Assembly (NCBI RefSeq): GCF_004570875.1 | Contig: NZ_SPQK01000009.1 | Span: 62,001 to 126,000 of the forward strand | Direction: 5' to 3' | Source: Blastococcus sp. CT_GayMR16 | GTDB lineage: Bacteria > Actinomycetota > Actinomycetes > Mycobacteriales > Geodermatophilaceae | Length of the DNA stretch: 64,000 bases | Part shown: one piece after another, positions 1 through 64,000 of the stretch | Layout: each line of letters begins with the position of its first letter | Position numbering within the stretch: the first letter of the stretch is position 1 | Program-made: the position numbers and the translations under genes | Notes under the pieces: model-generated | Databases searched by the model: none | The model's input: only the letters and a program-made list of their open reading frames with translations | Told to the model about the DNA's origin: nothing

Positions 1-407
1 CCGTGCAGCTTGTAGGCACCGCGGATCAGGTCGCGGGCCTGGCCCTCGAGGGTGTCCGGCGGGGCCTCGAAGTCCTTGGCGTCCACGTCGACGACGTCGG
101 CGATCGAGTCGACGAGCAGGCTGACCGCCTCGCCGTGCAGGCGCACCACGATGACCACGGCGTCGGTGCCCTCCGGGCGCGGCGGCCGGCCGAGCCGCTC
201 GCGCAGCTCGATCGCGGTGACGACCTGACCGCGCAGGTTGATCAGCCCGGCCACGGCCGAGGGTGCCAGCGGTACCCGGGTCAGCTGCTGGCTGCGGAGC
301 ACCTCCTGCACGTGCTCGACCTCGATGCCGTAGAGGTCGCCGTCCAGCCGGAAGGTGGCCAGCTGCCCGCTGGTGGCGGGCGCCTTGATGTCGGTCGGGG
401 CGGTCAT
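1..407 (-). CDS. cheW: CheW-like chemotaxis coupling protein, 3' end beyond window
   Basis: About 135 N-terminal residues are visible; the gene runs off the left edge. The sequence has the CheW beta-barrel pattern: 'FRLDGDLYGIEVEHVQEVL', then a hydrophobic core with 'GLINLRGQVVTAIELRERLG', as in CheW proteins that bridge receptors and the CheA kinase. The ATG lies 2 bp after the stop codon of cheA, so the two genes are almost certainly cotranscribed and translationally linked. Role known for the family: cytoplasmic scaffold of the receptor array. The C-terminal portion cannot be assessed here. Confidence 0.93.
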   Translation of the reverse strand, partial: MTAPTDIKAPATSGQLATFRLDGDLYGIEVEHVQEVLRSQQLTRVPLAPSAVAGLINLRGQVVTAIELRERLGRPPRPEGTDAVVIVVRLHGEAVSLLVDSIADVVDVDAKDFEAPPDTLEGQARDLIRGAYKLH

Positions 408-409
408 GG

Positions 410-2845
410 TCAGACCTCCAGCAGAGAGGTGGTGGCGCCCTCGGGCGTCATCTGGGCGGGGATCGCGGGGGTGTTGTAGAACGCCGGGTCGGCGGCGAGG
501 ATCGCGGCCCGCACGTCCAGCAGCTCGGTCACCTTGTCGCCGAGGACGGCGGAGCCGAGCAGGCCCAGGTCGTCGATGTCGCTGCGGATCGCCGCCTCGC
601 CGTCGACGATGTCGAGGATCTCCTCGACGACGATCGCGACGCTGCGGCCGTGGTCGGCGTAGACGATGACCTCGAGGACCTCGCGGTCGCTCTCGCCGTA
701 GGCGCCGAGGTGACGGTCCAGCCGCACGATCGGCAGGATCGCGCCGCGGTACTGGACGACCTCGCGGTTGCCGACCTTCTCCACCGAGTCGGTGCGGACC
801 TGCTCGAGGCGGGTCACGGTGTCCAGCGGGATGGCCACGCGCCGGCCGCCGCCGATGGCTGCCAACAGCATGCGCTGCCGCTCGGTCTCGCTGGCGGCGG
901 CGGCGTGCGCAGCCGCCTTCTGCGAGTCCTGACGATCGGTGGTCTCGGTGCGCAGTGCCCGGCGGGCCAGCGCCTGCACGTCGAGGATCAGGGCGACGGT
1001 GCCGTCACCGAGGACGGTGGCGCCGGAGTACAGGCCGATCGCCTTCATCTGGCCACCGACCGCCTTGACGACGATCTCCTCGGTGTTGATGACGCGGTCG
1101 ACCACCAGGCCGAAGCGCCGTCCCTCGGAGCGCAGCACGGCGATGACGACGTGGCCGTCATGCCGCTCGGACGTCAGGCCCAGGACGTCGGTGAGCCGGA
1201 CCAGGGGGAGCAGCTCGCCACGCAGGCGGTAGACCTGCGCGCCGCCGACCTCCTCGACCGCGTTCGCCGCCTTCTCGGCGTCCAGGCTGACCAGCTCCTG
1301 CAGGCTGATCTGCGGGATGGCGTAGCGGTCGCCGGCGCACTCGACGGTCAGCGCCGGGACGATCGCCAGGGTCAGCGGGATCCGGAGTCGGCACACGGTG
1401 CCGCGGCCGGCCTCGGACTCGACCTCGATGGTGCCGCCGATGGACTCGATGTTGGTCTTGACCACGTCCATGCCGACCCCGCGGCCGGAGACGTTGGTGA
1501 CCGCGGCCGCCGTCGAGAACCCGGGCAGGAAGATCATCTGCAGGATGTCGGCCGGGCTCATGCGGGTCAGCGCGTCGGCGGTGACCAGGCCGCGCTGCAC
1601 CGCCTTGGCGCCCAGCTTGGCCGGGTCGATGCCGGCGCCGTCGTCGGCCACCTCGACGACGACCTGTCCGCTCTCGTGCCGTGCGCGGAGGGTCAGGACG
1701 CCCTCGGCGGGCTTGCCTGCCTTCCTGCGCTCGTCGGGCGTCTCGATGCCGTGGTCGACGGAGTTGCGGACGAGGTGCGTCAACGGGTCCTTGACGGCCT
1801 CGAGCAGCGTCTTGTCGAGCTCGGTCTCGCGGCCCTCCATCTCCAGGGTGATCGACTTCTTCAGCTGGAGACCGAGGTCGCGGACGACGCGCGGCAGCTT
1901 CGACCAGATGTGGTCGATGGGCTGCATGCGCGTCTTCATGACGCCCTCCTGCAGCTCGCTGGCGATGAGGTTGAGCCGCTGCGACGCCCGGATCAGGTCG
2001 GTGTCGGTCTGGCGCGCGACGTTCTGCACGATCTGGTTGCGCGTCAGCACCAGCTCACCGACGAGCAGCATCAGCTCGTCGAGCAGGTCGACGTCGACGC
2101 GGATCGTGCTGTCGGCGACGGCGCGACGGGGCTGACCGTCACCGGAGGCGGCCGGGGCGGCCTCCGACTCCTCCGCGTGGTCGCTGAACGCGTCCACGAC
2201 GGGGTGCACGTCGACGGTCTCGGGCAGTTCGTCGGCGAGGACGGCGACCGGCGCGTCGTCCAGCGGCGCGGCGGCGGGTGCCGCCGGAGCGGTCGCCTTG
2301 GCACGCGGCGTGGTCGCCTTGCGCGCGGTCGTCTTCGCGGTCGCGGCCTTCTTCACCGGCGCCTTCTTCGCTGCCGGCGCCTTCTTGGCCGCGGGTGCCG
2401 CGCGGGGAGCGGGGATGACGGCAGCCGGAGCGGCGGGCGCGTCCTCCATGGCGGCGGTGATCGCGGCGACGACACCGGAGACGTCGACCGGGCCTTCGCC
2501 GCCGCTCGCCTCGATCGAGGTGAGCAGCGACCGGACGCTGTCGACCATCTGCAGCAGCACGCTGGTGCGGGTCGGGGTCAGGTCCAGCTCGCCGTCCCGC
2601 AGCCGGGAAAGCATGTTCTCCCCGACGTGCGTGACCTCCTCCAGCCGGTTGAAGGCGAGGAAGCCACTCGTGCCCTTGATGGTGTGGATCGTCCGGAAGA
2701 TGCTGGACAGCCGCTCGCGGGAGTTGGGGTCCTGCTCGAGGGCGACCAGGTCCGAGTCCAGCTGGTCGAGGTTCTCGTGACTCTCGACCAGGAACTCCTC
2801 GACGATGTCGTCCAGACCGTCCACGCTTGTTGCCTTCTCTCTCAC
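410..2845 (-). CDS. cheA: Chemotaxis histidine kinase CheA with two CheW-like domains
   Basis: 811 residues. The N-terminal HPt domain (about 10-110) carries the phospho-accepting His54 in 'FRTIHTIKGTSGF'. No clear CheY-binding P2 domain follows. Instead there is an Ala/Lys/Pro-rich linker (about 135-200, repeats like KKAPAAKKAPVKKAA) resembling histone H1 tails. The dimerisation helices start near 245 ('LLDELMLLVGELVLTRNQI'). The ATPase domain has an N box (HLVRNSVDHGIE) and G boxes (DDGAGID, GRGVGMDVV). Two CheW-like domains follow, one around 505-640 and one around 665-790; most CheA proteins have one. The gene is downstream of three receptor genes and directly upstream of cheW. Function by family: autophosphorylates in response to receptor state and passes phosphate to CheY/CheB, which are not in the window. 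Confidence 0.97.
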   Translation of the reverse strand: MREKATSVDGLDDIVEEFLVESHENLDQLDSDLVALEQDPNSRERLSSIFRTIHTIKGTSGFLAFNRLEEVTHVGENMLSRLRDGELDLTPTRTSVLLQMVDSVRSLLTSIEASGGEGPVDVSGVVAAITAAMEDAPAAPAAVIPAPRAAPAAKKAPAAKKAPVKKAATAKTTARKATTPRAKATAPAAPAAAPLDDAPVAVLADELPETVDVHPVVDAFSDHAEESEAAPAASGDGQPRRAVADSTIRVDVDLLDELMLLVGELVLTRNQIVQNVARQTDTDLIRASQRLNLIASELQEGVMKTRMQPIDHIWSKLPRVVRDLGLQLKKSITLEMEGRETELDKTLLEAVKDPLTHLVRNSVDHGIETPDERRKAGKPAEGVLTLRARHESGQVVVEVADDGAGIDPAKLGAKAVQRGLVTADALTRMSPADILQMIFLPGFSTAAAVTNVSGRGVGMDVVKTNIESIGGTIEVESEAGRGTVCRLRIPLTLAIVPALTVECAGDRYAIPQISLQELVSLDAEKAANAVEEVGGAQVYRLRGELLPLVRLTDVLGLTSERHDGHVVIAVLRSEGRRFGLVVDRVINTEEIVVKAVGGQMKAIGLYSGATVLGDGTVALILDVQALARRALRTETTDRQDSQKAAAHAAAASETERQRMLLAAIGGGRRVAIPLDTVTRLEQVRTDSVEKVGNREVVQYRGAILPIVRLDRHLGAYGESDREVLEVIVYADHGRSVAIVVEEILDIVDGEAAIRSDIDDLGLLGSAVLGDKVTELLDVRAAILAADPAFYNTPAIPAQMTPEGATTSLLEV

Positions 2846-2905
2846 GTCTGCGGCCGGGCTCCATGCAGGTCGCGGAGCCCGCCCGGTGGGGTCATCGGCG
2901 CGCCC

Positions 2906-2933
2906 CCGGCGGAGTCAAGGTGAACTCCGCCGG
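2906..2933 (-). terminator. Hairpin downstream of the first receptor gene
   Basis: A perfect 10-bp stem, CCGGCGGAGT / ACTCCGCCGG, with an 8-nt loop, lies between the receptor stop (2999) and the cheA start (2845). There is no U-tract, as is common in high-GC actinobacteria. It may only attenuate read-through into cheA. Confidence 0.55.
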
Positions 2934-2998
2934 CGGCAGCCGTCATTCGTCTTATCGGCACCCGCGGCACGGGACCGGCCCCCTCAGGGAGATTCCGT

Positions 2999-4639
2999 TC
3001 AGTAGGTGAACGTGGCCACCGTGGTGCGCAGGTCGGCGGCCATGCGGGAGAGCTCGTCGACGGCGGTCCGGGTCTGGGTCAGGGCCTGCGTGGTCGACTC
3101 GGCAGCGGTCGAGACGCCGGTGATGTTGCCGGCGATCTGCGTCGTGCCACCGGCCGCTTCCTGCACCGAGCGGGACATCTCGTTGGTCGTCGCGGTCTGC
3201 TCCTCCACCGCGCTGGCGATGGTGGTCTGCCGGTCGGAGATCTGGGCGACGATCGTGGAGATCTCGCCGATGGCGGCCACGGCAGCACTGGTGTCGCCCT
3301 GGATGGCGAGCACCCGCCGGGCGATGTCCTCGGTGGCCTTCGCCGTCTCCTGCGCCAGCTCCTTGACCTCGTTGGCGACCACGGCGAAGCCCTTGCCGGC
3401 CTCCCCGGCCCGCGCGGCCTCGATCGTGGCGTTCAGCGCGAGCAGGTTCGTCTGCTCCGCGATCGACGTGATGACCTTGACGACGTTGCCGATCTCGGCT
3501 GAGGACTCGCCCAGCTTGGCGACGGTCGCGGTGGTCGTCTCTGCAGCCGTGACGGCGCGGGCGGCGACCTCGCTGGCCTCCGCGGCGTTCGTCGCGATCT
3601 CGCGGATCGAGGCACCCATCTCCTCCGCACCGGCGGCGACGGTCTGCACGCTGCGGCTGACCTCCTCCGCTGCCCCCGACACCACGCCGGCCTGGGCCGA
3701 GGTCTCCTCCGCCGAAGCCGAGATCTGCGCGGACGAGGCCGACAGCTCCTCCGACGACGCCGCCACCGCGTCCGCCGAGGCGGCCACCTCCGACAGCACG
3801 TTCCGCAGGTTGCCGACCGCCGTGTCGAGGGCCTGTCCCATGCGCCCGAGCTCGTCGCCGGTGGTCAGGTCGCTGGTCCGGGTCAGGTCGCCGGCGGCCA
3901 GCGCCTCGGCGACCTGCTGCACCCGGCCCACGCTTCGGGCGATGCCCCGCGCCACCAGGAACCCGACCAGCAGCGCCAGGCCGAGGCCCACGAGCAGGAC
4001 GGCGATGGCGAGCGTGCGCTGGGAGGAGTACTGGTCACGTGCGGCAGCGGCGTCGGCGGCGGCGTTGGCGTCCTCCAGTTCCCGTACCCGGGAGAGGTTC
4101 TCGTCGACGGTGACGGCGAGGGGAGCGACCTCGGCGTCGTTCACCGCCCACCATCCCGCGGCGTCCTGATTCAGCGCGAGCGGGCCGAGCGTCGTCCGGG
4201 CCGCTGCCACGTACTCGTCGAAAGCGGCGACCGCCTCGTCGACGAGGGCCTGCTTCTCAGCGGTCGGGCTCGACGCGGCGTAGGCGTCCGCGGCGGCGTG
4301 GAACCCCTCGGCCAGCTCTGGGATGGTCGTGTCGGTGATCGTGACGCTGTCGGCGTCCAGGGGCGTGAGGAGTGCGTTCCGCGCGGCGATACGGACCTTG
4401 CCGAGGGAGTCGTTCATGCCGGCCGAGGCCTCGATGGCAGCGATGTTGCTCTCGTAGAGGTCCTGGCTGGTGGCAGCCGAGTCGCCGAGCGCGGTGATGC
4501 CCAGGACCCCGACGCCCACGGCGACGGCGGCTGCGGTGCCCACAGCGGTGAGGGTCTTCGTGCTCACCCCGCGGTCGCCCCACCAGGCACGAGGGGAACG
4601 CGAGCCGGGAGCGGTCGGGACAGGGGCGACGGCGGTCAT
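2999..4639 (-). CDS. Methyl-accepting chemotaxis protein (paralogue 1)
   Basis: 546 residues from the ATG at 4639, which is preceded by GGAGAG at a good distance; the reading frame stays open upstream to 4969 without support. Layout: TM1 about 29-52, a periplasmic four-helix-bundle type sensor about 53-208, TM2 about 209-231, HAMP about 231-284, then the coiled-coil signalling domain. The tip contains the conserved '[20 protein letters not shown]' segment that contacts CheA/CheW. The C-terminus is FTY, as in the two neighbouring paralogues, with no enterobacterial NWETF tail. The ligand cannot be predicted; the sensor diverges strongly from the paralogues while the signalling domain is nearly identical. 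Confidence 0.96.
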
Positions 4640-4991
4640 GTTGCTCTCCAGGAATGGCGGAACAGATTCGGGCGGACGGGGCTTCGTTGCGCCGTATCGG
4701 GTGGCCCGGGTGGGGCCGCGTGACAAGAGGAAAGTTAGGGCACGAGCGGTGCTCAAACATTGCACGGGTCGCGTGTCGGCGGATCCGGAGAAGATTGGTC
4801 GGTGACCGTTCTCCGCCTGTCGACAAAGCGGCATTTTCTCTACCGGTTCCGGCGCCATTCGTCCGAGCCCGGTCGGGGCGGGAAAGCCGACGACGGGGTG
4901 GCCACCGGTGTACGCATTGCATTCCCGGAGAACGACGAGAGGGGTGATCGCCGGTCTCCCGGCGATCACCCCTCTCGAGGGCGTACGTCGA
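4640..4991. promoter_or_regulatory. 352-bp gap: promoter/leader of receptor 1, terminator of receptor 2
   Basis: I see no coding sequence. The region holds the upstream leader of the 2999-4639 receptor, including the 8-bp palindrome TGTCGACA at 4818-4825 and a 15-nt segment at 4672-4686 (GCGGACGGGGCTTCG on the plus strand). That segment recurs upstream of the second receptor at 6655-6669. The left end also has AT-richer tracts suitable for a promoter, but I cannot assign -35/-10 elements with confidence. Confidence 0.5.
4937..4976 (-). terminator. Perfect 18-bp hairpin after receptor 2
   Basis: GAGAGGGGTGATCGCCGG pairs exactly with CCGGCGATCACCCCTCTC across a 4-nt loop, 15 bp downstream of the stop codon at 4992. 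It is a strong intrinsic-type stem without a U-tract. Confidence 0.8.
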
Positions 4992-6608
4992 TCAGTAGGT
5001 GAACTTCCCGACGGTGGAGCGCAGGTCCGATGCCATCCGGGACAGCTCGTCCACAGCGATGCGGGTCTGGCTCAGCGCCTGCGTGGTGGAGTCCGCAGCC
5101 GAGGACACGCCGGTGATGTTCGTGGCGATCTGCCCCGTGCCGTTCGCGGCCTCCTGCACCGAGCGGGACATCTCACTCGTGGTGGCGGTCTGCTCCTCCA
5201 CGGCGCTGGCGATGGTCGTCTGCCGGTCGCTGATCTGGGCGACGATCGTGGAGATCTCCTCGATCGCAGCCACCGCGGCGGTGGTGTCGCCCTGGATGGC
5301 GAGCACCCGCCGGGCGATGTCCTCGGTCGCCTTGGCGGTCTCCTGGGCGAGCTCCTTGACCTCGTTGGCGACGACGGCGAAGCCCTTGCCGGCCTCGCCG
5401 GCCCGCGCCGCCTCGATCGTCGCGTTCAGCGCCAGCAGGTTCGTCTGCTCGGCGATGCTCGTGATGACCTTGACGACGTTGCCGATCTCGGCCGAGGACT
5501 CGCCCAGCTTGGCGACCGTGGCGGTCGTGGTGGCCGCGGCGTCCACCGCACGCGCGGCGACCTCACTGGCCTCCGCGGCGTTCGAGGCGATCTCCCGGAT
5601 GGAGGCACCCATCTCCTCGGCACCCGCGGCGACGGTCTGCACACTCCGGCTGACCTCTTCAGCAGCACTGGACACCACACCGGACTGCGCGGAGGTCTCC
5701 TCGGCGCTGGCCGAGATCTGGGCCGACGACGCCGACAGCTCCTCCGAGGAGGCGGCGACCGCGTCGGCGGACTCCACGACCGAGGCGAGGACCTGCCGCA
5801 GGCCGGTCTGGGCCGCGTCGATGGCGGCGGCCATGCGGCCGAGCTCGTCGTCGGACGTCACCCCGGTGGCGATGGTCATGTCGCCGGCGGCCATGGCCTC
5901 GGCGGAGCGCTGCACCGCCCGCACGGTCCCGGTGATCCGGCGGACGACGACCACGGTCAGGCCCGTGGCGAGAACGACCGACGCGAGCGCGGTGATGAGC
6001 AGGGTCGTGATCGCGGTGCTCGCCTCGTCCGCTGCCGCCGCGTTGCGGCGGGCCGCCTCCGCGGACTGGGCGACGCCCTCCTCCTCGAGACCATCGGCGA
6101 TGGCGGTGAGCAGCGGGCTCGACACCTCGCGATAGATCTGGGCGTAGGTGGCCAGGTCGCCGGCATCGGCTGCCGGGAACAGCTGGGTCGCGTTCGAGTT
6201 CAGGAACTGCTCACGGGAGCTCAGGTACTTGTCGATGGCCGCCTGGTCGATGATGAACGGCTCGTACTCCGCCAGGGCGGCTTCCACGTCGGCCTGCTTC
6301 TCGTCCATCTCGCCGAGCAGTTCCTCGCGGCGGGCCGCGTCCGACACGGCGTACTCGAGCACGCGGGCCCGGTGTGCGGCGGTAGCGCGCTGGACGGCGG
6401 ACAGCGAGTTCAGCGGCTGGAGGTTCTCGCTGTAGATCGCCTCCTGGTTGGCCCGCATGTCACTGATGCGGGAGATGGCGAGGAAGTTCGTGGCCAGCAC
6501 GACGACGGCGAGCAGTCCGACGACCGCGCCGATCTTCGCACCGATGGGGCGGTCGGCGAACCAGCCACCGAATCGCCCTGAACGGGCGTAACGCGCGGGG
6601 ACGGACAT
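4992..6608 (-). CDS. Methyl-accepting chemotaxis protein (paralogue 2)
   Basis: 538 residues from the ATG at 6608, preceded by AGGAGC. A short basic N-terminus ([15 protein letters not shown]...) precedes TM1 (about 24-46). A helical extracytoplasmic sensor follows, then TM2 near 205-230, HAMP with '[21 protein letters not shown]', and a long signalling coiled coil with the '[14 protein letters not shown]' tip. The C-terminus is KFTY. From the tip onwards it is almost identical to both neighbours, so the family arose by tandem duplication and may be kept uniform by gene conversion. It is separated from each neighbour by a hairpin, so each receptor probably has its own promoter. Confidence 0.96.
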
Positions 6609-6833
6609 GACGGGCTCCTGAGATCGGGACCGAGGGGCGGCCCGTGAGATTGCCGCGGACGGGGCTTCGCCGTGGCAGGGGTGGTGCGCGTGGGGAATGG
6701 TGTCGCATTCGGGCGCGGGGCGACACGCATTTCCGGACGTGTCGTATTGCTTACGAGAGAAAGGCCGGTGACCGCATTTCACGAGGCGTCATGTCGACAT
6801 CAGTGCCATTCCCTCGGCGCACGCCCGAACGCG

Positions 6834-6870
6834 CCGGAGGCGCATGACCGTCGCGGTCATGCGCCTCCGG
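6834..6870 (-). terminator. Perfect 17-bp hairpin after receptor 3
   Basis: CCGGAGGCGCATGACCG pairs with CGGTCATGCGCCTCCGG across a 3-nt loop, 33 bp past the stop at 6903. The flanks (CCCGAACGC / GCGTTCCGGG) could extend pairing further. Confidence 0.8.
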
Positions 6871-6902
6871 GCGTTCCGGGACATCCCGGCGGGTGCGGCG
6901 GA

Positions 6903-8510
6903 TCAGTAGGTGAACCGGCCGACGGTCGCGCGCAGATCCGTCGCCATCCGGGACAGCTCGTCCACCGCGCTCTGCGTCTGGGTCAGCGCAGACGTGGTGG
7001 ACTCCGCGGCCGAGGAGACCCCGGTGATGTTGGCCGCGATCTCCCCGGTACCGCCGGCGGCTTCCTGCACCGAGCGGGACATCTCGCTGGTGGTGGCGGT
7101 CTGCTCCTCCACCGCCGAGGCGATGGTGGTCTGCCGGTCGGAGATCTGGGCGACGATGGAGGAGATCTCCTCGATCGCGGCCACCGCAGCCGTGGTGTCA
7201 CCCTGGATCGCCAGGACGCGCTTGGCGATGTCCTCGGTCGCCTTCGCCGTCTCCTGCGCCAGCTCCTTCACCTCGTTCGCGACGACGGCGAAGCCCTTAC
7301 CGGCCTCCCCGGCCCGCGCCGCCTCGATCGTGGCGTTCAGCGCAAGCAGGTTCGTCTGCTCCGCGATCGAGGTGATGACCTTGACGACGTTGCCGATCTC
7401 GGCCGAGGACTCGCCCAGCTTCGCGACCGTGGCGGTCGTGGTGGCCGCGGCGTCCACCGCACGCGCGGCGACCTCGCTGGCCTCCGCGGCGTTCGAGGCG
7501 ATCTCCCGGATGGAGGCACCCATCTGCTCGGCACCGGCGGCGACGGTCTCGACGCTGCGCGAGACCTCCTCGGCCGCCGAGGCGACGACGCCCGACTGCA
7601 CCGAGGTCTCCTCCGCCGAGGCCGCGATCTGCGCCGAGTTGGCCGACAGCTCCTCCGAGGAGGAGGCGACGGCCTGGGCCGAGGCGGCGACGCCGGCCAG
7701 GACCTCCCGCAGGCTGATCTGCGCGGCGTCCAGCGAGGCGGCCATCTGGCCGACCTCGTCCTTCGACCGCACGCCCGTGGCCACGGTGAGGTCACCGGCG
7801 GCGAGCGCCTCCAGGGACGCCTTGACCAGCTGCACCGGCCTGGTGATGGACTTCAGCGTCACCCAGCTGACCAGTCCGATGAACGTCACGCCCGCCAGTG
7901 CGATGAGCAAGGAGATGTTCTGGGACCGGGTGATCGCGTCGTTCAGTCGGGTCCCCGCCAACGCAGTCTCGGCCGCGAGCGCGTCCTTCGCCGCGCCGAC
8001 GGCACCGTCGGTCAGGTCGTTGGCCGCCTGGATCTCCTCCCAGCGGGCCCGCATGGAGATCGGGTCGGCCACAGCCTCATTGATCCAGGCGGAGATGGCG
8101 TCGGTGTAGGCGCCGAAGCTATCGGCCAGGCCGGCCACCGGCTCGGCGGCGGGACCAGTGAGGGGGATCGTCGCCAATTCTTCGAGCATGCCTTCGGGCG
8201 TCGCGATGTCGTCGGCCAGTTCCGGCAGCTGCTCGGAAGGGTTGTCGCGGGTGATCGTCTTGAACCCGTCAACCTTCAGCTCGCTGGCGCGGGTGTCGAG
8301 CTGGAGCACCAGCTTCTCGGCCTGGTTGAGATGGGCGAGCTCGGCGTTGGCGTCGTGCACTGCAGCGTTGCCGATCAGCATCGATCCGAGCACGCCGCCG
8401 AAGGCGAGCGCGACGGCGGCCACGAGGACACCAAACTTTACTGCCAGCGGCCGGTTGGCGAACCAACCGGACCGCCGCTGGGCGGCGGGGGAGGGGGCAG
8501 TGGGAGTCAC
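6903..8510 (-). CDS. Methyl-accepting chemotaxis protein (paralogue 3)
   Basis: 535 residues if translation begins at the GTG at 8510 ([21 protein letters not shown]); AGGACGG lies 9 nt before it. The frame is open to another GTG at 8576, but the only GGAG there is 1 nt from the codon, and the shorter start matches the N-terminal layout of the paralogues. Domains: TM1 about residues 28-50, a helical sensor, TM2 around 190-210, HAMP, signalling domain. The tip and methylation helices are nearly identical to the other two receptors, and the C-terminus is RFTY. It is the most upstream of the three in transcription order. Confidence 0.95.
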
Positions 8511-8833
8511 GTCAAACCGTCCTGGGTGGTCGAGCGGATCGCCACCGGGTTGTGGTGACACGGAGATTGTTGTCACTCCAAGGACACCGGCGACGCTTGA
8601 GACCCTATGGTTTTGCCAATCGTGATGTGTAGGGCAGGTCAGCGTCCGTCGGTCGATTATTTGTCGACACGCGCCGCCGCATGGCCCCGCGGAATGGCGA
8701 GCGGAATGGCTTCGAAATGCCTGGTGGACGCGATATCGGCGCGCCGGTGTCGACCCGGCTGCGGCCGTGACCGTAATCCGGAACGGTCGGTCATCTCAAC
8801 CGTTCGCCGACACGCGGCGGAAACTACGTGCTG
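8511..8833. promoter_or_regulatory. 323-bp gap: receptor 3 promoter and otsB 3' region
   Basis: No gene is supported. TGTCGACA occurs at 8662-8669, as upstream of the other two receptors. On the minus strand a TAGGGT hexamer at about 8600-8605 could serve as a -10 element for the receptor. Near the otsB end, GAACGGT (8781-8787) pairs with ACCGTTC (8799-8805), a weak 7-bp candidate terminator stem. Confidence 0.45.
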
Positions 8834-9577
8834 TCAGGCGAGCAGATCGCCCAGTCGGCGCAGGACGGCGAGGGCGCCGGCAGGGTCGGCGACCCGGTGA
8901 CGGGCATCGGTGGCGCCGTCCCCGATCTTGACCGTCAGTCCCTCGGGGGCCAGCGCCCGGAAGGCGTCCTCGTCGGTGACATCGTCCCCGAGGTACATCG
9001 CCGCGGCGGCGTCGAGCTCAGCCATCAGTCGCCGGACGGCCGTGCCCTTGTCGGCCTCGGTGAGGGTGACCTCGAGGACGTCCTTGCCCGGCTTCAACGT
9101 CAGTGACGAATCGACCAGTGCACCTGCCCGCTCCAGCACGGCAGCCCCCAGAGCGCGGTCCTCGACCTGGCGGACGTGCACGGCGACGCTCGCCGGCTTG
9201 ATCTCCAGCCGGGCACCCGGGACGTCGGCGACCGCCGGTGCCAGCACCGCGGCCAGCTCGTCGCGCCGGCCAGCAAGCTCCTCCGCGAGGGGACCGTCGA
9301 ACTCCTCGCCGTGACTGCCCACCCAGCGGAACGGGCCGGACAGGCCACTCGTCTCCTGGAGATCGGCGACACCCCGGCCGCTGACGAGCGCCACCGTCAC
9401 ACCCGGGACGCCGGTGAGCCGGGCCAGCGCCTCGGCGACGCCCGGCTCCGGCACCGCCGCCGACGGCTCGTCCCGCAGCCGGGCCAGGACGCCGTCGTAG
9501 TCGCTCGCGACGAGCAGCGGCCGCCGGGCGGCGAACGCGGTCAGCGCGGCATCCAGATCTGCCGGCACCCCGCTCAC
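8834..9577 (-). CDS. otsB: Trehalose-6-phosphate phosphatase
   Basis: 247 residues. It is a HAD-superfamily hydrolase with motif I '[11 protein letters not shown]' (nucleophile and acid Asp), a cap region with 'WVGSHGEEF', '[13 protein letters not shown]', and the C-terminal 'KGTAVRRLM...[12 protein letters not shown]' motif IV. It dephosphorylates trehalose-6-phosphate to trehalose in the cytoplasm. The GTG start overlaps the otsA stop by GTGA (9574-9577), so translation is coupled to otsA. It is the last gene of the 15.4-8.8 kb run. Confidence 0.96.
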
Positions 9578-11064
9578 CCCTGCGCTCCGCCCTGGTTCCG
9601 CGCGAGCGGCGCCGACTCCCGGCCCGCCGGCCGGCCGGTCGGCTGCCCGGAGGCCTGCCCGCGCAGCGCGTCGAAGAAGGAGTTCGCCCAGTGCTCCAGG
9701 TCGTTCCGGGCGAGGTGGCGGCGCATCGCCCGCATCCGCTTGGCGCCCTCGGTCCGGTCCATCCGCAGGGCGCGGACCAGCTGGCTCTTGACCCCGGCGA
9801 TGTCGTGCGGGTTGACCAGGAACGCCTGCTTGAGCTCCGCGGCCGCGCCGGCGAACTCCGACAGGACGAGTGCCCCGCCGAGGTCGCCGCGGGCTGCCAC
9901 GTACTCCTTCGCCACCAGGTTCATGCCGTCGCGGTACGGCGTCACGAGCATGACGTCGGCCGCGCGGTACAGCGCGGCGAGCTCCTCGCGCGGCATCGAC
10001 TGGTTGAAGTAGTGGACCGCGGGGCCGGCCATCGTGCCGAAGACCCCGTTGATGTGGCCCACCTGCTGCTCGATCGTCTCCCGCATGTGCACGTAGTGCT
10101 CGACGCGTTCGCGGCTCGGTGTCGCCACCTGGACCAGCACGGTGTCCGGGGCCTCGACCGCGCCGTCCTCGAGGAGCTCCTCGAACGCGGCCAGGCGCAC
10201 ACCGATGCCCTTGGTGTAGTCCAGCCGGTCGACGCCCAGGATGATCTTCGACGGGTTGCCGAGCTCCTTGCGGATCTCCTCGGCGCGCGCCAGCACCTCG
10301 GGAGACCGGGCCAGCTCGTCGAACGCGGCGACGTCGATGGAGATCGGGAAGGCGCGGGCGGCCACCGTGCGGCCGTCGTACTCGACGACGGGGCCGCGAG
10401 CCGGCAGGTCGTGCAGCCGGCGGGCGAGCTGGACGAAGTTCGACGCGGCCGCCGGGCGCTGGAACCCGACGAGGTCGGCGCCGAGCAGCCCCTCGACGAT
10501 CGCCGACCGCCACGGCAGCTGGGTGAACAGCTCGTAGGGCGGGAAGGGGATGTGCAGGAAGAAGCCGATCGTGAGGTCCGGGCGCTGCTGACGCAGCAGC
10601 GCCGGAACCAGTTGCAGCTGGTAGTCGTGCACCCAGACGATGGCGTTCTCGGCGGCGACGGCCGCCGCCCGCTCGGCGAACCGCTTGTTGACCTGCACGT
10701 AGGTGTCCCACCAGGCGCGGTGGTACTCCGGCTTCTCCACGACGTCGTGGTACAGCGGCCACAGCGAGGCGTTCGACATACCCTCGTAGTAGCGGTCGAC
10801 CTCTTCCTCGGTCAGCGGCACCGGGATGAGCGACATGCCGCCGGACTCGAAGGGCTCGGGGGCGTCACCCGCCGAGCCGGACCAGCCCACCCAGGCGCCA
10901 CCGCGGCCGGCCACGAACGGCTCCAGGGCCGTCACGAGCCCCCCGGGGCTGCGCTGCCACCGCGTGCTGCCGTCGGGATCGGTCACCTGGTCGACCGGCA
11001 GCCGGTTGGCGACGACGACCACGGGACTGTCCGCCCCGGTGTGCTGTTGCGTCTTCTCCCCCAT
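9574..11064 (-). CDS. otsA: Trehalose-6-phosphate synthase
   Basis: 496 residues, a typical length for GT20 enzymes. Visible family features: '[13 protein letters not shown]' at the N-terminus, '[12 protein letters not shown]' (donor loop), '[16 protein letters not shown]', '[14 protein letters not shown]', '[15 protein letters not shown]' and '[14 protein letters not shown]'. It transfers glucose from UDP- or GDP-glucose to glucose-6-phosphate. The C-terminal 25 residues are Gly/Pro/Ala-rich and probably disordered. It starts 30 bp after the second crcB gene and overlaps otsB, so it is probably in the same transcript as the upstream NAGGN and crcB genes. Together with otsB it makes trehalose, an osmo- and desiccation protectant. 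Confidence 0.97.
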
Positions 11065-11094
11065 ACCGCCCCCGACCCTACCGACCGGCCGGGA

Positions 11095-11451
11095 TCAGAG
11101 CAGACCGGCCAGTCCGTAACTCGCCGCGGCGGCACCCACCCCGAGCACGAGGGTCGCCGTCAGGTAGGCCACGGCCCGGCCGAGGACGCGCTCCTCGACC
11201 AGCCGGACGACGTCGGCACCGAAGGTGGAGAAGGTGGTCAGCGCCCCGCAGAAGCCGATGCCGACGAGCGCCAGCACCTCCTCCGGTACGCCGCCCAGTC
11301 CGAGCAGCAGCCCGAGGACGGCGCTGCCGACGACGTTGACGACGAGCGTGCCGACGGCGGGGTCGCCCCCGTTCCGGCTCGCCCGGCGCGAGGCGAACAG
11401 TCGCAGCGGGGCGCCGACGAGCGCCCCCGCGGCCACGAGCAGCGGCGTCAC
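11095..11451 (-). CDS. crcB: CrcB/Fluc fluoride channel, second copy
   Basis: 118 residues with four hydrophobic helices. Family signatures: 'GTLVVNVVGSAVLGLL' (the Asn of the pore) and 'GFCGALTTFSTFGADV' (the TTFSTF helix break that binds Na+ and F-). The GTG start overlaps the stop of the preceding crcB gene (GTGA at 11448-11451). Paired crcB genes are known to encode two subunits that insert in opposite orientations and form an antiparallel heterodimer; single-gene versions have dual topology. It exports fluoride across the inner membrane. Confidence 0.95.
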   Translation of the reverse strand: MTPLLVAAGALVGAPLRLFASRRASRNGGDPAVGTLVVNVVGSAVLGLLLGLGGVPEEVLALVGIGFCGALTTFSTFGADVVRLVEERVLGRAVAYLTATLVLGVGAAAASYGLAGLL

Positions 11452-11834
11452 GGTGAGGCCTCGCCGACGAGCCGGCGGACCGCCACCGCGCCCAGGGCGA
11501 CCGCCAGCACCCCGCCGACGACGGAGAGCACCAGATAGGCCACCGCCGTGAACGCCGCTCCCGCACGGGTCAGGTCGACGATCTCGACGGCGAACGTGGA
11601 GTAGGTGGTGTAGCCGCCCAGCACGCCGACCCCGACGAAGGGCCGCACCCAGGACGGCTCGGGCACCCGGCCGGCCAGCACCGCGAACAGCCCGCCGAGC
11701 AGGAGGCAGCCGGTGAGGTTGATCAGCAGCGTCGCCCAGGGCCACGAGCCGGGGGAGTGCGGCAGCGCCTCGCCGATCCCCCAGCGGGCCAGCGCCCCCA
11801 GCGCGCCACCGAGCGAGGCAAGCAGGTAGATCAC
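11448..11834 (-). CDS. crcB: CrcB/Fluc fluoride channel, first copy
   Basis: 128 residues, four predicted helices, with 'ATLLINLTGCLLLGGLFA' and 'GVLGGYTTYSTFAVE', the CrcB signature. It begins 16 bp after the ngg stop and overlaps the second crcB. I see no fluoride riboswitch in the 16-bp gap, consistent with expression from an upstream promoter. Charges at the ends differ from the second copy, as expected for a pair with opposite topologies; that reading is inference. Confidence 0.95.
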   Translation of the reverse strand: MIYLLASLGGALGALARWGIGEALPHSPGSWPWATLLINLTGCLLLGGLFAVLAGRVPEPSWVRPFVGVGVLGGYTTYSTFAVEIVDLTRAGAAFTAVAYLVLSVVGGVLAVALGAVAVRRLVGEASP

Positions 11835-11850
11835 GCGGGTGAGTGTGCCG

Positions 11851-13614
11851 TCAGCGGAGGCGGGTCTCCGGGAAGAGGAGGTCGACGAACCGCTCGGCGA
11901 CCGGCTGCGGCTCGTGGTTGGCCAGCCCGGGGCGTTCGTTCGCCTCGATGAACACGTGGTCGCCGGCGTCGAGGTCGGGCACCAGGAAGTCCAGTCCGGT
12001 CACCGGGATGCCGAGCGCGGCCGCGGCCCGGACCGCGGCGTCGGCGATGTCGGGGTGCAGGCGGCTGGTGACGTCCTCGATCGTGCCGCCGGTGTGCAGG
12101 TTCGCCGTCCACCGGACGCGGATGCGCTGCCCGTTCGGGGGGACGTCGTCCATCGCCCAGCCTGCCTCGGCCACGACCTCGGCGGTGGTGTCGTCCAGCG
12201 GGATCCGGGACTCGCCGTCGGTCGCCCGTTCCCGCCGCACGCTGGTGGTCCGGATCAGCTCGGTCACGGTGTGCCGGCCGTCGCCGAGGATCTCGGCGGG
12301 CCGCCGGACGGCGGCGGCGACCACCTTCCGGTCGATCACGATCACCCGGAGGTCCTCACCCGGTGCGAGCTCCTCGACGAGGACGTCGGGGCAGAACTGC
12401 AGGGCGGCGTCGACGGCGCGGGCCAGCCCGGCGTCGTCGATGACACCGACGGTGATGCCGCGGCCCTGCTCGCCGCGAGCGGGCTTGACCACGACCTGGC
12501 CGACGTCACCGAGCAGCGCGCGGGCAGCGGCCAGGTCGCCCTCGCAGGCCACGACGCCCCGGGCGACCCGGACGCCGGCCCGTTCCATGATCCGGCGGGT
12601 CACCCGCTTGTCGTCGCAGCGGCTCATGGCGACGGCGGTGGTGAACTCCGACAGCGACTCCAGGGTGAGCACCGTCCGTCCCCCGATCGACAGCCGCATC
12701 TCGCCGCTCTCGGCGTCGGTCACCTCCACCCGGATGCCGCGGCGCAGCGCCTCGTCGGCGATGATCCGCGAGTAGACGTTGAGGCCGTCGAGGCCCGGCG
12801 GTCGCGCGGCGTAGAGCGAGGTGTTGATCGGGTTCTTGCGCTTCACGCACACCGCGGCGACCCGGGTGAAACCCAGCTTGCGGTAGAGCGCGATGGCGGC
12901 GCCGTTGTCGTGGATGACCGAGAGGTCGAGGTAGGAGCGCCCGCGGCCGACGTAGCGTTCGGCGAGCACGCGCACCAGCGCCTCCCCGGTCCCGGGCGGC
13001 GCGTCCTGGGCGTGCACCGCGAGGGACCAGAGGCTCGTGCCGCCCTCCGGGTCACCGAAGGCCAGCTCGTGGTCGACGCCGGTGACCGAGCCGACGATCT
13101 TCCCGGTGCGCCGGTCCTCGGCCACCAGGTAGGTGAAGGTCCGGGTGCGGTGGTTGCGCCACATGACGTCGGTGTCGCCGACGACCATCCCGTTCAGCGC
13201 GTAGATGTCGTTGATGAGCTCCATCTCCACCTCGGAGGTCACGGTGCGCACGAAGACGCCGCGGATCAGCTCCGACCGGGGGCGGTACCGGTGCAGGTCG
13301 AGCCGGTAGGTGTAGCTGGGGTCGATGAACAGCTCGTCCGGTGCGAGGCCGACCAGCACGTGCGGGTCCCGCGGGTAGATGCAGATGTCGCGCTCGCCGG
13401 CCTCCTCCGCCCGGAACTCGTCGACGATCCGCCGGAGGTCGCCGAACGTCTGGCCGAAGATCAGCCGGCCCCAGCCGAGGTCGAGGACGACGTCTGACCC
13501 CATCCCCTGCAGCTGGTGCTCCGACGGCTGCTGCCACGACCGGCTGGTGATCGTCGGCGCCTCGGGCACCGCCGTCCGACGGCGACGCCCGGCCACCCGG
13601 GGTGTGGTCGTCAT
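11851..13614 (-). CDS. ngg: N-acetylglutaminylglutamine synthetase (GNAT + ATP-grasp)
   Basis: 587 residues from the ATG at 13614, 1 bp downstream of the asnO stop. The N-terminal half is a GNAT-type acetyltransferase ('WSLAVHAQDAPPGTGEALVRVL', 'NGAAIALYRKLGF'). The C-terminal half is an ATP-grasp ligase related to cyanophycin synthetase/RimK ('VVKPARGEQGRGITVGV', 'VEELAPGEDLRVIVIDRKV', 'FIEANERPGLANHEPQP'). This fusion, next to an AsnB-type amidotransferase, is the known arrangement for making N-acetylglutaminylglutamine amide (NAGGN), a dipeptide compatible solute. The ORF remains open upstream into asnO but the ATG and domain start fit 13614. Confidence 0.93.
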   Translation of the reverse strand: MTTTPRVAGRRRRTAVPEAPTITSRSWQQPSEHQLQGMGSDVVLDLGWGRLIFGQTFGDLRRIVDEFRAEEAGERDICIYPRDPHVLVGLAPDELFIDPSYTYRLDLHRYRPRSELIRGVFVRTVTSEVEMELINDIYALNGMVVGDTDVMWRNHRTRTFTYLVAEDRRTGKIVGSVTGVDHELAFGDPEGGTSLWSLAVHAQDAPPGTGEALVRVLAERYVGRGRSYLDLSVIHDNGAAIALYRKLGFTRVAAVCVKRKNPINTSLYAARPPGLDGLNVYSRIIADEALRRGIRVEVTDAESGEMRLSIGGRTVLTLESLSEFTTAVAMSRCDDKRVTRRIMERAGVRVARGVVACEGDLAAARALLGDVGQVVVKPARGEQGRGITVGVIDDAGLARAVDAALQFCPDVLVEELAPGEDLRVIVIDRKVVAAAVRRPAEILGDGRHTVTELIRTTSVRRERATDGESRIPLDDTTAEVVAEAGWAMDDVPPNGQRIRVRWTANLHTGGTIEDVTSRLHPDIADAAVRAAAALGIPVTGLDFLVPDLDAGDHVFIEANERPGLANHEPQPVAERFVDLLFPETRLR

Positions 13615-13615
13615 G

Positions 13616-15397
13616 TCAGACCGCGTGCGCCTGGAGCCAGAGCTCGAGCAGGCCCAGCTGCCAGAGCTTGTTGCCCTTGAGCGGCGTGAGCTCGCCGTTG
13701 GGGTCGGCGAGGAGCTCGTCGACGTACTCGGGCCGGAACAGCCCCCGGTCGCGGGCCGCATCGCCGGACAGCGCGTCGCGGACCAGGTCGAGCACCTTGC
13801 CCTCGAGATGCGTGATGGCCGGCACCGGGAAATAGCCCTTCGGCCGGTCGATCACCTCGGGCGGGATGATCCGCCGTCCGATCGCCTTGAGCACGCCCTT
13901 GCCGCCGTCGGCGAGCTTCAGCTCCGGCGGGCACATCGCCGCCAGCTGGACCAGGTCGTGGTCGAGGAACGGCACCCGCGCCTCCAGACCCCACGCCATG
14001 GACATGTTGTCGACGCGCTTCACCGGGTCGTCGACCAGCATGATCTCGCTGTCGAGCCGCAGCGCGGCGTCCACGGCGGTGTCGGCACCGGGCGCGGACA
14101 TGTGCGCCCGGACGAACGCCAGGCTCGGGTCGTAGGCCAGCGCGTACCGGTCGGAGACGATCCGGCTCATCGCGGCGTGGTCGCGGTCGAAGAACCGCTT
14201 GGCGTACTCGGCGATCGCGGCGTCCCGGTCGAGGCCGTCCAGCGGGGGGTACCAGTGGTAGCCGGCGAAGACCTCGTCGGCGCCCTGCCCGGACTGGACG
14301 ACGCGGATCGACTGGCTGACCCGCTCGCTGAGCAAGTCGAAGGCGACGACGTCGTGGCTCACCATGGGCTCGGCCATCGCGCCGATCGCGTGCGCGAGAG
14401 ACCCGGCCAGCTCGTCGCTGCCCACCCGGATGCGGTGGTGGTCGGTGCCGAAGTGCGCGGCGATGACGTCGGAGTACGCGAACTCGTCGCCCTCCTGACC
14501 GGCGACGGACTCGAAGCCGATCGAGTAGGTCGCCAGGCCCGTCTGCCCCTCCTGCGCGAGCAGGCCCACGATCAGGCTGGAGTCCAGGCCGCCGGAGAGC
14601 AGCACCCCGACCGGGATGTCGGCGACCAGGCGCCGGCGGACGGCGACCCGCAGCGCGTCCTCGATCGCGTCCTCCCAGTCACGGGCGGACCAGCTCGCAT
14701 GCTCGGGACGCCGCTCGTAGCGGGGCTCCCCGTAGCGGTGCTCGGTGCTCGACCCGTCGGCCTCGATCACCCGCACGGTCGCAGGCGGCAGCTTGCGCAC
14801 GCCGGTCAGCAGCGTCCGCGGCGCGGGGACGACGGCGTGCCAGGTGAGGTAGTGGTGCAGCGCGACGGGGTCGATGGACGTGTCCACGTCGCCCGCGCGC
14901 AGCAGGGCCGGCAGCGTCGAGGCGAACCGCAACCGGCCGGGGGTCTCGGCGAGGTAGAGCGGCTTGATCCCGAGGCGGTCGCGGGCCAGGACGACGCGGC
15001 CGCTGTCCCGCTCGTGGATGGCGAAGGCGAACATGCCGTGCAGGTGCGAGACGACGTCGGTACCCCAGTGGTGGTAGCCCTTGAGGATCACCTCGGTGTC
15101 GCTGTGCGAGAAGAACCGGTAGCCGTGGCCCTCCAGCTCGGCGCGCAGTTCCTGGTAGTCGTAGATGCAGCCGTTGAAGACCGCCGTCAGCCCGAGATCG
15201 TTGTCGACCATGGGCTGGGAGCCGCAGGTGGAGAGGTCGATGACCGAGAGCCGCCGGTGACCGAACGCCACCCGCCCGGTGCTCCACAACCCCTGACCGT
15301 CCGGGCCGCGGGGGACGAGGGCCTCGACCATCCGCGCGACGGCCGTCGTGTCGGCCATGGATCCGTCGAAGGTGATCTCGCCGCAGAGGCCGCACAT
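13616..15397 (-). CDS. asnO: N-acetylglutaminylglutamine amidotransferase (AsnB-like)
   Basis: 593 residues. The ATG at 15397 gives MCGLCGEITFDG, leaving Cys2 as the N-terminal nucleophile of the class II glutaminase domain (residues 2 to about 200; 'MVEALVPRGPDGQGLW', 'GFRRLSVID'-type segment, 'FNGCIYDYQELRAEL'). The synthetase half has the PP-loop 'GVLLSGGLDSSLIVGLLA'. It resembles asparagine synthetase B, but adjacency to ngg indicates it amidates the C-terminal carboxylate of N-acetylglutaminylglutamine with glutamine as nitrogen donor. First gene of the osmoprotectant run; an 80-bp gap to the peroxiredoxin stop should carry its promoter. Confidence 0.92.
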   Translation of the reverse strand: MCGLCGEITFDGSMADTTAVARMVEALVPRGPDGQGLWSTGRVAFGHRRLSVIDLSTCGSQPMVDNDLGLTAVFNGCIYDYQELRAELEGHGYRFFSHSDTEVILKGYHHWGTDVVSHLHGMFAFAIHERDSGRVVLARDRLGIKPLYLAETPGRLRFASTLPALLRAGDVDTSIDPVALHHYLTWHAVVPAPRTLLTGVRKLPPATVRVIEADGSSTEHRYGEPRYERRPEHASWSARDWEDAIEDALRVAVRRRLVADIPVGVLLSGGLDSSLIVGLLAQEGQTGLATYSIGFESVAGQEGDEFAYSDVIAAHFGTDHHRIRVGSDELAGSLAHAIGAMAEPMVSHDVVAFDLLSERVSQSIRVVQSGQGADEVFAGYHWYPPLDGLDRDAAIAEYAKRFFDRDHAAMSRIVSDRYALAYDPSLAFVRAHMSAPGADTAVDAALRLDSEIMLVDDPVKRVDNMSMAWGLEARVPFLDHDLVQLAAMCPPELKLADGGKGVLKAIGRRIIPPEVIDRPKGYFPVPAITHLEGKVLDLVRDALSGDAARDRGLFRPEYVDELLADPNGELTPLKGNKLWQLGLLELWLQAHAV

Positions 15398-15477
15398 GCA
15401 GACTGATCCAACCAGGGGGACAGAGCCGCCGCGACGGGAGGAAGCCCGCGGGTGGCGGAGTTCACGCTCCCGAAAGG

Positions 15478-15942
15478 TCAGGGCGACCGGAGGGCGTCCA
15501 GCGCCTTCGCCGCGTGCTTGCCGAACCGGAACTCGCTCTTCACCACGTCGGTCACCCGGCCGTCGGTGCCGATGACGATCGTGTGCCGCTTCACCGGCGC
15601 GGCTGCCATCGAGCGGCCCACACCGTAGGCCGCACAGACCGTCCCGTCGCCGTCGGAGAGCAGTGGGAAGTCCAGGCCGTTCGACTCGGCGAACCGCAGC
15701 TGTGCCGCGACCGGGTCGCGGCTGATCCCCACGCGCTGGGCTCCGACGGCCTGGAACTCCGCGGAGCGGTCCCGCACGGCGCACATCTCCGTGGTGCACC
15801 CGCCGCTGGACGCCACGGGGTAGAAGAAGAGCGCGACCGGACCGTCCTGCAGCATCGTCGACAACCGCCGGAGGACGCCGAACTGATCGGGCAGCTCGAA
15901 GTCCGGGGCCATGTCGGTGCGCTTCATGACCTCGGTTCGCAC
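15478..15942 (-). CDS. Peroxiredoxin, BCP/AhpC-TSA family
   Basis: 154 residues from GTG 15942; an in-frame ATG at 15927 (MKRTDMAPDFELPDQFG) is the likelier start. The active-site segment is 'YPVASSGGCTTEMCAVRD': the peroxidatic Cys is followed five residues later by a second Cys, the atypical 2-Cys BCP spacing. The usual Thr-Pro before the catalytic Cys is replaced by Ser-Gly. Role: thiol-dependent reduction of H2O2 and organic peroxides in the cytoplasm. It is not obviously in an operon, since the subtilase upstream ends in a hairpin 43 bp away. Confidence 0.92.
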   Translation of the reverse strand: MRTEVMKRTDMAPDFELPDQFGVLRRLSTMLQDGPVALFFYPVASSGGCTTEMCAVRDRSAEFQAVGAQRVGISRDPVAAQLRFAESNGLDFPLLSDGDGTVCAAYGVGRSMAAAPVKRHTIVIGTDGRVTDVVKSEFRFGKHAAKALDALRSP

Positions 15943-15948
15943 GCCAGC

Positions 15949-15987
15949 CCCCGGCCGGTTCGGTGTTCCACGTGGAACCGGCCGGGG
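15949..15987 (-). terminator. Hairpin downstream of the subtilase gene
   Basis: CCCCGGCCGGTTC pairs with GAACCGGCCGGGG (13 bp) around a 13-nt loop, 42 bp after the stop at 16030. The right arm overlaps the parS-like palindrome at 15964-15979, so the two functions may share sequence. Confidence 0.65.
15964..15979. other. parS: parS-like centromere site 1
   Basis: TGTTCCACGTGGAACC contains the perfect 14-bp palindrome GTTCCACGTGGAAC. The bacterial parS consensus bound by ParB is TGTTNCACGTGAAACA (GTTTCACGTGAAAC in streptomycetes and mycobacteria); this matches except for the symmetric position-4 variant and the last base. It is intergenic. The same 14-mer recurs at 32933-32946, and a third related site is at 41162-41177. 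Binding by ParB is inferred. Confidence 0.65.
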
Positions 15988-16029
15988 CCCTGCGTCGAGG
16001 TGTTGGCTGGAGCTGACTGTTGCTGGGGG

Positions 16030-17493
16030 TCAGGCCTCCGTGAGGCGGGCGACCGCCGCGACGACGTCCACCAGGCCGGTGCCCTTGTCGAAGGACGTCG
16101 TGTAGCCGCCGGCGCTGGAGTACGCGGCGCCGACGGTGTAGCGGTAGGTCGTGCCCTTGAGCGCGGCCTCGATCTCCGCCGGGGTCGCCGTCGGGTCGGC
16201 CTGGAAGAGCTGGGCCACGATCCCGGCGATGTGCGGGGCGGCCATCGACGTCCCGCTGATGGTGTTGAAGGTGCCGATGTCCAGCGGTCCCGGACCGTTC
16301 TGCGGCGCCAGCCCCGTGGAGCAGATGGGCAGGTACAGGCGGCAGGAGGAGTTGATGTCCTCACCGGGCGCGGAGAGGTCCGGCCAGGTGGAGGGGTCCG
16401 TGGCGTCACCGCGCGAGGAGTAGTCGCTGACCACGCCGTCCCGCGTGCCGGTGGCCTGGTCGTAGTAGGAGGCGACGGAGAGGATGCCCCCGGTCGGGTC
16501 CTGGCCGGGCGGGTTGGTGAGCGACTCGGAACCGTCGCCACCGTCGTTACCGGCCGCCCACACGGTCACGACGCCGTCGGCGGCCAGGGCGCGCTGCAGC
16601 TTCACGGTCGCCGAGTTCGGGTCGAACTCGCCACCACCGGTGGGGCCGTAGGAGTTGTTGGTGACCTTGATCGGCGGGCACGTGCTCGCCGGGACGCCGT
16701 CGCCGCAGGGCGCGTCGTGATTCTCCAGCACCCAGTTCAGCGCCGAGTCCGCCCCGACGATGAGCAGCACCGCGCCGGTCGAGATGGACACCAGGCTCGC
16801 GCCGGGGGCGGCACCCTGGAGCTGGGTCCCGTCGGACAGCGTGGTCGGCCGTCCGGCGACGATGCCGTTGACGTGGGTGCCGTGCCCGCCACCGGAGATG
16901 GTGTCGGTGTCCAGGAAGCCGGGCACCGGCAGGACGCAGTCGGTGCTCTGCGTGGACTCGTCCAGGCACACGCTCTTCAGGTTGGCCACGACGGCGCTGC
17001 CGCCGTCGGCGTCCTGCAGGTACGGGTGGGTCGGGTCGACGCCGGAGTCGATGACCGCGACGGAGACGCCGCTGCCGTCCAGGGCCTGACCGTTCGCGCC
17101 GGTCAGCGTCGACACGGCCTCGGCACCGCGGGTGGCGTCGTTCGACGTCTCGTCGAAGAAGCTGATCGGGCTGTTGCCCTCGAGGTAGGTGACGCCCGGC
17201 TGCGTCCGCGCCGACTCGATCTGGCCGGCCGTGCCCGAGGCGACCGCCACCCCGATCTGCTCGAACTCGGTGACCAGCGCCATCCCGGTGGCGTCGACCG
17301 CGGCGCGCGCCGCGGCGATGTCCGTCCCGTGCACCAGCACGGTCGTCGGCGTGGCCGCGGCCAGCGTGCCCAACTGCCCGGCCAGGAAGTCCTGGACCGG
17401 AGCGGGGGAGGGGGCGGCGTGGGCAGGTGCGGCGAACAGGGCACCGAGGACGACGGCGCCGCTCACCGCCCCCAGGCTTCGGCGGAACGACAT
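16030..17493 (-). CDS. Secreted subtilisin-family (S8) serine protease
   Basis: 487 residues. A Sec-type signal peptide (MSFRRSLGAVSGAVVLGALF...AHA-AP) covers about the first 26 residues. An inhibitor_I9-like propeptide probably covers about 30-110. The catalytic triad motifs are present in order: 'VAVIDSGVDPTHP' (Asp), 'GGHGTHVNGIVAG' (His) and 'ISGTSMAAPHIAGIVAQL' (Ser); the oxyanion Asn is in 'VWAAGNDGGDG'. The family degrades proteins outside the cell. There is no C-terminal anchor, so it should be released. It is divergent from the aldo/keto reductase gene, with a 131-bp shared upstream region. Confidence 0.95.
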   Translation of the reverse strand: MSFRRSLGAVSGAVVLGALFAAPAHAAPSPAPVQDFLAGQLGTLAAATPTTVLVHGTDIAAARAAVDATGMALVTEFEQIGVAVASGTAGQIESARTQPGVTYLEGNSPISFFDETSNDATRGAEAVSTLTGANGQALDGSGVSVAVIDSGVDPTHPYLQDADGGSAVVANLKSVCLDESTQSTDCVLPVPGFLDTDTISGGGHGTHVNGIVAGRPTTLSDGTQLQGAAPGASLVSISTGAVLLIVGADSALNWVLENHDAPCGDGVPASTCPPIKVTNNSYGPTGGGEFDPNSATVKLQRALAADGVVTVWAAGNDGGDGSESLTNPPGQDPTGGILSVASYYDQATGTRDGVVSDYSSRGDATDPSTWPDLSAPGEDINSSCRLYLPICSTGLAPQNGPGPLDIGTFNTISGTSMAAPHIAGIVAQLFQADPTATPAEIEAALKGTTYRYTVGAAYSSAGGYTTSFDKGTGLVDVVAAVARLTEA

Positions 17494-17624
17494 GGCACTC
17501 CTCGGGGAAACGGCCCTCTGGTCAGGCGCTGTGTGCCCTGTCCCAACGACGCACCGGAGGGTGGGTTACTCAGGGGTAGCGACGCGGCCGGTTTCCCGCT
17601 CCCGGCACCGGGCAGGAGCGGGGC

Positions 17625-18617
17625 ATGCGTACACGGACTTTGGGCGACCTGACCGTTGCGGCCGAGGGGCTCGGCTGCATGGGGATGAGCGAGTTCTACG
17701 GGACCGGCGACCAGGAGGAGGCCGAACGGACCATCCACCGGGCCCTCGACCTCGGCGTCACCTTCCTCGACACCGCCGACATGTACGGCCCGTTCACCAA
17801 CGAGCGCCTGGTCGGCCAGGCCATCGCCGGCCGCCGCGACGAGGTGGTCCTCGCGACGAAGTTCGGCAACCAGCGCGGCGAGGACGGCTCGTTCCTCGGT
17901 ATCAGCGGCAGGCCCGAGTACGTGCTCCAGGCCTGCGACGCCTCGCTCGGGCGCCTCGGCGTCGACGTGATCGACCTGTACTACCAGCACCGCGTCGACA
18001 CCACGGTGCCGATCGAGGACACCTGGGGCGCGTTGAAGGAACTCGTCGACGCCGGCAAGATCCGGCACGCGGGCATCTCCGAGGCCGCGCCGGAGACGAT
18101 TCGCCGCGCGCACGCCGTCCAGCCGGTGACGGCGGTGCAGACGGAGTACTCGCTCTGGACCCGCGATCCCGAGGACGACGGCGTGCTGGCGACCTGCGCC
18201 GAGCTCGATATCGGCTTCGTCGCCTACTCCCCCATCGGCCGCGGGTTCCTCTCCGGGGAGATCCGCAGCCTCGACGACCTCGACCCGAAGGACTTCCGGC
18301 GTCACAACCCGCGCTTCCAGGGGGAGGCGTTCCAGCAGAACCTGCGGCTGGTCGACCGGGTGCGGGAGATCGCCGACGAGAAGGGCGTCACGGCGAGCCA
18401 GCTGGCCCTGGCGTGGGTGATGGCGCAGAGCGACCGCCCCGGCCATCCGGCGATCGTGCCGATCCCCGGCACGAAGCGGGTGGCCTACCTCGAGGAGAAC
18501 GCGGCCGCCGTCGACGTGGAATTGAGCGACGACGACCTCCGCCGGCTGGACGAGGCCGCCCCCGTCGGCGCGGCTGCCGGCGACCGCTACCCGGACATGT
18601 CGTCGGTGCACCGCTGA
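17625..18617 (+). CDS. Aldo/keto reductase
   Basis: 330 residues; ATG preceded by AGGAG at 7 nt. The TIM-barrel AKR motifs are present: '[20 protein letters not shown]' (catalytic Asp and Tyr), 'LATKFGN' (Lys), 'DLYYQHRVD' (His), and a C-terminal NADPH-binding '[18 protein letters not shown]'. It is closest in style to the AKR13/YakC-type oxidoreductases that reduce aldehydes. The physiological substrate cannot be told. It is followed by two small membrane proteins on the same strand after an 80-bp gap. Confidence 0.94.
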
Positions 18618-18696
18618 CACCCCGGCCTCTGCGCCGAGCGGTCGGACGGGAGGATGGCGGCGTGCTGCCCGCCGCCGTCCTCCCGGATCCGCGCCA

Positions 18697-19062
18697 GTGA
18701 CGACGTTCCTGGTGGGTGCGATCACCGCGATCGCGGTGCTGCTCGCGGTCCTGGGCATCGTCTCGACGCTCGCGCGGCGGCAGATCGGGCTGCTGCACCT
18801 GGCCGTCGCCGGCGTCCTGGAGCTGCTGCTCCTGGTCCAGGCGGGCGTCGCGGTGAGTGCGATCGTCGGTGGCGAGCGCCCGGCGGACACCCCGACCTTC
18901 CTCGGCTACCTGGGCGGCATCGTCCTCGTGCCGATCGCCGGTGGGCTGTGGGCGCGGTCCGAGCGGACCCGGTGGGCGGGGACGGTCATGGCGGTTTCCG
19001 CCGCGGTCGTGGGTGTCATGGCCTGGCGGCTGCTCCAGTTGTGGGAGGCGACAGGTGTCTGA
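18697..19062 (+). CDS. Hypothetical four-helix membrane protein
   Basis: 121 residues from a GTG start. Four hydrophobic segments are visible (about 2-24, 33-55, 68-86, 92-112) joined by short loops, one with 'GGERPADTP'. I do not recognise the family. The stop codon overlaps the GTG of the next gene (19055-19062), so the two are translationally coupled and probably work together. Confidence 0.75.
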   Translation: MTTFLVGAITAIAVLLAVLGIVSTLARRQIGLLHLAVAGVLELLLLVQAGVAVSAIVGGERPADTPTFLGYLGGIVLVPIAGGLWARSERTRWAGTVMAVSAAVVGVMAWRLLQLWEATGV

Positions 19063-19582
19063 CGGGCGTGGGCGCGACGATCGGGCCCTGGGTGCCCCGG
19101 CGGTGCGGGGCGGTGGCGGCTCGCCGGGCCGGAGCGGCGCCGGTCGCGTGCTCGTCGCCGTCTACGGCACCTTCGCCCTGGCCGCCGGCGCCCGGGCGGC
19201 GGTGCAGCTCGCCACCCGCTTCGACGAGGCGCCGGTGGCCTACCTGCTGTCGGCGTTCGCCGCGGTCGTCTACATCGTGGCGACGGTGGGGCTGGTCCGC
19301 GGTGGCCCCGGTGGCCGGCGGCTCGCGCTCGTGGCCATCAGCGTGGAACTGGTCGGCGTCCTCGCCGTGGGAACGCTGTCCCTGACCGACCGGGCGGCGT
19401 TCCCGGACGAGACGGTCTGGTCGGCCTTCGGCCGCGGCTACTACTTCGTCCCGCTGGTCCTGCCCGTCCTGGGCCTGCTGCTGCTCCGGCGCACGGGTCA
19501 GAACTCGCCGCCGCCGAAGTCCCCACCGCCGAAGTCGCCTCCCCCGAAGTCCCCACCGCCCACGTCGCCACCACCGTCGTAG
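19055..19582 (+). CDS. Hypothetical membrane protein with Pro-rich tail
   Basis: 175 residues starting at a GTG that overlaps the previous stop by 8 nt. A Gly-rich, hydrophilic N-terminus (about 30 residues) precedes about four hydrophobic segments ('VLVAVYGTFALAAGARAAVQL', 'AYLLSAFAAVVYIVATVGLV', and so on). The tail is a repeat of S-P-P-P-K/T units. That tail is encoded by the antisense of the FGGGD repeats of the convergent gene, so the last 85 bp code on both strands. Whether the native protein really ends there is unclear. Confidence 0.7.
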   Translation: MSDGRGRDDRALGAPAVRGGGGSPGRSGAGRVLVAVYGTFALAAGARAAVQLATRFDEAPVAYLLSAFAAVVYIVATVGLVRGGPGGRRLALVAISVELVGVLAVGTLSLTDRAAFPDETVWSAFGRGYYFVPLVLPVLGLLLLRRTGQNSPPPKSPPPKSPPPKSPPPTSPPPS

Positions 19583-20238
19583 CCCCCGTCACCGCCGTAG
19601 TCGCCGCCGTCCGCCTGCGCGCCGTCCTGGTACCCGTCGGCGTAGGCCTCCTCGTCGCCGCCCCCGAACAGGCCGCCGTCCCCCATGCCGGTGTCGAAGA
19701 GCGCGTCGGCGACCGCAGTGCCGATGACCAGGCCGCCGATCGTGCCCAGCAGACTCCCGCCGATCATGCTGCCCATGCCCGGCCCGCCGTACCCGCCGCG
19801 GCCGTAGCCAGGCCCATAACCCTGGCCGTAGCCCCCGCCATACCCCCCGCCATAGCCCCCGCCCCCGCCGGCTCCGTATCCCGGGCCGTATCCGCCCAGG
19901 GCACGTTCCAGCGTCCCGGGCTGCCGCACCTCGGCACGGGTGGCCGCCCGCGCCAGGGTCTCCGGGTCGTCGGTCCGCGGCCGCTCCCCGGCCGGTGTGA
20001 CGGCGGCGAGCTGGGCGAGCACCTGCTGCCGCTGGTCGGCGGTCAGCTGGGCGAAGGCCTCCGCGTGCGCCTGCTCGATCTGCTCCGGCGGCGCCGTGCG
20101 CAGCAGGTATCGGTAGCGGGCGACGGCCTGTTCGTCGGGCAACTGCTCGTTCCGGCCGCGCGCCGCGTACTGCGGCTGGTCCTGGTGGCCGTACCGCTGG
20201 CGGTCCCGGCGGCCGAACAACCGATCGAGCAGTCCCAT
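19498..20238 (-). CDS. Glycine-rich protein with N-terminal helical domain
   Basis: 246 residues from the ATG at 20238 (GGAGGA at 6 nt). The N-terminus 'MGLLDRLFGRRDRQRYG' is amphipathic. Residues about 30-95 form a helical region with 'LPDEQAVARYRYLLRTAPPEQIEQAHAEAF' style repeats. Residues 105-165 are Gly/Tyr-rich (GYGGGYGGGYGQGYG). A hydrophobic Gly-rich segment follows ('MIGGSLLGTIGGLVIGTAVADALF'), and the tail is acidic GGGDFGGGDF repeats. I do not assign a function; family-wise it resembles DUF-type proteins with glycine-zipper segments that associate with membranes. Confidence 0.8.
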   Translation of the reverse strand: MGLLDRLFGRRDRQRYGHQDQPQYAARGRNEQLPDEQAVARYRYLLRTAPPEQIEQAHAEAFAQLTADQRQQVLAQLAAVTPAGERPRTDDPETLARAATRAEVRQPGTLERALGGYGPGYGAGGGGGYGGGYGGGYGQGYGPGYGRGGYGGPGMGSMIGGSLLGTIGGLVIGTAVADALFDTGMGDGGLFGGGDEEAYADGYQDGAQADGGDYGGDGGYDGGGDVGGGDFGGGDFGGGDFGGGEF

Positions 20239-20380
20239 GATGAGTCCTCCACTCCCGCTGACGAACGGGTTGAGGGCGGGGTTCCCCGGAACCGGACGGC
20301 GCACACGCGCCCGCTCCGCGCTGGTCGGATGCCTGGGGCGTTGCGCGAGTAGATCGGTGGCGCACGGTTAAATAGAGGTC
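20239..20380. promoter_or_regulatory. Divergent promoter region, Gly-rich gene / LOV phosphatase
   Basis: 142 bp between divergent starts. On the plus strand a rare AT-rich stretch (GGTTAAATAGAGGTC) ends at the GTG of the LOV gene, so TTAAAT/TAAATA may be a -10 element of a nearly leaderless transcript. GAGGT also lies there but too close to the GTG to be a good ribosome binding site. Confidence 0.4.
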
Positions 20381-22747
20381 GTGCCGTACGAGCGCGATCG
20401 CCCCGACACACCTCCTGCACCCACCCGTGCGCTGGAGGCCGTCGCCGACCTCGCCGTGGCCCCGAACCCTTCGACCGCGCTCGTCGACGCCGAGGCGGAG
20501 CTCGGTCAACAGGCGGGCATCGTCACTGCCGCGAACGCCGCCGTCTCGGGCCCCGGGGGCCAGGCGGGCGGGCACTCGACGCTGCCCGCCGTCCTGGCCA
20601 CCGTGCCGGTCGCGGTCCTCGTCATCGACCAGAGCAGCAGCACGGTCGTCTACGCCAACACCGCCGCGGTCGAGCTCGCGGGCAACATCGGCCTCCCGGT
20701 CGACGTCGACACGTGGGGCGCGGCCGCGGGGCTCACCGACCTCGGCGGCGGGCCACTGGCCAACAGCGTCGGACCGTTGTCCGCAGTCGCTCAGGGCCGC
20801 CCGGTCGCCGGCGAGGCCGTGCGCCTCTCGCCCGGCACGAGCACCGAGCAGCAGCGCGCGGACGACGACGAGGGGGAGTCCGATCAGCTGCTCTGGGTCA
20901 CCGGGTTCCCGCTGTCGCAGACCGACAGCGACCAGGCGCTCGCGCTGGTCGTGTTCCTGGAGCTGGACCCGCTCGAGCAGACGGCGGACCCGGAGGCCTA
21001 CCTCCAGGCGCTGCGTGAGCGCGCCGTCATCGCCACCGACATCACCTTCGCCATCACCGACCCCCGGGAGCCGGACAACCCGCTGGTCTGGGTCAACCCG
21101 TCCTTCACCCGGATCACCGGCTACGAGGCCGACGAGGCCGTCGGCCGCAACTGCCGCTTCCTCCAGGGCCCGGCCACCGATCCCGCGGCCGTGGCCGAGA
21201 TCCGCGCCGCTCTCCAGGAGCGGCGCACCGTCACGACGACGCTGCTCAACTACCGCAAGGACGGCACCGCCTTCTGGAACCAGCTGTCGGTGAGCCCCGT
21301 CTTCGACGGGGCGGGCGAGCTGGTCAGTTTCGTGGGCGTGCAGACCGACGTCACCGAGCGCGTGCGGGTGGAACGGGAGCGGGAGGCCGCCTTCGTCGCC
21401 GAGCAGGCCGCTCGGCAGGAGGCCGAGCTCGCCCGTTCGATCGCCGAGCAGGCCCGGGCGGACGCCGAGCGGGCACAGGCCGAGGCCGAGCGGGCGCAGG
21501 GTCGCCTCGCCCTCATGGCCGAGGCGACCAGCACGCTGATCGGCACGCTGGACATGACCGAACTGCTGGACCGGCTCGCCGGGTTGTGCGTGCCGCGGCT
21601 GGCCGACTGGGTGTTCGTGACGCTGCTCGACGAGTACGGCGACATCCGCGAGTTCGCCGCCCGGCACCGGGACGGCCGCGCGGACGAACTGCGGGAGTTC
21701 GCCGCCCTCCACGTGATGCACCTCGGCCCGGGATCCCCGAGCCGGCGGAGCATGGCGTCGTCCCGGCCGGTCCTGCTCGACGAGCTGCCCCCCGCCGTCC
21801 TCGCCGAGGTGTTCACCTACCCCGGTGCGCTCGAGGCCTTCCACCGGCTCGGGGGCACCCAGGTGCTGACCGTGCCGATGGTCGCCCGCCGCCGCACCCT
21901 CGGGGCCATCGCGCTCATCCGCGCCGACGACGACCACGGTTTCGGCCAGGACGACGTCCACCTCGCCGCCGACCTCGGGAGCCGGGCGGCCCTGGCGATC
22001 GACAACGTCCGTCTCTACCAACGGGAGCACTCGGTCGCGGACACGCTCCAGCGCTCGCTGCTGCCCGTGCTCCCCGAGGTGCCCGGGATCGAGTCGGCCG
22101 CCCACTACGTCAGCGCGTCGTCCGCCGCCGACGTGGGCGGCGACTTCTACGACCTGCTGGCCCTGCCGGACGGGTCCGTCGGCATCGTGGTCGGCGACGT
22201 CGTCGGCCACGACGTCGCCGCCGCGGCGGCGATGGGGCATCTGCGCGGTCTGCTCCGCGCCGTCGTGTGGGAGGCCGAGGACGCCGACCCGGCCACGGTT
22301 CTCGCCCGCGTGGACCGGCTCGTCCAGGGCCTACGGGTCGCCTCCCTCGCGACCATGGTCTACGCACGGGCCGTGCGCCCGTCCGGCGACGGCGCGCCCT
22401 GGCGGGTGCACATCGCGAACGCGGGGCACCCGCCGGTGCTGCTGCGCCATCCGGACGGGAGCGTGCAGATCCTCGCGGAGGTGACCGGCATGCTCGTCGG
22501 CGTCGACGTCTCCAGCCACCGCGAAACGGTGGTGCTCGAGGTGCCCCGGGGCTCGACCCTGGTCGCCTACACCGACGGGCTGATCGAGCGGCCCGGTCGG
22601 GACATGGACGAGGGCATCCACGAACTGTGCGAGCGGGTCATGCGCGCCCCCCGCGATGCCGGCCCCCGCGAGCTGTGCGACGCGGCTGTCAGCGGTGCCC
22701 TCGACCATCGGGACGACGTCGCGCTGATCGCCGTCCGCTTCGACTGA
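20381..22747 (+). CDS. PAS-LOV-GAF-SpoIIE-type phosphatase (putative blue-light sensor)
   Basis: 788 residues from GTG. Domains: a degenerate PAS at about 65-200; a LOV domain at about 212-330 with 'GRNCRFLQGPATD', Cys258 being the flavin-adduct cysteine, plus 'NPSFTRITGY', 'LLNYRKDGTAFWN' and 'FVGVQTDVTERV'. An Ala/Glu/Arg coiled coil follows (about 335-370), then a GAF domain (about 375-535). The C-terminal PP2C/SpoIIE phosphatase (about 555-788) has 'DVGGDFYDLLALPDG', 'VGDVVGHDVAAAAAM', 'NAGHPPVLL' and 'YTDGLIERPG'. SpoIIE-type phosphatases usually dephosphorylate an anti-anti-sigma factor and so activate a partner-switch sigma factor. Light input to that switch is the inferred role; no RsbV/RsbW genes are adjacent. 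Confidence 0.93.
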   Translation: MPYERDRPDTPPAPTRALEAVADLAVAPNPSTALVDAEAELGQQAGIVTAANAAVSGPGGQAGGHSTLPAVLATVPVAVLVIDQSSSTVVYANTAAVELAGNIGLPVDVDTWGAAAGLTDLGGGPLANSVGPLSAVAQGRPVAGEAVRLSPGTSTEQQRADDDEGESDQLLWVTGFPLSQTDSDQALALVVFLELDPLEQTADPEAYLQALRERAVIATDITFAITDPREPDNPLVWVNPSFTRITGYEADEAVGRNCRFLQGPATDPAAVAEIRAALQERRTVTTTLLNYRKDGTAFWNQLSVSPVFDGAGELVSFVGVQTDVTERVRVEREREAAFVAEQAARQEAELARSIAEQARADAERAQAEAERAQGRLALMAEATSTLIGTLDMTELLDRLAGLCVPRLADWVFVTLLDEYGDIREFAARHRDGRADELREFAALHVMHLGPGSPSRRSMASSRPVLLDELPPAVLAEVFTYPGALEAFHRLGGTQVLTVPMVARRRTLGAIALIRADDDHGFGQDDVHLAADLGSRAALAIDNVRLYQREHSVADTLQRSLLPVLPEVPGIESAAHYVSASSAADVGGDFYDLLALPDGSVGIVVGDVVGHDVAAAAAMGHLRGLLRAVVWEAEDADPATVLARVDRLVQGLRVASLATMVYARAVRPSGDGAPWRVHIANAGHPPVLLRHPDGSVQILAEVTGMLVGVDVSSHRETVVLEVPRGSTLVAYTDGLIERPGRDMDEGIHELCERVMRAPRDAGPRELCDAAVSGALDHRDDVALIAVRFD

Positions 22748-22808
22748 AAAAGGACCCCACGTCCCCCCACCCCTCGCAGGCTCGGGGCGGGACCCTGACG
22801 CAGGGCCG
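22748..22808. repeat. Dispersed intergenic element with terminator-like pairing, copy A
   Basis: Directly after the LOV gene stop, AAAAAGGACCCC is followed by CCCCTCGCAGGCTCGGGGCG and GGACCCT. CCCC/GGGG and AGGACCCC/GGGACCCT give stem-loop potential. A closely related sequence lies at 46176-46236, also between convergent genes. It probably acts as a bidirectional terminator. Confidence 0.6.
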
Positions 22809-22813
22809 TTCCA

Positions 22814-23314
22814 TCAGCGTCCGAGCAGGCCGTAGGTGCCGCGGTGGAACAGCAGCGGCCGGCGGTCCGGATCGGCCCCGAGGTCGAGCACGCGCGCGAC
22901 CACAATGCTGTGGTCACCGCCGTCGTACTCGGCCCAGAGCTCGCCGTCGATCCAGGCGACGACGTCGTCGAGAACCGGTGACCCGTGCGCGCTCGGCGAC
23001 CAGCGGACCTCGGCGAACTTGTCCGAGCCCGAGCGGGCGAAGTTCTGCGAGACGTCGTCTTGGCCCTCGGCCAGGACGTTGACGCAGAACGTGCCGATCG
23101 CGCGGAGCTTCGGCCAGGTCAGCGACGTCCGCGCCGGGGCGAAGGCGACCAGGGGCGGGTCGAGCGACAGCGAGCTGAACGACTGGCAGGTGAAACCGGT
23201 CGGGCCGTCGTCGGTGACCGCGGTGACGACCGTGACCCCGGAGGCGAAGTGCCCCAGGACCTCGCGCAGGACCTGCGGGTCGACGATGCGGGGGACGTCG
23301 GGGGAGCCGGTCAT
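22814..23314 (-). CDS. Flavin reductase-like FMN-binding protein
   Basis: 166 residues. It has the flavin reductase (split beta-barrel) pattern: 'FASGVTVVTAVTDDGPTGFT', 'SFSSLSLDPPLVAFAPARTS' and 'FCVNVLAEGQDDVSQNFA', ending '...GTYGLLGR'. Members use NAD(P)H to reduce free FMN/FAD for a partner monooxygenase or act as small oxidoreductases. The ATG overlaps the stop of the upstream lyase gene (ATGA at 23311-23314), implying coupled synthesis. No monooxygenase partner gene is nearby. Confidence 0.92.
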   Translation of the reverse strand: MTGSPDVPRIVDPQVLREVLGHFASGVTVVTAVTDDGPTGFTCQSFSSLSLDPPLVAFAPARTSLTWPKLRAIGTFCVNVLAEGQDDVSQNFARSGSDKFAEVRWSPSAHGSPVLDDVVAWIDGELWAEYDGGDHSIVVARVLDLGADPDRRPLLFHRGTYGLLGR

Positions 23315-24249
23315 GCGCCGGCAGCAGCGGTGCGGGGGACCGACCGCCCGCCGGCGCGGTACAGCGAGCTGGGCAGCTCGTGGCCGACGGCCTGCTCGGT
23401 GACCCGGGCCGCGGCGAGGACGGCGTCCAGATCGAGCCCGGTCCGCACGCCGGACCCCTCCAGCATGTAGACCAGCTCCTCCGTGGCGATGTTGCCGCTG
23501 GCGCCGGGTGCGAACGGACAGCCGCCGAGGCCGCCGATCGAGGAGTCCAGCTGGGTCACCCCCGCCTGGATCGCGGTCAGCGCATTGGCCTGCCCGGTGC
23601 CGCGGGTGTCGTGGAAGTGCACGCCCAGGGGGACGCCGGGGCAGGCCCGCCGGACGGCGTCGAGCAGCTGCACCACCCGCAGCGGGGTCGTCGTGCCGAT
23701 CGTGTCGCCCAGGCACAGCTGGTCGGCGCCGGCGGTCACCGAGGCGCGGGCGACGTCGACCGTGCGCGTGATCGGGGTGCGACCGTCGAACGGGCAGTCC
23801 CAGGCCGTGGCGATGATGACCTCGAGCGAGCCGCCGGCCCCGTGGGCGAGCCGGGCGATCTCCCCGACCGCGGCGACCGCCTCCGCCGTCGTCCGGCCGG
23901 CGTTGGCCTGGCTGTGCCCGTCGGTGGCGGACACGACGTACTCGAGGTTGGCCACGCCGGCATCGACGGCCCGCACCGCGCCCCGGGCGTTGGCGACCAG
24001 GGCCGACCACAGCACCCCGTCCCAGCGGGACAGCTCGGCGGCGACCTGGTCGGCGTCGGCGAGCGCGGGCACGGCCTTCGGCGAGACGAACGACGTCGCC
24101 TCGATCCGCCGGACGCCGGTCGCGACCAGCGCCTCGAGCATCGCCAGCTTGGCCTCCAGCGGGACGGCCGCCTCCAGCTGCAGTCCGTCGCGCATGCCGA
24201 CCTCGCGGACGTCGACCGTCGCCGGCAGCACCAGGTCGAACTCGTTCAC
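23311..24249 (-). CDS. Hydroxymethylglutaryl-CoA lyase family enzyme
   Basis: 312 residues from GTG 24249 with GAGGAGG 6-7 nt upstream. HMGL-like TIM barrel: 'VREVGMRDGLQLEAA' (substrate and metal Asp), 'RIEATSFVSPKAVP', 'ATAWDCPFDGRTP', 'GVHFHDTRGTGQANALTA' (metal His-x-His) and 'IGGLGGCPFAPGASGNIATEEL', which includes the catalytic Cys of the signature loop. Known reaction: cleavage of HMG-CoA to acetoacetate and acetyl-CoA in leucine breakdown. No other leucine-pathway gene is close, so a related acyl-CoA substrate is possible. Confidence 0.93.
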   Translation of the reverse strand: MNEFDLVLPATVDVREVGMRDGLQLEAAVPLEAKLAMLEALVATGVRRIEATSFVSPKAVPALADADQVAAELSRWDGVLWSALVANARGAVRAVDAGVANLEYVVSATDGHSQANAGRTTAEAVAAVGEIARLAHGAGGSLEVIIATAWDCPFDGRTPITRTVDVARASVTAGADQLCLGDTIGTTTPLRVVQLLDAVRRACPGVPLGVHFHDTRGTGQANALTAIQAGVTQLDSSIGGLGGCPFAPGASGNIATEELVYMLEGSGVRTGLDLDAVLAAARVTEQAVGHELPSSLYRAGGRSVPRTAAAGA

Positions 24250-24389
24250 GCATGCCTCCTCGTCGCGGCAGGTTCCTTTCATCCTGCACCCCCTGGCCGT
24301 TCCCCCGATGAGGCGACCCGGAACGGTTCCGTGACGTCCGGTGCGTGGATTGGGGTACCGGTCACGGAAGATGAACGCGACAGGCACGC

Positions 24390-25316
24390 ATGGGACACCA
24401 CCCGGGGGGTGAGGACGTGATCGAGATGGTCGGTGACCTGCCCCCGGCTGACCGGCGGAGCGCCTTCGCCAACGCCCCGATGGGCGTCGCACTGACCACC
24501 CCGGACGGCGTGATCGTCGACAGCAATCCCGCCCTGTGCCTGATGGTCGACCGGACGGCCGAGGACCTCTACGCCCGGTCGGTCCTCGACCTCGTGCACC
24601 CCGACGGCGTCTCTGCCGCCCGCGAGGCCTACCAGTCGCTGCTGGCCGCACCGAAGCGGCCGATGCGGCACGAGACGAGGCTCCTGCGGACCGACGGCAC
24701 CGAGGTCCCCGTGCAGGTGACCGCGTCGTGGGTCGCTGCGACGGACGGCCAGCCCGCCCACCTGGTGATGATCGTCGAGGACATCACCGAGCGGAAGGCG
24801 CTGGAGGCGCAGCTGGTCCACCGGTCGCTGCACGACCCCCTGACCGGGCTCCCCAACCGCCTCCTGTTCCAGGACCGGCTCTGGCACGCCCTGGAACGCG
24901 GCCGCCGCGAGGACACCCCGACCTGCGTGCTGATCGCCGACCTCGACGGCTTCAAGGCGATCAACGACGAGCTCGGTCACCCCATGGGCGACCTGGTGCT
25001 GGTGACCTTCGCCGAGCGGCTCCGCTCGGTGCTCCGGGCCAGCGACACGGCGGCCCGCCTGGGCGGCGACGAGTTCAGCATCGTCTGCGAGAACACCGAG
25101 CCGGCGGACGCCGAGGTGCTCGCCGAGCGGCTGCGTGCCTCGGTGACCGAGCCGCTGCCGCTCAGTGGGACGACGGTCTCGATCGGTCTCAGCATCGGGA
25201 TCGGCTCGGTGGCCGGGAGCCTCCAGCCCGGGGACGTCTACGACCGGGTGGTGCGTGAGGCCGACGACGCCATGTACGCCGACAAGCTGCGCCGTCGCCG
25301 GCGAACCCGGTCCTAG
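24390..25316 (+). CDS. PAS-GGDEF diguanylate cyclase
   Basis: 308 residues from ATG 24390; an in-frame GTG at 24418 is an alternative, and neither has a convincing ribosome binding site. PAS domain at about 22-135 ('FANAPMGVALTTPDGVIVDSN', ending 'IVEDITERKALE'), linker 'LVHRSLHDPLTGLPNRLLF', then a GGDEF domain with an intact GGDEF at 225-229. I see no RxxD inhibitory site directly before the motif; the stretch reads ASDTAARLGGDEF. It is predicted to make cyclic di-GMP from GTP. No EAL domain is present. The upstream 140 bp are shared with the divergent lyase gene. Confidence 0.94.
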   Translation: MGHHPGGEDVIEMVGDLPPADRRSAFANAPMGVALTTPDGVIVDSNPALCLMVDRTAEDLYARSVLDLVHPDGVSAAREAYQSLLAAPKRPMRHETRLLRTDGTEVPVQVTASWVAATDGQPAHLVMIVEDITERKALEAQLVHRSLHDPLTGLPNRLLFQDRLWHALERGRREDTPTCVLIADLDGFKAINDELGHPMGDLVLVTFAERLRSVLRASDTAARLGGDEFSIVCENTEPADAEVLAERLRASVTEPLPLSGTTVSIGLSIGIGSVAGSLQPGDVYDRVVREADDAMYADKLRRRRRTRS

Positions 25317-25331
25317 GCCCGCTTCCGCTGG

Positions 25332-27578
25332 TCAGTGTGCGGAGGCGACCGGCTCCCGCACGTCGGGAGCGGGCGTCGGGTCAGCCAACCGCGCGCCCTC
25401 GACGTCCAGATCCGGCAGGATCCGGTCCAGCCAGCGGGGCAGCCACCAGGCGGACCGGCCCAGCAGCGCGAGCACTGCGGGCACCAGCGTCATCCGGACC
25501 AGGAACGCGTCCACCAGGATGCCCACGGCCAAGCCGAAGGCGATCGCCTTCACGATGACGTCCTCGATGGTCACGAAGCTGGCGAAGACCGAGAACATGA
25601 TCAGCGCGGCGGCGACGACCACCCGGGCCGCGTGCCGGGCCCCGGTCACCACGGCGTCGCGCGGCGCGGCGCCGTGCACGTACTCCTCGCGCATCCGGGA
25701 GACCAGGAAGACCTCGTAGTCCATCGCGAGGCCGAACAGCACCGCCATGAGGATCACCGGCAGGAAGCTGATGATCGGGCCCGTCGCCGGCACGCCGAGC
25801 AGGTCGTTCAGCCAGCCCCACTGGAAGACGGCGACGACGGCGCCGAACGAGGCCGCCACCGACAGCAGGAAGCCGATCGCGGCCTTGATCGGCACCAGGA
25901 TCGAGCGGAAGACGAGCAGCAGCAGGATCAGCGCCAGGCCGACGACGACCAGCGCGAAGGGCAGCAGGGCGTCGCCGAGCCGGTCGGAGACGTCGATGGC
26001 GACGGCGGTCTGCCCGGTGACCGCGAGCTCCGCGCCGGTCCGGTCCTCCAGGTCGGGTGCGAGCGCACGCAGCGAGCCGACGAGCTCGTTGGTCGCCTCC
26101 TCCTGCGGGCCGCTGTCGGGGATGACGCTGACGATGGCGGTAGTGCCGTCGGGCAGCACCGAGGGCACGGCGTAGCTGACGTCGTCCAGGCCGCCCACGA
26201 ATTCGCCGGGCATCCCGCTCGGGGTCCCCCCGATGGCGGCGGCGATCTCCCCGGCCGACTGCTGGGCGGTCGCCGGGTCCAGGCCCTCGACGAGCACGAC
26301 GAGCGGGCCGTTGAAGCCGGGACCGAAGTTGTCCGAGATCAGGTCGTAGGCCTGCCGCTGCGGGGAGTCGGGCGCGGCGGTGGAGTTGTCGGGGAGGGCC
26401 AGCTGCAGCTGCGGTGCCGGGATCGCGAGGACGACGAGCCCGGCGAGGACGACGAGAACGGTCAGCAACGGCCGGCGGGTGACCAGACGGGTCCAGCGGG
26501 CGCCCATCGAGCCGCCCGCCCCGGTGGTCTCCTTCGCGTCGGCCGCCTCGCGCCGGGCCGCCCGCGATCCGGGCTTGGGAGCCAGGCGCTTCCCCGCGAA
26601 CCCGAGCAGTGCGGGGAGCAGGGTGAGGGCGACCAGGACGGCGACCAGCACGGTGCCCGCGGCGCCGACGCCCATGACCGTCAGGAACGGGATGCCGACG
26701 ACGGCGAGGCCGGAGAGAGCGATGACGACGGTCAGGCCGGCGAAGACGACGGCGGAGCCGGCCGTGCCGGTGGCCCGGGCCGCCGATTCCTCGGGGTCCA
26801 TGCCGGCCGCGAGCTGCGTGCGGTGCCGGGACAGGATGAACAGCGAGTAGTCGATCCCGACCGCGAGGCCGATCATCAGCGCCAGCGTGGGTGCGGTCGA
26901 GGACAGCGTGACGACGTTCGACGTCAGCAGCAGGGCGCCCATCCCGACGCCGATCCCGACGATCGCCGTCAGCAGGTTCATCCCGGCCGCCAGCAGCGAG
27001 CCGAAGGTCAGCACCAGCACGAGCACGGCCACGATGACGCCGACGAACTCGGTGGCGCCGATGGTCACGCCGGTGGCGCCGAAGACGTCGCCGCCGACGG
27101 CCACCTCGAGGCCGGCGTCGCTCGCGGCCCCGGTGGACGCCTCGAGGGCGTCGAGGCTGCCGGGCTCGAGCTCCTCGCGCTGCACGTCGAAGCGGACCTC
27201 GGCCAGTGCCGCCTGCCCGTCGGGGCTCAGGGCCTGGCTGTCGAACGGACTGACCACGACGTCCACCTGCGGGGTGCGCCCGGCGGTCGCGACGACGTCC
27301 CCGATGGCCGCGGCGTACGCGGGGTCGGTCACCGCCGACCCGTCCGGCGCGACGAAGACGATCTGGGCACTCGCTCCGGCGGCGCCCGGAGAGGCCGCCG
27401 CGAGCTGGTCGAGCGCGTCCTGCGACTCCGAGCCGGGGATGGTGAACCGGTCGTCGAAGGAGCTGCCGACGGTGAGCAGCAAGGTGACGACCACGCCGAG
27501 GATCGCCAGCCAGGCGACCGAGACCAGTCCGCGGTGGCGGAAGGAGGCGCGGCCGAGCCGGGCGAGGAAGGTGCTCAT
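25332..27578 (-). CDS. MMPL/RND-family transporter
   Basis: 748 residues from ATG 27578. Twelve predicted membrane segments lie in two halves, with a large extracytoplasmic loop after TM1 and after TM7. MMPL features include 'GLAVGIDYSLFILSRHRTQL' (the proton-relay segment, DY pair) and in the second half 'FGLAMDYEVFLVSRMREEY'. The N-terminus 'MSTFLARLGRASFRHRGLVS' is typical. It probably exports lipids, siderophores or drugs, driven by the proton gradient. It lies 19 bp downstream of a TetR gene on the same strand, which suggests an autoregulated efflux operon. The C-terminus is a short acidic/Pro-rich tail. Confidence 0.95.
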   Translation of the reverse strand: MSTFLARLGRASFRHRGLVSVAWLAILGVVVTLLLTVGSSFDDRFTIPGSESQDALDQLAAASPGAAGASAQIVFVAPDGSAVTDPAYAAAIGDVVATAGRTPQVDVVVSPFDSQALSPDGQAALAEVRFDVQREELEPGSLDALEASTGAASDAGLEVAVGGDVFGATGVTIGATEFVGVIVAVLVLVLTFGSLLAAGMNLLTAIVGIGVGMGALLLTSNVVTLSSTAPTLALMIGLAVGIDYSLFILSRHRTQLAAGMDPEESAARATGTAGSAVVFAGLTVVIALSGLAVVGIPFLTVMGVGAAGTVLVAVLVALTLLPALLGFAGKRLAPKPGSRAARREAADAKETTGAGGSMGARWTRLVTRRPLLTVLVVLAGLVVLAIPAPQLQLALPDNSTAAPDSPQRQAYDLISDNFGPGFNGPLVVLVEGLDPATAQQSAGEIAAAIGGTPSGMPGEFVGGLDDVSYAVPSVLPDGTTAIVSVIPDSGPQEEATNELVGSLRALAPDLEDRTGAELAVTGQTAVAIDVSDRLGDALLPFALVVVGLALILLLLVFRSILVPIKAAIGFLLSVAASFGAVVAVFQWGWLNDLLGVPATGPIISFLPVILMAVLFGLAMDYEVFLVSRMREEYVHGAAPRDAVVTGARHAARVVVAAALIMFSVFASFVTIEDVIVKAIAFGLAVGILVDAFLVRMTLVPAVLALLGRSAWWLPRWLDRILPDLDVEGARLADPTPAPDVREPVASAH

Positions 27579-27597
27579 TGCGGAGGGAACTCCAGGA

Positions 27598-28254
27598 TCA
27601 GTCGGTGGTTGCGCTGTCGGTGGTCGCAGAGCGCAGCAGGAGGAGCAGCGCGGTGCGCTCCAGGTCGGAGGCGGCCCGGTCGCCGGCGGAGCCGTGCGCG
27701 CCGCCACCGCCGAGCACCTCGCGGATGACGACCCCGTCGTGCAGGGCCAGGACGATGCGGGCCAGGCGGTTGGCGGGGAGCGTCAGCCGGATGCCGATGC
27801 GCGCCGCTGCCGCGTCGATGAGCGCGGTCAGCCGACGGTGCAGCTCTTCGGCGTGCCGCCGGAGGGCGGCGGCCGCCTCCGGGTGACGCGTGGCGTAGAG
27901 GGCGTACTCGGTGTGCACCAGCACCCAGGTGCGGTCGGCACGGAAGCTCGACAGGCAGCGCTCGACGGCGGCGGAGACCGGGTCGCCCTCGTGCTCCAGG
28001 CCGGCCAGCTGCTCCTCGGCGAGGGCGAGGTTACGGGCGGTCTCCCGGGCGAACAGGGCGGCGAAGAGCTCGTCCTTGGTGCGGAAGCTGGAGTAGAAGG
28101 CGCCCCGGGTGAAGCCCCCGCGGCGGCAGATGTCCTCGACGCTGGCCGCGGCGAACCCGATCTCGGCGAACGTGTCCAGCGCGGCGTCCAGCAGCCGTTC
28201 GACGGTCTCCGCGCGGCGGCGCTTGGGACGCACCTCGGTGTCGTGGACGGTCAC
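27598..28254 (-). CDS. TetR-family transcriptional repressor
   Basis: 218 residues from GTG 28254. The N-terminal HTH covers about 18-62 ('RLLDAALDTFAEIGFAAASVEDICRRGGFTRGAFYSSFRTKDELFAAL', quoted here only by its ends: RLLDAALDTF...SFRTKDELF). The C-terminal ligand domain is helical and variable. It is transcribed ahead of the MMPL pump, which it presumably represses until an effector binds. Candidate operators lie immediately upstream at 28266-28294. Confidence 0.94.
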   Translation of the reverse strand: MTVHDTEVRPKRRRAETVERLLDAALDTFAEIGFAAASVEDICRRGGFTRGAFYSSFRTKDELFAALFARETARNLALAEEQLAGLEHEGDPVSAAVERCLSSFRADRTWVLVHTEYALYATRHPEAAAALRRHAEELHRRLTALIDAAAARIGIRLTLPANRLARIVLALHDGVVIREVLGGGGAHGSAGDRAASDLERTALLLLLRSATTDSATTD

Positions 28255-28265
28255 GATGCAGCACT

Positions 28266-28294
28266 GTATTCAATACGTCGGTGCATTGGATGCA
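28266..28294. promoter_or_regulatory. Palindromes upstream of tetR (candidate operator)
   Basis: GTATT-C-AATAC (28266-28276) and TGCAT-TGG-ATGCA (28282-28294) are perfect inverted repeats 12-40 bp upstream of the tetR GTG, in an AT-richer patch. They are good candidates for TetR binding and would cover the promoter. Confidence 0.55.
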
Positions 28295-28457
28295 GATGTG
28301 CATCGCGAGTCGTGCGTCCTTCCCCACACCGGACTGACCGCGCCGACTGCCCGCGGGGAACGGAGGCGGGAGATCTCCTCGGCGTCCGCGTCCGCCGGAA
28401 CGATGCCGAGGCCGCGCTGCAACGCGGCCCTCGACGCGACACCGCGGCACTCGACCG

Positions 28458-30104
28458 TCACGAGGCGGGCTGGCCGCCGAGGGCTGCGGCGACGACGGCC
28501 TGGGCTTCCTCCTGCACCTGGGCCAGGTGCTCCGGGCCGCGGAAGGACTCGGCGTAGACCTTGTAGACGTCCTCGGTGCCGGACGGCCGGGCGGCGAACC
28601 AGGCGTTCTCCGTCGTCACCTTCAGGCCGCCGATCGCGGCGTCGTTGCCGGGGGCGCGGGTCAGCTTCGCGGTGATCGGTTCGCCGGCCAACTCGGTCGC
28701 GGTGACGGCCTCGGGGGAGAGCTTCCCGAGCGCCGCCTTCTCCTCCCGGCTCGCGGGTGCGTCGATGCGCGCATAGGCGGACTCCCCGAAGTGGTCGGTC
28801 AGCTGCCTGTGCAGCTTCGACGGGGACCGACCCGTCACGGCCTGGATCTCGCTGGCCAGGAGCGCCAGCAGGATGCCGTCCTTGTCCGTCGTCCAGACCC
28901 CGCCGTCCCGGCGCAGGAAGGAGGCACCGGCCGACTCCTCCCCACCGAAGCCGACCGACCCGTCGAGGAGGCCCGGCACGAACCACTTGAACCCGACCGG
29001 CACCTCGATGAGGGTGCGGCCCAGGTCGGCGACCACCCTGTCGATCAGCGAGCTCGACACCAGCGTCTTGCCGACGGCGGTGTCCTTGGCCCAGCCCGGA
29101 CGGTGGCTGAGCAGGTAGGCGATGGCGACGGCAAGGAAGTGGTTCGGGTTCATCAGCCCGCCGTCGGGAGTGACGATGCCGTGCCGGTCGGCGTCGGCGT
29201 CGTTGCCGGTGGCGATCTGGAACTCGTCCTTGCGGCCGACCAGCGAGGCCATGGCCGACGGCGACGAGCAGTCCATCCGGATCTTGCCGTCCCAGTCCAG
29301 CGTCATGAACCGCCAGGTGGGGTCGACGACGGGATTGACCACGGTCAGGTCGAGACCGTGCCGCTCGGCGATGGCCGCCCAGTAGTCGACGCTCGCGCCG
29401 CCGAGTGGGTCGGCCCCGATCCGGACGCCGGCCGCCCGGATCGCGTCGATGTCCACCACGTTCGGCAGGTCGTCGACGTACGTGCCCATGAAGTCGTAGG
29501 GAGAGGCGGCGGCGCGGGCCTGGTCCAGCGGCACCCGGCGGACGCCGCTCAGACCCGCCCGCAGCAGGTCGTTGGCGCGCGCGGCGATCACGCCGGTGGC
29601 GTCGGTGTCGGCCGGGCCGCCACTGGGCGGGTTGTACTTGAAGCCGCCGTCCCGGGGTGGGTTGTGCGACGGGGTGACGACGATGCCGTCGGCGAGGCCC
29701 GTGGTCTTCCCGCGGTTCGCGGCGAGGATCGCGTGGCTCACCGCCGGGGTGGGGGTGTAGCGGTCACCGGCGTCGACCAGCACGGTCACGTCGTTGGCGG
29801 CGAGCACCTCCAGCGCCGTCGCCCAGGCCGGCTCGGAGAGGCCGTGGGTGTCGCGCCCGATGAACAGCGGCCCGTCGTAGCCCTGCTCGGCCCGGTACTC
29901 GCAGATCGCCTGCGTGGTGGCCAGGATGTGCGCCTCGTTGAAGGCGCCGTCGAAGCTGGAGCCGCGGTGCCCTGAGGTGCCGAAGACGACCTGCTGCGCG
30001 GGATCGGCCGGGTCGGGCTCCAGCGTGTAGTAGGCGGTGACGAGCGAGGCGACGTCGATGAGATCACTGGGCTGGGCCGGCTGTCCGGCACGCGCGTCGC
30101 TCAT
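28458..30104 (-). CDS. pgm: Phosphoglucomutase (alpha-D-glucose type)
   Basis: 548 residues from ATG 30104. Motifs: '[19 protein letters not shown]', the active phosphoserine loop '[18 protein letters not shown]', the metal loop '[17 protein letters not shown]', sugar-binding '[15 protein letters not shown]' and C-terminal '[16 protein letters not shown]'. It interconverts glucose-1-phosphate and glucose-6-phosphate, feeding glycogen, UDP-glucose and, in this genome, the trehalose pathway. The length and signature match the alpha-D-glucose-specific PGM family rather than the shorter phosphomannomutases. Confidence 0.97.
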
Positions 30105-30145
30105 GTGCTGATCTTGACGCGCCGCGCCCCTCGCTGCGACCCGGC

Positions 30146-30496
30146 TCAGCCGGCGGCGTCCGGCCCGTCGGGGGAGTCGCGCAGCAGCCGGCGCGGCGCA
30201 CGCCGGCGCCACGCCTCCTCGAGGACGTCGGCCACCAGGGCGGCGTCGGCGGCGTTCAGGTCCACCTGGACGCCGGAGAGCCGCTTCCCCCACCACAGGA
30301 GGGCGCAGGCGGCGCTCTCCGACGCGAAAGCGTGCGCCTCGCTCTCGGCCACCATGACGTTGAGCAGCGCGTCGTCCGGGACCGTCGCGAGAACGCTGGT
30401 GCCGAGCCGGAACGACGGGCGACCGTGGTGATCGGCCTCCGTCACCTCGGGAAGGGCCAGCGCCAACCGGCGCACCTGCTCCTGGGTCAGCGCCAT
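30146..30496 (-). CDS. MmcQ/YjbR family protein
   Basis: 116 residues with '[20 protein letters not shown]' near the N-terminus and '[20 protein letters not shown]', the pattern of the small MmcQ/YjbR (DUF419) DNA-binding-like fold. The function is not established in the family. The gene is 41 bp upstream of pgm in the direction of transcription, so they may be cotranscribed. It sits 39 bp after the membrane protein at 30536-30967. Confidence 0.88.
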
Positions 30497-30535
30497 CCGC
30501 TCTCCACGACGGCGAGCGCCCGGCGGACGCCCGGG

Positions 30536-30967
30536 TCAGACGCTGGAGGCGATCCCCACCACGATGGCGAGGCCGAGGAAGCCCACGCCGATCCAGCCGA
30601 GCACGATGCCCGCGGTGGCCATCCCTCCACCAGCTTCTCCTCGCTCCCGGATCTGGTTGCGCGCGATGTAGCCGAAGACCAGGGCCAGGATGCTCCCGAT
30701 CCAGTACAGCCAGAGGATCCCCAGCACCATCGAGGCGATGGCGAGCCCGTTGGTGCGCTGCGGAGGCACGTACGGGTAGCCGTACCCGTACGGCTGGACG
30801 TACCCCGGCGGAGGCGGCGGCTGGAACTGCTGGCCGTAGGGCGTCGCCTGGGGCGCCTGATAGCCGCCGTACGGAGCGGGGATCTGACCCGCGGGCGCGG
30901 AGCCCGCGGGATCCGCCTTGCGGAAGGGGTCATCGCCCCCGTAGTTGTGCCCGCCCTCGTTCGTCAT
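30536..30967 (-). CDS. DUF4190-type membrane protein with Pro/Tyr/Gly-rich N-terminus
   Basis: 143 residues. Residues 1-70 are disordered and rich in Pro, Tyr, Gly and Gln ([15 protein letters not shown]). A two-helix DUF4190 domain follows ('[30 protein letters not shown]' split by a loop, then '[19 protein letters not shown]'). These proteins are common in actinobacteria, often in several copies; no role is known. Standing alone, it gives no clue to function. Confidence 0.88.
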
Positions 30968-31123
30968 CCACCCGTCCCCGTCGTTCGAAAGTCAGCCGGC
31001 GCGTCCGCGCCGGGGGAACTGTACGAGTACGGAATCGAACACCGGGTGACGCCGCTCCGAGCGAGTCCGGCACCGCTCCTCCGACGCCAGGCCCTACGAC
31101 CCGGTCTCGACGGCGTCCAGGCT

Positions 31124-32005
31124 CTATGACTTCTCGACGCTATCCAGGAACCGGCGCAGGGTCTCCAGGAAGGTCTCCGGCTGCTCGGAGTGCACCCAGT
31201 GGCCCGCGTTCTTCACCCGCACCAGGCGGGTGCTCGGGAAGAGGGCGTCCATGTGCGGACGGTCCTCCGGCAGCACGTACGTGGAGTTCGCACCCGCGAT
31301 CCAGAGCACCGGCCCGTCGAAGGAGGCGCCCGGGGGCGGCTGGGGAAAGCCCCGCAGCTCGCCGAGATCCCGGTCCAGCAGCTCGAGGTTAAGCCGCCAC
31401 CGCCAGCTGCCGGCGGCCCCCTGCCCCGCGGAGACGGGGCTCTCCCGGACCAGGCTCTGCAGCAGGAACCCGCGGACCATCCGGCTCGGGACGGCGGCCT
31501 TCAGTGCCTGGTCGGCGTCGTCGCGGGTGGTCAGCGCATCGAGGTCCATGGCCCGCATCGCGTCGATGTAGGCACCGAACGGGGAGGCCTCCTCGTCCTC
31601 GTCGTCCGTACGGCCGCCCTTGACCGGGTACTCCACCGGGGCGATGTCGACGACGACCAGGGCGCGGAGCAGCTCCGGACGGCGCAGCGCCAGCTGCATC
31701 GCGACCTTGCCGCCCATCGAGTGGCCGACCAGCGTGACCGGCTCGCCGAACTGCTCGAGCTCGGTCGCCACGAGTTCGACCATGTCCAGGTAGTCGACGC
31801 GGTCGGTCCACGGGGAGTGCCCGTGGTTGGGCAGGTCCAGCAGCGTCACACGGTGCGAGTCGGCCAGGCCCTTGGCGATCGTCGTCCAGTTCTTGCCCTG
31901 GCCGAACAGCCCGTGGACGAACACCACGCGCGGGCCCGACTCGCCCAGGGTGCGCGCCGCGAGGCGTTCGTCGGCCCCGTCGTCTCCGCCGGCCACTTCC
32001 GTCAC
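31124..32005 (-). CDS. Alpha/beta-hydrolase fold esterase
   Basis: 293 residues from GTG. Hydrolase landmarks: oxyanion 'VVFVHGLFGQGKNW', nucleophile elbow 'VGHSMGGKVAMQLAL', an acid region in 'VLWIAGANSTYV', and the catalytic His in 'VKNAGHWVHSEQPETFL'. It resembles the YbfF/acyl-CoA esterase group. The cap has an acidic loop (GGRTDDEDEEAS). The substrate is unknown. It diverges from the helicase gene across 67 bp. Confidence 0.93.
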   Translation of the reverse strand: MTEVAGGDDGADERLAARTLGESGPRVVFVHGLFGQGKNWTTIAKGLADSHRVTLLDLPNHGHSPWTDRVDYLDMVELVATELEQFGEPVTLVGHSMGGKVAMQLALRRPELLRALVVVDIAPVEYPVKGGRTDDEDEEASPFGAYIDAMRAMDLDALTTRDDADQALKAAVPSRMVRGFLLQSLVRESPVSAGQGAAGSWRWRLNLELLDRDLGELRGFPQPPPGASFDGPVLWIAGANSTYVLPEDRPHMDALFPSTRLVRVKNAGHWVHSEQPETFLETLRRFLDSVEKS

Positions 32006-32072
32006 CCGGCGATTCCATCAGACGTTCCGTCGGTGCCGCCGCTTACCGTGCCGGGGGACGAGGGGGAGATCC

Positions 32073-33797
32073 ATGCCGGGACGACGGCGCCGCACGGCCA
32101 GCCGCAGCACGACCACGAGCAGGCGGACGACGAAGCCCGCAGCCAACCGCACGAAGAAGCCGATCGCGGACCTGCCGAGCGCCGGCGCGGGCGAGCGGGT
32201 GTGGGTGCTCGCCGTCCCGTTCCGGGCGCCCGCGCCGGGTGCCGTGTGGCGGGCCGATCTGCAGGCGCACGTCTGGGTCGGGGCGGAGCTCCCGCCGGAA
32301 CTGGCCCCCTACGACCCGCCGCCGTACTCCTTCGAGCGGTTCCTCGAGGACGAGCTCAACGACAAGCCCCGCGCCCTGCCCCTCGCCCGCCCGATGACAC
32401 CCCGCGACCAGCAGTGCGACGGCGCCGACGTGGTGGCGGCCCACGCGGCCGCCGGGGGCCGGGTCTTCCTGCTGGGCGACGACCCCGGCGTGGGCAAGAC
32501 CGGCACGGCGATCCTGGCCGTGAAGGCGATCGCCGAGCAGCGCGACGTCCGGACCGTCCTGGTCGTGGCCGACCGCCCGGCGGCGATCACCATCCCGCAC
32601 TGGACGCGCTCGATCGCAGGTTTCGGCGACGGGGACATCCGCTGGTGCGTGACCACCTGGGACCGGCTGGCCAAGGTGAGCAAGCTGACGTTCGACGTCG
32701 TCGTCGCGGACGAGGCCCACATGGTCCGGCACACGACGACCCAGCGGTGGAAGCACTGGAAGGCCGTCTCGGGCGCCGGCAAGGTCAAGGACGCGCCCTT
32801 CGTCCTCGCCGCGACCGCGACCCCGGCCCACACGCCGCTCGAGCTGCCCTACCTGGCGCCGGAGTTCGCCCATCGGCACGCGGAGTCGGTCCGCGAGTGG
32901 GCCGATCTGCCGAAGAAGCTCGACGCGCACGGGTTCCACGTGGAACGAGGCCGCTACGGCTGGCAGTGGACAGAGGACGCCGACGAGCGGCGCGCGGACC
33001 TCGGCCGGCTGCAGGGCTGGCTGGCCGACGCCGAACCGCCGGCGACCCTGCACCGGCCGGCGCCGTGGGGCCCGGTCTCGGTGACCGGTACCCCGGTCGC
33101 GCTCACCCCGGCCGAGCGCGCGGCGTACGAGTCGGAGTGGTCGGAGTTCCGGGCGGAGATGCAGCTGGCCCGGCGCGCGCGGCAGAGCGCGAAGGGCCGC
33201 GCCGCGCTGATGCGCTTCCGGCAGAAGGCCGGGCTGATCCGGGTGCAGGCGACCGTCGACTGGGTAAAGGCCCAGGTGGAGGCCGAGCGGCAGGTCGCCG
33301 TGTCGGTCGAGTTCGTCGAGACGGCGGCCGACCCGATCCGCGAGGCGTTGCTGGACTCGGGCATCGCAGTCGCGGGCATCTACGGCGGCGTCGGCCGGGA
33401 CCTGGGCGATCCGGAGGCCGAGCGGCTGCGCTTCCAGCGCGGGGAGGCCGCCGTCTGCGTGTTCACCGTGACGGCCTCGATCAGCCTGCACGCCGGGGAG
33501 ACGCTCCCCGACGGTCGTAGCGCCTCGGTCCTGCCCCGGGTCGGGCTGTTCCACCAGCCGCGGTTCTCCGGCATCCAGGCTCGTCAGGTCACCGGCCGCA
33601 CGCACCGCGACGGCCAGGTGTCGCCGTGGCGGATCGCCTTCGCCGAGGACACGGTCGAGGAGCAGGTGGCCCGGGTGATGGTGGAGCGGCTGGCGGTCAG
33701 CGGATCGGCGGCGGGTGCGGACACGTCGTCCCTGCGCGAGATCGCCGAACTGCTGGACGCCGACTGGCTTCCCGGGACCGCCCTCACCGGGGAGTGA
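32073..33797 (+). CDS. SNF2-like superfamily 2 helicase/ATPase
   Basis: 574 residues from ATG 32073 with GGGGGAG 5 nt upstream; the long open frame before it is not used. The first 30 residues are very basic (MPGRRRRTASRSTTTS...). ATPase motifs: Walker A 'LGDDPGVGKTGTAIL', DEAH 'VVVADEAHMVRH', motif III 'LAATATPAHTP', and C-lobe motifs V/VI 'QARQVTGRTHRDGQVS'. The insert between lobes is short. No methyltransferase, nuclease or phage gene is beside it, so restriction or phage context is not supported. Probably a DNA translocase; the target is unknown. Confidence 0.88.
   Translation: MPGRRRRTASRSTTTSRRTTKPAANRTKKPIADLPSAGAGERVWVLAVPFRAPAPGAVWRADLQAHVWVGAELPPELAPYDPPPYSFERFLEDELNDKPRALPLARPMTPRDQQCDGADVVAAHAAAGGRVFLLGDDPGVGKTGTAILAVKAIAEQRDVRTVLVVADRPAAITIPHWTRSIAGFGDGDIRWCVTTWDRLAKVSKLTFDVVVADEAHMVRHTTTQRWKHWKAVSGAGKVKDAPFVLAATATPAHTPLELPYLAPEFAHRHAESVREWADLPKKLDAHGFHVERGRYGWQWTEDADERRADLGRLQGWLADAEPPATLHRPAPWGPVSVTGTPVALTPAERAAYESEWSEFRAEMQLARRARQSAKGRAALMRFRQKAGLIRVQATVDWVKAQVEAERQVAVSVEFVETAADPIREALLDSGIAVAGIYGGVGRDLGDPEAERLRFQRGEAAVCVFTVTASISLHAGETLPDGRSASVLPRVGLFHQPRFSGIQARQVTGRTHRDGQVSPWRIAFAEDTVEEQVARVMVERLAVSGSAAGADTSSLREIAELLDADWLPGTALTGE
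32932..32947. other. parS: parS-like centromere site 2
   Basis: GGTTCCACGTGGAACG holds the same perfect 14-bp palindrome (GTTCCACGTGGAAC) as site 1, here inside the helicase coding sequence (encoding part of GFHVERG). Natural parS sites often lie within genes. ParB binding is inferred from the consensus. Confidence 0.6.
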
Positions 33798-33798
33798 G

Positions 33799-34722
33799 CT
33801 ACCGGGGGCGCTCGAGGGCCGCCCGGTTCCAGCTCGCCGTCGTCGCTGCGGCCTCGTAGGTGCTCTGCAGGAACTCCAGCAGCACGGCGTCCGGATCGGC
33901 CGCGGTGCGGACGAGCTCGTAGGGGAGGACGAACTCGGCGAGGCCGTCATCCCACCGGGCGCCCTCGGGCGTGACCGGGGTGGCGCGGTAGCCGGGTGGT
34001 TCCGGATACGCGTAGGCGTAGAACACGCCCTCCTCCCCCGGGGGCCCCCGCCAGTAACCGCAGCTGCTCACCTCCTGCGAGTAGGCCTCGTGCATCACCT
34101 GCGGGCCGCAGTTGGGGGCGCCACCGGGATGTGGCGGGGCGCCGCGGCCCGAGAAGCGGGTGTAGGCGAGGTCCAGGCCGCCCCAGAACAGATGGACCGG
34201 GCTCGCCTTGCCGACGAACCGGCTCCGGAAGACCTCGAAGACGCGGGTCATCTCCACCAGCGCCAGCCAGAAGCGGCGCGCGGCGTCGGGGTCGTAGCTC
34301 GCATGCACCCGGTCGTCGGGGAACGCGACGGCATCCGCGATCTCGACCGGCATCGGCCAGATGGAGGTGGGGACGCCGAGCTCGTCCAGCACGCCCAGGA
34401 CCGCCGCGTGGAAGTCCGCCACGGTCCTCGGCTCCAGCGCCAGGGACCGCTGCTGCCCCTCCACCGTCGCCACGTCCAGCCGGGAGGCGAGGAAGTCGAT
34501 GTCGATCTGGAACGAGGGGCCGGTCGGGTGCGGCATGAGCGACGTCGTCAGGCCCCGTGCGGTCGGGTAGAGCGCGACGTTCCACCAGTGGTTCTGCAGC
34601 GGCGCGTTCGCCATGCGGACCTTGCCCAGCACCTGCGTGTACAGCTGCAGCGTGTCCCGGGTGTCCTGCCAGTCCGCGACCGGCAGAGCCGGCCACCGCG
34701 TCGTCGTCGCCACGGAGGGCAT
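33799..34722 (-). CDS. DUF5996 family protein
   Basis: 307 residues. Recognisable family features: 'WPALPVADWQDTRDTLQLYTQ' region, 'LQNHWWNVALYPTARGLTT', 'FHAAVLGVLDELGV', 'PVHLFWGGLDLAYTRFSGRGAPPHP' in outline, and 'MHEAYSQEVSSCGYWRG'. Members are widespread in actinobacteria and proteobacteria with no known activity; conserved His, Trp and Cys residues suggest an enzyme or metal site. It is convergent with the helicase, the two stops being 1 bp apart, and diverges from dinB. Confidence 0.85.
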   Translation of the reverse strand: MPSVATTTRWPALPVADWQDTRDTLQLYTQVLGKVRMANAPLQNHWWNVALYPTARGLTTSLMPHPTGPSFQIDIDFLASRLDVATVEGQQRSLALEPRTVADFHAAVLGVLDELGVPTSIWPMPVEIADAVAFPDDRVHASYDPDAARRFWLALVEMTRVFEVFRSRFVGKASPVHLFWGGLDLAYTRFSGRGAPPHPGGAPNCGPQVMHEAYSQEVSSCGYWRGPPGEEGVFYAYAYPEPPGYRATPVTPEGARWDDGLAEFVLPYELVRTAADPDAVLLEFLQSTYEAAATTASWNRAALERPR

Positions 34723-34784
34723 GCTGCCCCACCGCGGGCAGGCACGGCCCTCCCTGGGGGAACGGGGATCATCAGGGGGTGGGC

Positions 34785-36134
34785 ATGCGACGGGAGGCGA
34801 GCATCCTGCACCTGGATCTCGACGCCTTCTTCGCCGCCGTCGAGCAGCGGGACAAGCCGTCGCTGCGCGGCCGCCCCGTCGTGGTCGGCGGGGTGGGCGG
34901 GCGGGGCGTCGTCGCGACGGCGTCCTACGAGGCGCGGGCCTTCGGTGCCCGCTCAGCGATGTCGACGGCGGAGGCCCGTCGCCGGTGTCCGTCCGGGACG
35001 GCGTTCCTCGGTGGTCGGTTCGCCGCCTACCGGGCGACCTCCGACGTCGTCATGGCCCTGCTGCGGGAGCTCTCGCCGCTGGTGGAGCCGGCGTCACTGG
35101 ACGAGGCGTACGTGGACCTGGCCGCCGGCGAGGGGCACGACCTGTCCGTGGAGGGCGTGACGGCGATCGGGCTGTCGCTGAAGGAGCGGATCGCCGAGGC
35201 CACCGGGGGCGTGACCGGGTCCGTCGGGATCGGGTCCTCCAAGATGCTGGCCAAGATCGGCTCGGACCTGGACAAGCCGAACGGGCTCGTCGTCGTCCCG
35301 CCCGGCAGCGAGCTCGACGTCCTGCACCCCCTGCCGGTGACCCGGCTCGGCGGGGTGGGGCCGGCGACCGCCGAACGCCTGCACCAGGTGGGCGTGAAGA
35401 CCGTCGCCGACCTGGCGGCCAAGTCGCTGACCGACCTGGTCGCGCTGGCCGGCCGCGCGCACGGTTCCGGGCTCTACGCGCTGGCGCGGGCGGAGGACGA
35501 GCGGGCCGTCGTCCCGGACCGGGAGGTGAAGTCGGTGTCGCACGAGGAGACGTTCGAGCGGGACCTGACCGATCTGGACGTGCTCGGCCGGGAGATCGAC
35601 TCGATGGCCGCGCGGGTGGGTAGCCGGTTGCGGACGTCGGCCTACTCGGGGCGCACCGTGACGCTGAAGCTGCGCCGTTACGACTTCACGACGCTGACCC
35701 GGTCGCAGACGCTCCCCCAGCCCACCGACGACCCGCGGCTGATCGCCTCGACCGCCAGGCGGCTCCTGGCCGACGCGGGAGCCGGCGGTGGCTTGCGGCT
35801 GCTCGGTGTCGGGGTCTCGGGGCTGTCGGTCTACGCCCAGGGCGACCTGTTCGCCGAGGGTCCTGACGCCGAGCCGCTGCCGGACGTCGTGAGCGCGGTC
35901 GACGCACCCGAGGCCGCGCCTGCCGCCGCCGAACCGGTGGAGCGGCGGTGGTGGCCGGGGCAGGACGTCCGGCACGAGGAGCTCGGCGCCGGATGGGTGT
36001 GGGGCCGGGGGCTGGGGCGGGTGACCGTCCGCTTCGAGGGTCCGCTCACCGCGCCGGGACCGGTACGGACTGTGATGGCCGACGACCCGCTGCTGCAGCC
36101 CGCCGATCCGCCCGACTGGAGGACTCCGCTGTGA
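34785..36134 (+). CDS. dinB: DNA polymerase IV (Y family) with extra C-terminal domain
   Basis: 449 residues from ATG 34785, which begins the family-typical 'ILHLDLDAFFAAVEQRD' (first metal Asp pair). The second acidic motif is 'ASLDEAYVDLAAGEG'. Thumb HhH 'LGGVGPATAERLHQVGVKTVADL' and little-finger region 'RTVTLKLRRYDFTTLTRSQTL' follow. 'QGDLF' near residue 350 fits a beta-clamp binding motif. After it is a linker and about 55 extra residues, 'GQDVRHEELGAGWVWGRGLG...VTVRFEG', resembling the Tudor-like tail of PcrA/UvrD. Function: low-fidelity translesion synthesis. The stop overlaps the next gene's GTG. Confidence 0.95.
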   Translation: MRREASILHLDLDAFFAAVEQRDKPSLRGRPVVVGGVGGRGVVATASYEARAFGARSAMSTAEARRRCPSGTAFLGGRFAAYRATSDVVMALLRELSPLVEPASLDEAYVDLAAGEGHDLSVEGVTAIGLSLKERIAEATGGVTGSVGIGSSKMLAKIGSDLDKPNGLVVVPPGSELDVLHPLPVTRLGGVGPATAERLHQVGVKTVADLAAKSLTDLVALAGRAHGSGLYALARAEDERAVVPDREVKSVSHEETFERDLTDLDVLGREIDSMAARVGSRLRTSAYSGRTVTLKLRRYDFTTLTRSQTLPQPTDDPRLIASTARRLLADAGAGGGLRLLGVGVSGLSVYAQGDLFAEGPDAEPLPDVVSAVDAPEAAPAAAEPVERRWWPGQDVRHEELGAGWVWGRGLGRVTVRFEGPLTAPGPVRTVMADDPLLQPADPPDWRTPL

Positions 36135-37678
36135 CGGAACGTTCCTGGTGGGGATGGGGGACGACGGACCGGGAGCTCCGCGACGACGAGTGCGTCGCCG
36201 CCGCCGCCGGCCTGCCCGGTCTCCCGGCACGGCCCCGCCCGGTGCCGTCCCTGCCCGACCTTCCCGCGCCGCGGGTCGCCGTTCCCGCCTCCCTCTCGGT
36301 CTCCACCACGCCCTTCGCGCGGGCGTCGCACGCTCTCGGCAAGGCCTATCGGGACGTCGTCCGCGCCCTGACCGGCGACGTGGGCGCACCGCCGGACGCC
36401 GTGGGGTCGCCCCGCAGCGAGGCCGACGTCGTGGCGCTGCTCGACTGGGCCGCCTCGGCCGGGGTCGCCGTCGTCCCGTTCGGCGGCGGCAGCTCGGTGG
36501 TCGGCGGCGTGGAGTTCCGCGGCGAGGGCCCCTGGCTCTCGCTCGACCTGACCGGCCTGGACCGGGTCCTGGAGATCGACCGGGTCAGCCGGGCCGCACG
36601 GATCCAGGGCGGGGCGCTCGGTCCGGTGCTGGAGGACCAGTTGCGGCCGCACGGGCTGACCCTGCGGCACTTCCCGCAGAGCTTCGAGTTCTCCACGCTC
36701 GGCGGCTGGCTGGCCACCCGCGCCGGGGGGCACTATGCCACGCTGCACACCCACATCGACGACCTGGTCGAATCCATGCGCGTGGTCACCCCGGTCGGCA
36801 TCAGCGAGTCCTGGCGGCTGCCGGGGTCGGGCGCCGGACCGTCGCCCGACCGTCTGTTCCTGGGCTCGGAGGGAACGCTCGGCGTCATCACCGAGGCCTG
36901 GATGCGGCTGCAGGACCGCCCCCGGTTCAAGGCGTCGGCCAGCGCGGCGTTCGCCGACATGACCGCCGCGATGTCCGCCGTCCGGGCGATCTCCCAGGCT
37001 GCGCTGTATCCGGCCAACTGCCGGCTGCTCGACCCGGGCGAGGCGGCGCTGTCCGGAGCCGCCACGACGGGGGAGTGCGTCCTGGTGCTGGGCGTGGAGT
37101 CGGCGTTCCACCCCGTCGAGGACCGGCTCAGCGAGCTCCTCGACCTCGTCCGCGACAGTGGCGGCAGTATCGCCCCGCCGTCCCAGGGGAGCGGTCCCGC
37201 GGACGCGTGGCGCTCGACGTTCCTGCGGATGCCCTACGTCCGCGACGGGCTGGCCCGGATGAGCGCGGTCGTGGAGACGTTCGAGACCGCGTGCACCTGG
37301 GACCGGGCCGACGAGCTCTACGCGACCGTCCGCGCCGAGGTGGCGGCGGCGGTCGAGGAGGTCACCGGAGCGCCGGGGATGGTGAACTGCCGGTTCACCC
37401 ACGTCTATCCCGACGGCCCGGCCCCCTACTTCACGGTGATCGCCGCCGGCCGGCCCGGCTCGGAGCTGGCCATGTGGGACGACGTGAAGGTCGCCGCCAT
37501 GGAGGTGCTGGGCCGGCTGGGAGCGACGATCACCCACCACCACGCCGTCGGCCGCGACCACCGGCCCGGCTACGACCGGCAGCGGCCCGAACCGTTCGCG
37601 GCGGCGTTGCGGGCGGCGAAGGCGGCGCTGGACCCCGCGGGCGTCCTCAACCCCGGGGTCCTGATCGATCCCGTGTAG
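36131..37678 (+). CDS. FAD-linked oxidase, alkyl-DHAP-synthase-like
   Basis: 515 residues; GTG 36131 overlaps the dinB stop (GTGA). PCMH-type FAD domain: 'VVPFGGGSSVVGGVE', 'DLTGLDRVLEIDRVSRAARIQ' in outline, 'GGWLATRAGGHYATLHTHIDD', 'LFLGSEGTLGVITEAWMRLQ'. The C-terminal cap has 'ATITHHHAVGRDHRPGY': the His-rich loop is characteristic of alkyldihydroxyacetonephosphate synthases. Bacterial members are often annotated as FAD-binding oxidases of unknown substrate. An ether-lipid role is possible but untested. The coupling to dinB is unusual. Confidence 0.9.
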   Translation: MTERSWWGWGTTDRELRDDECVAAAAGLPGLPARPRPVPSLPDLPAPRVAVPASLSVSTTPFARASHALGKAYRDVVRALTGDVGAPPDAVGSPRSEADVVALLDWAASAGVAVVPFGGGSSVVGGVEFRGEGPWLSLDLTGLDRVLEIDRVSRAARIQGGALGPVLEDQLRPHGLTLRHFPQSFEFSTLGGWLATRAGGHYATLHTHIDDLVESMRVVTPVGISESWRLPGSGAGPSPDRLFLGSEGTLGVITEAWMRLQDRPRFKASASAAFADMTAAMSAVRAISQAALYPANCRLLDPGEAALSGAATTGECVLVLGVESAFHPVEDRLSELLDLVRDSGGSIAPPSQGSGPADAWRSTFLRMPYVRDGLARMSAVVETFETACTWDRADELYATVRAEVAAAVEEVTGAPGMVNCRFTHVYPDGPAPYFTVIAAGRPGSELAMWDDVKVAAMEVLGRLGATITHHHAVGRDHRPGYDRQRPEPFAAALRAAKAALDPAGVLNPGVLIDPV

Positions 37679-37688
37679 AAACGAGCCG

Positions 37689-38297
37689 ATGAGCACCGAA
37701 CCGAGCGCCTGGACCCGCATGACCCAGGAGGATCCGGCCCACTCGGCCGCCTACGTCCAGCGGTTCCGCGACCTGGCGGCGCAGGGGATGGACCTGGTCG
37801 GTGAGGCCCGCCTGGTCGACGCCATGCTCCGTCGGGGCTCCCGGGTGCTGGACGCCGGATGCGGCCCCGGCCGGGTCGGTGCGTACCTGGCCGAGGTGGG
37901 TCACGACGTCGTCGGTGTGGACGTCGACCCGGAGCTGATTGCCGCGGCGGAGTCCGACCACCCGGGCCCGCGCTGGCTCGTCGGCGACCTGGCGCTCCTC
38001 GACCTGCCGTCGGTCGGCATCTCCGAACCGTTCGACGCAATCGTGTGCGCCGGGAACGTGGTCACGTTCCTCGCCCCGTCGACGCGGGGCGCGGTGCTCC
38101 GCCGGCTCCGGGCGCACGTCGCGGCCGACGGCCGCGCAGCCATCGGCTTCGGGGCCGGCCGGGGGTACGAGTTCGACGAGTTCCTCGCCGATGCGCAAGC
38201 CGCCGGCTGGGCGCCGGACCTGCTGCTGGCCACCTGGGACCTGCGGCCGTTCACCCCGGGCGCCGACTTCATGGTCGCCGTCCTGCGCCCGGTCTGA
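37689..38297 (+). CDS. Class I SAM-dependent methyltransferase
   Basis: 202 residues. SAM-binding motif I 'RVLDAGCGPGRVGAYLAE', acidic motif II 'VVGVDVDPELIAAAE', and 'FDAIVCAGNVVTFLAP' (post-I/IV region). It has the size of a small-molecule methyltransferase. It lies 10 bp after the flavoenzyme gene, so dinB, the oxidase and this gene form one probable transcript. The substrate is unknown. Confidence 0.92.
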   Translation: MSTEPSAWTRMTQEDPAHSAAYVQRFRDLAAQGMDLVGEARLVDAMLRRGSRVLDAGCGPGRVGAYLAEVGHDVVGVDVDPELIAAAESDHPGPRWLVGDLALLDLPSVGISEPFDAIVCAGNVVTFLAPSTRGAVLRRLRAHVAADGRAAIGFGAGRGYEFDEFLADAQAAGWAPDLLLATWDLRPFTPGADFMVAVLRPV

Positions 38298-38300
38298 CAC

Positions 38301-38335
38301 CGCGCGGCCCGCCGGGTTCACGGGCGGGCCGCGCG
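38301..38335. terminator. Bidirectional hairpin between convergent genes
   Basis: CGCGCGGCCCGCC (38301-38313) pairs with GGCGGGCCGCGCG (38323-38335) around a 9-nt loop. It lies between the methyltransferase stop and the convergent PepSY-like gene stop. Confidence 0.75.
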
Positions 38336-38342
38336 CGTCGGG

Positions 38343-38849
38343 TCAGCCGTGCGACTGCGTGCCGGTGATGGTGAAGTCCTTCCCCACCTGAACGATGAGC
38401 TCCTCGTCGTCCGCGGTCACGATGTGGGCCTCGTAGACGCCCTCGGAATCGGTCTCGACCCGCTGGACGGTGGCGTCGGGGTACTCGGCGAGCACGGCGT
38501 CAGTGACCTGGGTGGCCGTGTCGCCGGTCAGGAGTTCCTCGTCGCTGCGCTGGGGCTGGGACGGGTCCCCGTTCCCCGGTCCGCCGCCCCGGTGTCCCCC
38601 GGTCGTGCCGGACTCGCTGTCCGGCGTGGTCTGCTCCTGCGTGGTCGAGGGCGTCGACGTGCTCTCGTCGTCGGTCGCCGCGTTGGCGGTGAGCGTGCCG
38701 GCGAGGATGCCCCCGGCCACGAGTCCGCCGCCGACCAGGGCCACCGACTTTCCCCACGCCCGGCGGCCGACGCCGTTACCCGGCACCTGGCCCGGGTCCG
38801 ACGACCAGCCGCCGTCGCTCGCGCTGCCGTTGTCCTTCGCGTCGTCCAT
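38343..38849 (-). CDS. Membrane-anchored PepSY-like protein
   Basis: 168 residues from ATG 38849 (AGGACG upstream). A cytoplasmic hydrophilic N-terminus of about 35 residues, one TM segment ('VALVGGGLVAGGILAGTLTA'), a Ser/Thr/Gln/Gly-rich linker, then a C-terminal domain 'QVTDAVLAEYPDATVQRVE...YEAHIVTADDEELIVQVGKDF' that fits the PepSY fold. PepSY domains often inhibit proteases or act as modulators in the envelope. The partner is unknown. Confidence 0.8.
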   Translation of the reverse strand: MDDAKDNGSASDGGWSSDPGQVPGNGVGRRAWGKSVALVGGGLVAGGILAGTLTANAATDDESTSTPSTTQEQTTPDSESGTTGGHRGGGPGNGDPSQPQRSDEELLTGDTATQVTDAVLAEYPDATVQRVETDSEGVYEAHIVTADDEELIVQVGKDFTITGTQSHG

Positions 38850-38964
38850 CCGACGTCCTGCCTTCCGTCCGGCGCCCCGCGGTGGGCCGCTCGCCGACGA
38901 GACTGGGCGGCCACGCTGTGACGGACCTGGCACGACGATGGGGAACGTCGGTGAGACGTCCTGC

Positions 38965-39852
38965 TCAGAGCATGTCGTTCGCGCGGAGCAGGACGAGCGC
39001 CTGCACCGTGCGGTGCCCGCGCCATTCGAGGGTGGCGGCGGGGGAGTAGCTGGCGAACTCCACCGGCCAGCCGCCGTCGGGCTGTTGCGCCGCGGCGAGC
39101 CGCTCGAGCTCGGCGTCGACCACGCCGGGGCCGAACAGCGACCGTGCGGGGCCGCCCGGGAACGGCGCGAAGTCCAGCGGCCGCATGTACTCGTCGTCGG
39201 CACCGCCGGTGACGTGCAGCAGCCCGTCGACGGGGACGTGCGGCCGCAGGGCGTCGACGAGGTCCGCCGCGCCGGGCGTGGTCGGCGCCGCCGCGTCCAG
39301 CAGCTGGGCGGCGAACGCCAGCACCATCGCGTGCGGCTCGGGCCCCAGGCCGCGGACGGCGCCCAGGCAGTAGTCGGTCGCCCGAGTGAGCCACGGATGG
39401 TCGGCGACCACGGCATGGGTCGCGCCGACCCGGTGCGCGGCGGCCGCGACCACCGCGGTGATCTGCAGCGAGGACTCGGTCGCGTCCGCCGAGGTCCAGA
39501 ACGGCGCGCAGGCGGCGGGGTCCGGCACGGGCAGCGCGAAGGGCAGGCCGCGGTCGGGCAGGCTCACCTCCGCCAGCCAGTCGCAGAGCTCCGCGGCCCG
39601 GCCCGTCCGCACCGGCCCGAGATCGGCGAAGGCCTCGAACGCGTGCAGTGCCCCGCCAGGCTGGCTGGTCCGCGAGCGCAGGTCCGGCTCCAGGCCCCAG
39701 CCGTAGCCACCGTCGCGGTTGCGGTACCCGTCGACGGCCGCCAGCACGGCGGCCGGGTCGCCCCCCTCGAAGACCACCTCGAACCGCCGACGGTCGAGCA
39801 CGCGGGCAGAACCGGCCAGGAAGTCCGCGGCGGCGGACAGGTCGACGCTCAC
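38965..39852 (-). CDS. Prenyltransferase/terpene-cyclase-like alpha-alpha barrel protein
   Basis: 295 residues from a GTG that overlaps the CoA-transferase stop (GTGA at 39849-39852). Repeats such as 'YRNRDGGYGWGLEPDLRS' and 'LAAAQQPDGGWPVEF' are QW-like motifs of the squalene-cyclase/prenyltransferase toroid fold. No DxDD catalytic motif is visible, so cyclase activity is doubtful. The tight coupling to the CoA-transferase and acyltransferase suggests a role in the same lipid-related pathway. Confidence 0.75.
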   Translation of the reverse strand: MSVDLSAAADFLAGSARVLDRRRFEVVFEGGDPAAVLAAVDGYRNRDGGYGWGLEPDLRSRTSQPGGALHAFEAFADLGPVRTGRAAELCDWLAEVSLPDRGLPFALPVPDPAACAPFWTSADATESSLQITAVVAAAAHRVGATHAVVADHPWLTRATDYCLGAVRGLGPEPHAMVLAFAAQLLDAAAPTTPGAADLVDALRPHVPVDGLLHVTGGADDEYMRPLDFAPFPGGPARSLFGPGVVDAELERLAAAQQPDGGWPVEFASYSPAATLEWRGHRTVQALVLLRANDML

Positions 39853-41189
39853 CCGTCCACCCTCGCGCACCACACGGGCCGGGCGTCGGGCGGGAGCACA
39901 GCCGCCGTGGGCCAGGCCGGCGACCCGGGCGGGGCGACCACGGTCGCCGTCCCCTCGGGCGTGGGTAGGTCGACCAGGTACGGCGCGGGATCGACGTCCA
40001 CCGCGGGTTCGGGTCGCTGTGCGGGCGCGTCCAGCAGCCAGTGCGCGGTCTGCGCCAGGGACAACTCGCCGTACCAGCCGCCGCCCTCGGTGCGCTGCCG
40101 CGCGAGCGCGCCCAGGACCAGGGCGGCGGCGAGATGCCCGGTGCCGTGGTCGAGGGCCTGGGCGGGCAGCACGCCGGGCCCGTCCGGCCCGCCGTAGAGA
40201 TCCGCGATCCCGGTCGCCGCCTGCACCAGGGAGTCGAAGCCGCGCCGCTCTCCCCACGGCCCCCGCATCCCCCAGGCGGACAGCCGGACGGTCACCAGAT
40301 GCGGATGACGCTCGGCCAGCGCGGCCGGATCCATCCCGAACGCGTCCAGCGCGCCCGGGCGGTACCCCTGGACGACGACGTCCGCTTGCCCGAGCAGCTC
40401 CTCGACCGTCCGCCGGTCCGCCGCAGCCGCCAGGCCCAGGACGACGTGCCGCTTGCCGGCGCCGGTGTCGACCAGCCCGCCGCGGTCGTCGGGCCGGCGC
40501 GGCCCGTCGATGCGGAGCACGTCGGCGCCGTGCGATGCGAGCGTGCGGGTGGCGACCGGACCGGCGATGACCCGGGTGAGGTCGAGGACCCGGAGCCCGT
40601 GCAGTGGGACTTGGCGAGGGGCGCCGTCCGCCACACGGTCGAGGCTCAGCAGCGGCAACTGCGCGACCGCCCGGCCCTGCGGATGCCCGCGCCACTCGGC
40701 GACGGTCCGCACCGCGGCCGCGGCACCGCCCGCGGCGACCACCGCCGTCTCCAGCTCCTCGTCCGGCCACTGCGCGGCGGCGGCCTCGACGTCGTCCCCG
40801 AGGACGGCGAGCGCCGCGGCCCGGTGGTGCGGATAGTTCCCGTGCAGGCGGAGCCACCCGTCGGCGGTGCGCCAGAACCGGGACAGCGGGGCGAACCCCG
40901 GACCGGCCGGCCGGCCGTCGAGCCGTGCGAACCGCTCGCTGCGGAAGGCCAGACCCACGTGCCCTGCGTCGAGTGTCAGCGGGCCGCTGCCGGCCCCGCT
41001 CAGCTCGCGGGCGGCGAGCAACTGGGCGGCCACGGCACCGACCGCGAGGCCGGGCACGGGCAGCCGACCACCCAGTCCCGTCCACCCGTCGACCGCCAGT
41101 TCCGGGGCGCCCTCAGCGGCCCCGACCGCACGTCGCACGGCCGCGATCAGGGTGGCTGCGGTGCTCCACGTGAAACGTCCGTCGGCCAC
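39849..41189 (-). CDS. CaiB/BaiF family (type III) CoA-transferase
   Basis: 446 residues from GTG 41189. The C-terminal half has the family core: 'PLHGLRVLDLTRVIAGPVATRTLA', 'GADVLRIDGPRRPDDRG', 'GKRHVVLGLAAAAD', 'GYRPGALDAFGMDPAALAERHP', 'VTVRLSAWGMRGPW'. The N-terminal half looks like a degenerate second copy of the fold. The expected catalytic Asp region is 'YGGPDGPGVLPAQALDHGTG'. Such enzymes move CoA between carboxylic acids. It lies 7 bp after the WS/DGAT gene. Confidence 0.9.
   Translation of the reverse strand: MADGRFTWSTAATLIAAVRRAVGAAEGAPELAVDGWTGLGGRLPVPGLAVGAVAAQLLAARELSGAGSGPLTLDAGHVGLAFRSERFARLDGRPAGPGFAPLSRFWRTADGWLRLHGNYPHHRAAALAVLGDDVEAAAAQWPDEELETAVVAAGGAAAAVRTVAEWRGHPQGRAVAQLPLLSLDRVADGAPRQVPLHGLRVLDLTRVIAGPVATRTLASHGADVLRIDGPRRPDDRGGLVDTGAGKRHVVLGLAAAADRRTVEELLGQADVVVQGYRPGALDAFGMDPAALAERHPHLVTVRLSAWGMRGPWGERRGFDSLVQAATGIADLYGGPDGPGVLPAQALDHGTGHLAAALVLGALARQRTEGGGWYGELSLAQTAHWLLDAPAQRPEPAVDVDPAPYLVDLPTPEGTATVVAPPGSPAWPTAAVLPPDARPVWCARVDG
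41162..41177. other. parS: parS-like site 3 (degenerate)
   Basis: TGCTCCACGTGAAACG matches the parS consensus TGTTNCACGTGAAACA at all but the third and last positions; the right arm ACGTGAAAC is canonical. It overlaps the first codons of the CoA-transferase gene. Confidence 0.5.
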
Positions 41190-41196
41190 CGGGAGA

Positions 41197-42540
41197 TCAT
41201 CGCGCGAGCTCGCGGAGCGCGGCGACCTCCTCGTCCAGCGCGCGGAGCAGGACCTCGCTGTCGGGCACCAGCGCCTCGTCCACCGAGACGCCCAGCAGCA
41301 GCTTCCCGGCGTAGCTGCAGATGCTCAGACCGACGCCCACCGGACCGGTGGAGGGCACCCAGGCGGTGAAGCCGCGCAGCGGCACGCCGGCGAGACTCAC
41401 GTCGGTCCGCGGCCCCGCGATGTTGGTGACCACAGCCGTGGCCCGCCCGGCGAACACGTCCAGCCACCACTGTTCCACCGCGATGGGAGTGTGCCCGGCC
41501 ACCGACAGGGCACCAGCGGTCACGACGCCCTCGCCTGTCGCTTTGACGGTGTCCATGGCCACCCGCACCGCGGCCAGGCGCGCAGCGGGATCGGCCTCGG
41601 CAACGGGCAGCGGCACGAAGGCCAGCCCGAACTGGTTGCCGCGGCCAGGGTCGAGGGGCTGGTCGAGGGGCCGCAGGTTCACCGGCACCACGACGCTCAG
41701 CCGCTCGACGTCCCGGCCCTGCTCCTGCAGATACCGGCGCAGCGCCCCCGCCACCGCGCTCAGCGCGAGGTCGTTCACCGTCGCCCCGCTGCGGCGACCC
41801 GCCTCCTTCACGGGCTCGAGCGGGATGGCCGGCGACCAGGTCAGCTGCTTGTGGCCCGACAGTGGCCCGCGCAACGGACTGTCGTCGTCCGGGCGCGCGA
41901 AACCGAGCCGGCGGAGCATCGCGTTGCGGTCGGCGGCCAGGCGCAGCGCATCGACCGATCGGCTCAACCAGGAGCCGGACGGCGGGTCGGGACGCGGCGT
42001 CGGCGGCGGGAGCACGGGGGGCGCCTCGCCCACCAGGGGCAGCTGACCCAGGTGGGCTCCCTCGGGAGGTGCATCGACGAGGGTCAGCAGCGCCTGCACG
42101 AGGGCGGTGCCGTCGGCGATGGCGTGGTGGGTCCGCAGCAGGACGGCGCAGCCCTCCCCGTAGCCGTCGATCAGATGCGCCTCCCAGAGCGGGCGGCCCG
42201 CGTCCAGGGGCCGGCTCGCCTGGGCGCTGACGTAGGCGTGCAACTGCTCGTCGCGCCCCGGCGCAGGCAACCGGACCCTGCGCAGGTGGTTCTCGACGTC
42301 GAAGTCGTCGGCGTCCTGCCAGACGGGGACGAGTGTCCCCAGCGTGATCGGCGGCTCGAGCACGCGCTGCCCGAACCGCGGGAACGACGGCACCAGCCGG
42401 TCGGTGAACGCCGCCGCGACCTCGTCCCAGTCGACCGGCCGGTCGAACCAGAAGACGCTGTTGACCACCATCAGGTTGGTCGGCCGGTCCATGTGCAGCC
42501 AGGCCACGTCCGCGCTGGCCATCCGGGAGGTGGCGGTCAT
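41197..42540 (-). CDS. Wax ester synthase/diacylglycerol acyltransferase family
   Basis: 447 residues. The active-site motif HHxxxDG is at 138-144 (THHAIADGTAL). Other WS/DGAT features are 'RPTNLMVVNSVFWFD', 'NDLALSAVAGALRRYL', 'VPVNLRPLD', 'GNQFGLAFVPLPV' and 'TNIAGPRTDVSLAGVPL' (the conserved PLW/ND region). It esterifies fatty acyl-CoA to an alcohol or diacylglycerol for storage lipid. It is 32 bp after the PucR regulator gene and 7 bp before the CoA-transferase, suggesting one operon. Confidence 0.95.
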   Translation of the reverse strand: MTATSRMASADVAWLHMDRPTNLMVVNSVFWFDRPVDWDEVAAAFTDRLVPSFPRFGQRVLEPPITLGTLVPVWQDADDFDVENHLRRVRLPAPGRDEQLHAYVSAQASRPLDAGRPLWEAHLIDGYGEGCAVLLRTHHAIADGTALVQALLTLVDAPPEGAHLGQLPLVGEAPPVLPPPTPRPDPPSGSWLSRSVDALRLAADRNAMLRRLGFARPDDDSPLRGPLSGHKQLTWSPAIPLEPVKEAGRRSGATVNDLALSAVAGALRRYLQEQGRDVERLSVVVPVNLRPLDQPLDPGRGNQFGLAFVPLPVAEADPAARLAAVRVAMDTVKATGEGVVTAGALSVAGHTPIAVEQWWLDVFAGRATAVVTNIAGPRTDVSLAGVPLRGFTAWVPSTGPVGVGLSICSYAGKLLLGVSVDEALVPDSEVLLRALDEEVAALRELAR

Positions 42541-42572
42541 GGCGCGAGGGTGCCAGCGGCGGCCGGCACCGG

Positions 42573-43763
42573 CTACTCGACCTGAACGCCCAGTGCGATC
42601 GTCATCTCCAGCACCGCCTGGGGGTCGTCCAGCCGCTTGCCGTATCGCTCGCGGAGCTGCCCCATGCGGTAGCGGACCGTCTGCGGGTGCACGAACAGCG
42701 CGGCCGCGATCTGCTCCCGCCGGCCGTGGTGCAGCAGCCAGGCCCGCAGCGTCTCCACCAGCTTCTGGCGAGCGCCCGGGGTCAGGTCGCCCAGCGGGGC
42801 GAGCACCTGGGCGCGGAGGTCGGCGAGCGCCCCGTCGTCCGCCCGGAGCACCAGGTCGGCCAGCCGGCGGTCGGTGTCCAGGGGCTCGGACCCCTCGGCC
42901 GCGAGTCCGAGCTGCATCGCGCGGGCGGCGCGCCCGTAGGACGCGTCCGCCTCCGCCCAGGGGCGCGGTGGCCCGACGACGGCGTCCCGGCCGTCGAGGG
43001 AGCGCAGCAGCGCCGGCCGCGAGCGGCCCTCGGCGTCGGGCACGAGCAGGACGACGAGCTCCGTCGTCGAGTCCAGGCCCGGGACGTCCTGGTTGGAACG
43101 CAGGGTCCGCCCGTCGAGGGAGGCCAGCGCCCCGCGGACGGCGGTCTCCGGGAGGATCACCGCCGTCAGCGTGCGGGGCGGTGCCCAGTCGGCCCGGTCC
43201 GCGGCCGCCGTGAGCTCGGGCAGCGGACCCCCGGACAGCAGCAGGCCGGCGAGCCGTTCCAAGTAGCGGGTCCGCACCCGGCCGGTGGTCTCCAGCTCGT
43301 CGCTGTGCCCGGCGACGCTCGCCGCCGAGAGCTGGTCGATGTAGGCGAACACCAGCTCGGCGAAGCGGGCCAGCTGGCCGACGGTCAGGCCGGCCGAGAC
43401 CGCGCTGGCGCTCAGGTGCCGCCAGGACACCCGAGCACCCACCCGGTAGGCGGCGAGCAGCGCGTCCATCGAGCGGCCGCTGCGCGCCTCACCGCGGCCG
43501 AGCTCGTAGGCGCCGTCCAGAGCGGGGCGGATCGGCGTGCCCGCGTCCGCCCCGGTGCTCGCCGTCGCCAGTTCGAGGAACCCGCCCAGGGCCAGCTCGA
43601 CGGCGCCGCCGATGACCCGGCCCATGTCGCCGGTGAAGGCGTCGGCGTAGCTCGGGACCTCGACGATGATCTCGGCGACGGTGGCCTGGGCCACTGCCGG
43701 GAGCTCCGCCCGCATGGCGTGCGCCACAGCGGCGGGGATCGCGATCTGCTCGGACGACGTCAT
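42573..43763 (-). CDS. PucR/CdaR-family transcriptional regulator
   Basis: 396 residues. The C-terminal PucR HTH is clear: 'LLHHGRREQIAAALFVHPQTVRYRMGQ' in outline, then 'LRERYGKRLDDPQAVLEMTIAL'. The N-terminus is a helical bundle similar to the RsbRD_N-type sensor often found in this family; the middle resembles the GGDEF-like domain of CdaR proteins. It is divergent from the desaturase operon and cotranscribed with WS/DGAT, so it is a good candidate regulator of both; 93 bp separate the divergent starts. Confidence 0.9.
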   Translation of the reverse strand: MTSSEQIAIPAAVAHAMRAELPAVAQATVAEIIVEVPSYADAFTGDMGRVIGGAVELALGGFLELATASTGADAGTPIRPALDGAYELGRGEARSGRSMDALLAAYRVGARVSWRHLSASAVSAGLTVGQLARFAELVFAYIDQLSAASVAGHSDELETTGRVRTRYLERLAGLLLSGGPLPELTAAADRADWAPPRTLTAVILPETAVRGALASLDGRTLRSNQDVPGLDSTTELVVLLVPDAEGRSRPALLRSLDGRDAVVGPPRPWAEADASYGRAARAMQLGLAAEGSEPLDTDRRLADLVLRADDGALADLRAQVLAPLGDLTPGARQKLVETLRAWLLHHGRREQIAAALFVHPQTVRYRMGQLRERYGKRLDDPQAVLEMTIALGVQVE

Positions 43764-43856
43764 TCCACCTTCTTTGTTCGCAGGGAACAGAACCTACCGC
43801 CCGATTCACGTGCAGGGCACAGGTAATTGCCCTCTGCGCTGGACAACTCTCTATGT
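43764..43856. promoter_or_regulatory. Divergent control region, pucR / ferredoxin reductase-desaturase
   Basis: Two inverted repeats are present: TGTTC-GCAGG-GAACA (43775-43789), just upstream of the pucR ATG, and GGGCA-N8-TGCCC (43815-43832). Either could be the operator of the adjacent regulator. AAGGTGGA precedes the pucR ATG. No ribosome binding site stands out before the reductase ATG at 43857, which may be leaderless or short-leadered. Confidence 0.5.
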
Positions 43857-44954
43857 ATGACGACAACGGTTCCGCGTCCGACCACGGCCCGGCCGCGCGT
43901 CGCCCTGCGCGACCGGGTGCTCCGGCTGGTGGAGCTCGCGACGACTCCCCTGCTGCCCAGCGACTACCTCGACCTCGTCGACCCGCTGCGGTCCGGCGCC
44001 GACCTGCGCGGCCGGATCGAGGCCGTCATCCCCGAGACCCGCGACGCCGCCACGATCGTCATCCGGCCCGGACGGGGCTGGAAGGGCCACCGGCCCGGCC
44101 AGTACATCCGGATCGGCATCGACGTCGACGGCGTCCGCCAGTGGCGGGCCTACTCGCTGACCTCGGACCTGGGTCGCACCGACGGCTGCATCACCGTCAC
44201 CGTGAAGGCGATCCCCGGCGGCAAGGTGAGCAACCACCTCGTGCACCGCACCGACCCCGGCACCGTTCTCCAGCTCGACCAGGCGGCCGGTGAGTTCTGC
44301 CTGCCCGACCAGCACCCCGAGAAGGCCCTCTTCATCACGGCCGGCTCCGGCATCACGCCCGTGATGGGCATGCTGCGCAACCACCCCGAGCTGACCGACG
44401 TGGTCCTCGTGCACTCCGCACCCACGGAGGACGACGTCGTCTTCGGCGCCGAGCTGCGGGCCCTGGCCGCCGACGGCCGGATCCGGCTGGTCGAGCAGCA
44501 CACCGACACCGCCGGCATGCTCGACGCCCCGGCCATCGCTGCTCTGGTCCCCGACCTGCACGAGCGCTCCACCTGGGCGTGCGGTCCGGTCGGGATGCTC
44601 GAGGCGCTGGAGGCGCACTGGGAGACCGTCGGCGTGGCCGAGCGGCTCTACACCGAGCGATTCCGCCCGGCGGTGCTCGTGACCGGCGAGGGCGGCACCG
44701 TCTCCTTCGCCAAGTCCGGCACCACCCTGGAGGCCGACGGCGCGACACCGATCCTCGACGCCGCCGAGGACGCCGGCCTGCTGATGCCGAGCGGATGCCG
44801 GATGGGCATCTGCTTCGGCTGCGTGCTGCCGCTGCGCGAGGGCGCCGTGCGCGACCTCCGCAACGGCGAGATCACCACCGCGGCGCCCGGTGACGGCGTC
44901 CTCATCCAGACCTGCGTGAGCGCCGCCGCCGGCGCCTGCGACATCGACCACTGA
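43857..44954 (+). CDS. Ferredoxin reductase-type electron donor of acyl-CoA desaturase
   Basis: 365 residues. FAD/NAD(P)H reductase part: 'GQYIRIGIDVDGVRQWRAYSL' (flavin RxYS), 'LFITAGSGITPVMGML' and 'WACGPVGMLEALEAHW'. The C-terminal plant-type 2Fe-2S domain has 'PSGCRMGICFGCVLPL' and a fourth Cys in 'VLIQTCVSAAAG'. It matches the architecture of Mycobacterium Rv3230c, the redox partner of desaturase DesA3 (Rv3229c). Located 23 bp before the desaturase; the two clearly form an operon. Confidence 0.95.
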   Translation: MTTTVPRPTTARPRVALRDRVLRLVELATTPLLPSDYLDLVDPLRSGADLRGRIEAVIPETRDAATIVIRPGRGWKGHRPGQYIRIGIDVDGVRQWRAYSLTSDLGRTDGCITVTVKAIPGGKVSNHLVHRTDPGTVLQLDQAAGEFCLPDQHPEKALFITAGSGITPVMGMLRNHPELTDVVLVHSAPTEDDVVFGAELRALAADGRIRLVEQHTDTAGMLDAPAIAALVPDLHERSTWACGPVGMLEALEAHWETVGVAERLYTERFRPAVLVTGEGGTVSFAKSGTTLEADGATPILDAAEDAGLLMPSGCRMGICFGCVLPLREGAVRDLRNGEITTAAPGDGVLIQTCVSAAAGACDIDH

Positions 44955-44977
44955 CCCCCCGCGAAAAGGAGCCGGCC

Positions 44978-46174
44978 ATGACTGCCCTGCAGAAGAAGTC
45001 CGAGAACCCGATCGCCCACCTGACCACCGAGGACATCGAGCTCATCGGCAAGGAGCTCGACACCATCCGCCAGGAGATCCGCGACAGCCTCGGCGAGGAC
45101 GACGCCAAGTACATCCGCAAGGTCATCGACGTCCAGCGCAAGCTCGAGCTCGGCAGCCGCGCCGCCCTGCTCGTGTCGATGTTCCCGCCCGCCTGGGTCG
45201 TCGGGACGGTCGGCCTCTCGGTCGCCAAGATCCTCGAGAACATGGAGATCGGGCACAACATCCTGCACGGCCAGTGGGACTGGATGCGCGACCCGAAGAT
45301 CCACTCCACGACGTGGGAGTGGGACATGGCGAGCCCGTCCGAGCAGTGGAAGCACTCGCACAACGAGCTGCACCACACGTACACGAACGTGATCGGCAAG
45401 GACAACGACCTCGGCTACGGCATCATGCGCGTCGACGAGGACCAGCGCTGGCACCCGCTGTACCTGGCGCAGCCGGTCTGGAACTTCCTCAACGCCTGCT
45501 TCTTCGAGTACGGCATCGCCGCCTACGACCTGGAGCTGGGCAAGAACCTGGCCACCAAGAAGCGCCGCAACGACCCGGCGTTCCAGGCCGGCGTGAAGGC
45601 CGTGCTGGGCAAGATCCGCCGGCAGGCCACCAAGGACTACCTGATCCACCCGGCGCTGTCCGGCCCGTCGTTCCTGCCGACGCTGGCGGCCAACTTCACC
45701 GCCAACGTCGTCCGCAACCTGTGGTCGCACTCGGTCATCATGTGCGGCCACTTCCCCGAGGGCGTCGAGACGTTCGAGCGGACGTCGATCGACGGCGAGA
45801 CCCGTGGCGAGTGGTACGTGCGGCAGATGCTGGGCTCGGCGAACATCTCCGGCAGCAAGGCCATGCACCTCATGACCGGCAACCTGAGCCACCAGGTCGA
45901 GCACCACCTGTTCCCCGACCTGCCGAGCAACCGGTACGCCGAGATCGCCCCGAAGGTGAAGGACATCTTCGACCGCTACGGCCTGACCTACCACTCCGCC
46001 CCGCTGTACAAGCAGGTCGCCAGCGCGTGGCACAAGGTCATCCGGCTCTCGCTGCCCAACGGCTGGATGGCCGAGACGACGCCGAAGAACGCCCCGGCCC
46101 AGGTGATCAAGCTGGTGCGCATGACGACGGGCGGCAAGAAGGTCCGCCGCGAGCTGTCGAAGGCCGCCGCCTGA
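44978..46174 (+). CDS. Membrane fatty acyl-CoA delta-9 desaturase (DesA3-like)
   Basis: 398 residues; AGGAG upstream of the ATG. The three histidine boxes of di-iron desaturases are present: H93-x3-H97 (GHNILHG), H128-x3-HH (HSHNELHHTY) and 'SHQVEHHLFPDLP'. Hydrophobic segments lie around 65-85 and in the central region. It introduces a double bond, probably at C9 of stearoyl-CoA, with electrons from the upstream reductase. A repeat element with terminator potential follows the stop. Confidence 0.95.
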   Translation: MTALQKKSENPIAHLTTEDIELIGKELDTIRQEIRDSLGEDDAKYIRKVIDVQRKLELGSRAALLVSMFPPAWVVGTVGLSVAKILENMEIGHNILHGQWDWMRDPKIHSTTWEWDMASPSEQWKHSHNELHHTYTNVIGKDNDLGYGIMRVDEDQRWHPLYLAQPVWNFLNACFFEYGIAAYDLELGKNLATKKRRNDPAFQAGVKAVLGKIRRQATKDYLIHPALSGPSFLPTLAANFTANVVRNLWSHSVIMCGHFPEGVETFERTSIDGETRGEWYVRQMLGSANISGSKAMHLMTGNLSHQVEHHLFPDLPSNRYAEIAPKVKDIFDRYGLTYHSAPLYKQVASAWHKVIRLSLPNGWMAETTPKNAPAQVIKLVRMTTGGKKVRRELSKAAA

Positions 46175-46175
46175 G

Positions 46176-46236
46176 TAAGGACCCCGCCCCTCTCACCCTT
46201 CGCACGCTCAGGGCGAGCCTCCGGGCGGGGCCTTAC
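46176..46236. repeat. Dispersed intergenic element, copy B; probable bidirectional terminator
   Basis: GTAAGGACCCCGCCC (46174-46188 area) pairs with GGGCGGGGCCTTAC with one bulged A; an inner stem pairs CTC-CCCT with AGGG-GAG. The core CCCTTCGCACGCTCAGGGCG resembles the core of copy A at 22748-22808. It lies between the desaturase stop and the convergent 46240 gene stop. Confidence 0.65.
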
Positions 46237-46239
46237 GGT

Positions 46240-46665
46240 TCACTGCTCCCCGACCTCGCTGGGCTCGGAGCGCCAGATCAGCTCGTCCAGCCGTCGGCCG
46301 ACGACGCCGCCGACCGGTAGGGGCTCCGCGATGTCCGCCAGGTGCACCACCGTCTCCGCGACGAGGTCAGCGAACGCAGCCCCACCGATGACGTCCGGAC
46401 CGATGCCGAAGGAGACGTAGTAGCCCTCGACGGCAAGCCCCACGTCGTCGAGGGAGACGTCGAGGTCACGGACCACCGCGGTCGTGGTGGCGCGCATCGA
46501 GCTCATCCCGGAGAACGCCCGCCCGCAGCCGCAGCCACCGCCGTCGGGGTCCCTCTCGTCGTCCGCGCAGACGAGACCGAGCAGGACCAGCTCGCCCTCG
46601 ATCGCGTGGCAGAAGTCGCCGTCCTGTTCCCCCTGGTGCTCGCGCGTGGCGGTCAGCAGCTTCAT
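46240..46665 (-). CDS. DUF7715-type small conserved protein
   Basis: 141 residues from ATG 46665 (MKLLTATREHQGEQDGDFCHAIEGELV, shown in outline). A Cys-rich motif 'GGGCGCGRAFSGMSS' suggests a metal or redox site; 'YYVSFGIGPDVIGGAAF' follows. It resembles actinobacterial proteins annotated only as DUF7715. Function unknown. It diverges from the acetyltransferase gene over 70 bp. Confidence 0.75.
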   Translation of the reverse strand: MKLLTATREHQGEQDGDFCHAIEGELVLLGLVCADDERDPDGGGCGCGRAFSGMSSMRATTTAVVRDLDVSLDDVGLAVEGYYVSFGIGPDVIGGAAFADLVAETVVHLADIAEPLPVGGVVGRRLDELIWRSEPSEVGEQ

Positions 46666-46735
46666 GACCGCGACAGTGGCACCGGGGTCTGACAACTCGA
46701 TTGCCGTCGCCGGTGCGGGGTGTTCGGATGCCTGC

Positions 46736-47500
46736 GTGGATCTTCCCGCCGTGCTGACGGCCTTCGACGAGCAGATGCGGCGCCGGCCGGTGCCCGGCCC
46801 CGGCATGCGGATCGAGGTCGACGAGCGCGTGACCCGCACCGTCGGCACCGACGGGTCCTGGTCGACCGTCGTCTGGAGCTCGGTCACCGAGGGAGACGCC
46901 GACGAGGTGATCGCAGCGGAGATCGCCCGGGCCACCGGCTCCCTGGAGTGGAAGCTGTACTCCCACGACCGGCCCGCGGACCTGTCCGACCGGCTGAAGG
47001 CCGCGGGGTTGCGGCCCGACCCGGTCGAGACCGTCCTGGTCGCCGACATCGCCGAGCTGGATCTGCCCGTGGCCGAGCCGGACGGCGTGCGGCTCGCGGT
47101 GGTGGAGGACGAGGAGGCCGTGGCGACGATGCTGCAGGTGCACGACGACGTTTTCGGTCCCGGCACGACGCACCCGTCGGTCGCGGAGGCGGTACGGACG
47201 GCGCTACCGCTACGACCGCGGCCGATCGAGGCCGTCGTCGCGCGGGCCGGCGACATCGCCGTCTCGGCGGGCAGGGTCGAGTTCCACGAGGGCACCGACT
47301 TCGCCAGCCTGTGGGGCGGCGGGACGCTGCCCGGCTGGCGCGGCCGCGGGGTCTTCCGGGCGCTGGTGGGGCACCGTGCCCTGCTCGCCCGGGACCGTGG
47401 GTTCCGCTACCTCCAGGTCGACGCGCTGCCCACGAGTCGGCCCATCCTGGAGCGGATGGGTTTCCACCCGCTCGCCGAGACGACGCCCTGGGTCATCTGA
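46736..47500 (+). CDS. GNAT-family acetyltransferase
   Basis: 254 residues from GTG 46736. The C-terminal half carries the GNAT core: 'WGGGTLPGWRGRGVFRALVGHR' (acetyl-CoA loop, motif A), 'RGFRYLQVDALPTSRPILERMGF' in outline (motif B). The N-terminal half is a diverged second GNAT-like unit. The substrate cannot be inferred. The 3' 291 bp are overlapped on the other strand by the DUF1232 reading frame. Confidence 0.88.
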   Translation: MDLPAVLTAFDEQMRRRPVPGPGMRIEVDERVTRTVGTDGSWSTVVWSSVTEGDADEVIAAEIARATGSLEWKLYSHDRPADLSDRLKAAGLRPDPVETVLVADIAELDLPVAEPDGVRLAVVEDEEAVATMLQVHDDVFGPGTTHPSVAEAVRTALPLRPRPIEAVVARAGDIAVSAGRVEFHEGTDFASLWGGGTLPGWRGRGVFRALVGHRALLARDRGFRYLQVDALPTSRPILERMGFHPLAETTPWVI

Positions 47501-47899
47501 CGCCGACGGCCGGACCGGACCGAGCAGACGCTCGATGATCCGCCGGTCGCCGGGCCAGGCATCGAGAAGGACGTCCCGAGGGACCTGCCGGGCCGCGTAG
47601 CGGAAGGCGAGCGCGACCACCACAACGTCGTCCAGCGGGCCGATCACCGGGAGGAACTCCGGGATCAGGTCGATCGGCGAGAGCACCCACAGCCCGGCGA
47701 AGCCGACGGCGAGCTTGGCGCGGCGGGGGACGTCGGGGTTGCTGCGCAGGCGCCGCACGGTGGTGACGCAGGCCGGCAGGAAGCGCGCCAGCTCCTTCGC
47801 GGTGCCCTCCGGCAGGCGCCGGGCCAGCAGGATGAGCACCAGCCAGCTGGCCGCCATGACGCCGACAGCGATGCCGAGGCCGATCAGCCACTCACGCAC
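47210..47899 (-). CDS. YkvA/DUF1232 membrane protein with unusual antisense-encoded extension
   Basis: 229 residues as read. An N-terminal TM ('WLIGLGIAVGVMAASWLVLILLA' in outline, about 4-26) precedes the DUF1232 core with 'PRRAKLAVGFAGLWVLSPIDLIPEFLP' (by its ends) and 'VIGPLDDVVVVALAFRYA'. The recognisable domain ends near residue 127 (RRIIERLLG). The following 100 residues are hydrophilic, lack homology that I recognise and are antisense to the GNAT gene. A stop lies close by in another frame, so an indel or an unusually long tail are both possible. Confidence 0.75.
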   Translation of the reverse strand: MREWLIGLGIAVGVMAASWLVLILLARRLPEGTAKELARFLPACVTTVRRLRSNPDVPRRAKLAVGFAGLWVLSPIDLIPEFLPVIGPLDDVVVVALAFRYAARQVPRDVLLDAWPGDRRIIERLLGPVRPSASDDPGRRLGERVETHPLQDGPTRGQRVDLEVAEPTVPGEQGTVPHQRPEDPAAAPAGQRPAAPQAGEVGALVELDPARRDGDVAGPRDDGLDRPRS

Positions 47900-47957
47900 G
47901 GCCGGATCTCCCGCTCATGGACGCGACGGTACGACCTCCACGAGCGGGAACCAGCTG

Positions 47958-48257
47958 TCAGCTGGCGAGGTCGACCGAGGCGGCGCTGTCCCTGCGCAGC
48001 CGTGCCCGGTTCCGCCGCGGGGCGAGCGGGATCAGGCGCGGCTCCGGTGACCGCCGCTGATGGTGCGAGTGGGCCGCCATCGCCTGCTCGGCGTCGCGGA
48101 TCATCGCGGCGATGCGGGCCAGTCGGTCGCGGCTGGGCGAGGCGTCGACCGCGGCGGACGGCACGCTGCTGCCGGCCGCGACCGCCGGGAGTTCCAGCGG
48201 CGCCAGCTCTCGCACGACCTCGACCAGGTCCTCGGCCACGCCGACGGTGAGGATCAT
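47958..48257 (-). CDS. Small hypothetical protein coupled to dnaB
   Basis: 99 residues. The ATG shares one base with the dnaB stop (TGATG at 48255-48259), typical translational coupling. The sequence has a helical N-terminal part ('DRLARIAAMIRDAEQAMAAHSHHQ' in outline) and an Arg-rich C-terminus (RRNRARLRRDSAAS). I recognise no family. The coupling is the main support for it being real. Confidence 0.5.
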   Translation of the reverse strand: MILTVGVAEDLVEVVRELAPLELPAVAAGSSVPSAAVDASPSRDRLARIAAMIRDAEQAMAAHSHHQRRSPEPRLIPLAPRRNRARLRRDSAASVDLAS

Positions 48258-50971
48258 CAGTTGGCCATGTCCACGAAGCGGCTGTAGTGGCCCTGGAAGG
48301 CCACGGTGACGTTCGCGGTCGGGCCGTTGCGGTGCTTGACCAGCATGATGTCGGCCTCGCCGGCCCGCGGGGACTCCTTCTCGTACATGTCCTCGCGGTG
48401 GATCATCATGACCATGTCGGCGTCCTGCTCGATCGAGCCGGATTCGCGCAGGTCGGACAGCATCGGCTTCTTGTCCTGACGCTGCTCGGAACCACGGTTC
48501 AGCTGCGACATGGCGATCACCGGCACCTCGAGCTCCTTGGCCAGCAGCTTCAGCGCCCGGGAGAACTCCGAGACCTCCTGCTGGCGGCTCTCGACGCGCT
48601 TGCCCGACGTCATCAGCTGCAGGTAGTCGATGACCACCAGCTTGAGGTCGTTGCGCTGCTTGAGGCGGCGGGCCTTGGCCCGGATCTCCATCATCGTCAT
48701 GTTCGGGGAGTCGTCGATGTAGAGCGGGGCATCGGCGATCTCGCCCATGCGCCGGGCCAGCTTCGACCAGTCCTCGTCCGACAGCGAGCCGGCGCGCATG
48801 TGGTGCAGCGGCACCTTCGCCTCGGCCGACAGCAGACGCATGGTGATCTCGTGCTTGCTCATCTCCAGCGAGAAGATCGCGGCCGGCATGTGGTTCTTGA
48901 TCGATGCCGATCGCGCGATGTCGAGTCCGAGGGTGGAGTTGTGCGTCGGGATGAAGCTCCGGCCCGCCAGGAAGAGCGAGTCATCGGCAGCAACCTGGAT
49001 GCAGCGGACCGGCACGCTCACGATCGGACGTACGTCGGTGATGAACCGGACCCCGCGTGCGGTGAACGTGCGTGCACCCCGCTCCTTGTGGACCAGCTTC
49101 TTGCGCTCGAGCCGGAACACCTCCTCATCGGTGCTGAAGGTCAGCGTGAAGCAGATGGACGACTTCTCGCTGCGGCCCGGCACCCGCTTACGGCTCATCC
49201 CCACCCGGTGACCGAGGCTCGCGATGAGCTCGCGGGTGTCCTCGGCGAGCCGGCGGTTGGTGACCGCAAACTGGACGACGCCGTTGGGTGCCACGGTGCC
49301 GTCCGTGTCGAGCAAGCCGGCCAGCAGAGCCCGCCGCTGTTCAACGGACGCCCGCAGGTAAGCGGTTGGGATGTGCTTGTCGCCGAGGACGTCCAAGGAG
49401 CGGAGAAGGCCCGTTACGGTGCCGTGGGCAGCCCGGCAGGCGTGGCACTGCGCCAGCCCAGCGGACGGCCCACCGCAGTCGGGGCAGGAAGCCGAACGCC
49501 CGGCCACCCCAGCGGCGCGCAGCCTGCCTCCACAGGTCTTGCCGCAGGTCTGCACCTGCGACGTCTTCGGGACGAAGAGTTCGCCGCACATCGGGCAGGG
49601 ACGTGCCTCGATGTCGTCCCGCGCCGGCAGCCGCATCACATAGCGGAGAGGAGTGGACGTGCGCTCGACGGTCAGGCCTTCGGCCTCGATGTACGCGGCG
49701 ATCTCCGGGTCCGCGCTCGTGTAGTGAGCTGCGGCCGACGTGCCGTCACCGAGCCACACCCCGAGGGCGTAGGGCGGGAGGGGCAGATCGGCATCGGGCA
49801 GTTCCAAGGGAGCGGCATTGGTGATCGAGTGGTTGAGCCGCGCGTCCTTGGTCTCGCAGCGAACGGAGCGGGCGATCTGCTCCGTCGTCCGGACGGCGGC
49901 GAAGGTGCCCTGGTTGCGGTAGCCGTTGTAGCCGACACGCGCGGCCTGCGCAGACTTCCGGCTGGCCCTGGTGTCGGTCAGCCACTGGTGCTGCGCGTCG
50001 GCCACGATCACCGAGCCGTCGGAGAAGTGCACCTCGTAGCAGGGCCGGTCGATCAGGACGTCGGTCGCGGCGACGACGCTCGTGGGCCGGCCGTCAGAGC
50101 CGATCACCTGCGCGCCGACAGCGATCTCGCCCATGGTCGTCCAGCCGGCGGGCGTCGCGATCGGAGTGTCGAGGGCCAGCGCCTTTCCCACGCCGGGCCG
50201 GGCCGCGATGACGATCATCTGACCGGCCTGCAGCCCGTTGGTGAGCTCGTCGAGATCGCGGATGCCGGTCGGCACGCCGCGGCTGACCCCGCCCCGTGAG
50301 GCGATGGCGTCCAGCTCGTCCATCGTCGGCTGGAGGATGTCCTCGAGGCGGGAGTAGTCCTCGCTCATCCGCTTCTCGGTGACGTCGTAGATCTCCTGCT
50401 GGGCGCGGTCGACGATGTCGTCGACGTCGCCCTTCCCGCCGGCGGCGCCGTAGCCCAGCTGGACGACGCGGGTGCCGGCCTCGACCAGTCGCCGCAGCAC
50501 GGCCTGCTCGGCCACGATCGCGGCGTAGTACCCGGCGTTGGCCGCGGTGGGGGTCGAGGCGATCAGGGTGTGCAGGTAGACCGCGCCGCCCATCTTCGAC
50601 AGCTGGTCGGTGCGGTTGAGCTCCGCGGCGACGGTGATCGCGTCGGCGGGCTCACCGCGCCCGTAGAGGTCCAGGACGCAGTCGAAGATCACCTGGTGCG
50701 CGGGACGGTAGAAGTCCGTGCCCTGCAGGGCCTCCACGACGTCGGCGATGGCGTCCTTGCTCAGCAGCATGCCGCCGAGCACCGACTGCTCGGCCGGGAT
50801 GTCCTGCGGGGGCTGCCGGTCGTACGCCGGTGCCGTCGCCGAAGGCCGGCTGAAGTCGTCGGCCAACGCCACGGGGTTCCTCCATCTCCTTGCGGGCACG
50901 CCCGCACCACCACTCCGGAGGGAAGCCGGGAGTTCGGCGGGCGCCGCCGGACCGAACGTCTGTTCGGTCAT
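48257..50971 (-). CDS. dnaB: Replicative DNA helicase DnaB interrupted by an intein
   Basis: 904 residues as translated: 489 of DnaB after removal of a 415-residue intein (264-678). The DnaB N-terminal domain is at about 52-160 ('PPQDIPAEQSVLGGMLLS'), then the linker and the RecA-like domain from about 230 ('GVPTGIRDLDELTNGLQAGQ'). The intein splits Walker A, 'AARPGVGK' / 'STLG'. Downstream are 'FSLEMSKHEITMRLL', Walker B 'KLVVIDYLQLM' and 'QLNRGSEQRQDKKPMLSDLRESG' in outline. It unwinds DNA at the replication fork as a hexamer. Without splicing the ATP site would be destroyed. Gene order rpsF-ssb-rpsR-rplI-dnaB is as in mycobacteria, with a 579-bp gap before dnaB. Confidence 0.97.
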   Translation of the reverse strand: MTEQTFGPAAPAELPASLRSGGAGVPARRWRNPVALADDFSRPSATAPAYDRQPPQDIPAEQSVLGGMLLSKDAIADVVEALQGTDFYRPAHQVIFDCVLDLYGRGEPADAITVAAELNRTDQLSKMGGAVYLHTLIASTPTAANAGYYAAIVAEQAVLRRLVEAGTRVVQLGYGAAGGKGDVDDIVDRAQQEIYDVTEKRMSEDYSRLEDILQPTMDELDAIASRGGVSRGVPTGIRDLDELTNGLQAGQMIVIAARPGVGKALALDTPIATPAGWTTMGEIAVGAQVIGSDGRPTSVVAATDVLIDRPCYEVHFSDGSVIVADAQHQWLTDTRASRKSAQAARVGYNGYRNQGTFAAVRTTEQIARSVRCETKDARLNHSITNAAPLELPDADLPLPPYALGVWLGDGTSAAAHYTSADPEIAAYIEAEGLTVERTSTPLRYVMRLPARDDIEARPCPMCGELFVPKTSQVQTCGKTCGGRLRAAGVAGRSASCPDCGGPSAGLAQCHACRAAHGTVTGLLRSLDVLGDKHIPTAYLRASVEQRRALLAGLLDTDGTVAPNGVVQFAVTNRRLAEDTRELIASLGHRVGMSRKRVPGRSEKSSICFTLTFSTDEEVFRLERKKLVHKERGARTFTARGVRFITDVRPIVSVPVRCIQVAADDSLFLAGRSFIPTHNSTLGLDIARSASIKNHMPAAIFSLEMSKHEITMRLLSAEAKVPLHHMRAGSLSDEDWSKLARRMGEIADAPLYIDDSPNMTMMEIRAKARRLKQRNDLKLVVIDYLQLMTSGKRVESRQQEVSEFSRALKLLAKELEVPVIAMSQLNRGSEQRQDKKPMLSDLRESGSIEQDADMVMMIHREDMYEKESPRAGEADIMLVKHRNGPTANVTVAFQGHYSRFVDMAN
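48938..50182 (-). mobile_element. Class 3-type intein with LAGLIDADG endonuclease in DnaB
   Basis: Residues 264-678 of the precursor (415 aa). The first residue is Ala (ALALDTPIATPAGW), not Cys/Ser; it ends 'SFIPTHN' and is followed by Ser679. The class 3 WCT set is visible: Trp330 in 'VADAQHQWLTD' (block B), Cys657 in 'VPVRCIQVA' (block F, the expected first nucleophile) and Thr676 in 'FIPTHN' (block G). The homing endonuclease has two LAGLIDADG helices, 'PYALGVWLGDGTS' (about 400) and 'LLAGLLDTDGTVA' (about 549). Between them are Cys pairs C459/C462, C476/C480, C496/C499 and C509/C512, resembling zinc ribbons. Confidence 0.93.
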
Positions 50972-51550
50972 TGCTACCGCCGGGCACCGACAGTTCTCGG
51001 CACCCGGCGGCAGCTGAGGAGGACGTTAGGAAGGCGGAGGGGTCGCCGTCCATCACCGGTGTGCACGCCGATCTGCACAACTTGTGGACAAGTCGGTGGA
51101 TGGAGGCGTGTCGACATGTGGAGACGGCGGGGGACACCCGGCGGCCATCTCCCGGCTTCCCCGTCGTCACCTGCGCCGACGGTGCCCACCGGCTGTGGAC
51201 AGGAGAAAAGCGCCAACAAATTTTGCGAGTCGCACCACGTGTCCCACGTCCGCACGCGGCGGCACCTCTCGGGCGCCTGAGGACGACGAAGGACGGCCGG
51301 CCGGCTGGCAGGAACTCACAGCGACCCCGTCAGGAGCCCTGGGATGGCCGAAGGTGGCCGCGCGGCCACCCGGGGCAGCGGAGGACGGCGCGAGGAGAGC
51401 CTCGGGGCACTCAGGCCGCGTGCGGTGCCTCGCTGTCCACAGACGCCGCGAGGGGCGCCGGACCGGAGTCCGACGCCCCTCGCGGGTACGGCCTCCCTGC
51501 AGGGTCCCGCCGCGAGCATGCGAGCGGTGGGGGGCAGGGAGGTCCTTCAA
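50972..51550. promoter_or_regulatory. 579-bp non-coding gap upstream of dnaB
   Basis: I see no supported gene. It contains the dnaB promoter region, several TGTGGACA/TGTCCACA-type sequences (best: TTGTGGACAA at 51082-51091, whose complement TTGTCCACA is the high-GC DnaA-box consensus; weaker copies near 51193 and 51434), one TGTCGACA at 51109-51116, and the rplI terminator hairpin at 51446-51485. The region is locally lower in GC around 51060-51260. Confidence 0.5.
51446..51485 (-). terminator. Long hairpin downstream of rplI
   Basis: CCGCGAGGGGCG-c-CGGAC pairs with GTCCG-a-CGCCCCTCGCGG around a 4-nt loop: 17 paired bases with one internal mismatch. It is 65 bp after the rplI stop and should separate the ribosomal operon from dnaB. 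Confidence 0.8.
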
Positions 51551-52006
51551 TCAGCTGGCGACGACCTCGATCTGCAGCGTGGTCGAGACCTCGGGATGCA
51601 CTCGCACGGAGACGGTGTGCTGGCCCGTGGTCTTGATGCTGCTGGGCAGCTCGATACGACGACGGTCGAGCTCCGGGCCGCCGGCGGCCGTGACGGCCGC
51701 GGCGACGTCGGCAGTGGTGACGCGACCGAACAGGCGGCCACCCTCGCCGGCGCGCGCCGGGACGCGGACCGTGAGTCCGGACAGCTGCCCGGCCACGGCG
51801 GTCGCCTCTTCCTGCGAACGCACCTCACGGGCGGCACGCGCCCGGCGCAGCGACTCGATCTGCTTCTCGGCACCGCGGGTGGCCTGGATGGCCAGGCCGC
51901 GGGGCAGGAGGTAGTTGCGGCCGTAGCCGCCCTTGACCTCGACGGTGTCACCGGAGGAACCGAGACCGGTGACTTCGGCGGTGAGGATGAGCTTCAGGGT
52001 GCTCAT
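51551..52006 (-). CDS. rplI: 50S ribosomal protein L9
   Basis: 151 residues. The N-terminal L9 signature 'LILTAEVTGLGSSGDTVEVKGGYGRNYLLPRGLA' is seen (by its ends), followed by the long connecting helix and the C-terminal domain ('GRLFGRVTTADVAAAV', 'IELPSSIKTTGQHTVSVRVHPEV' in outline). It binds 23S rRNA near the L1 stalk. Starts 1 bp after the rpsR stop, the last gene of the rpsF-ssb-rpsR-rplI operon. Confidence 0.98.
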   Translation of the reverse strand: MSTLKLILTAEVTGLGSSGDTVEVKGGYGRNYLLPRGLAIQATRGAEKQIESLRRARAAREVRSQEEATAVAGQLSGLTVRVPARAGEGGRLFGRVTTADVAAAVTAAGGPELDRRRIELPSSIKTTGQHTVSVRVHPEVSTTLQIEVVAS

Positions 52007-52007
52007 G

Positions 52008-52244
52008 TCAGCGCGCCGTCGAGGTGTAGGGCAGCAGCGCCATCTCGCGGCTGTTCTTCACGGCCACGGCGACGTCGCGCTGGTGCTGGCTGCAGTTGCC
52101 GCTGACGCGGCGGGCACGGATCTTGCCGCGGTCGGAGATGAACTTCCGCAGCAGCGTCGTGTCCTTGTAGTCGACGTGGGTCGCCTTGTCCTTGCAGAAC
52201 TGGCAGACCTTCTTCTTGACCTTGCGAATGGGGGGCTTGGGCAC
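52008..52244 (-). CDS. rpsR: 30S ribosomal protein S18
   Basis: 78 residues, with '[20 protein letters not shown]' (CxxC), '[20 protein letters not shown]' and '[10 protein letters not shown]'. The CxxC plus 'GNCSQHQ' marks the zinc-binding (C+) form; actinobacteria often keep a second, zinc-free paralogue induced by zinc starvation, not in this window. Pairs with S6 on the 30S platform. Confidence 0.98.
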
Positions 52245-52285
52245 CGGGGTACTCCAGATACGAGTGGATCAGGGAGAGGAAGGGA

Positions 52286-52786
52286 TCAGAAGGGCGGTTC
52301 GTCGGACGGACCGGCGGGCGTCGACCAGGGGTCGCTCGAACCGCCGCCGCCGCCACCACCGGAGGAGCCGAAGCCGCCTCCGCCGCCACCGCCACCGGAG
52401 AAGCCGCCGCCGCCTTCACCGCGCGAGGCCTTGGTGACCTTCGCGGTGGCGTAGCGGAGCGAGGGGCCGATCTCGTCGACCTCCAGCTCGATGACGGTGC
52501 GCTTCTCGCCTTCCTTGGTGTCGAACGAGCGCTGCTTGAGCCGCCCGCTGACGATGACCCGCGAACCGCGGGTGAGGGACTCGGCGACGTTCTCGGCCAC
52601 CTGCCGCCACACGTTGCACCGGAGGAACAGCGCCTCGCCGTCCTTCCACTCCTGCGACTGACGGTCGAAGGTGCGGGGGGTCGAGGCCACAGTGAAGTTG
52701 GCGACCGCGGCGCCGGAAGGCGTGAACCGGAGTTCCGGGTCCGACGTCAGGTTGCCGATGACGGTGATGACGGTTTCGCCGGCCAT
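52286..52786 (-). CDS. ssb: Single-stranded DNA-binding protein
   Basis: 166 residues. OB-fold about 1-112 ('[20 protein letters not shown]', '[18 protein letters not shown]', '[15 protein letters not shown]'). A glycine-rich linker ([20 protein letters not shown]) follows and the acidic tip 'GPSDEPPF' ends in the DxxPF motif that binds partner proteins. Located 2 bp after rpsF and 41 bp before rpsR; the operon order matches mycobacteria. Confidence 0.98.
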
Positions 52787-52788
52787 GG

Positions 52789-53076
52789 TCAGTGAGCCTC
52801 TGGGCGCATCAGCTTCGTGCGGAGCACCGACTCGTTGAGGTTCAGCTGCCGGTCGAGCTCGGCGACCGCCTCGGGCTCCGACTCGATCGTGACGATCGCG
52901 TAGATGCCCTCGATCTGCTTCTTGATCTCGTAGGCGAGCCGACGCTTGCCCCAGATCTCGGTCTTGACGGTGCCACCGGCCTTGGTGACGACGGTCAGGA
53001 ACCGGTCGAGTGAGGGAGCGATGGTGCGCTCCTCGAGCTCGGGGTCGAGGATGACCATCAGTTCGTAATGACGCAC
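52789..53076 (-). CDS. rpsF: 30S ribosomal protein S6
   Basis: 95 residues from GTG 53076 ('[20 protein letters not shown]'); an AGGAGG lies about 11 nt upstream. '[21 protein letters not shown]' and '[18 protein letters not shown]' are typical S6 features. It opens the rpsF-ssb-rpsR-rplI operon; the 160-bp region upstream (53077-53237) should hold the promoter and contains one TGTCCACAG sequence. Confidence 0.97.
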
Positions 53077-53237
53077 GGGAAACCCCACCTCCTCTGGTCT
53101 TGGCGGCTGCAGAAGGTCTGCAGCAGGAGGGTCGTGCATGCGTTGCGCGCCCCGACAGACGCCGGAACGCGCAGGACGAGGCTACCAGCGCGCGGGCGGG
53201 AACCTTCCGGGGCTGTCCACAGGCCCCCGCACAGCAG

Positions 53238-53274
53238 CGCGGCCGCCGTCCCCGGATGGAGGACGGCGGCCGCG
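53238..53274 (-). terminator. Perfect 14-bp hairpin after the secreted-protein gene
   Basis: CGCGGCCGCCGTCC pairs with GGACGGCGGCCGCG around a 9-nt loop, 14 bp after the stop at 53288. Confidence 0.8.
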
Positions 53275-53287
53275 GAGCCGGGACGCG

Positions 53288-54319
53288 TTACCGGGAGGAG
53301 CGGGACGCCTGGTGCGTGCGGACCAGCGCGGCGGTGACCGCAGCCAGGGCGACGACGGCGGCCAGAGCGGCTGCCGGCAGCGCCTGCGCGGCGGACGACG
53401 AGGAGGACGCGGTCTCCTGGGCGCTCTGGTCGTCCAGGGCGGCGCCGTCGAGGCCGGCGAGCTGGCCGAAGACCGGCACGGAGGCGCCGTCGTAGCTGCC
53501 CGCCACCCCACCGGAGCCGTTCGCGCTGTCGTTGCGGTCCGGCCCGCCGAGGCTGCGGCCCGGCACGTAGAAGCGCGACGGGTCGAAGGCCGACGCGGCC
53601 GCGATGCTGGCCGGCGACAACTGCGGCGCACCGGAGCCGGTGTTGTAGGTGTACTGCGAACCCGGCACGCCCTCGACGCCGGTCGGGCCGCCGGGGGTCG
53701 GGGCCTGGTCGACCGGCCCACCCGGCGTGGGCAGCGTGGTCGGCGGCTGCGGTCCGCCGGCCGGGACGCCCGGCAGGTTCGGCACGGTCACCGGCGGGAG
53801 CTGCGGCACGTTGACGCCGCCGAGGTTGGGCAGCGGCACGAGCGTGTTCACGACGAACGGGGTCGGCGCCGGGAGCGCCGGCAGCAGGCCCAGAGCGGCA
53901 TCGGTGAGCGGCTGGGTGAGCGAGGCGTTGCTCGACAGGCGGTAGGTGAAGGTCACCACGCAGTTCACGCAGGACGAGGCGAACTTCTCGGCCACCGAGG
54001 CGCCGGGTGCCAGCGCCTTGGTGCCCGACGGGAGCCGGAGGCCCACCTCGGTCTTCGCCGTCACGCTGACCAGCGACGGGATGAGTCCGCCACCGCCGAC
54101 CTGCACGGTCTTGTCCTGGATCTCGTTGACGAAGGTCACCGTGCCACCGGCGTCGACGGAGACCGCCGGGACGGTGACGTCACGGATCGGCACGGTGGCG
54201 GTCGGTGCGGCGGCCGCGCTCGGTGCCATGAGCACCGCGAAGGCCGCCACCCCCAGCCATCCGAGGACGGCGACGGCGATGCCCCGCCGCGCGCTTCGAC
54301 GGATCCGACCGGTTTCCAT
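53288..54319 (-). CDS. Secreted, membrane-tethered surface protein (unknown function)
   Basis: 343 residues from ATG 54319; GGAGG is about 11 nt before it. A twin-Arg-free signal peptide ('GIAVAVLGWLGVAAFAVLMAPSAAA' in outline) ends near residue 38. A beta-rich domain follows ('VTVPAVSVDAGGTVTFVNEI', 'CVNCVVTFTYRLSS') that looks cupredoxin- or Ig-like, with two nearby Cys that could pair. A Pro/Gly-rich segment (about 150-235) precedes the C-terminal TM ('LPAAALAAVVALAAVTAALV') and a short basic tail. This is the layout of surface-anchored wall proteins. Function unknown. Confidence 0.8.
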   Translation of the reverse strand: METGRIRRSARRGIAVAVLGWLGVAAFAVLMAPSAAAAPTATVPIRDVTVPAVSVDAGGTVTFVNEIQDKTVQVGGGGLIPSLVSVTAKTEVGLRLPSGTKALAPGASVAEKFASSCVNCVVTFTYRLSSNASLTQPLTDAALGLLPALPAPTPFVVNTLVPLPNLGGVNVPQLPPVTVPNLPGVPAGGPQPPTTLPTPGGPVDQAPTPGGPTGVEGVPGSQYTYNTGSGAPQLSPASIAAASAFDPSRFYVPGRSLGGPDRNDSANGSGGVAGSYDGASVPVFGQLAGLDGAALDDQSAQETASSSSSAAQALPAAALAAVVALAAVTAALVRTHQASRSSR

Positions 54320-54440
54320 CTGCTGTTCTACCTCCACGTCGACGTTCGTCCGTTCCCCTACTGGGGAGTAACCCCCGTCACGCTGCAAGAACGATGATGT
54401 GACGCCAGCGATACGGGTAAACCTCAAACCGGGATCGAAC

Positions 54441-54446
54441 TAGGGT
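54441..54446 (+). promoter_or_regulatory. -10-like TAGGGT for a leaderless nfo transcript
   Basis: TAGGGT lies 8 nt before the GTG at 54455, the spacing expected when transcription starts at the start codon. No ribosome binding site is present. The same hexamer is 7 nt before the MFS GTG at 63711. Confidence 0.45.
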
Positions 54447-54454
54447 CTTCCGGC

Positions 54455-55267
54455 GTGGCGATACACCCGATCGGCGTACACATCGGCCCCGGTCTGACCG
54501 AGGACAACCAGCTCGACAACGGCGGCCCGCTGGCCCGCGCGGCGGAGATGGATGCCGACGGGGTGCAGATCTTCCTCACCGATCCGCAGAGCTATGCCGC
54601 GCCGAAGCCGCGGCCGGACGCCGACGACCTGCTGGCCGGCGACGTGATGGTGGTGGTCCATGCCCCGTACATGCTCAACGTCGCGTCCACCAACAACCGG
54701 ATCCGCGTTCCGGGCCGCAAGCTGCTCGCCCAGCATGCGAAGGCGGCCGCGGCAGTCGGTGCCCTGGGGTTGGTCGTGCACGGCGGCCACGTGGTCGCGG
54801 AGGACGACCCGGCGGTCGGCGTCGAGAACTGGCGCAAGACGTTCACCTACCAGGCCAAGGACGGCGGCTTCCCGCTGCCGCTGCTCATCGAGAACACCGC
54901 CGGCGGCGGGAACGCGATGGCCCGGGACATGGACGCGATCGCCCGCCTCTGGGACGCCATCGGCGAGTTCGGCGCGGGCTTCGTGCTGGACACCTGCCAC
55001 GCCTGGGCCGCCGGCTGGGACCTCGGCACCGCGGTCGAGGACATCCGCGCGATCACGGGGCGGATCGACCTCGTCCACCTCAACAACAGCAGGGACGCGG
55101 CCGGTTCCAGCCGCGACCGCCACGCCCCGCTGACCGACGGCGAGATCCCCACCGAGGTCCTGGTCGAGGTCGCCCGCGCCGCGGACTGCCCCGTCGTCCT
55201 GGAAACCCCCGGCGACAGCGCAGCGCACGCCGAGGAGATCGCCGTCCTCCGTCAGGCCCTGTCGTGA
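54455..55267 (+). CDS. nfo: Deoxyribonuclease IV / AP endonuclease
   Basis: 270 residues from GTG. TIM-barrel endonuclease IV features with metal-ligand segments: 'VVVHAPYMLNVAS', 'GLVVHGGHVVAED', 'LLIENTAGGGNAMARD', 'FVLDTCHAWAAGWDLG', 'HLNNSRDAAGSSRDRHAPL' and 'PVVLETPGD'. It nicks DNA 5' of abasic sites in base excision repair. Probably expressed from a leaderless transcript. It is convergent with the GT87 gene. Confidence 0.95.
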   Translation: MAIHPIGVHIGPGLTEDNQLDNGGPLARAAEMDADGVQIFLTDPQSYAAPKPRPDADDLLAGDVMVVVHAPYMLNVASTNNRIRVPGRKLLAQHAKAAAAVGALGLVVHGGHVVAEDDPAVGVENWRKTFTYQAKDGGFPLPLLIENTAGGGNAMARDMDAIARLWDAIGEFGAGFVLDTCHAWAAGWDLGTAVEDIRAITGRIDLVHLNNSRDAAGSSRDRHAPLTDGEIPTEVLVEVARAADCPVVLETPGDSAAHAEEIAVLRQALS

Positions 55268-55289
55268 GGCCCGTCGGCTGAAAACGGGT

Positions 55290-55346
55290 GGTCCTGGCTC
55301 ACCGTGAGGGGTCCTGGCTCACCGTCGATCGTGAGCCAGGACCCCT
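55290..55346. terminator. Direct-repeat plus 16-bp perfect hairpin between convergent genes
   Basis: AGGGGTCCTGGCTCAC (55307-55322) pairs exactly with GTGAGCCAGGACCCCT (55331-55346) over an 8-nt loop. The left arm is also present as a direct repeat: GGTCCTGGCTCACCGT at 55290-55305 and again at 55310-55325, so two alternative hairpins can form. A second small palindrome, TGATCAGG-TGA-CCTGATCA (55349-55367), covers the GT87 stop codon. Confidence 0.8.
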
Positions 55347-55351
55347 GATGA

Positions 55352-56881
55352 TCAGGTGACCTGATCAACACCGGGCCGGCGCAGCACGACGCGGTCCGTG
55401 GCGCCGTCCAACGGGCCGCCCGCCGGGTCGTCGACGCCGGGCCAGGTGGTGCGGACGACGTCCTCGTCGGGGCGCAGCACGTCCCGGACGACCAGGCCCA
55501 TGAGCACGACGACGGCGAGGTCGCGGATCACCACCCCGAGGAAGAACCACTCGATGCCGACGCCCCGGTTGTCCGCGCCCAGGTACCAGAGCAGCCGGGG
55601 CACCCACAGCAGCGCCTCGGTGGCCTGCCACAGCAGCAGCGACCGCCAGCGCGGCCGGGCGAGCACGGCCAGCGGCAGGAGCCACAGCGAGTACTGCGGG
55701 CTCCACACCTTGTTGAGCAGCAGGAAGCCGGCGACGAGCAGGAAGGCCAGTTGGGCCACCCGCGGCCGGACGGGTGCGGCCAGCGTCAGCCAGGCCGCCC
55801 CGGCGACCAGGAGCAGCAGGGCCACGGCGACGACGGCGTTCAGGACCGTGGGGGACTGGCCGTCGGCGAGCAGGCCGTCGAACGCCCGCTGATCGGTGGC
55901 GTGCAGGACGAGGTTCCAGATGGTGTCCGGGTCGGCGGGCCGGCTGCTGTTGAGCCGGAAGAAGCGGCTCCAGTTCTCCGGCGCCAGCACCACCAGCGGG
56001 GCGTTCACCGCCACCCACGCGACGCCGGCGGCCACCGCCGTCCGCAGCCAGGTCCGGAGCCGGCCGGCGCGCAGGCAGAGCAGGAAGAGCGCGCCGAGCA
56101 GCAGGGCCGGATAGAGCTTGGCGGCGATGCCCAGGCCGAGCAGCACGCCGGCGAGGACCGGTCGCTGTCTCGCCCAGGCCCAGAGGCCGGCGGTCGCCAG
56201 GGCGACGGCGAAGAGGTCCCAGTTGGTGAAGGCGTGCACGAACAGCAGGGGGGACAGACCGATCATGGCCGCGTCCCAGGGCCGCCGGCCGGAGAGTCCG
56301 AGCACCGCCCGCGTCGTCAGCAGGGCGCACAGCGACAGCAGCAGGCAGGTGACCACGTAGTAGCTCTGGACGGCGGGGGCGTCGGGCAGCACTCCCCAGG
56401 CCGACTCCGCGCCGTCGTACACGCGGCCCAGGGCGGCGGCGAGAGCCATGAAGCCGCCGGTGAGCACCGGGTACTCGACGGGGGAGTCCAGGTACGGGAG
56501 CGCGCCGGTGTCGAGGTCGTGCAGGCCGAAGAGCGGGACGGTGTCGGAGTAGCAGAAGTGCGTGTACTGCACCCAGCCTGCCCAGTTGCCGTCCGAGCAG
56601 GGCGCCTGCTTGATCCAGGCGAGCGCCAGCACGAACGTGGTGAACAGCAGGCAGACCCGCAGCGGCGTCCAGAACAGCGCCCGGCCGATCACCGCGTGCC
56701 GGCCCCACGGGCCGCCGATCGCCTCGCTCGCCTGGGCCACGACCGGGTCCGCCCAGGACGGGATCACCCGGTCCGGCGGCGGCGGGTCGGCCGCGCGGCG
56801 GAAGGACCCGCCGGACGCCGGCTCCGGAGACACCGCGGGCCCGTCCGCTGGTGCGGACGGGCCCGGAGGTGCGCTGCTCAC
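55352..56881 (-). CDS. GT87 (DUF2029) polyprenol-dependent glycosyltransferase
   Basis: 509 residues. A Pro/Ala-rich cytoplasmic N-terminus (about 60 residues) is followed by about 11 hydrophobic segments. GT-C type features include an acidic loop after TM1 and 'LDSPVEYPVLTGGFMALAA' (the Tyr-Pro motif of GT87), 'FTNWDLFAVALATAGLWAW' and 'VWSPQYSLWLLPLAVL'. It is the counterpart of M. tuberculosis Rv0051, also directly after ponA1. Known GT87 members add mannose from polyprenyl-phosphate-mannose to cell-envelope glycolipids; the substrate here is not known. Confidence 0.9.
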   Translation of the reverse strand: MSSAPPGPSAPADGPAVSPEPASGGSFRRAADPPPPDRVIPSWADPVVAQASEAIGGPWGRHAVIGRALFWTPLRVCLLFTTFVLALAWIKQAPCSDGNWAGWVQYTHFCYSDTVPLFGLHDLDTGALPYLDSPVEYPVLTGGFMALAAALGRVYDGAESAWGVLPDAPAVQSYYVVTCLLLSLCALLTTRAVLGLSGRRPWDAAMIGLSPLLFVHAFTNWDLFAVALATAGLWAWARQRPVLAGVLLGLGIAAKLYPALLLGALFLLCLRAGRLRTWLRTAVAAGVAWVAVNAPLVVLAPENWSRFFRLNSSRPADPDTIWNLVLHATDQRAFDGLLADGQSPTVLNAVVAVALLLLVAGAAWLTLAAPVRPRVAQLAFLLVAGFLLLNKVWSPQYSLWLLPLAVLARPRWRSLLLWQATEALLWVPRLLWYLGADNRGVGIEWFFLGVVIRDLAVVVLMGLVVRDVLRPDEDVVRTTWPGVDDPAGGPLDGATDRVVLRRPGVDQVT

Positions 56882-56904
56882 GTGCTCAGTGTGCGGGATC
56901 GACC

Positions 56905-59313
56905 TCAGTCGGCCGGCTCCCCGTCCGGCGGCCCCTGGCCTCCGGGATTGCCGGGCTGGCCAGGGAGACCGGGCACCCCGGGCCCGGTGGCGGTCGGCGT
57001 ACCGGTCGGGGTTCCCGTGGGGGTATCGGTCGGCACGTCCGGAACCGCCGTCGTGGTTGCCGCGGCCGACGAACTGGCCGGTGCCTCGCTCGTCGGCGGA
57101 GCCTCCGTGGTCGGCTCGGGCACGCCCTCGCCGGTGTCACCCTGGATCAGCGCCTTGTCGGGCAGGTTCTCCTCGGGGGTGCCGGCGAGGACGGCGTTCA
57201 TGAACCGCTGCCAGATCGCCCCCGGCAGACCGGATCCGTAGATGATCCCCTCGTCGGAGTTGATGATCGGATCGCGGCCCTGCGTGCCCATCCACACCGC
57301 CGTCGAGATCGACGGCGTGTAGCCGACCATCCAGGCGTCGGAGTTGTTGACCCGGTCCAGGCCCTGGGTACCGGTCTTGCTGGCCACCTCACGCCCGTCG
57401 TCCAGCGCCCGGCGGGAGAACTGGGCGACGCCTTCGAGCGCGAAGGTGACGTCGTTCGCGACATCGGCGGGGATCACCTGCTCGCCCTCGTCGGCCGGCG
57501 GGCCGAGCAGCTGGGTGCCCTCGGAGTCGGTCACCTGCGCGACGAAGTACGGGTCCCGGTGGACGCCGCCGTTGGCGAACGTCGCGAACCCGACGGCCTG
57601 GTCGATCGGGCGCATCTCGTACTCGCCGATGCCGATCGACGAGCCGGTGTTGCCGCTCTCCGGGTTGGCCAGCGTGGTCTTGCCGACGAAGTTGCTGCCG
57701 CCGACCTCCCAGACGTCCGGCAGACCGGTCGCCTTCCGGGCCACCACCGCGACGTTCTCGGGCCCGACCTCGTACGCCAGTCCGTAGAAGGTGGTGTTCA
57801 GCGACCGGGTGATGGCCTCGATCAGGGTGCACGACGGGCAGGAGGCCCCACCGGAGTTCACGACCTCGGCGTCGCGGTCGGGGAAGGTCTGCGGTGAACT
57901 GCCGTCGCGCCGCGCCTGGACGCCGATCCCCCGCTCGAGGGCGGCGGCGAGCACGTACGGCTTCATCGACGAGCCGGGCTGCCGCAGCGCCTGGGCGAAG
58001 TCGAACTCGGTGCCGTTCTGGCCGCCGAAGTAGGCGAGCACGCCACCGGTCTTGGGGTCGACCGACACCAGCGCCTCGCGCAGGACGGCGTTGTCCTCTT
58101 CCGCCATCACCTCGTTCACGCTGGCGACGGCAGCGTCCTGGTAGCCCTTGTTGACCGTCGTGGTGATCCGCAGGCCACCGGCGTCGATCTGCTGCTCGGT
58201 GTAGCCGTGCTCGCGCATCAGCTCGTTCTTGACCTGCGACACGATCAGGCCCTCGGGTCCCTGGGGGAGGCCCAGGGAGGAACCGGTCTTCGGCTGGACG
58301 GGCGGGTAGGTCGAGGCGGCGCGCTCGTCGGAGCTGAGCCACCCCTCCTCGACCATCGCGTCCAGCACCCGGCCCCAGCGGTCCGTGGCCTCCTCGGGGC
58401 TGACCTCGGGGTCGTAGCGGGATGGGCTCCGGATCAGGACGGCGAGCACCGCGCCCTGCTGGGGGGTGAGCTGCGAGGCCGAGATCCCGAAGTAGGTGTT
58501 GGCCGCCGACTCGATGCCGTAGGCGCCGCGCCCGTAGTAGATGGTGTTGAGGTAGTTCTCGAGGATCTGGTCCTTCGAGTAGTTGTTGTCCAGCTTGATG
58601 GCCAGGAACAGCTCCTGGAACTTGCGCGTGAAGGTCTGCTCGGAGTTCTGCAGGATCGCGTTCTTCACGTACTGCTGGGTGATCGTCGAGCCGCCCTGCG
58701 TGGAACCACCGGTCAGGTTGTTCCAGGCCGCGCGGATGATCCCGGTGAACGAGATGCCGGGGTCGGTGCGGAAGTCGCGGTTCTCCGCGGCCAGCACGGC
58801 GTTCTGCGCCGGCTCCGAGATCTGGGCCAGCGGGACGTTGGTGCGGTTCTCGTCACCGAGCCGCGCCATCTCCGTGGTGCCGTCGGAGTAGTAGACGCGC
58901 GTGGTCTGCGCGGTGGTGATCGAGTCCGGGCTCGGCACGTCGGTGCTGGCGTAGACGACGCCGACGAAGACGCCGAGCAGGACCAGCATCCCGGCGACGA
59001 TGCCGCCGGCGATCTTCAGCCGGTGGCTGCGGCGCTGCTTCTTCGAGCGGGGTCCCTTGCCCCTGGGCTTGGTCGAGCCGCCCTTCGCCGGCGGCCGGCC
59101 CGATCCCCCGGACCCGGCGCTGCGGGACGTGCCACTGCGCGGCGGGGCGGGACGGCCGGTGCGGGCGGCCGTCGTCCGGGCCCGGCCGTTGCCGGACGGA
59201 CGACCGGCGCCGGCACGGCCGCCGCCTCCGGTGGGGCGCGAACGTGTCGGGTCCGGACGGCGGACCGAACCGGCGCGGGGCGCGACGGGTGAGGTCTCGT
59301 CGTGGGATGGCAC
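56905..59313 (-). CDS. ponA: Class A penicillin-binding protein (bifunctional)
   Basis: 802 residues from GTG (GAGGGG upstream). Residues 1-100 are basic and disordered, TM about 101-121. GT51 transglycosylase: catalytic Glu177 in 'LAAENRDFRTDPG', then 'GGSTITQQYVKNAILQ'. Transpeptidase: SxxK with Ser448 ('RQPGSSMKPYVLA'), SLN in 'TRSLNTTFYG', and KTG in 'VASKTGTQGLD'. The tail after about 720 is Pro/Thr/Gly-rich (TDTPTGTPTGTPT), as in mycobacterial PonA1. It polymerises and cross-links peptidoglycan. It is followed after 23 bp by the GT87 gene. Confidence 0.97.
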   Translation of the reverse strand: MPSHDETSPVAPRAGSVRRPDPTRSRPTGGGGRAGAGRPSGNGRARTTAARTGRPAPPRSGTSRSAGSGGSGRPPAKGGSTKPRGKGPRSKKQRRSHRLKIAGGIVAGMLVLLGVFVGVVYASTDVPSPDSITTAQTTRVYYSDGTTEMARLGDENRTNVPLAQISEPAQNAVLAAENRDFRTDPGISFTGIIRAAWNNLTGGSTQGGSTITQQYVKNAILQNSEQTFTRKFQELFLAIKLDNNYSKDQILENYLNTIYYGRGAYGIESAANTYFGISASQLTPQQGAVLAVLIRSPSRYDPEVSPEEATDRWGRVLDAMVEEGWLSSDERAASTYPPVQPKTGSSLGLPQGPEGLIVSQVKNELMREHGYTEQQIDAGGLRITTTVNKGYQDAAVASVNEVMAEEDNAVLREALVSVDPKTGGVLAYFGGQNGTEFDFAQALRQPGSSMKPYVLAAALERGIGVQARRDGSSPQTFPDRDAEVVNSGGASCPSCTLIEAITRSLNTTFYGLAYEVGPENVAVVARKATGLPDVWEVGGSNFVGKTTLANPESGNTGSSIGIGEYEMRPIDQAVGFATFANGGVHRDPYFVAQVTDSEGTQLLGPPADEGEQVIPADVANDVTFALEGVAQFSRRALDDGREVASKTGTQGLDRVNNSDAWMVGYTPSISTAVWMGTQGRDPIINSDEGIIYGSGLPGAIWQRFMNAVLAGTPEENLPDKALIQGDTGEGVPEPTTEAPPTSEAPASSSAAATTTAVPDVPTDTPTGTPTGTPTATGPGVPGLPGQPGNPGGQGPPDGEPAD

Positions 59314-59465
59314 GAGGGAACCCCTCTCTGACTTCTCGGTTCGGCGACGGGGGCAGGCCCCTGTCGCAGCGTGGCGTCTTCAGCTGTGGGAGCGGGGGAG
59401 GACCCGCGGCGCGGCGGCGCAGACACTCCGCCGGTTCCGTGGCGGGCCCTGCACTCGCCGAGCGC

Positions 59466-59879
59466 CTACTCCGTGGCGACCTGGCGCCGGTTCCGCCGGG
59501 GCTGGCGCCCCGGTACGGGCTCGGTACCCAGGACGTACGAGGCGTCCAGGTGGTTCCAGCCGCAGCTGCGGCACACCTCCACCTCGTAGACCCTGAACTC
59601 CTCCTGCATGGCGTCCATCCGGGCGAGCTCGGCCGCGGTCTTGGCCTGTCCGGACGTCGGTCCGAGATGGTCGCCGTACACGTAGTTCACCCTGGTCAGG
59701 CGTTCCTTGCGGCACACCGGGCAGGCGACGTCCGTCGCCTCACCGTGGTACTTGGCCGCCCGGGAGAGGTAGGGACTGGCGTCGCAGACCTCGAACAATC
59801 CGGTGCGGCCCGCGTACACGCCGGCGAGGACGGCTCGCCGCTGCAGCGAGTAGTCCACGACGGAACGACGTCCGGGCAC
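59466..59879 (-). CDS. DUF5318 zinc-ribbon protein
   Basis: 137 residues from GTG 59879. Two CxxC pairs, 'VACPVCRKERL' and 'EVCRSCGWNHL', form a probable zinc ribbon; 'VVDYSLQRRAVLAGVYAGR' is the N-terminal helix. It corresponds in position to Rv0049, upstream of ponA1 in M. tuberculosis. The function is unknown, but its position upstream of ponA is conserved. A 152-bp gap separates it from ponA. Confidence 0.88.
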   Translation of the reverse strand: MPGRRSVVDYSLQRRAVLAGVYAGRTGLFEVCDASPYLSRAAKYHGEATDVACPVCRKERLTRVNYVYGDHLGPTSGQAKTAAELARMDAMQEEFRVYEVEVCRSCGWNHLDASYVLGTEPVPGRQPRRNRRQVATE

Positions 59880-60018
59880 GGCGTCAATGTACGCAAAGGG
59901 AAGGGCTCTTTCGGCGACAAGCGGGCCCGGAGGGTCCAGCGCTGTCGTCGACGGACACGCTCCGAGCAGCGGGGGAACGACTCCTGGCCGCGGTGCGATC
60001 CGGAGGATTGCGATGTCA

Positions 60019-60041
60019 CGATGTATCGTCTCGATACATCG
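60019..60041. promoter_or_regulatory. PadR operator candidate: perfect 10-bp inverted repeat
   Basis: CGATGTATCG-TCT-CGATACATCG lies 25-47 bp upstream of the padR ATG, in the region shared with the divergent DUF5318 gene. ATGTAT...ATACAT is the core of known PadR-family operators, so autorepression is likely. Confidence 0.75.
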
Positions 60042-60065
60042 GGAACACCGGCTGAGGGAGGCGCG

Positions 60066-60740
60066 ATGCTCGAGTTCGCCATTCTCGGCCTGCTGCACCA
60101 GTCGCCGATGCACGGCTACGAGCTGCGCAAGCAGCTCTCGCAGGTCCTCGGCGGGCTGCGCAGCATCTCCTACGGGTCGCTCTATCCCGCCCTCAAGCGG
60201 ATGCGGGCAGCCGGGCTGATCTCCACCGATGAGCCCGATCCGCACGCTCTGCTGCCGGCCGACGCGCCACCGCTCACCGGGCGGCGCGGCAAGGTCGTCT
60301 ACACGATCACCGCCGAGGGCAAGGAGCGGTTCCACGAGCTGGTCGGCCAGACCGGCCCGGAGGCCTACGGCGACGACGGTCACTTCGGCGTGCGGCTGGC
60401 GTTCTTCCGGCACACCGCCGCCGACGTCCGTCTGCACATCCTCGAGGGCCGTCGCCGCACCGTGGAGCAGCAGCGGGAAGGTCTCCGGTCCTCCCTGGCG
60501 CGCACCCGGGAACGGGTCGACCGCTACACGCTCGAACTGCAGCGCCACGGCCTCGAGTCGGTGGACCGCGAGGTCCGCTGGCTGTCGGAACTGATCGACA
60601 GCGAGCGCCGGGAGGCGTCGGAGCCCGGACAACGCCGGGAGGCGTCGGAGCCCGGACAACGCCGGGAGGCGTCGGAGCCCGGACAACGCCGGGATGCCGG
60701 GGGCGACCCCTCGCCCCCGGCGTCGGAACCCACCACCTGA
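60066..60740 (+). CDS. PadR-family transcriptional regulator with repeat tail
   Basis: 224 residues from ATG 60066 (GAGGGAGGCGCG upstream). Winged helix about 1-95: 'LEFAILGLLHQSPMHGYELRKQL', with ends as written, and 'ISYGSLYPALKRMRAAGLIS'. The C-terminal Vir_C-like helical domain (about 110-180) is the dimerisation part. The tail has three exact copies of a nine-residue unit (REASEPGQR). It is the counterpart of Rv0047c and lies 96 bp upstream of ino1, so it may control inositol synthesis; operator just upstream. Confidence 0.92.
   Translation: MLEFAILGLLHQSPMHGYELRKQLSQVLGGLRSISYGSLYPALKRMRAAGLISTDEPDPHALLPADAPPLTGRRGKVVYTITAEGKERFHELVGQTGPEAYGDDGHFGVRLAFFRHTAADVRLHILEGRRRTVEQQREGLRSSLARTRERVDRYTLELQRHGLESVDREVRWLSELIDSERREASEPGQRREASEPGQRREASEPGQRRDAGGDPSPPASEPTT
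60606..60694 (+). repeat. 27-bp tandem repeat within padR, 3.3 copies
   Basis: The unit begins CGCCGGGAGGCGTCGGAGCC and occurs identically at 60606-60632, 60633-60659 and 60660-60686, plus 8 bp of a fourth. Being a multiple of three it keeps frame, so copy number can vary without breaking the gene. Confidence 0.95.
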
Positions 60741-60836
60741 GCAGTGCGACGGGGTCACCGGCCCCGCCCGCAGTCAGCACCGGACCGCTCGCGGTTCGCG
60801 AACACGGGACCACGCGGTCCAGGAAGAAGGAGAGTC

Positions 60837-61916
60837 ATGGGATCAGTCAAGGTCGCCATCATCGGCGTCGGGAACTGCGCCGCCTCGCTCGTACAGGGCG
60901 TGCACTACTACCGGGACGCCGACGAGACCGCCTCGGTCCCCGGCCTGATGCACGTGCGCTTCGGCGACTACCACGTGTCCGACATCGAGTTCGTCGCCGC
61001 GTTCGACGTCGATGCCAAGAAGGTCGGCCGCGACCTCTCCGAGGCGATCGTCGCCAGCGAGAACAACACGATCAAGATCTGCGACGTGCCGCCGCTCGGC
61101 GTCACCGTCCAGCGGGGCACCACCCTCGACGGGCTCGGCAAGTACTACCGCGAGATGGTCGAGGAGTCCGACGACCAGCCGGTCGACATGGTCGCCGCCC
61201 TGCGCGAGTCCGGCGCCGACGTCCTGGTCTGCTACCTGCCGGTCGGCTCTCAGCAGGCCGCGGAGTTCTACGCCCAGGCCGCGATCGACGCCGGTGTGGC
61301 GTTCGTCAACGCCCTGCCGGTGTTCATCGCCGGCACCAAGGCGTGGGCGGACAAGTTCACCGCCGCGGGCGTGCCGATCGTCGGTGACGACATCAAGAGC
61401 CAGGTCGGCGCCACGATCACCCACCGCGTCCTCGCCAAGCTCTTCGAGGACCGCGGCGTGCAGCTCGACCGCACGATGCAGCTCAACGTCGGCGGCAACA
61501 TGGACTTCAAGAACATGCTCGAGCGCGAGCGCCTGGAGTCGAAGAAGATCTCCAAGACGCAGTCGGTCACCAGCCAGATCGACCGCGACATGGGCCAGGG
61601 CAACGTGCACATCGGCCCGTCGGACCACGTGCCGTGGCTCTCGGACCGCAAGTGGGCCTACGTCCGCCTCGAGGGCCGTGCGTTCGGCGACGTCCCCTTG
61701 AGCCTCGAGTACAAGCTCGAGGTCTGGGACTCCCCCAACTCGGCCGGCATCATCATCGACGCCGTCCGCGCCGCGAAGATCGCCAAGGACCGCGGGATCG
61801 GAGGCCCGATCCTGTCGGCGTCCTCGTACTTCATGAAGAGCCCGCCGGTGCAGCACCGCGACAGCGAGGCCCACGACCTCGTCGAGGCGTTCATCCGCGG
61901 CGACATCGAGCGCTGA
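60837..61916 (+). CDS. ino1: Inositol-3-phosphate synthase
   Basis: 359 residues from ATG 60837 with AAGGAG 4 nt upstream. NAD-binding '[17 protein letters not shown]', '[19 protein letters not shown]', 'NALPVFIAG', '[18 protein letters not shown]', '[13 protein letters not shown]', 'KTQSVTSQ' and '[18 protein letters not shown]' are hallmarks of the actinobacterial type. It makes 1L-myo-inositol-1-phosphate from glucose-6-phosphate, the precursor of phosphatidylinositol and mycothiol. Equivalent to Rv0046c. Confidence 0.98.
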
Positions 61917-61931
61917 TCCAGGACCGCGACG

Positions 61932-61962
61932 GAGCCCGCATTCCCGATGGGAGTGCGGGCTC
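61932..61962 (+). terminator. Hairpin after ino1
   Basis: GAGCCCGCA pairs with TGCGGGCTC, with inner TCCC/GGGA pairing and loop GAT; 16 bp downstream of the ino1 stop. Confidence 0.75.
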
Positions 61963-62010
61963 TGTCGCGTCCTGCCGGGGGTGGGGCCCGGTCGTGCATA
62001 CGCTCCCCGG

Positions 62011-62778
62011 ATGCGGCCCCGAGCTCTCCTCCCGGCGGTAGGGCTGGCGATCGCGCTCGTGGCCGGGTGTTCGAGCGGCGGCGACGCCGAGCGCTCGCCC
62101 GGGGACCCGGTCACCCAGCAGGACGCCGACGCGCTCGCCGGCCTCCTGCACCGGAACTTCACCCGCGGCGGCGCCGACTTCGTGGTCACGGCGCCGTACG
62201 GGGACGACACCGTGCTGACGCTGACCGGTGAGGTCGACTTCCGGCACGACACCGGCCGGGCGCAGGCCGTCACGAGCTTCGGTGACGGACGCCCGGACGA
62301 CGCCCGCGCGCTGTTCTTCACGGCGGAGGACATCTGGGTCGGCGATCTCCCCGGGCTGCCCCAGGCCCTCGCGGCGGCGGGCGCTCCCGGCGCCGGCTAT
62401 CTGCACCGCCCGCTGACAGCGGGGGACGAGGGTGCCGTGCCACCGCTCGTCGACGTCCTGGTCGAGGTGCTGCTGAACCTCTCTGCCCGCACCGCCGACG
62501 AGCCGCGGTCCTTCGTGGACGCCGGCTACACGTGGGAGGGGCAGCGCTCCATCGACAGCCGGCTGACCTCGCTGTTCGCGCTGAAGGGGGGCCGCACGGT
62601 GGCCGTCGCGGCCTCCGACGACCTCCTGACCCAGTTCGTCACGCCCGTCGCGGGCGGGGAGGTCGACGTCACCGTGACGCTGTCGGACCACGGGTCACGA
62701 ACGCTGCCCGGTCCGCCGGAGGCGGAGACTGCCGAGGCCGCCGACCACCCGGAGATCGCAGCCACGTTCGGGATCTAG
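62011..62778 (+). CDS. Putative lipoprotein (LppX/LprG-like layout)
   Basis: 255 residues from ATG 62011. The signal peptide ends in the lipobox 'LVAGCSSGG', so the mature Cys is lipid-modified and anchored outside. The body ('FVVTAPYGDDTVLTLTGEVDF', 'ARALFFTAEDIWVGDLPGLP') is beta-rich and reminiscent of the LppX/LprAFG lipid-binding family of actinobacteria, but similarity is too weak to be sure. Ends before a convergent hairpin. Confidence 0.8.
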   Translation: MRPRALLPAVGLAIALVAGCSSGGDAERSPGDPVTQQDADALAGLLHRNFTRGGADFVVTAPYGDDTVLTLTGEVDFRHDTGRAQAVTSFGDGRPDDARALFFTAEDIWVGDLPGLPQALAAAGAPGAGYLHRPLTAGDEGAVPPLVDVLVEVLLNLSARTADEPRSFVDAGYTWEGQRSIDSRLTSLFALKGGRTVAVAASDDLLTQFVTPVAGGEVDVTVTLSDHGSRTLPGPPEAETAEAADHPEIAATFGI

Positions 62779-62809
62779 CGGGGCGGGGGCACTCACCGCC
62801 GGAAGACAG

Positions 62810-62848
62810 CGGGAGAGGGCGGCCTCTTCCCCAGACCGCCCTCTCCCG
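62810..62848. terminator. Bidirectional 13-bp hairpin between lipoprotein and yqgE
   Basis: CGGGAGAGGGCGG pairs with CCGCCCTCTCCCG around a 13-nt loop, between two convergent stops (62778 and 62886). Confidence 0.8.
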
Positions 62849-62885
62849 GGTCCTTCCTACCAGATCCGCAGCGATCCGGGCACCC

Positions 62886-63554
62886 TCAGTTGGCGGTGGG
62901 ATCTGCCGGAGCGGTCGAGAGCACGGCCAGCCGGCCGGTCTGGCGGCCCATCACCGCACGCCACAGGTCCGGTCCGGACACGGCGCTGAGGACGTCGTCC
63001 AGTCGCCCCGGGACGCAGGCCCAAGCGCCCTCGACGATCTCACCGGCGAGCTGACCGGGGGACCAGCCGGCGTAGCCGGCGAACACCCGGAGGCCCGTGA
63101 CCTGCTCGGGCAGGTCGGCCGGGTCGGCGTCGAGGTCGACGAGGTAGACGTCGCCCGCCACGCGCCGCAGCGGGCTGTGCTCGTCGGCCGCAGCCGCGGG
63201 GGCGGTCGCCAGGCAGAGCGCGGTGTCGGTCTCGCAGGGCCCGCCCACGTGGAACACGCCGGGGTCGACGGCGAGATCGCACCAGCCGGGCAGCACGTCG
63301 CGGATCTCCACCTGGCTGGGCCGTCCCAGGACGACGCCCAGCGTGCCGGTGTCGGAGTGGTCGAGGACGTAGACGACGGTGCCGGCGAACGTCGGGTCGG
63401 TCAGTGACGGCAGCGCCACCAGCAGGCTGCCGGGACAGACGTCGTCCAGCCTGCCGACGGACAGCGCCGGGACGGCCGGGGCACGCCGCCGACCGGTCGC
63501 AGGCCGCGCGGGCGGACCGGACTCGGGGTCGGGGGAAGCGGGGACCGGGGTCAT
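62886..63554 (-). CDS. YqgE/AlgH (UPF0301) family protein
   Basis: 222 residues. After a Pro-rich N-terminus, the family pattern appears: '[25 protein letters not shown]' by its ends, '[22 protein letters not shown]', '[16 protein letters not shown]' and '[22 protein letters not shown]'. Cytoplasmic protein of unknown activity. Corresponds to Rv0038 and diverges from an MFS gene as in mycobacteria. Confidence 0.94.
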
Positions 63555-63697
63555 CGATGCCAGTGTGCCCCACCTGCGGCCGGCGGGGAGGCCGTCGCTC
63601 CCCCACTGGGGGAACTGGCCAGGTCAGTCTCGGCGCGGCGGGTCCGGCGACGTCGCGACCGGCCCGTCGGTCACCGCGCGGCCACCAGCGGCCCCCT

Positions 63698-63703
63698 TAG
63701 GGT
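63698..63703 (+). promoter_or_regulatory. -10-like TAGGGT for a leaderless MFS transcript
   Basis: TAGGGT is 7 nt before the GTG at 63711, so transcription may begin at the start codon. This favours GTG 63711 over the in-frame GTG at 63702, which would lie within the promoter. Confidence 0.45.
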
Positions 63704-63710
63704 GATCGGC

Positions 63711-64000
63711 GTGGCGCAGGCGGGCACGACCGTTCGCCACCTGCTGTTCCGCCCCGACTTCCGCCGGTTGCTCGGCACCCGCCTGCTGTCCCAGTTCGGG
63801 GACGGCGTCTTCCAGGCGGCGCTCGCCGGCACGGTGCTCTTCAACCCCCAGCGGGCCGCCGATCCGGTCGACGTCGCCGCCGGGTTCGCGATCCTGCTGC
63901 TCCCCTACTCCCTCGTCGGGCCCTTCGCCGGCGTCTGGCTGGACCGCTGGAGCCGGCGTCAGGTCCTGCTGTGGGCCAACGTCGTGCGGGCCGGACTCGT
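63711..64000 (+). CDS. MFS transporter, 5' part only
   Basis: About 96 residues are visible before the window ends. '[26 protein letters not shown]' (by its ends) begins TM1; TM2 contains '[21 protein letters not shown]', followed by the MFS loop '[19 protein letters not shown]' (motif A-like RxGRR equivalent). Matches the position of Rv0037c, a major-facilitator exporter. Substrate unknown; the 3' end is missing. Confidence 0.88.

Follow-up and report, generated by a model that had tools for sequence, protein, structure and literature searches.

The dnaB gene of Blastococcus sp. CT_GayMR16 (genome of 4.52 Mb in 47 contigs) very probably carries, at the P-loop position (site b) of the replicative helicase, a class 3 intein of full length, which would splice and spread by homing along the lines proposed below. 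The analysis shows its sequence, a prediction of its fold, its conservation among relatives, and the existence of empty alleles. The features that matter here are listed with their positions in the window, i.e., the whole stretch of 64,000 nucleotides that was analysed; residues are those of the intein, counted from Ala1, unless the precursor is named, and DnaBi1 is the DnaB-b intein of Mycobacterium smegmatis.

48257-50971, minus strand: dnaB ORF (904 aa), with Pfam DnaB and DnaB_C
50183..50971, minus strand: DnaB N-extein, 263 aa, whose last residues are ARPGVGK of Walker A (ORF reading, Pfam DnaB/DnaB_C)
48938..50182, minus strand: class 3 intein, 415 aa, Ala1 to Asn415, equal to DnaB precursor residues 264-678
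49967..50182, minus strand: N-terminal splicing half, blocks A and B, residues 1-72
50039..50041, minus strand: Cys48, matching DnaBi1 Cys48 (which pairs with the catalytic Cys in a disulfide), in 82/82 relatives
49988..49990, minus strand: block B His65, in 82/82 relatives
49982..49984, minus strand: Trp67 (precursor Trp330), the W of the WCT set, in 82/82 relatives
49745..49774, minus strand: first LAGLIDADG motif, residues 137-146 (PYALGVWLGD), with acidic Asp146, Asp in 77/82 relatives
49436..49597, minus strand: eight-cysteine, double zinc-ribbon-like insert, residues 196-249 (CPMC..CGKTC..CPDC..CHAC)
49292..49327, minus strand: second LAGLIDADG motif, residues 286-297 (LLAGLLDTDGTV), with acidic Asp294, Asp in 77/82 relatives
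48938..49045, minus strand: C-terminal splicing half, blocks F and G, residues 380-415
49001..49003, minus strand: Cys394 (precursor Cys657), block F nucleophile by homology, in 82/82 relatives
48971..48973, minus strand: Phe404, at the position of the DnaBi1 zinc ligand Tyr128
48938..48946, minus strand: Thr413-His414-Asn415, the end of block G (Thr413 is precursor Thr676), each in 82/82 relatives
48257..48937, minus strand: DnaB C-extein, 226 aa plus stop, first residues STLGLDIARSA (ORF reading, Pfam)
48935-48937, minus strand: Ser+1 codon of the C-extein

The original prediction had placed an intein in the replicative helicase at 48938..50182, and these coordinates are right to the base. 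It had also proposed that the intein splits the Walker A loop of DnaB, as the junction GK|A...N|STLG confirms: the element, which runs from ALALDTP to IPTHN, is preceded by MIVIAARPGVGK and followed by STLGLDIARSAS, and the cut falls between Lys and Ser of Walker A (ARPGVGK|ALALDTP and FIPTHN|STLGLDIA), which is the DnaB-b position. Upstream, reading by eye recognises minus-strand ORFs for ribosomal protein L9 (51551-52006), a single-strand binding protein (52286-52786) and S6 (52789-53139); ribosomal protein S6, single-strand binding protein and L9 ahead of dnaB is the usual actinobacterial order. No promoter or terminator was found in a scan of 47800-53300, no Rfam match over the 64-kb window, and no tRNA in a tRNA scan.

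By every sequence criterion testable, the assignment of this insert to class 3 is supported, because position 1 is non-nucleophilic, the Trp, Cys and Thr of the class stand in blocks B, F and G (positions B:12, F:4 and G:5), and the closest proteins of solved structure are DnaB inteins of class 3. A phmmer search against PDB sequences returned the Mycobacterium chimaera intein (6rix/6riy) at E 2e-35 and M. smegmatis DnaBi1 (6bs8, also 6own) at E 9e-34. In these alignments, for which the DnaBi1 residue names are those of PMC6195587, C394 is aligned to Cys118 and T413 to Thr137, and an ungapped stretch covering residues 1-71 pairs W67 with Trp67 and C48 with Cys48. A1, W67, C394, T413, H414, and N415 are each invariant (82/82 relatives), the HN end and Ser+1 are both present, and the model predicts a Hint fold. 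It had been noted from the sequence that the intein begins with Ala and thus lacks the canonical N-terminal nucleophile, a feature which turns out to be shared by all 82 relatives; Trp330, Cys657, and Thr676 of the precursor, then put forward as the class 3 set, correspond to W67, C394, and T413 and align with the W, C, and T of the solved inteins of M. smegmatis and M. chimaera, such that Cys657 falls in block F and not outside it. Taken together, the junctions, the alignments, the invariant residues and the empty alleles described below are far beyond chance.

By analogy with the studied homologues, translation would give an inactive DnaB precursor with a split Walker A, in which Cys394 of block F would attack the Lys-Ala1 bond and take the N-extein as a first branched thioester. 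Ser+1 would then take the N-extein from Cys394, and cyclisation of Asn415 and joining of the exteins would restore GKS, with Trp67, Thr413, and His65 supporting the site. The LAGLIDADG endonuclease, with its eight-cysteine insert, would in turn cut intein-less dnaB at the P-loop codons, allowing spread by homing. Like the reaction steps, this DNA cutting and a possible stall upon oxidation, via a Cys48-Cys394 disulfide, are extrapolated from those homologues.

The endonuclease and its insert go beyond what had been recognised earlier in this DNA. Each of the two LAGLIDADG motifs holds an acidic residue, and Asp146 and Asp294, each absent in 5/82 relatives, align to positions 218 and 326 of PI-SceI, the yeast VMA intein, which we take to be its catalytic acids. 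All 56 aligned members match Pfam LAGLIDADG_3, and 54 of the 56 match Hom_end. Pairwise dN/dS lies between 0 and 0.30 (12 pairs, five segments), apart from a single outlier of 0.52 in a pair whose dS is 0.04, and no clear difference separates the endonuclease and cysteine insert from the splicing parts; such low values indicate purifying selection, as a functioning endonuclease would show, and are consistent with a putative activity. The accessible parts of the literature describe mycobacterial DnaB-b inteins in general (PMC5050341), and M. smegmatis DnaBi1 in particular (PMC6195587), as devoid of an endonuclease. Full-length DnaB-b inteins of 417 aa are nonetheless present in Mycolicibacterium frederiksbergense and M. 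peregrinum (L047, L050, L051), in contrast to the endonuclease-free mycobacterial ones of the text available from PMC5050341. Three other DnaB-b inteins (L188, L189, L190) reach 486-501 aa, some 70-85 residues more than that of CT_GayMR16; their profile matches are interrupted from about residue 67 to residue 92, and the extra segment seems to be located after block B.

The insert lies between the two LAGLIDADG motifs and follows the pattern CPMC-x13-CGKTC-x15-CPDC-x9-CHAC, i.e., four CxxC-like pairs (CxxC, CxxxC, CxxC, CxxC) of the kind expected from a double zinc ribbon sequence. All eight cysteines are complete in 71/82 relatives (72/83 rows when CT_GayMR16 is included), and they are invariant in 33 aligned rows, which were chosen from loci with a long insert. 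Pfam matches are weak, with the double zinc ribbon DZR_2 in 2/56 members and an HVO_2753-type zinc pocket in 1/56. When 41 related genomes were searched with a profile of the insert, 10 gave a match, at one place each; eight of these places lie in DnaB inteins by loci or coordinates, the remaining two being those of genomes G357 and G366. Against PDB sequences, this profile gave short or weak matches only, the best to Gfi-1 (E 0.00046, over 18/69 positions) and another to bL32 (E near 0.04). A tblastn search of 50,697 phage records with the insert gave no match at E 0.1, and the phage P-loop intein rows either lack the eight-cysteine insert or have other short Cys motifs instead. Modelled alone, the insert gave a poor model (pLDDT 68). 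No title among the listed matches of a literature search on such inteins names the eight-cysteine insert. The simplest reading is that it is a double zinc ribbon that would bind zinc and add DNA contacts to the endonuclease.

The insertion site is as constant as the splicing residues, since the residues that precede the intein end in GK in 82/82 relatives. A further set of 64 rows, in which L119 is the CT_GayMR16 intein itself, several rows repeat earlier loci, and the partial L143 was left out, places 63/63 usable rows at GK|S or GK|T with A1, C48, H65, W67, C394, T413, and N415. The position shared by all usable rows makes this, judging from the alignments, a group of inteins dedicated to GK|S/T of the P-loop; a link between mycobacterial DnaB-b and phage TerL1 inteins has been published (PMC5050341, available in part). 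Among ten phage host proteins, Pfam identified terminase domains in four, DnaB_C in one and an IclR-type HTH in one (L140), with no host domain at E 1e-4 in the other four.

Empty alleles of the same site are common in Geodermatophilaceae. GK is joined directly to STLG in at least 16 of 30 family loci, including the same-genus loci L090 and L092, and with a looser motif (ARP..GK|STLG) 23/30 are intein-less, the other seven being intein-bearing. At the genome level, intein matches (E at most 1e-30) were obtained in 17/57 family genomes and DnaB in 55/57. A search of the literature pairing inteins with Geodermatophilaceae found no paper. In some of these genomes, such as G048, G027, G038, and G023, the match to the DnaB C-extein stops near residue 170-176 within long open frames. 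This pattern suggests that such kin carry another intein, at site a of DnaB; the DnaB of CT_GayMR16 has none there.

Homing is only partly borne out by the trees, whose groups were all named after the first tree was seen. In the intein protein tree, the CT_GayMR16 intein stands beside seven Modestobacter inteins (95/85), and groupings with the Blastococcus inteins L013, L015 (titled Blastococcus haudaquaticus), and L022 are rejected (p-AU 0.0009), as are those with L015 and L022 (0.0009) or L015 alone (0.00007). The extein DNA is compatible with both alternatives, since a grouping with Modestobacter gives p-AU 0.10 and one that joins it to six Blastococcus or same-genus rows gives 0.17. The extein tree was built with a C side of 500 bases and 50 rows, L011, L019, and L026 being left out as too short; a first tree of 56 rows was dropped, as in some rows its C side of 570 bases might run into another intein at site a. 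Two further tests were set aside as unfair, namely an extein test with only five intein-bearing Modestobacter rows (p-AU 0.0003), in which the intein-less Modestobacter were left outside, and an intein test with six Blastococcus rows (0.0035), as those six without CT_GayMR16 were themselves weakly rejected as a group (0.037). By DNA identity, the extein is closest to the intein-less same-genus L090 (92.4 percent, compared with 90.0-90.8 percent for three Modestobacter loci), whereas the intein, over nine loci compared, is closest to that of Modestobacter lapidis (81.8 percent), with five loci titled Blastococcus at 77.1 to 80.2 percent. Since the intein is thus nearest to Modestobacter and the extein to an intein-less allele of the same genus, these data point to a transfer of the intein between genera, which the extein topology tests do not settle. 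Identity of the dnaB flanks, computed in 50-base bins from the junction between CT_GayMR16 and 23 intein-less alleles or 13 intein-bearing loci, did not reveal a co-conversion tract; for either set, identity is lowest, or close to lowest, in the 50 bases next to the junction on the C side.

The original prediction further raised the possibility of a redox- or metal-sensitive control point on replication. The same hypothesis is already in print for DnaBi1, a close homologue (PMC6195587 and, for zinc, PMC7360933, both available in part), and in CT_GayMR16 it would split in two, given that the redox pair is conserved and the zinc-coordinating Tyr is replaced. In DnaBi1, splicing stalls when Cys48 and the catalytic Cys form a disulfide, every replacement of Cys48 that was tried abolished splicing, and Cys48 is called non-conserved, according to the accessible text of PMC6195587. 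Within the P-loop family examined, Cys48 is in fact invariant (82/82 relatives, each with the block F Cys as in the DnaBi1 redox type, and 63/63 usable further rows), with the limit that one of the two peptide patterns used to find 39 viral loci includes Cys48, which makes their Cys48 count non-independent; L161-L190, found by profile search, and L116 and L121, found by tblastn, are free of this bias. Cys48 is a trait of the P-loop group and not of class 3 as a whole, because an intein in the PhoH protein encoded by this genome has Val at that position despite an intact WCT set.

By analogy with DnaBi1, redox sensitivity of the CT_GayMR16 intein is plausible. It is unlikely, on the other hand, that the intein has been domesticated as a switch, i.e., kept since the Cys48-Cys394 disulfide pauses helicase maturation in oxidative stress. 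The disulfide and stall of DnaBi1 (PMC6195587, in its accessible part) and the invariance of Cys48 in 82/82 relatives would fit such a role, as would the tolerance of the family to reactive oxygen, stated in the portion available of PMC5742155. However, the intein is patchily present in the family (17/57), close kin live without it, every Cys48 replacement tried in DnaBi1 stopped splicing (PMC6195587, same text), and the pair is kept just as strictly in forms with an endonuclease and in phage terminase inteins. Conserved as it is in mobile and phage forms, it therefore seems to be required for splicing and not to be an adaptation of the host. Most likely, the Cys48/Cys394 pair serves splicing first, as endonuclease-bearing members share it, and any redox stall follows from this.

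The case for zinc is different at the level of the ligands. Zinc inhibition and a zinc-bound structure have been published for DnaBi1, with Cys118, the Val119 backbone, and the Tyr128 hydroxyl as ligands (PMC7360933, available in part). Of the two side chains, the Cys is kept in CT_GayMR16 and the Tyr is replaced by Phe404; Phe is found at this position in 29/29 of the closest loci (L001-L029), as opposed to Tyr in 51/53 of loci L030-L082. Since a zinc ligand is thereby lost, inhibition by the DnaBi1 geometry appears less likely for the CT_GayMR16 intein. A broader form of zinc regulation, with zinc acting either on Cys394, as a block like that of DnaBi1, or on the endonuclease, whose folding, and hence homing, it would tune through the eight-cysteine insert, is improbable too: it can draw on the published inhibition and structure (PMC7360933, in part) and on the eight cysteines invariant in the 33 rows selected for a long insert, but it has to contend with the Phe/Tyr split and with the poor model of the putative zinc-binding insert folded alone. 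Finally, a splicing-dead or decaying intein, for which a published class 3 pseudogene (Arthrobacter FB24 Arth_1007; accessible part of PMC3196547) would be a precedent, or an insertion tolerated without splicing, is hardly credible in view of splicing residues that are all intact and invariant, of low dN/dS, and of a DnaB C-extein with a single match in its own genome (E 1e-60), such that the helicase needs the splice.

A spliced and mobile class 3 intein thus remains the preferred reading, and the CT_GayMR16 element is a full-length addition to the known family of class 3 P-loop inteins; class 3 splicing at the same site, the oxidation stall, and zinc inhibition were already published for DnaBi1 (PMC6195587, PMC7360933, each available in part). 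A more general scheme can be offered tentatively, with somewhat more doubt than confidence. A sub-type of P-loop class 3 intein would occur across actinobacterial dnaB genes, with an endonuclease extended by a DNA-gripping double zinc ribbon; the redox pair would have been fixed already in mobile forms, making the oxidation stall a by-product of splicing and not an adaptation that followed endonuclease loss, and the Geodermatophilaceae branch, which has Phe in place of the zinc-binding Tyr, would show little or no zinc stall.

Comparison with known systems delimits what is particular to this intein. DnaBi1 (DnaB-b, class 3; 6bs8, 6own) shares with it the gene, the GK|S site, Ala1, Cys48, the DxxH with His65, Trp67, the block F Cys, the block G Thr-His-Asn, and Ser+1, but is a mini-intein of 139 residues without endonuclease, in place of the LAGLIDADG domain and eight-cysteine insert of CT_GayMR16, and has Tyr128 as zinc ligand in place of Phe404. 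The M. chimaera DnaB1 intein (6rix, 6riy), also of class 3 and the best sequence match in the PDB, was likewise solved as a chain of 145-146 residues without endonuclease. Class 3 inteins at the P-loop of phage proteins, mycobacteriophage TerL1 among them, have in the usable rows the WCT set, Cys48, and the GK|S/T site, with the endonuclease acids in most; they differ by their hosts, terminases or other proteins, and by the lack of the eight-cysteine insert, with shorter Cys motifs in some. PI-SceI resembles the predicted structure over its whole length in a fold search (Hint fold plus LAGLIDADG endonuclease), but uses class 1 chemistry with Cys1 and is not known to have an eight-cysteine insert.

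These results extend a well-studied type of intein to another family of actinobacteria and supply full-length, endonuclease-bearing relatives of the mycobacterial mini-intein. They also raise the question of whether the published redox and zinc responses are adaptations of the host or arise as side effects of the way these inteins splice; as Cys48 is fixed and the zinc ligand position varies naturally between Phe and Tyr, a comparison of wild-type inteins allows the two responses to be told apart.

Two other class 3 inteins deserve mention. The PhoH intein of CT_GayMR16 (L084:1141-3411, contig 11 near 234194-235252), the second of its class in this genome, resembles that of DnaB by Ala1, the Trp, Cys, Thr, His, and Asn residues, and LAGLIDADG, but differs by its host protein, its site (MRGR|A...THN|T), its length of 357 aa, Val at position 48, and the lack of a cysteine-rich segment. 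In Brevibacterium phage Rousseau (L116), a DnaB-like helicase is interrupted at GAGK|T by a 353-aa class 3 intein that lacks the cysteine insert.
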